Shown here: piece by piece, positions 1 through 14,349 of the stretch | How positions within the stretch are numbered: position 1 is the first letter of the stretch | Layout: each line of letters begins with the position of its first letter | Assembly: GCA_021734045.1 (NCBI GenBank) | Contig: JAIPJR010000065.1 | Location: 1-14,349 of the forward strand | DNA length: 14,349 bases | Origin: Fidelibacterota bacterium | GTDB lineage: Bacteria > Fidelibacterota > UBA8477 | Direction: 5' to 3' | Notes under the pieces: model-generated | What the model was told of the DNA's origin: nothing | The model's input: the letters and a program-made list of their open reading frames with translations, nothing else | Database searches by the model: none | Program-made: the position numbers and the translations under genes

Positions 1-67
1 CAAAGATATTGCGAATGTCGTCTTCTGAGGCGCTGAAGGGCAGGTTGCCCACATAAATCGTCTTCAT
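1..67 (-). CDS. RRM RNA-binding protein, copy A (partial, N-terminus only)
   Basis: Only the first 22 codons are in the window; the gene runs off the left edge. The visible part is nearly identical to the first 22 residues of the complete copy at 555-830, with one Val-to-Ile change at residue 21. It contains the RNP2 motif IYVGNL of an RNA recognition motif. The start is ATG at 67-65, with an AGGAGA SD 4 bases upstream (72-77), also identical to the other copy. The product is expected to be a single-domain RNA-binding protein of about 90 residues acting in the cytoplasm. Its leader is described separately at 68-365. The identity of the missing part is inferred from the sister copy. Confidence 0.85.
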   Translation of the reverse strand, partial: MKTIYVGNLPFSASEDDIRNIF

Positions 68-91
68 CTGATCTCCTGTGATTGACAATTG

Positions 92-113
92 CCCGGCATT
101 TTGGGGAGCCGGG
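92..113 (-). promoter_or_regulatory. Conserved hairpin upstream of SD, copy A
   Basis: A perfect 6-bp stem (CCCGGC, 92-97, with GCCGGG, 108-113) closes a 10-base loop. In the transcript the loop reads UCCCCAAAAU. The stem sits 25 bases before the start codon and about 15 bases before the AGGAGA SD. The same element, at the same distance, precedes copy B (856-875). The CUCC at the stem/loop junction is complementary to GGAG in the SD, so a loop-SD contact is possible but only 4 bp long. Confidence 0.5.
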
Positions 114-218
114 TCTCAAAAAAATTCCCCAGGAAAACTTTCATGCCACGTCCCGCAAATCCATAGAACCAACAGGATGATGATTACCGAAATACTTATC
201 CGTGTGAATCATCGTAAA

Positions 219-245
219 TGCTAACCGGATTTCTTCGGTTAAGCA
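219..245 (-). repeat. Inverted repeat (hairpin) in leader of copy A
   Basis: The arms 219-227 and 236-245 form a 9-bp stem interrupted by one bulged base (242), with an 8-base loop. In the transcript the stem is built on UAACCG/CGGUUA. It lies in the part of the leader that is not conserved in copy B. No T-run follows it on the minus strand, so it is not a standard terminator; an RNA structural element is more likely. Confidence 0.4.
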
Positions 246-336
246 CGTACACCGGTTCCCGTTGGAGAAGCAGGGTAAATCGTTTTGTCGTTCGTGTGGG
301 TCTGTGTAGATGGTATGTTTCCTAAATCAACGCCGG

Positions 337-369
337 AGTTTAACCGGGATTAGCCGTAATGCAAAGCAA
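337..369 (-). promoter_or_regulatory. Putative promoter of RRM gene copy A
   Basis: On the minus strand TTGCTTTG (369-362) is followed by a 19-base spacer and TAAACT (342-337). The same two elements with the same 19-base spacer occur upstream of copy B (1097-1129), although the spacer sequences differ. TTTG-N19-TA resembles the Bacteroidota primary sigma consensus (TTTG, about 19-21 bases, TAnnTTTG). A sigma70 reading with TTTGCA and 17 bases is also possible for this copy. Transcription would start near 330, giving a leader of about 260 bases. Confidence 0.45.
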
Positions 370-464
370 TTCGTAAAAGAAATAAAAATAATTGGAAAGC
401 GCAAAATTGCCTGATCCGATCTGATGGGTGAAAATAAAGCGGCTGCTCATGTGATATTCTTCTG

Positions 465-497
465 AAATAAAAACAGGGTGTGAGAAACACACCCTGT
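465..497 (-). terminator. Rho-independent terminator of RRM gene copy B
   Basis: A perfect 10-bp stem (ACAGGGTGTG at 473-482 with CACACCCTGT at 488-497) has a 5-base loop. On the minus strand it is followed by TTTTATTT (472-465). It lies 57 bases after the stop codon of copy B and about 95 bases before the putative promoter of copy A, so it separates the two transcripts. Confidence 0.85.
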
Positions 498-508
498 CAT
501 GTTTAATG

Positions 509-544
509 CCGGGTCAGTCGATTCAGATGAGAATCTAAACCCGG
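509..544 (-). repeat. Nested inverted repeat in 3' UTR of RRM copy B
   Basis: The outer arms CCGGGT (509-514) and ACCCGG (539-544) enclose inner arms GATTC (520-524) and GAATC (531-535) with a 6-base loop. The structure starts 10 bases after the stop codon, between the gene and its terminator. It has no T-run of its own. It may protect the mRNA 3' end, but nothing in the sequence proves a role. Confidence 0.4.
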
Positions 545-554
545 TCGCTGGACC

Positions 555-830
555 TTAATACCGCGAGCGGTCGTTGGTCCGGCGGGGCTTGCGCTCGCGT
601 GCCTCGTTAATCTGCAGTGTACGTCCTTCCATGGAATAATCCTGCAGTCCTTCGATGGCCTGGTTCGCCGGATCTTCATCCATCTCTACGAACCCAAAAC
701 CACGGGGACGACCGGTATCGCGGTCGGTGATTAACTTGACGGAATGAACCTCGCCGTATTCTGCGAACACGTTGCGAATGTCGTCTTCCGAAGCGCTGAA
801 GGGCAGGTTGCCCACATAAATCGTCTTCAT
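555..830 (-). CDS. RRM-domain RNA-binding protein, copy B
   Basis: A 91-residue protein made of one RNA recognition motif plus a short basic tail. RNP2 is IYVGNL (residues 4-9) and RNP1 is RGFGFVEM (43-50), with the aromatic residues that stack on RNA bases (Tyr5, Phe45, Phe47) present. The tail (78-91) is rich in Arg and Lys. Size and layout match the bacterial single-RRM proteins often annotated as RNP-1-like or glycine-rich RNA-binding proteins; here the glycine-rich tail is replaced by a basic one. The likely role is binding cytoplasmic RNA. Relatives in cyanobacteria are cold-induced, so a cold or stress role is possible but not shown here. The start is ATG with SD AGGAGA. The gene is monocistronic, with its own leader and terminator. 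Confidence 0.92.
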   Translation of the reverse strand: MKTIYVGNLPFSASEDDIRNVFAEYGEVHSVKLITDRDTGRPRGFGFVEMDEDPANQAIEGLQDYSMEGRTLQINEARERKPRRTNDRSRY

Positions 831-1096
831 CTGATCTCCTGTGATTGTCTTTCACCCGGCATTTAGGGGAGCCGGATATCTCAAAACCCCTTAGGAATCA
901 ATGTCGCCCTCCCGCAAGCCCGGTCAAAAAACAAACTGATTGCAAACGCTGCCCTTTTGGGGTGGTAAGAAACCAAACATACCTGCACAATACCCTCAGT
1001 CAGGCCGTAGAATGGTATCACCAGAGAGTGGTTTGTCATCATTTTGTCGTTCGTATGGGTCTGGGTAAAATGGTACGGTTCCTAACTCAACACGAA
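831..1096 (-). promoter_or_regulatory. Long 5' leader of RRM gene copy B
   Basis: The inferred leader is about 260 bases and mirrors that of copy A. The distal block (about 1042-1096) and the proximal block (831-880) are conserved with copy A at matching distances from the start codon, while the middle (about 881-1040) has diverged. In the middle, ATACC (990-994) and GGTAT (1014-1018) could pair weakly. A 100-codon plus-strand open frame (845-1147) runs antisense through the leader; I do not regard it as a gene. Conserved ends around a variable middle suggest selection on the leader RNA itself. Confidence 0.5.
856..875 (-). promoter_or_regulatory. Conserved hairpin upstream of SD, copy B
   Basis: A 5-bp stem (CCGGC, 856-860, with GCCGG, 871-875) closes a 10-base loop that reads UCCCCUAAAU in the transcript. 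It lies 26 bases before the ATG and is the counterpart of 92-113, where the stem is one pair longer. The loop differs by a single base between the copies. Confidence 0.5.
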
Positions 1097-1129
1097 AGTT
1101 TACGTCACCTGAATGGGAAAACAAAGCAA
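1097..1129 (-). promoter_or_regulatory. Putative promoter of RRM gene copy B
   Basis: On the minus strand TTGCTTTG (1129-1122), a 19-base spacer and TAAACTTTCG (1102-1093) follow each other. Both elements and the spacing match the copy A promoter candidate. The downstream element is close to the Bacteroidota TAnnTTTG form. It lies downstream of the CaCA gene stop (1179), so it would give copy B a promoter independent of the upstream operon. Confidence 0.45.
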
Positions 1130-1178
1130 ATGATAACAAAAAATTAAAGCTGCTTGTTTGGGTAAAATTCCAGCGGTT

Positions 1179-2138
1179 TTAGCCGCGCATGACCAGAAAC
1201 ACCATGTAGCCCAAATACCCTAAAAGCAGAATGACGGCTTCGCGTCTTTCCAAAATGCGTTTTTGTCCAAGAAAATTGGTGGCAAACAGAAACAGCGTGG
1301 CCACGATAACCACACCAATATCTGTATTGGCCGATGTTTGGATGGGCAGGGGTTTAATCATGGCGCTGATTCCCAGGACGAAAAAAATGTTAAAGATATT
1401 GGAGCCCACCACATTTCCCACCGCGATGTCCGCGTTCTTTTTTGTGGCGGCAATGGCGGAAGTGGCCAACTCAGGCAGGGAGGTTCCCAGGGCGACCACG
1501 GTGAGCCCGATAAAGCTCTCGCTGGCACCGAAAAGTTGTGATAAATAGATCGCACCGTCCACAATCCATTTTCCGCCCAGCGCCAAACCGACCATTCCCA
1601 ACAAAATCTGTCCCAGAGAATGCAACGGTCGCTGTGTGCCGTCAGGTAGTACACCATCTATCCCTTTGAATTTGCGGGCAATACCAAAGACATAATACAT
1701 GAAGAACATGAAAAAGATGAAAAAGACAATTCCATCCGTGCGGGATAAAATGTCACCCTGGGCACCATCCAGCAGATGGTCATTGGCCAGTACGCCCAAA
1801 AGCACAACCGCCAGCAAACTAAAGGGAATCTCCTGGTAGATGGTTGTCCCCTTCACCGATAAGGGATATATCAACCCCGCCACGCCCAGAATGAGCAGAA
1901 TATTGGTGATGTTACTGCCCACCACATTGCCCATGGCCAAATCAGAGGAACCGGAAAAGCTGGCGAAAATATTCACAAACAGCTCCGGCAGGGAGGTACC
2001 GAAAGCCACCACAGTCAGTCCCACCAGTAAATCAGGGACCCGAAAGCGCTTGGCCAGGGCGGCTGCGCCCTCTACCAACCAATCCGCACCTTTAATGAGG
2101 ATGACAAAACCAATAATAAAAAAAATAATCGTGAGCAA
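1179..2138 (-). CDS. CaCA family Na+/Ca2+ antiporter (YrbG-like)
   Basis: A 319-residue integral membrane protein of the calcium/cation antiporter superfamily, exchanging Ca2+ (or a similar cation) for Na+ or K+ across the inner membrane. The two inverted alpha-repeats are clear: FGTSLPE (46-52) with GNVVGSNITN (70-79), and LGTSLPE (217-223) with GNVVGSNIFN (241-250). Both acidic residues of the GTSLPE motifs that bind the ion are present. About ten hydrophobic segments are visible and the length is typical for the YrbG group. The start is TTG (2138-2136), preceded by a GGGGGA SD six bases away; no ATG gives a better fit. The gene lies 19 bases after the TPR/DUF1579-like gene and is probably last in the minus-strand operon. 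The exact ion cannot be read from sequence. Confidence 0.93.
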   Translation of the reverse strand: MLTIIFFIIGFVILIKGADWLVEGAAALAKRFRVPDLLVGLTVVAFGTSLPELFVNIFASFSGSSDLAMGNVVGSNITNILLILGVAGLIYPLSVKGTTIYQEIPFSLLAVVLLGVLANDHLLDGAQGDILSRTDGIVFFIFFMFFMYYVFGIARKFKGIDGVLPDGTQRPLHSLGQILLGMVGLALGGKWIVDGAIYLSQLFGASESFIGLTVVALGTSLPELATSAIAATKKNADIAVGNVVGSNIFNIFFVLGISAMIKPLPIQTSANTDIGVVIVATLFLFATNFLGQKRILERREAVILLLGYLGYMVFLVMRG

Positions 2139-2157
2139 ATTAAGTCCCCCTTAAGGG

Positions 2158-3084
2158 CTATGGCCGTGGATCCTGGCCTGCCGGAATGTAAATGCCCTCA
2201 AATCCGAGCGCCCAGGTCACCCCCTCATCTTCTGAGGTCTCAATTACCTGACGCACCTTTCCGGAATCGCCCATTGGCTCAATCACCATCCGACTCAGCT
2301 TTATTTTGCCTTCCCGGTCAGCACGCTCGCCCTGGAAATGCATGCCGCCATCTTTAAAAATACCTTCGTAATAAATATTGTCGCCACCCTGACTGACCCA
2401 GATCTGCACCCACTTCCCGGTACCGGGATCAAAATAGTTGGTACTCTTGCCTGCAATACCACCGGCAGAAACCCAGTTTTCCTGCAACATGCAGCCACCC
2501 AGTGTTTTCTCAATGCGATTCGTGCCCACACGCGTTCCGGAAGGGTTATACACATGCCATTCCCCCAACCAAAAATCAAACTGACGATACCGCTCATCGT
2601 ATTCGCAAGGATGGGCGTTTTCCTCCGCGCGCTGGAGCAGGGTTAAAAAGCGGTCATCACGGCGCAGGCGGGCCAAATCTTCGTCTCGTTCCAGTTGTTT
2701 CAAGCCGGCAAATCCGGTGTCCAGCGCTTTTTCAAGCCAGGAAAAGGCCGCCTCCTGATTCCCGGTCAATGCCAGGGCGCAGGCCAGGTTGTAGCGGACA
2801 TAGGGCGGGTAAATCCCCAGCGCATCAGCCCGCTCGTAAGCTGGAATGGCATTGTCATAACGCTGAAGATGATAATAGGAGCCGGCCAGTCGCAGCCAGG
2901 CCATACCGTTGGTGGAATCGTCTGCTAAAATGAGTCTGTAAGCCCGGGCGGCTTCCCGGTAATCCTGGTCCTGAAAAAATCGGTTCGCCTGTTCCATCGT
3001 GGGCTGCTGGGCGGCCAGTGAAATGGCAAACAAGCCGGCAAGCCAGTACCCGTACTTACTCATCCGGTGTAACGCTTGTGTCAT
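2158..3084 (-). CDS. Exported TPR protein with C-terminal DUF1579-like domain
   Basis: A 308-residue protein. Residues 1-26 form a signal peptide, with a hydrophobic core around 13-24 and likely cleavage after Ala-Ala. Residues about 28-100 contain TPR repeats, and residues about 165-300 a beta-rich domain resembling DUF1579 (motifs FDFWLGEW, GGCMLQENW, EGVTW). No catalytic function is known for that domain; it probably binds a ligand or lipid in the periplasm. The TPR module is homologous to that of the upstream neighbour (shared YNLA, ALTGN, a WL pair and GFA), but the C-terminal halves are unrelated. The start is ATG 3084; the codon just before it is TTG (3087) and is slightly better spaced from the GAGAGG SD, so one extra residue is possible. 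The gene follows the propeller gene after about 95 bases. Confidence 0.82.
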   Translation of the reverse strand: MTQALHRMSKYGYWLAGLFAISLAAQQPTMEQANRFFQDQDYREAARAYRLILADDSTNGMAWLRLAGSYYHLQRYDNAIPAYERADALGIYPPYVRYNLACALALTGNQEAAFSWLEKALDTGFAGLKQLERDEDLARLRRDDRFLTLLQRAEENAHPCEYDERYRQFDFWLGEWHVYNPSGTRVGTNRIEKTLGGCMLQENWVSAGGIAGKSTNYFDPGTGKWVQIWVSQGGDNIYYEGIFKDGGMHFQGERADREGKIKLSRMVIEPMGDSGKVRQVIETSEDEGVTWALGFEGIYIPAGQDPRP

Positions 3085-3179
3085 CAAAAGAATTTCCTCT
3101 CCCCCCCGGGTCTTGCGCAGGAATTGGCCAAAAAATAGGATCGCGTCATATTCAGGGCAAAATTAATCCCAACGCGAAT

Positions 3180-4484
3180 TCATAAGGGTACACGAAAAAT
3201 TTTAGGCGGTTGCAGGGCTTCAGGATTCACCCAATCACCGGTCCGGGATAACAAACGCCACTGGCTGGTTCCGTTGAAATACAACCACCCGTTTGTGGTT
3301 ACACCCAGTGTCGGTTCATCAAAATCGGGGTGATTAGCTGCCAAAACCTGCAAGCCGGAAACACGATTTCGCTTCCAATCCAGGGTGAGCTTCACTACCC
3401 GGTGAGGTCGGATTCCGTTCTGAATGGCGTAAAGTGCAGCGCCATCAGTTACCAGCCCGTCAATACCCAGGAGACACATGGGCTGGGCTAATTTCAGTGG
3501 AAGCAGGCTGTTGTCGGACAGGTTGATTCGGTAGAGTCCGGTAGCGTAATCGGCCAGAATCAGCGCGTCATATTCTTCAAAATATACCAAGCCCTGCGGA
3601 GATCCAATGGCGCCAGGGGGGAATAGTGGCTCCAGCGTTGATGTGTTGGATTTTAATCGGTAAATCGTACCGGCGCCGCCATCGCTCACGTAGACATCAC
3701 CATCAGGTGTAACCGTGAGGTCTCCAAACAAATGATTGAGCGTATCGGCAGGGAGTAGAATTTTTTGGACGAGGTCACCGGTGTGAAGCTGAAACGCGAA
3801 TACCCCGCACTCGCCAATTGTCTCACCAGGCCTGTTTCGCTTCCCCAAATCCATGATGGTGCTGGCTATCCAAAGCACTTCCCGTGCTGTATCCACCGCC
3901 ATTCCAAAGGCGCTGCCCAGATCGTCTTTCCGCGATGGAATAAATGTTCTGACTTTCCCCGTTGCATCAATTTTCACGATTTTGCGTTGGTAGATACTGC
4001 TGACAAAAAATGTATGGCTTCGGGAATCCGTGGCAATGCCCTCGGTGAGCAGCGTGGAGTCGGGCAGTGAAAAAGCGATTTCCGCATCACCCTGCAACCG
4101 TTCATTTGCTGAAATACGTTGTATAACCGCCTGAAAAAGCGGCCGAGGTTGAAGGGAAACAAAGTCCGAATCCTGCTCAGGGTGAGCAGCAAAACCCAGA
4201 TCAGCAAAACGATTGAGCCAGAACAAGGCCGAATCATGATTACCGGTGAGTGCCTGGGCACTGGCCAGATTATAAACAACCGAAGGATGATGGGGGCGCA
4301 CATCATGGGCGCGTTTCATGGCCTTCAGATAATCTGAAAATTCACCGGCTTCATAGGCTGCCATGCCTGCCTGGTAAACTTCCTGCAGACTGGGTCGCGC
4401 CTCAGATCCCGACTGACAAGTGCTGATGAATAGACTCATTATGATGAGACCGATTTTTCCGGACAATAGGGCGCTGTACTTCAT
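3180..4484 (-). CDS. TPR protein with C-terminal SMP-30/NHL-like beta-propeller, probable lipoprotein
   Basis: A 434-residue protein. Residues 1-23 are a hydrophobic signal ending in ISTC, a weak lipobox because Thr precedes Cys, so lipid anchoring is likely but not certain. Residues about 33-125 form a TPR-type helical module like that of the next gene. Residues about 135-430 contain repeated blade-like segments (for example EGIATDSRSH, DVYVSDGG, GSPQGLVYF, ALILADY) typical of SMP-30/gluconolactonase or NHL beta-propellers. Such propellers bind sugars, lactones or proteins; I cannot assign a substrate. The start ATG overlaps the GNAT stop codon (ATGA, 4484-4481) and has a good GAGAGG SD, suggesting translational coupling. 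The likely location is the periplasm or the outer-membrane inner face. Confidence 0.83.
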   Translation of the reverse strand: MKYSALLSGKIGLIIMSLFISTCQSGSEARPSLQEVYQAGMAAYEAGEFSDYLKAMKRAHDVRPHHPSVVYNLASAQALTGNHDSALFWLNRFADLGFAAHPEQDSDFVSLQPRPLFQAVIQRISANERLQGDAEIAFSLPDSTLLTEGIATDSRSHTFFVSSIYQRKIVKIDATGKVRTFIPSRKDDLGSAFGMAVDTAREVLWIASTIMDLGKRNRPGETIGECGVFAFQLHTGDLVQKILLPADTLNHLFGDLTVTPDGDVYVSDGGAGTIYRLKSNTSTLEPLFPPGAIGSPQGLVYFEEYDALILADYATGLYRINLSDNSLLPLKLAQPMCLLGIDGLVTDGAALYAIQNGIRPHRVVKLTLDWKRNRVSGLQVLAANHPDFDEPTLGVTTNGWLYFNGTSQWRLLSRTGDWVNPEALQPPKIFRVPL

Positions 4485-5038
4485 TGCTCACCTCTCGATA
4501 CCTGAATGGATTCCCATGTTGGCCGATCTATACGGTACATGAGCGCTTGATTATCAAACAGCGTAACCTTTTTAACCAAAGACATCCCATTGTTCTTTGC
4601 CACGCCGATGGACCCGATATTAGCCGGATAGATGAGCGAGATAAGATGGTCAATCGCCAGTGTCCGGAATGCATAATCCCGAATTGCCCGGGCGATTTCT
4701 GTTCCCAATCCCTGTCGCCACCAGGGACGCGCCAAAAGGTACGCCACTTCTACATGGTGCTGATCCTCAATCATCCAGTCCAGCAATCCGGAGCGGCCAA
4801 TCAGCTCGCCAGAGGGCTTGCATTCCGTCGCCCAGACCGAGTAGCCTTTTTCCGCGTAACGGTCAAAAATCCGGTCTAATTCCTGCCGGGTATAATCGAG
4901 AGATTTCGTTGTTCCATCCCCGATGAATCGCATGGTAACGGGGTCGGCATACATCTCCGCCAGCTTCTCCAGATCCGTTTCACACAACTCACGGAAATTG
5001 ACCCGCCTGGACTCGAAAACGATGGGTGGTTTTATCAT
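4481..5038 (-). CDS. GNAT family N-acetyltransferase (RimJ/RimL-like)
   Basis: A 185-residue cytoplasmic acetyltransferase using acetyl-CoA. The N-terminal strand with ESRRVNFREL (9-18) and the acetyl-CoA pyrophosphate loop RQGLGTE (108-114) are visible. The asparagine-rich segment YPANIGSIGVAKNNGM (137-152) is characteristic of the RimJ/RimL subgroup (Acetyltransf_3 type). The length is normal. The acceptor (a ribosomal protein, an antibiotic or a small amine) cannot be deduced. The start ATG overlaps the methyltransferase stop by the ATGA arrangement, with AGGA only a few bases upstream. The stop overlaps the start of the TPR/propeller gene, so it sits inside a coupled operon. Confidence 0.92.
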   Translation of the reverse strand: MIKPPIVFESRRVNFRELCETDLEKLAEMYADPVTMRFIGDGTTKSLDYTRQELDRIFDRYAEKGYSVWATECKPSGELIGRSGLLDWMIEDQHHVEVAYLLARPWWRQGLGTEIARAIRDYAFRTLAIDHLISLIYPANIGSIGVAKNNGMSLVKKVTLFDNQALMYRIDRPTWESIQVSRGEQ

Positions 5039-5676
5039 TTTTCCTGAGCCTGATTTGCCTGAAACAAAAATGAAATCAAACGCGGCGGTTTATCTGCCCC
5101 GTCGGTGTCAAACCATTCCTGCAGCAGGGCTAAATGAAAATTATTTTGCCGGGCGCCGTCCAGGAATTGCGATACATGGTGAGGGTAGGCCCGGGGATTC
5201 ACCCGGCCATCCTCGGTCGCGAAACCTGCCCGGCTTCCCAGATATTGACGGAAAGGGTGCAGCTCACTGATGAAAAAATTTCCACCAGGCCGGAGTTTCA
5301 GTCGTGCCTGGCTGAAGATAAAGGTGAGATCGCCAATGTGCTCCAGAACCAGGTTGGCGGTTACCAGGTCCGCGAAATGGTCCGGGACTTCCCAGGACTG
5401 TGTGATATCTGCTTTCTGAAAAGTCACGCGCTTATCAACAATATTTTTCCGCGCTTGGGACAGCATTTTTTCCGAGAAATCCACCGCAAGTACACGGTGG
5501 GCCCTGGTGAGCAGAAACCGGGTGTTTTTACCTGTACCGCAGCCCAGTTCAATAACGGATTCGAAGGGGACGGACGCGAGTGTTGCTAGCGTGGCCTTCG
5601 CATCCAGATCGCGGGTGCGGTTCTGGTCCGTATCGTACTGGTCAGCCCAGATATCGTACGCTTCTTCGATGTTCAT
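5035..5676 (-). CDS. Class I SAM-dependent methyltransferase
   Basis: A 213-residue Rossmann-fold methyltransferase. Motif I is ELGCGTGKNT (43-52). The acidic residue at the end of beta 2 is in VLAVDFSEKML (62-72), motif II is KADIT (88-92), and LRPGG (128-132) is the usual post-III turn. The N-terminus AYDIWADQYD is typical of Methyltransf_11/25 proteins acting on small molecules; the substrate is unknown. It starts at an ATG overlapping the SRPBCC gene stop (ATGA, 5676-5673). No good SD lies ahead of it, so it probably depends on coupling or reinitiation. Its stop overlaps the GNAT start in the same way. Confidence 0.92.
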   Translation of the reverse strand: MNIEEAYDIWADQYDTDQNRTRDLDAKATLATLASVPFESVIELGCGTGKNTRFLLTRAHRVLAVDFSEKMLSQARKNIVDKRVTFQKADITQSWEVPDHFADLVTANLVLEHIGDLTFIFSQARLKLRPGGNFFISELHPFRQYLGSRAGFATEDGRVNPRAYPHHVSQFLDGARQNNFHLALLQEWFDTDGADKPPRLISFLFQANQAQEK

Positions 5677-6284
5677 GGATCTATTTGACGCGATTCTGCT
5701 AAAATTTTTAAGTTATCCAATGCTTCTCCCCAGCCGGCTTTCATGTCATTATAGCCATCCTGCGTCTTGATTTTCGAATGGGTAAGACTTACGACGCAGC
5801 GGTCTGTTGAGGGGGTATCGAACTGAATATCCACCATGCTACCGGGAGAATGGCTCGGATTTTCCCAGGTAAAGCGCAGGCGTTTTGCAGGAACCACCTT
5901 TTTATACACGCCCGTATCGCCATCCCCGGTGCGGTAGGTTCCTCCCTCCCGCACGTCTGTTTGCGCTGCGTGGGTAAACCAGCGATTCATGAGTTCCGGA
6001 TCCGTGAACGCAGCATAAACCCATTCCACCGGCGCCGGGAGGGTGCGGCGAAAACTCACTTCAAAACTCCCATCAGCGCGCTGACCAACGACCCGCAATC
6101 CCCGGGCTTTCTCGTATTCCACAGTGATATTCTGTGACCACCAGGCACTTACACCCCATTCGCTTGCCAGATACTTGGCGGTGGCAGGATGACCTTTGGT
6201 GGGGGCACCCCACCGATCCAGAATGGCGAACCATTCCTCCAGGGATTTACCGGTTTTTTCAATCGCTGTATCTAAACTGGCCAT
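5673..6284 (-). CDS. DUF4287-like/SRPBCC (AHSA1-type) fusion protein
   Basis: A 203-residue protein with two parts. Residues 1-65 resemble DUF4287 (TGKSLEEWF, KGH, GVSAWWSQNITVEYE), and residues about 70-195 are a START-like SRPBCC/AHSA1 domain (FRRTLPAPVEWVYAAFTDPE, RFTWE, the final GWGEALDNLK). AHSA1-type domains form a hydrophobic cavity for small ligands or bind partner proteins. This fusion is widespread and its function is unknown. I choose ATG 6284 because a GGAG (6297-6294) lies 9 bases upstream and the N-terminus matches the family. An in-frame ATG at 6314 overlaps the PHP gene stop as ATGA but has no SD; it would add 10 residues. Confidence 0.88.
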   Translation of the reverse strand: MASLDTAIEKTGKSLEEWFAILDRWGAPTKGHPATAKYLASEWGVSAWWSQNITVEYEKARGLRVVGQRADGSFEVSFRRTLPAPVEWVYAAFTDPELMNRWFTHAAQTDVREGGTYRTGDGDTGVYKKVVPAKRLRFTWENPSHSPGSMVDIQFDTPSTDRCVVSLTHSKIKTQDGYNDMKAGWGEALDNLKILAESRQIDP

Positions 6285-6310
6285 GATTTTTAGCTCCGTT
6301 ACCTTGTGAT

Positions 6311-7558
6311 TCATTGCGCCGCGGGATTATTAACCAATACGGGCTGCACCCAGGCACATTCTTTCTCACCGGGCGTGCCCGGATCGGCCTTGGGTTTGGA
6401 GGAGATCACCTTTGCACGCACATAGAGCTCATCACCACGAATGGTATACACCGGGTGTTGACCCGTGGCGGAAAATCGCACAACACCGTGCTCTTCTGGT
6501 CGGTCGCGAAGGGTGACAATAAACTGCGTGGTGTAGATTACTTCGGGCTCGGGTTTAATGGAAAAGCCGTAAGTTTTCTCTGAATGATGAATGCTGTCTA
6601 ATGACACACCGGTGGAGGCATAGAAATCACCAACTTCCAGCGCGGCGATGAGATTTTCTGCAGATAATTCTGCGGCGTGGACCATGATCCAACCGCGGCC
6701 GGGATTGGCGGCACGGGAATTAAAACCAGAATAATGATGTGCATCATCCACTGCCAGGCCGTACATAATAGAACCGCCATTCAGGAGCCGCCGGGTGAGG
6801 ATATAATCCCACAGTTCATCCGTGCTGGCGTGGGTTTCGTCACCCGCATTATGCACCAATGGATGGCCATTATACACCTCGAAAAAATTGTCCCCCTCAA
6901 TCTGTGCCAGCTCCTCCGGGGAAATGGCATATCCAAAATTGGGATGATTGATGTGGGGCAGGATGGGTTCTCCTGTGGATTCGCGCTGAGCTCGGATGGC
7001 GTCCACATTATTCTGTAGGACCTCAATCACACTGTTCCCGTGTTGGGGTGGAATGTGGTGCTGAATATTGGTGGCATTTATGTGCAGTGGCTTTCTCTCA
7101 AAACGGTCGGTGAGCTCTTCGGCCTGGATGAGCAGGAATTTTCCAGGTTCTTCAAATATGGGCCGGTATTCGGCCAGTGTTTTTAGCCGTACACGCCAGA
7201 GTTCAGCATCACCGCCGCTCAGAGTGTCCGTAACCGGATGCACTTCTACCCATTGCTCCCCAAAAAGCTGCCAATAGTGCAGATACTGTTCATAACCGGT
7301 ACTATCCACCGTTATCCATTTTTCACCGTCGTGAAGGGTGTTGTGGTCTGATATGGCCAGAAAATGGTAACCCTGCTGTTTGTACCACCGGGTCACCACT
7401 TCCGGATAGTCATCACCATCACTCCAGAGTGAATGGGTGTGGAGATTGCCCTTGTACCACTGTCGGGTTGATTCGAGAGATTGGCCGGAACACGCCCAGA
7501 CAGCGAGAACCAGGAAGAGGAACCCCGGGATAGTTTGAATGACGGTTTTCTGCTGCAT
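6311..7558 (-). CDS. PHP-domain metal-dependent phosphoesterase-like lipoprotein
   Basis: A 415-residue protein from ATG 7558. Residues 1-22 form a signal peptide ending in AVWAC (Cys23), so it is probably an exported lipoprotein. The PHP metal site is well preserved: HTH (40-42), SDG (46-48), DHN (71-73), Glu147/148, HIN (159-161), HINH (202-205) and DDAH (271-274). PHP proteins bind up to three metal ions and usually hydrolyse phosphoesters; exported members have uncharacterised substrates. The C-terminal ~100 residues look beta-rich. The start is uncertain. ATG 7558 gives a clean signal peptide but has no SD. An in-frame TTG at 7615 has a GGAGAAGG SD and would add 19 residues, and the open frame extends to 7696. 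It is the first gene of the minus-strand operon. Confidence 0.86.
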   Translation of the reverse strand: MQQKTVIQTIPGFLFLVLAVWACSGQSLESTRQWYKGNLHTHSLWSDGDDYPEVVTRWYKQQGYHFLAISDHNTLHDGEKWITVDSTGYEQYLHYWQLFGEQWVEVHPVTDTLSGGDAELWRVRLKTLAEYRPIFEEPGKFLLIQAEELTDRFERKPLHINATNIQHHIPPQHGNSVIEVLQNNVDAIRAQRESTGEPILPHINHPNFGYAISPEELAQIEGDNFFEVYNGHPLVHNAGDETHASTDELWDYILTRRLLNGGSIMYGLAVDDAHHYSGFNSRAANPGRGWIMVHAAELSAENLIAALEVGDFYASTGVSLDSIHHSEKTYGFSIKPEPEVIYTTQFIVTLRDRPEEHGVVRFSATGQHPVYTIRGDELYVRAKVISSKPKADPGTPGEKECAWVQPVLVNNPAAQ

Positions 7559-7710
7559 GTTTTTCGGGTTGATGGTTGTTGCAGTTGCCGCAATAATAAG
7601 GATAAGAGTTTTCAATTCCCAATCTTCCTTCTCCGCGCGATTACAGCAGCGCTTTCCTGCTTGGGAATAGGGGCAATTGTCATAAATTCCAGGCAAAAAA
7701 AGTTATCACC
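7559..7710. promoter_or_regulatory. Divergent intergenic region between PHP and DUF481 genes
   Basis: This stretch separates two divergently transcribed genes and must hold promoters for both the minus-strand operon and the DUF481/SDR pair. No strong -35/-10 pair stands out. An SD-like GGAGAAGG on the minus strand (about 7624-7634) precedes TTG 7615 and may mark the true PHP gene start, in which case the regulatory region is only about 95 bases. Confidence 0.4.
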
Positions 7711-8466
7711 ATGCGAATTTCACGATTAGTCATCACTCTTTTACTGCTTTTAATTTTAGAAGTCCCATTATTATTTGGGCAGATTAATACGGAAAAATTG
7801 CGTCAATCGGAGTGGGATGAGGGTTGGAATGTGCGCCTGGGGCTGGATCTTTCCTTTCGGCGTGGGAATGTGGAGAAAAGTGACTATCTGCTGGATGGCG
7901 TACTGGGCTGGCGAAAGGGAAACCATCTGGTCTTCGGAAAAATTTTAGGTGAATTTGAAGACGCCGCCGGCAGTCAGATTTACAACGCTGCGTTTGCCCA
8001 CATGCGCTACAACCTGCATTTAAAAACCCCCATTACACCGGAAATTTTCACCCAGTACCAGTTTGATAAATCGTTAAAACTCAATACCCGGATTCTAATC
8101 GGTTCGGGGATTCGCCTGGAGGGGAACGTGGCGAAAAACCTCTACATGGCGTTTGGAACCGGGTACATGTGGGAGCAGGAAAATTATGAGCAGGATATTT
8201 CGCTAACCACGCCCCGCTGGACCAACTACCTGGTGGTGAACTGGGATCCCGAATTTCCCGTAAGTATTTCCAACACACTCTATGCTCAGCCGGCCTTTGA
8301 TGAATTTGGATTTATCCGGATTCTGGATGAAGGGGTTTTACGCGTGGATTTAAGCCGTCATATTGTGCTGCGAATGACGCTGAATTATCGCTACGACAGC
8401 GATCCCCTGTTCCAGTTACGCAAATACGATATCAGTCTTACCAATGGTCTCGAGGTCCACTTTTAG
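7711..8466 (+). CDS. DUF481 family outer-membrane protein
   Basis: A 251-residue protein with an N-terminal signal peptide (residues 1-23: MRISR, then a long Leu/Ile core ending LLFGQ). The remainder is a series of alternating polar/hydrophobic strands with many aromatic residues, for example the segments around 47-75 and 105-145, and ends in a terminal strand finishing in Phe (LTNGLEVHF). This is the pattern of an outer-membrane beta-barrel and of DUF481 proteins (YdiY-like, 'salt-induced outer membrane protein'). Function is unknown; a small barrel is expected. No SD precedes the ATG, unlike many neighbours. The SDR gene follows 29 bases after the stop, so the two are probably cotranscribed. 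Confidence 0.85.
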   Translation: MRISRLVITLLLLLILEVPLLFGQINTEKLRQSEWDEGWNVRLGLDLSFRRGNVEKSDYLLDGVLGWRKGNHLVFGKILGEFEDAAGSQIYNAAFAHMRYNLHLKTPITPEIFTQYQFDKSLKLNTRILIGSGIRLEGNVAKNLYMAFGTGYMWEQENYEQDISLTTPRWTNYLVVNWDPEFPVSISNTLYAQPAFDEFGFIRILDEGVLRVDLSRHIVLRMTLNYRYDSDPLFQLRKYDISLTNGLEVHF

Positions 8467-8495
8467 GACCGTGGTCAAAAGAAGGGGGTGCCACT

Positions 8496-9266
8496 TTGTT
8501 AACCCATCTCATTAATCTCACCGGACAGGTTGTGTTGATAACCGGGGGCTCCCGGGGAATTGGTGCGGCTGCGGCAAAAATATTTGCACAAGCCGGTGCT
8601 GATGTTGCCATTACCTGTTATAAAAATACCGATGCAGCCAAGACCGTGGCGGATCAGGTGGCGGAGATTGGCCGGCGGGCGATTATTCTCACCGGTGATG
8701 TGGCGGATGGCGCTGTAGCGAACCAGCATGTGGATTTAACGCTGGAGCAATTGGGGCGTTTGGATGTTTTGGTGAATAACGCAGGTATTTGGAATTACGC
8801 AACAACGGGTGAGACGCCGGTGGCGGTCTGGGATGAGCTCATAGCAATTAATCTGCGGGGCATGTTCAACTATTGCAACGCGGCGGTTCCGGTGATGCAG
8901 CGGCAGGCGGGCGGCAACATTGTGAATGTCTCCTCCACAGCCGGTCAGCGAGGCGAGGCGTTTCATAGTCATTATGCCGCCAGCAAAGGTGGGATGAATG
9001 CGTATACGAAATCCTTGTCCACGGAACTGGCACCCCACAATATCCGTGTGAACGCGGTGGCACCGGGTTGGGTGGATACGGAACTCAATGATGAGGTGTT
9101 CGCGGATCCGGAAAATAAGGAAACGATTCGTAGCAGTATTCCCCTGGGACGCATTGCGAGCCCGGAAGACATCGCGGCACCGATTGTTTTTCTGGCTTCT
9201 GAAATGGCGCGTCACATTACGGGTGAAATTCTGAATGTAAATGGTGGTGCGGTGCTCTGCGGGTAA
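8496..9266 (+). CDS. Short-chain dehydrogenase/reductase, FabG-like
   Basis: A 256-residue classical SDR that uses NAD(P)(H). The cofactor motif TGGSRGIG (16-23), NNAG (94-97), Asn119 and the catalytic Ser147-Tyr160-Lys164 set (VSS, then YAASK) are all present, followed by PGWVDT (190-195) and the C-terminal ITGEILNVNGG typical of FabG-like enzymes. The Arg20 in GGSRGIG is often seen in NADPH-preferring members. It could reduce 3-oxoacyl-ACP or another carbonyl; a housekeeping FabG normally sits with other fab genes, so a different substrate is likely. The start is TTG with a strong AAGGGGG SD (8482-8488) a few bases upstream; there is no early ATG. It ends the DUF481-SDR pair. Confidence 0.92.
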   Translation: MLTHLINLTGQVVLITGGSRGIGAAAAKIFAQAGADVAITCYKNTDAAKTVADQVAEIGRRAIILTGDVADGAVANQHVDLTLEQLGRLDVLVNNAGIWNYATTGETPVAVWDELIAINLRGMFNYCNAAVPVMQRQAGGNIVNVSSTAGQRGEAFHSHYAASKGGMNAYTKSLSTELAPHNIRVNAVAPGWVDTELNDEVFADPENKETIRSSIPLGRIASPEDIAAPIVFLASEMARHITGEILNVNGGAVLCG

Positions 9267-9561
9267 CCGTGGTATGTTTTGGACACAAGGGCGATTTTGA
9301 TGATGACCCTGAAAAATTGGGGTAAAAAGGGGTCACACTTTGAGGGATTTTTAAGCGGGATGTTTGCACCAAATATTGATAAATAACAACTATTAAGACT
9401 GTCTTGCAAGGTGACAAAAAATCTCTCCATTTCATATTGCACCCTGATTGGTTTCCGATTACTTTCGCGCGCAATGATTGCCCCGAGAGCAAGGCTGACA
9501 GACGATTCACTGGTGTTTCTGGAGCTGGTTCAGGCAAACCCAACCTATAAGGATCCCGGTT
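9267..9561 (+). promoter_or_regulatory. Intergenic region upstream of the act operon
   Basis: This 295-base gap between the SDR gene and actA has no convincing gene; a 60-codon GTG-started frame at 9411-9593 overlaps actA and lacks an SD. TGACCC (9304-9309) and GGGTCA (9330-9335) could pair across a 20-base loop but no T-run follows, so it is a poor terminator. GTGACA (9411-9416), a 17-base spacer and CATATT (9434-9439) form a weak sigma70-like promoter candidate for the act operon. The AAGGAT SD of actA is at 9549-9554. Confidence 0.35.
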
Positions 9562-10209
9562 TTGGCTCAGATTTTCCCCAAATGGACAAATAAGTTGCCG
9601 CCCGTGGTGGCTGCCACGGTTGTCGTTACACTAATCATGGTGGTTGGCTTTTTCTGGTGGTTTGGTTCGCCCAAATACACTGATGTGGGCTATCAACCTG
9701 TTCAGCCGGTTCCGTATAGCCATAAACTGCACGCCGGCGATTTGGGTATGGATTGCCGCTATTGCCACACCGGTGCGGAAAAATCGCCGGTGGCCATGGT
9801 TCCACCCACTCAAACGTGTATGAATTGTCATGTACTGGTTTTACCGGAGAGTGAAAAACTCCTGCCAGTGCGGGAGAGCTGGTCCACGGGAACCCCCATT
9901 CCCTGGGTGAAGGTTCACAAGGTTCCGGATTACGCCTATTTCGACCACAGCGCCCATTTGCGCGCGGGTGTGGGGTGTGCCAGTTGTCACGGCCGGATTG
10001 ATGAAATGGAAGTGGTGTATCAGGCCGAGACGCTTTCCATGGGCTGGTGCCTGGAATGCCATCGCGATCCGGATATGAGCCTGCGTCCCATGGATCAGAT
10101 TACCAACATGAGCTGGACGCCCCCGGCCGACCAGCGAGAATTCGCAGCCAAAGCCAAATCGGAGCGCAATATTAATCCGCCTACAAATTGTTCGGGATGT
10201 CACCGATGA
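9562..10209 (+). CDS. actA: Alternative complex III subunit ActA, pentaheme cytochrome c
   Basis: A 215-residue membrane-anchored multiheme cytochrome. One transmembrane anchor (about 15-35) precedes a periplasmic domain with five CXXCH heme-attachment motifs at 65-69, 86-90, 139-143, 163-167 and 210-214, as in ActA of Rhodothermus marinus. In ACIII, ActA takes electrons from ActB and passes them towards the mono-heme cytochrome subunit or a terminal oxidase. The motifs EKSPVAMVPPTQTCMNCH and FDHSAHLRAGVGCASCH are typical of the cytochrome c7/class III fold of this family. The start is TTG with AAGGAT seven bases upstream. Its TGA overlaps the actB ATG (10206-10209), indicating translational coupling. 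Heme attachment requires Sec export and the Ccm or Ccs system. Confidence 0.95.
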   Translation: MAQIFPKWTNKLPPVVAATVVVTLIMVVGFFWWFGSPKYTDVGYQPVQPVPYSHKLHAGDLGMDCRYCHTGAEKSPVAMVPPTQTCMNCHVLVLPESEKLLPVRESWSTGTPIPWVKVHKVPDYAYFDHSAHLRAGVGCASCHGRIDEMEVVYQAETLSMGWCLECHRDPDMSLRPMDQITNMSWTPPADQREFAAKAKSERNINPPTNCSGCHR

Positions 10210-13200
10210 GCAGGACAATGACGAAAGCATTAAAGCAGACTACGCCGTCCGGCAATAAAGCCTATTGGGCCAGCCTGGAACAGATAGAAAACACGCCGGA
10301 ATTTCATAAGATGGTTCAGCGGGAATTTCCCGAGGGTGCATCCGAACTGAATGATCCCATGTCCCGGCGCCGTTTCATTAATCTCATGGGTGCGTCAATG
10401 GCCCTGGCGGGATTGGTGAGTTGCCGGCGTCCGGTGGAGAAAATTATTCCCTACGTGGTGCAGCCAGAGGAGGTGACACCGGGGGTTTTGCAGCGCTATG
10501 CCACCACCATGCCCTTTGGTTTGAGTGCGTACGGTGTAACGGTGGAAAGTCATGAAGGTCGGCCAACAAAAATTGAGGGTAACCAGCTCCACCCGGCGAC
10601 TGAAGGTAGCGCCAATGCCTTTATGCAGGCTTCGATTTTGGGTCTGTACGATCCGGATCGCTCCCAACTGGTCAATCACAACGGACGGGATGCCACCTGG
10701 GAAGATTTCGTGGCGGCTTGGCGGAAATTGTATGATGACTATAAACGTACGGGAGGGAAAGGACTCGCCCTGCTGAGTGAATCTTTCGCTTCACCCACAC
10801 TGTATCGATTGAAAAAGGATTTCGAGCAGACCTTTCCCAATGCCACCTGGGTAACCTGGGAACCCCTGAGTGACGAAAATGCTTTTGCCGGAATGGAAGC
10901 TGCCACCGGTGAAGCCCAAATGCCGCTGTACGACTACGCCAAAGCGGATGTTGTTCTGTCGTTGGATGCGGATTTTCTACTTTTAGAGAGCGAAAACCTT
11001 TCCGCCTCCCGCGGTTTTTCCAACGGACGCCGTGTGGAAAAAGAGACAGACAAAATGAATCGTCTGTACGTCGTAGAGCCTGCTTTTACCATCACCGGCG
11101 GCATGGCCGATCATCGGCTGAGGCTGCAGGCGCGACAAGTGGGCGCCTTTACCGCCGCTCTGGCCGTTGAGTTGAGAAAATTAGGGTTGGATGTGGCTGA
11201 TGATTCCACATTGGGTGATTACGCAAAACACAATTTTGATAAGCGCTGGTTGAAAGCGCTGGCCCGGGATTTATTCAACAACCGCGGGAAAGGCCTGATC
11301 GTGGCCGGCCGGCGTCAACCCGCCCCGGTGCATGCCCTGGTTTTCGCGCTGAATCGTGCTCTGGGAAATGAGGGCAAAAGCGTAGCGTACCGGAAATTCA
11401 CCGATGCCGCCCTTCCCAGCACCAAAGCGCTGACTGATCTCACCGCATCCCTGCAAAAGGGTGCTGTGGAGACAGTGGTCATTCTGGGTGGAAATCCCGC
11501 TTACAACGCCCCGGCTGATTTGGCATTCGATAAAGCCCTGGGAAAAGCGAAGCATGTCATACATCTGGGTCATGGTATTGATGAAACCGGCAGTCTGGCT
11601 GAGTGGCATTTACCCCAGAGTCATTATCTGGAAAGCTGGGGCGATGCTCGATCTGCTGATGGCACATTGAGTGTCATACAGCCGCTGATTGATCCGCTCT
11701 TTGACAGCCGTAATGCCATTGAAGTGTTGGCGCTCATCAATACAGGCAGTCTGCCGAAAGCGTATGAGTTGGTGCGGGAAACCTGGCAATCGCTGGTGAG
11801 CGGACCGTTTGAAACAGCGTGGCGACGCGTGCTCCACGACGGTGTTTTGGTCGACTCTGCTGTGAAGACCAATCGTTCTGGTATGAGTCGAAATTTTTCC
11901 ACCTACCTGAGAAACAATCCGTTTCCCACCGACGCCGCTGATCCGGCGAGCATGGAGGTGGTTTTTGCTGCCTCGACCCATACTTGGGACGGTCGTTTTG
12001 CTAATATCGGCTGGTTGCAGGAATTGCCTGATCCCAACACCAAGCTGACCTGGGATAATGCGGCGCTTATGAGCCATTCCACGGCGGAAAAGCTGGGGGT
12101 GAAGAATGAAGACTTGGTATCCCTGACCGTGGATGGCCGACAGGTGTCGCTTCCGGTTTGGATTATGCCAGGGCAGGCTGACTGGACAATTGTTGTGGCG
12201 TTGGGGTTTGGTCGCACAAAAGCCGGTCGCATTGGTAATTATGTGGGGCAGAATACTTATCAATTACGCACGACGAAAGCGCTTCATTTTGCCGGTGGTG
12301 TGACGGTGACTCCCACTCGGGAAACCTATAAGCTGGCTTGTACCCAGGATTTTCACGGTTTAGATGCGGAACAACTGGCGTCTGAAACAATCCAGCAGCG
12401 ATTACCCACTATTATCAAGGAAGCTACGCTGGATCAATACCGTGCGCACCCGCATTTTGCAGAGCAGGAGCTGGAATTTCCCAATAACTCTATGTGGGAA
12501 GACTGGAAATATGACACCGGTTATCAATGGGGTATGTCCATTGACTTGAATGTGTGTACCGGGTGTAATGCCTGTGCCATTGCGTGCCAGAGTGAAAACA
12601 ATATTCCGGTGGTGGGCAAAGCGCAGGTGGCCAAGGGTCGTGAAATGCACTGGCTGCGGCTGGACCGTTACTATTCCGGCGATTTGGATGCACCGGAAAT
12701 GGTGTTCGAACCGGTTGGGTGTCAGCATTGCGAAATGGCACCCTGTGAGCAGGTCTGTCCGGTGGCCGCCACCAGTCACGACGAAGAAGGTCTTAATGTC
12801 ATGACCTACAATCGTTGCGTGGGTACCCGGTACTGCTCCAATAATTGTCCCTACAAAGTACGCCGGTTCAATTTCTTCAACTACACCAAGGACACCCCAG
12901 AAGTTGTGCGGATGGCCATGAATCCTGATGTAACGGTGCGCTTCCGCGGAGTCATGGAAAAATGTACCTACTGTCTCCAGCGTATTAATCGCGGTAAACA
13001 GATGGCCAAGAAGGAAAACCGGACGCTGCGTGATGGTGAGGTGGTGTCCGCCTGTCAACAGACCTGTCCCACGGACGCAATCGTTTTTGGGAATATCAAT
13101 GATCCTGACAGCCGGGTGAGTCAGTTGAAAAAGCAGAATCGCGATTTCGGCCTGCTGGCTGAATTAAACACGCGTCCCCGGACTTCCTATTTAGCCAAGT

Positions 13201-13247
13201 TGCGGAATCCTAATCCCGAGCTGGAACTTCCGGTTCATCAGGGTTGA
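10206..13247 (+). CDS. actB: Alternative complex III subunit ActB, molybdopterin-like/iron-sulfur fusion protein
   Basis: A 1013-residue periplasmic subunit carrying electrons from ActC to ActA. Residues about 20-73 are the extended Tat region of MoCo/4Fe-4S proteins (YWASLEQIENTPEF, EFPEGASE, then SRRRFINLMG at 53-62 and LVSC at 70-73), giving Tat export and possibly lipid anchoring. Residues about 80-730 resemble a molybdopterin oxidoreductase catalytic domain; family members carry no Mo cofactor. The C-terminal ferredoxin-like part has four motifs: Cys784/787/790/794, Cys839/842/847/851, Cys871/877/881 with Thr874 in the second position, and Cys920/923/950/954. This agrees with three [4Fe-4S] and one [3Fe-4S] cluster. 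ATG 10206 is chosen because it overlaps the actA stop; in-frame alternatives are 10197 and 10218. Confidence 0.95.
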   Translation: MSRTMTKALKQTTPSGNKAYWASLEQIENTPEFHKMVQREFPEGASELNDPMSRRRFINLMGASMALAGLVSCRRPVEKIIPYVVQPEEVTPGVLQRYATTMPFGLSAYGVTVESHEGRPTKIEGNQLHPATEGSANAFMQASILGLYDPDRSQLVNHNGRDATWEDFVAAWRKLYDDYKRTGGKGLALLSESFASPTLYRLKKDFEQTFPNATWVTWEPLSDENAFAGMEAATGEAQMPLYDYAKADVVLSLDADFLLLESENLSASRGFSNGRRVEKETDKMNRLYVVEPAFTITGGMADHRLRLQARQVGAFTAALAVELRKLGLDVADDSTLGDYAKHNFDKRWLKALARDLFNNRGKGLIVAGRRQPAPVHALVFALNRALGNEGKSVAYRKFTDAALPSTKALTDLTASLQKGAVETVVILGGNPAYNAPADLAFDKALGKAKHVIHLGHGIDETGSLAEWHLPQSHYLESWGDARSADGTLSVIQPLIDPLFDSRNAIEVLALINTGSLPKAYELVRETWQSLVSGPFETAWRRVLHDGVLVDSAVKTNRSGMSRNFSTYLRNNPFPTDAADPASMEVVFAASTHTWDGRFANIGWLQELPDPNTKLTWDNAALMSHSTAEKLGVKNEDLVSLTVDGRQVSLPVWIMPGQADWTIVVALGFGRTKAGRIGNYVGQNTYQLRTTKALHFAGGVTVTPTRETYKLACTQDFHGLDAEQLASETIQQRLPTIIKEATLDQYRAHPHFAEQELEFPNNSMWEDWKYDTGYQWGMSIDLNVCTGCNACAIACQSENNIPVVGKAQVAKGREMHWLRLDRYYSGDLDAPEMVFEPVGCQHCEMAPCEQVCPVAATSHDEEGLNVMTYNRCVGTRYCSNNCPYKVRRFNFFNYTKDTPEVVRMAMNPDVTVRFRGVMEKCTYCLQRINRGKQMAKKENRTLRDGEVVSACQQTCPTDAIVFGNINDPDSRVSQLKKQNRDFGLLAELNTRPRTSYLAKLRNPNPELELPVHQG

Positions 13248-13304
13248 TGGATTTTGATAGATAAAAAATGATGTGCATGAACTGACGAAGAGAAGGCTAT
13301 TCGT

Positions 13305-14349
13305 TTGAAAACCACTGTACCAAATCGCTCGCCCTCGGATGTGGCCATGGTGGCCGGGGTGGCGGAAGAAAAACCGTTGATTGCAGGTAACCAGACCTTT
13401 CATAGCGTTACCGAAAAAATCGCGGGCATTTTGGAGAAGAAGACGCCTACCGGTTGGTATCTGGCCTTTGCGGCGGCAGTGTCAGCACTGCTGTTGCTGG
13501 GCGGCAGCGTGGGGTATCTCTTTTGGGAAGGAACGGGCATCTGGGGACTCAACAACCCCGTTGGATGGGGTTGGGCGATTGTGAACTTCATATGGTGGGT
13601 CGGTATTGGTCATGCCGGTACGCTGATTTCAGCTATTCTCCACCTTTTGCGTCAACAGTGGCGTACCAGCATCAACCGATTTGCTGAGGCGATGACGCTG
13701 TTTGCAGTAATGTGTGCCCTGCTTTTCCCGGGTATCCATGTGGGTCGGGCCTGGATTCTTTACTACTTCTTTCCGGTTCCCAATCAAATGGCCATGTGGC
13801 CGAACTTCCGCAGCCCGCTGTTGTGGGATTTTTTCGCGGTGGGGACCTACTTTACGGTATCACTCCTCTTCTGGTACACGGGTTTAATTCCTGATCTGGC
13901 AACGCTGCGAGATCGTGCTAAAACAAAGGTGAAAAAAGTCGTCTTTGGATTTCTCTCCATGGGTTGGCGCGGCGGGAATCGCCAGTGGAAGCATTATGAA
14001 TTGGCTTATTTAATTCTGGCTGGCCTCTCCACACCATTGGTGCTGTCGGTGCACTCGGTTGTGAGCACCGATTTTGCCACCAGTATTTTACCGGGCTGGC
14101 ACACCACCATTTTCCCACCCTATTTTGTGGCTGGCGCAATTTTCTCCGGATTTGCCATGGTGATGACATTGGCGCTCATTGCGCGGAAAATCTTTGGTCT
14201 GCAGGACTTCATTACCATAAATCATCTGGAGAAGATGAATAAGATCATGTTGGTCACCGGTTCCATGGTGGGTTACGCCTACATCATGGAATTCTTTATT
14301 GCGTGGTACAGCGGAAATGAATTTGAAACCTTTGCCTTTATCAACCGAG
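13305..14349 (+). CDS. actC: Alternative complex III subunit ActC, NrfD-like (partial, C-terminus missing)
   Basis: The frame is open from TTG 13305 to the window end, 348 codons without a stop; the complete protein is usually about 450-480 residues. It is an NrfD/PsrC-family integral membrane subunit of ACIII that binds menaquinol. After an N-terminal cytoplasmic segment (1-50), transmembrane helices are seen near residues 51-72, 88-112, 127-147, 173-195, 230-250, 272-295 and 316-340. Family-typical segments include [18 protein letters not shown] (97-114), [23 protein letters not shown] and [15 protein letters not shown]. The start TTG has an AGAAGG SD eight bases upstream (13291-13296); the next in-frame ATG is 13347. 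It lies 57 bases after actB. actD, actE and actF are expected beyond the edge. Confidence 0.92.

Follow-up and report, generated by a model that had tools for sequence, protein, structure and literature searches.

Tandem RRM genes of a Marinimicrobia genus have long conserved leaders that probably hold a pseudoknot near the start codon

The two tandem RRM genes at the edge of a Ca. Marinimicrobia contig are preceded by long leaders which, judged by sequence comparison, are real and conserved, and whose start-proximal block holds a probable H-type pseudoknot. We propose that each gene has a promoter of its own some 270 bases upstream, from which a leader of about 260 nt would be transcribed. 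The 5′ end of this leader (about 50 nt) and its start-proximal 80 nt would be under constraint, whereas the middle would be free to drift. Stem 1 of the predicted pseudoknot (AGGGG/CCCCU) would form across the loop of a CCGGC/GCCGG hairpin, and the RRM protein would bind its own leader at the pseudoknot, the 5′ element or both, thereby shifting the fold. Ribosome loading would then drop as the protein accumulates, which amounts to autogenous translational control. For this reading as a whole we put the chances at about even.

The window, by which we mean the whole stretch of 14,349 nucleotides that was analysed, carries both genes in tandem on the minus strand. RRM gene A is represented by its first 22 codons (1-67, start at 67), the rest being cut off by the contig end. 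RRM gene B (555-830) encodes a protein of 91 amino acids that matches Pfam RRM_1 (E 2.5e-19) and keeps both RNP2 (IYVGNL) and RNP1 (RGFGFVEM) intact. Residues 1-22 of the two proteins are 95% identical. Beyond this pair, no further RRM gene was found in the window's genome, whose nearest named relatives are the MAGs CG1_02_48_14 and Tobar14m-G39. The second species of the genus (G002) likewise has its two RRM genes as a tandem pair, preceded by the same Na/Ca exchanger gene, and a DMT-type transporter gene follows the second of them as well as the RRM gene of genome G001. A terminator-like hairpin (ACAGGGTGTG/CACACCCTGT) lies behind gene B at 470-497, and nearly the same hairpin is found behind the second RRM gene of G002. 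The matching gene order suggests that the pair is older than the species split, and the resemblance of these terminators suggests some exchange between the copies.

Realignment of leaders A and B gave 52 identical columns out of 64 (81%) in the distal block, close to the roughly 50 of 61 of the original prediction, and the conserved-variable-conserved pattern described there was recovered, with 74/169 identical columns in the middle (44%) and 38/45 in the proximal block (84%). A BLAST search of leader B against its own genome recovered both blocks of leader A with E values of 3.5e-10 and 1.2e-9, far beyond chance. The two leaders of G002 (G2_1 and G2_2) carry both end blocks too, so that conservation of the distal block extends beyond a recent duplication. 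In the resulting set of four leaders, from two species and two MAGs, 40/64 distal columns are invariant, compared with 18/152 in the middle and 41/70 between TTCCT and the Shine-Dalgarno sequence (SD). The SD itself, AGGAGAU (71-77 for gene A and 834-840 for gene B, both minus strand), is invariant in five leaders. Across all pairs of the four leaders, identity is 72-88% in the distal, 31-50% in the middle and 68-93% in the proximal part. Such ends would be hard to expect if the leaders were the unselected leftover of a recent tandem duplication, an explanation that draws on the nearly identical coding starts and on the likely exchange between copies seen in the terminators. That the ends still stand at 68-93% when the middle is down to 31-50% contradicts duplication without selection; the second species repeats the pattern, and the surroundings of both its copies match. 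We regard this explanation as extremely unlikely. The distal core ACGAACGACAAAA has no perfect match in the three congeneric genomes other than at RRM leaders. It was also considered as a regulon site and rejected, as one-mismatch matches elsewhere were no commoner than those of a reversed control. A search with the leader DNA through the remaining genomes of the phylum (245 in total) brought up nothing similar except two weightless 22-base matches.

Trained on the sequences preceding 39 tRNA genes of the genus, a promoter model took the form TTGNNN-N17-TATATTTG with nearly fixed spacing; it replaced a first model from all upstream regions, which had not converged on one motif. In most of the genus tRNA promoters (L211-L250), the -10 element is followed by CGC(G)CTTTTT. 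When the four aligned RRM leaders were scored together, the best match to the model was CTTTG..(T/G)TAAACT (total 21.6), with the spacing of the tRNA promoters and with its -10 element, TAAACT, at the 5′ edge of the distal block. The runner-up (12.4) lies farther upstream, and joint scoring of the four leaders showed no competing site in the middle or proximal part. The scores of single leaders are weak, especially for B and G2_1, and none beats shuffled sequences singly. Only 4 of the 17 spacer columns are invariant and the hexamers are conserved, as expected of a promoter. An alternative placement within the distal block, TTGATT-N17-TACACA, scored poorly with the genus model (-6.3 to 1.5) and was dropped in favour of this site. 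The putative promoter of leader A occupies 335-366 (minus strand; -35 CTTTGCAT, -10 TTAAACTCC) and that of leader B 1095-1126 (minus strand; -35 CTTTGTTT, -10 GTAAACTTT). This would place the transcription starts near 330 and 1090 and make the four leaders 260-277 nt long; close to the start codons, the sequence holds no conserved promoter-like site. With the promoter at its 5′ edge, the distal block would comprise the -10 element and the first ~50 nt of the mRNA. The earlier description of this block as leader RNA accordingly fits the latter portion, whereas the -10 element would be a DNA signal.

These observations also bear on a simpler explanation, in which two separate conserved pieces exist without any control by the leader: a promoter with its initially transcribed region at the distal end, and a ribosome-binding region with a small hairpin at the proximal end. 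The distal conservation does include the -10/-35 pair and an AT-rich stretch upstream of it, and the SD and its flank are invariant. However, the ~50 bases past the putative start are conserved as well (32/52 columns invariant), which goes beyond the needs of a promoter. Together with the pseudoknot evidence given below, this leaves the two-piece explanation possible but doubtful in our view.

The conserved 5′-terminal element spans 283-330 in leader A and 1042-1090 in leader B (minus strand) in the four-way alignment. No conserved fold was found within it, the longest conserved helix being only 4 bp. An upstream reading frame was rejected, as inspection of the alignment by eye showed no conserved start codon and a frame-breaking gap in leader A; the distal ACCCACA was also considered as a partner of the coding start and rejected, as G2_1 breaks this pairing. 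In each of the four leaders, base pairing is predicted to be sparser in the element than in the middle, with a mean unpaired fraction of 0.46-0.70 compared with 0.27-0.43. This would suit a constitutive aid to translation, in which the 5′ element serves as a ribosome standby or S1 site and the pseudoknot keeps a loading-competent shape, with no feedback by the RRM protein. There is a precedent in the tisB mRNA, where a pseudoknot and a distant single-stranded site serve ribosome standby (PMC7708055). Like tisB, the window leaders would combine a pseudoknot with an open upstream region in a long leader; the tisB pseudoknot, however, is near the 5′ end, whereas that of the window leaders is near the SD, the gene class differs and no sequence likeness was seen. 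Moreover, the difference in accessibility is small, and negligible in leader B (0.46 compared with 0.43). We consider such a constitutive role unlikely, also because the recurrence of pseudoknot leaders at RRM genes points to a link with the protein.

In the proximal block, a hairpin CCGG(C)/(G)CCGG precedes the SD in all leaders, and in all four its loop is complementary to a segment 5′ of the hairpin, which allows an H-type pseudoknot 13-15 nt before the SD. In leader A (92-131, minus strand), stem 1 would pair 131-126 with 107-102 (UGGGGA/UCCCCA) and stem 2 113-108 with 97-92 (CCCGGC/GCCGGG). In leader B (854-891, minus strand), the corresponding pairings are 891-887 with 869-865 (AGGGG/CCCCU) and 877-871 with 860-854 (AUCCGGC/GCCGGGU). 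The G002 leader G2_2 has the same stem 1 as leader B, and in G2_1 (AGGGC/GCCCU) both partners of one pair are changed relative to the other leaders. A second two-sided change is probably present in leader A, where U-A replaces A-U, an assignment that hinges on a two-base deletion in the alignment. The stem 1 of G2_1 forms 5 bp with its own partner compared with 3-4 bp in every cross-pairing. Leaders A and B pair with themselves at least as well as with others, and the loop of leader A pairs equally well with the stem 1 strand of G2_2. Taken singly, the stems 1 reach P values of 0.03-0.15 against shuffled sequences and the pseudoknot z of both window leaders is only -1.7. Since single stems could thus be due to chance, the case for the pseudoknot depends on compensatory change and on what other RRM leaders show. 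Retention of stem 1 through compensatory change also argues against a mere ribosome-binding region with a small hairpin. Support for selection on a long leader, as originally predicted, comes from this covarying pseudoknot together with the putative promoter at the distal 5′ edge and the conservation in the second species.

For the comparison with other RRM leaders, the most favourable H-type pseudoknot energy within 110 bases upstream of the start was set against dinucleotide shuffles, with a cut-off of z<-2. This cut-off was passed by 21 of 35 Marinimicrobia RRM leaders (60%), compared with 12 of 182 controls, which were upstream regions from the window's genome (7%). The enrichment (P 4e-12) is overstated by the relatedness of the Marinimicrobia leaders to one another. 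It speaks against the two-piece explanation. Taken as a whole, RRM leaders of other phyla showed no enrichment (7/85, 8%, against 7% in the controls).

One Marinimicrobia family has matches to the Chlorobi-RRM RNA (RF01697) 26-32 bases before the RRM gene that fall below the gathering score of 45 bits; such RNAs lie directly upstream of the RRM genes at L133, L134, L137, L138 and L139. In this family, the loop of hairpin 2 has its partner in a segment immediately upstream of the SD, and the covariation is strong, several pseudoknot pairs being changed on both sides (GUGCGUU/AACGCAC, UUGCGUU/AACGCAA, GUGCGUAA/UUACGCAC and GUGUUC/GAACAU). The alignments A4-A8 had lost the register of the pseudoknot stems, and these pairs are given after registering by structure. 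Among 395 genomes scanned from the phylum that includes Tangfeifania (locus L080), 84 carry RF01697 itself above threshold. Chlorobi-RRM leaders at L252-L280 (locus coordinates about 1501-1606) have a pseudoknot between loop and downstream sequence: in 25 leaders from these genomes, UGUGC in the loop pairs with a GCACA some 20 bases upstream of the start codon. Pairing holds in 98.3% of cells, with one two-sided and several one-sided changes. The Rfam model stops before the downstream GCACA strand, which suggests that the motif is truncated, its loop partner lying downstream. This pseudoknot may already be noted in the supplement of the paper on the Chlorobi-RRM RNA. The Marinimicrobia family also suggests that related RNAs are present in a second phylum.

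The window leaders resemble Chlorobi-RRM (Weinberg et al. 2010, PMC2864571) in that a structured 5′ leader lies near the start codon of an RRM gene, and in both cases the leader extends into an H-type pseudoknot, a probable one in the window leaders. In contrast, stems, loops and sequence differ and the covariance model is not matched: RF01697 gave no match in the window, even with the limit raised to E 10, and none at E 1 in the three genomes G000, G001 and G002. The two successive hairpins of Chlorobi-RRM (CCAA..UUGG, and a long stem with the loop UUUGUGC) are absent from the four genus leaders, and the predicted window pseudoknot, unlike that of Chlorobi-RRM, is compact and located behind a long leader with a conserved 5′ end. 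The window leaders lie outside RF01697 and most likely represent a further variant of RRM leader RNA. Another type of pseudoknot is seen in the Marinimicrobia RRM leaders L012, L013, L015 and L021 (CUGUUGUG/CACAACAG compared with CUGUCAUG/CAUGACAG); the RRM genes of L012 and L015 are tandem. RRM leaders from Deltaproteobacteria MAGs (L048, L056, L057, L060 and similar ones) share GGTCCGACCTGACAGG(A/G)CC upstream of locus position 1501 and have a second hairpin with a varying stem before the SD, which looks like a further leader RNA.

Because an RNA-binding protein and a structured leader of its own gene recur together across lineages with unrelated sequences, feedback is the most economical reading. 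In the S15 and S4 alpha operon mRNAs, a pseudoknot near the start lets an RNA-binding ribosomal protein limit its own translation. The window leaders would share with these the pseudoknot near the start of a gene for an RNA-binding protein, with the feedback being predicted; their pseudoknot, however, lies 13-15 nt 5′ of the SD and does not include the start codon, and no Rfam match to these systems was found. Cold-shock leaders of the cspA type are likewise long, with a conserved 5′ end and a gene for a small RNA-binding protein, and ~260 nt falls within their range of lengths. A temperature-responsive leader, of cold-shock or thermometer type, might be expected on these grounds. However, Rfam searches of the window brought no credible match, either at gathering scores or with the limit relaxed to E 10, no likeness to a cold box was seen by eye and no strong conserved fold masking the SD was found, so that we think a thermal response very unlikely. 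As for RRM proteins themselves, the cyanobacterial Rbp1 is reported to be needed for cold adaptability (PMC9333190), which would fit a thermal response, and the mRNA of the Bacteroides protein RbpB contains a site to which RbpB itself binds (PMC11697453), in favour of feedback. The original prediction had named a temperature- or self-responsive element; the comparison with other RRM leaders makes the second plausible and the first is unsupported.

A nearly invariant UUCCU(A/G) stands inside an otherwise variable stretch of the leaders. In leader A, UUCCUG (130-135, minus strand) could pair with the distal UAGGAA (324-319) or with the SD; in leader B, UUCCUA (892-897, minus strand) could pair with UAGGAA at 1084-1079 or with the SD, both being weakly indicated candidates. 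Pairing of UUCCU with the SD is possible in all four leaders, and the four-way complementarity of the distal UAGGAA/UUCCU pairing reaches a column-permutation P of only about 0.03. Pairing with either the 5′ element or the SD would make a switch. On a wider scale, the RRM genes of Marinimicrobia and Chlorobi might use a general device, a pseudoknot before the start that is built from unrelated sequences and read by the RRM protein; in the window genus this would be joined with the distant 5′ element, which competes through UAGGAA/UUCCUA/SD and switches the ribosome-binding site. This wider idea we hold to be rather doubtful.

In bacterial groups that lack Hfq, RRM proteins are candidates for global RNA-binding regulators. 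Little is known about what sets the level of these proteins, and the recurring pseudoknot at RRM leaders offers a direct, testable site of feedback. Elsewhere in the window, an operon at 9562-14348 encodes a cytochrome c7-like protein, a large molybdopterin/4Fe-4S protein and a membrane protein, and resembles alternative complex III.
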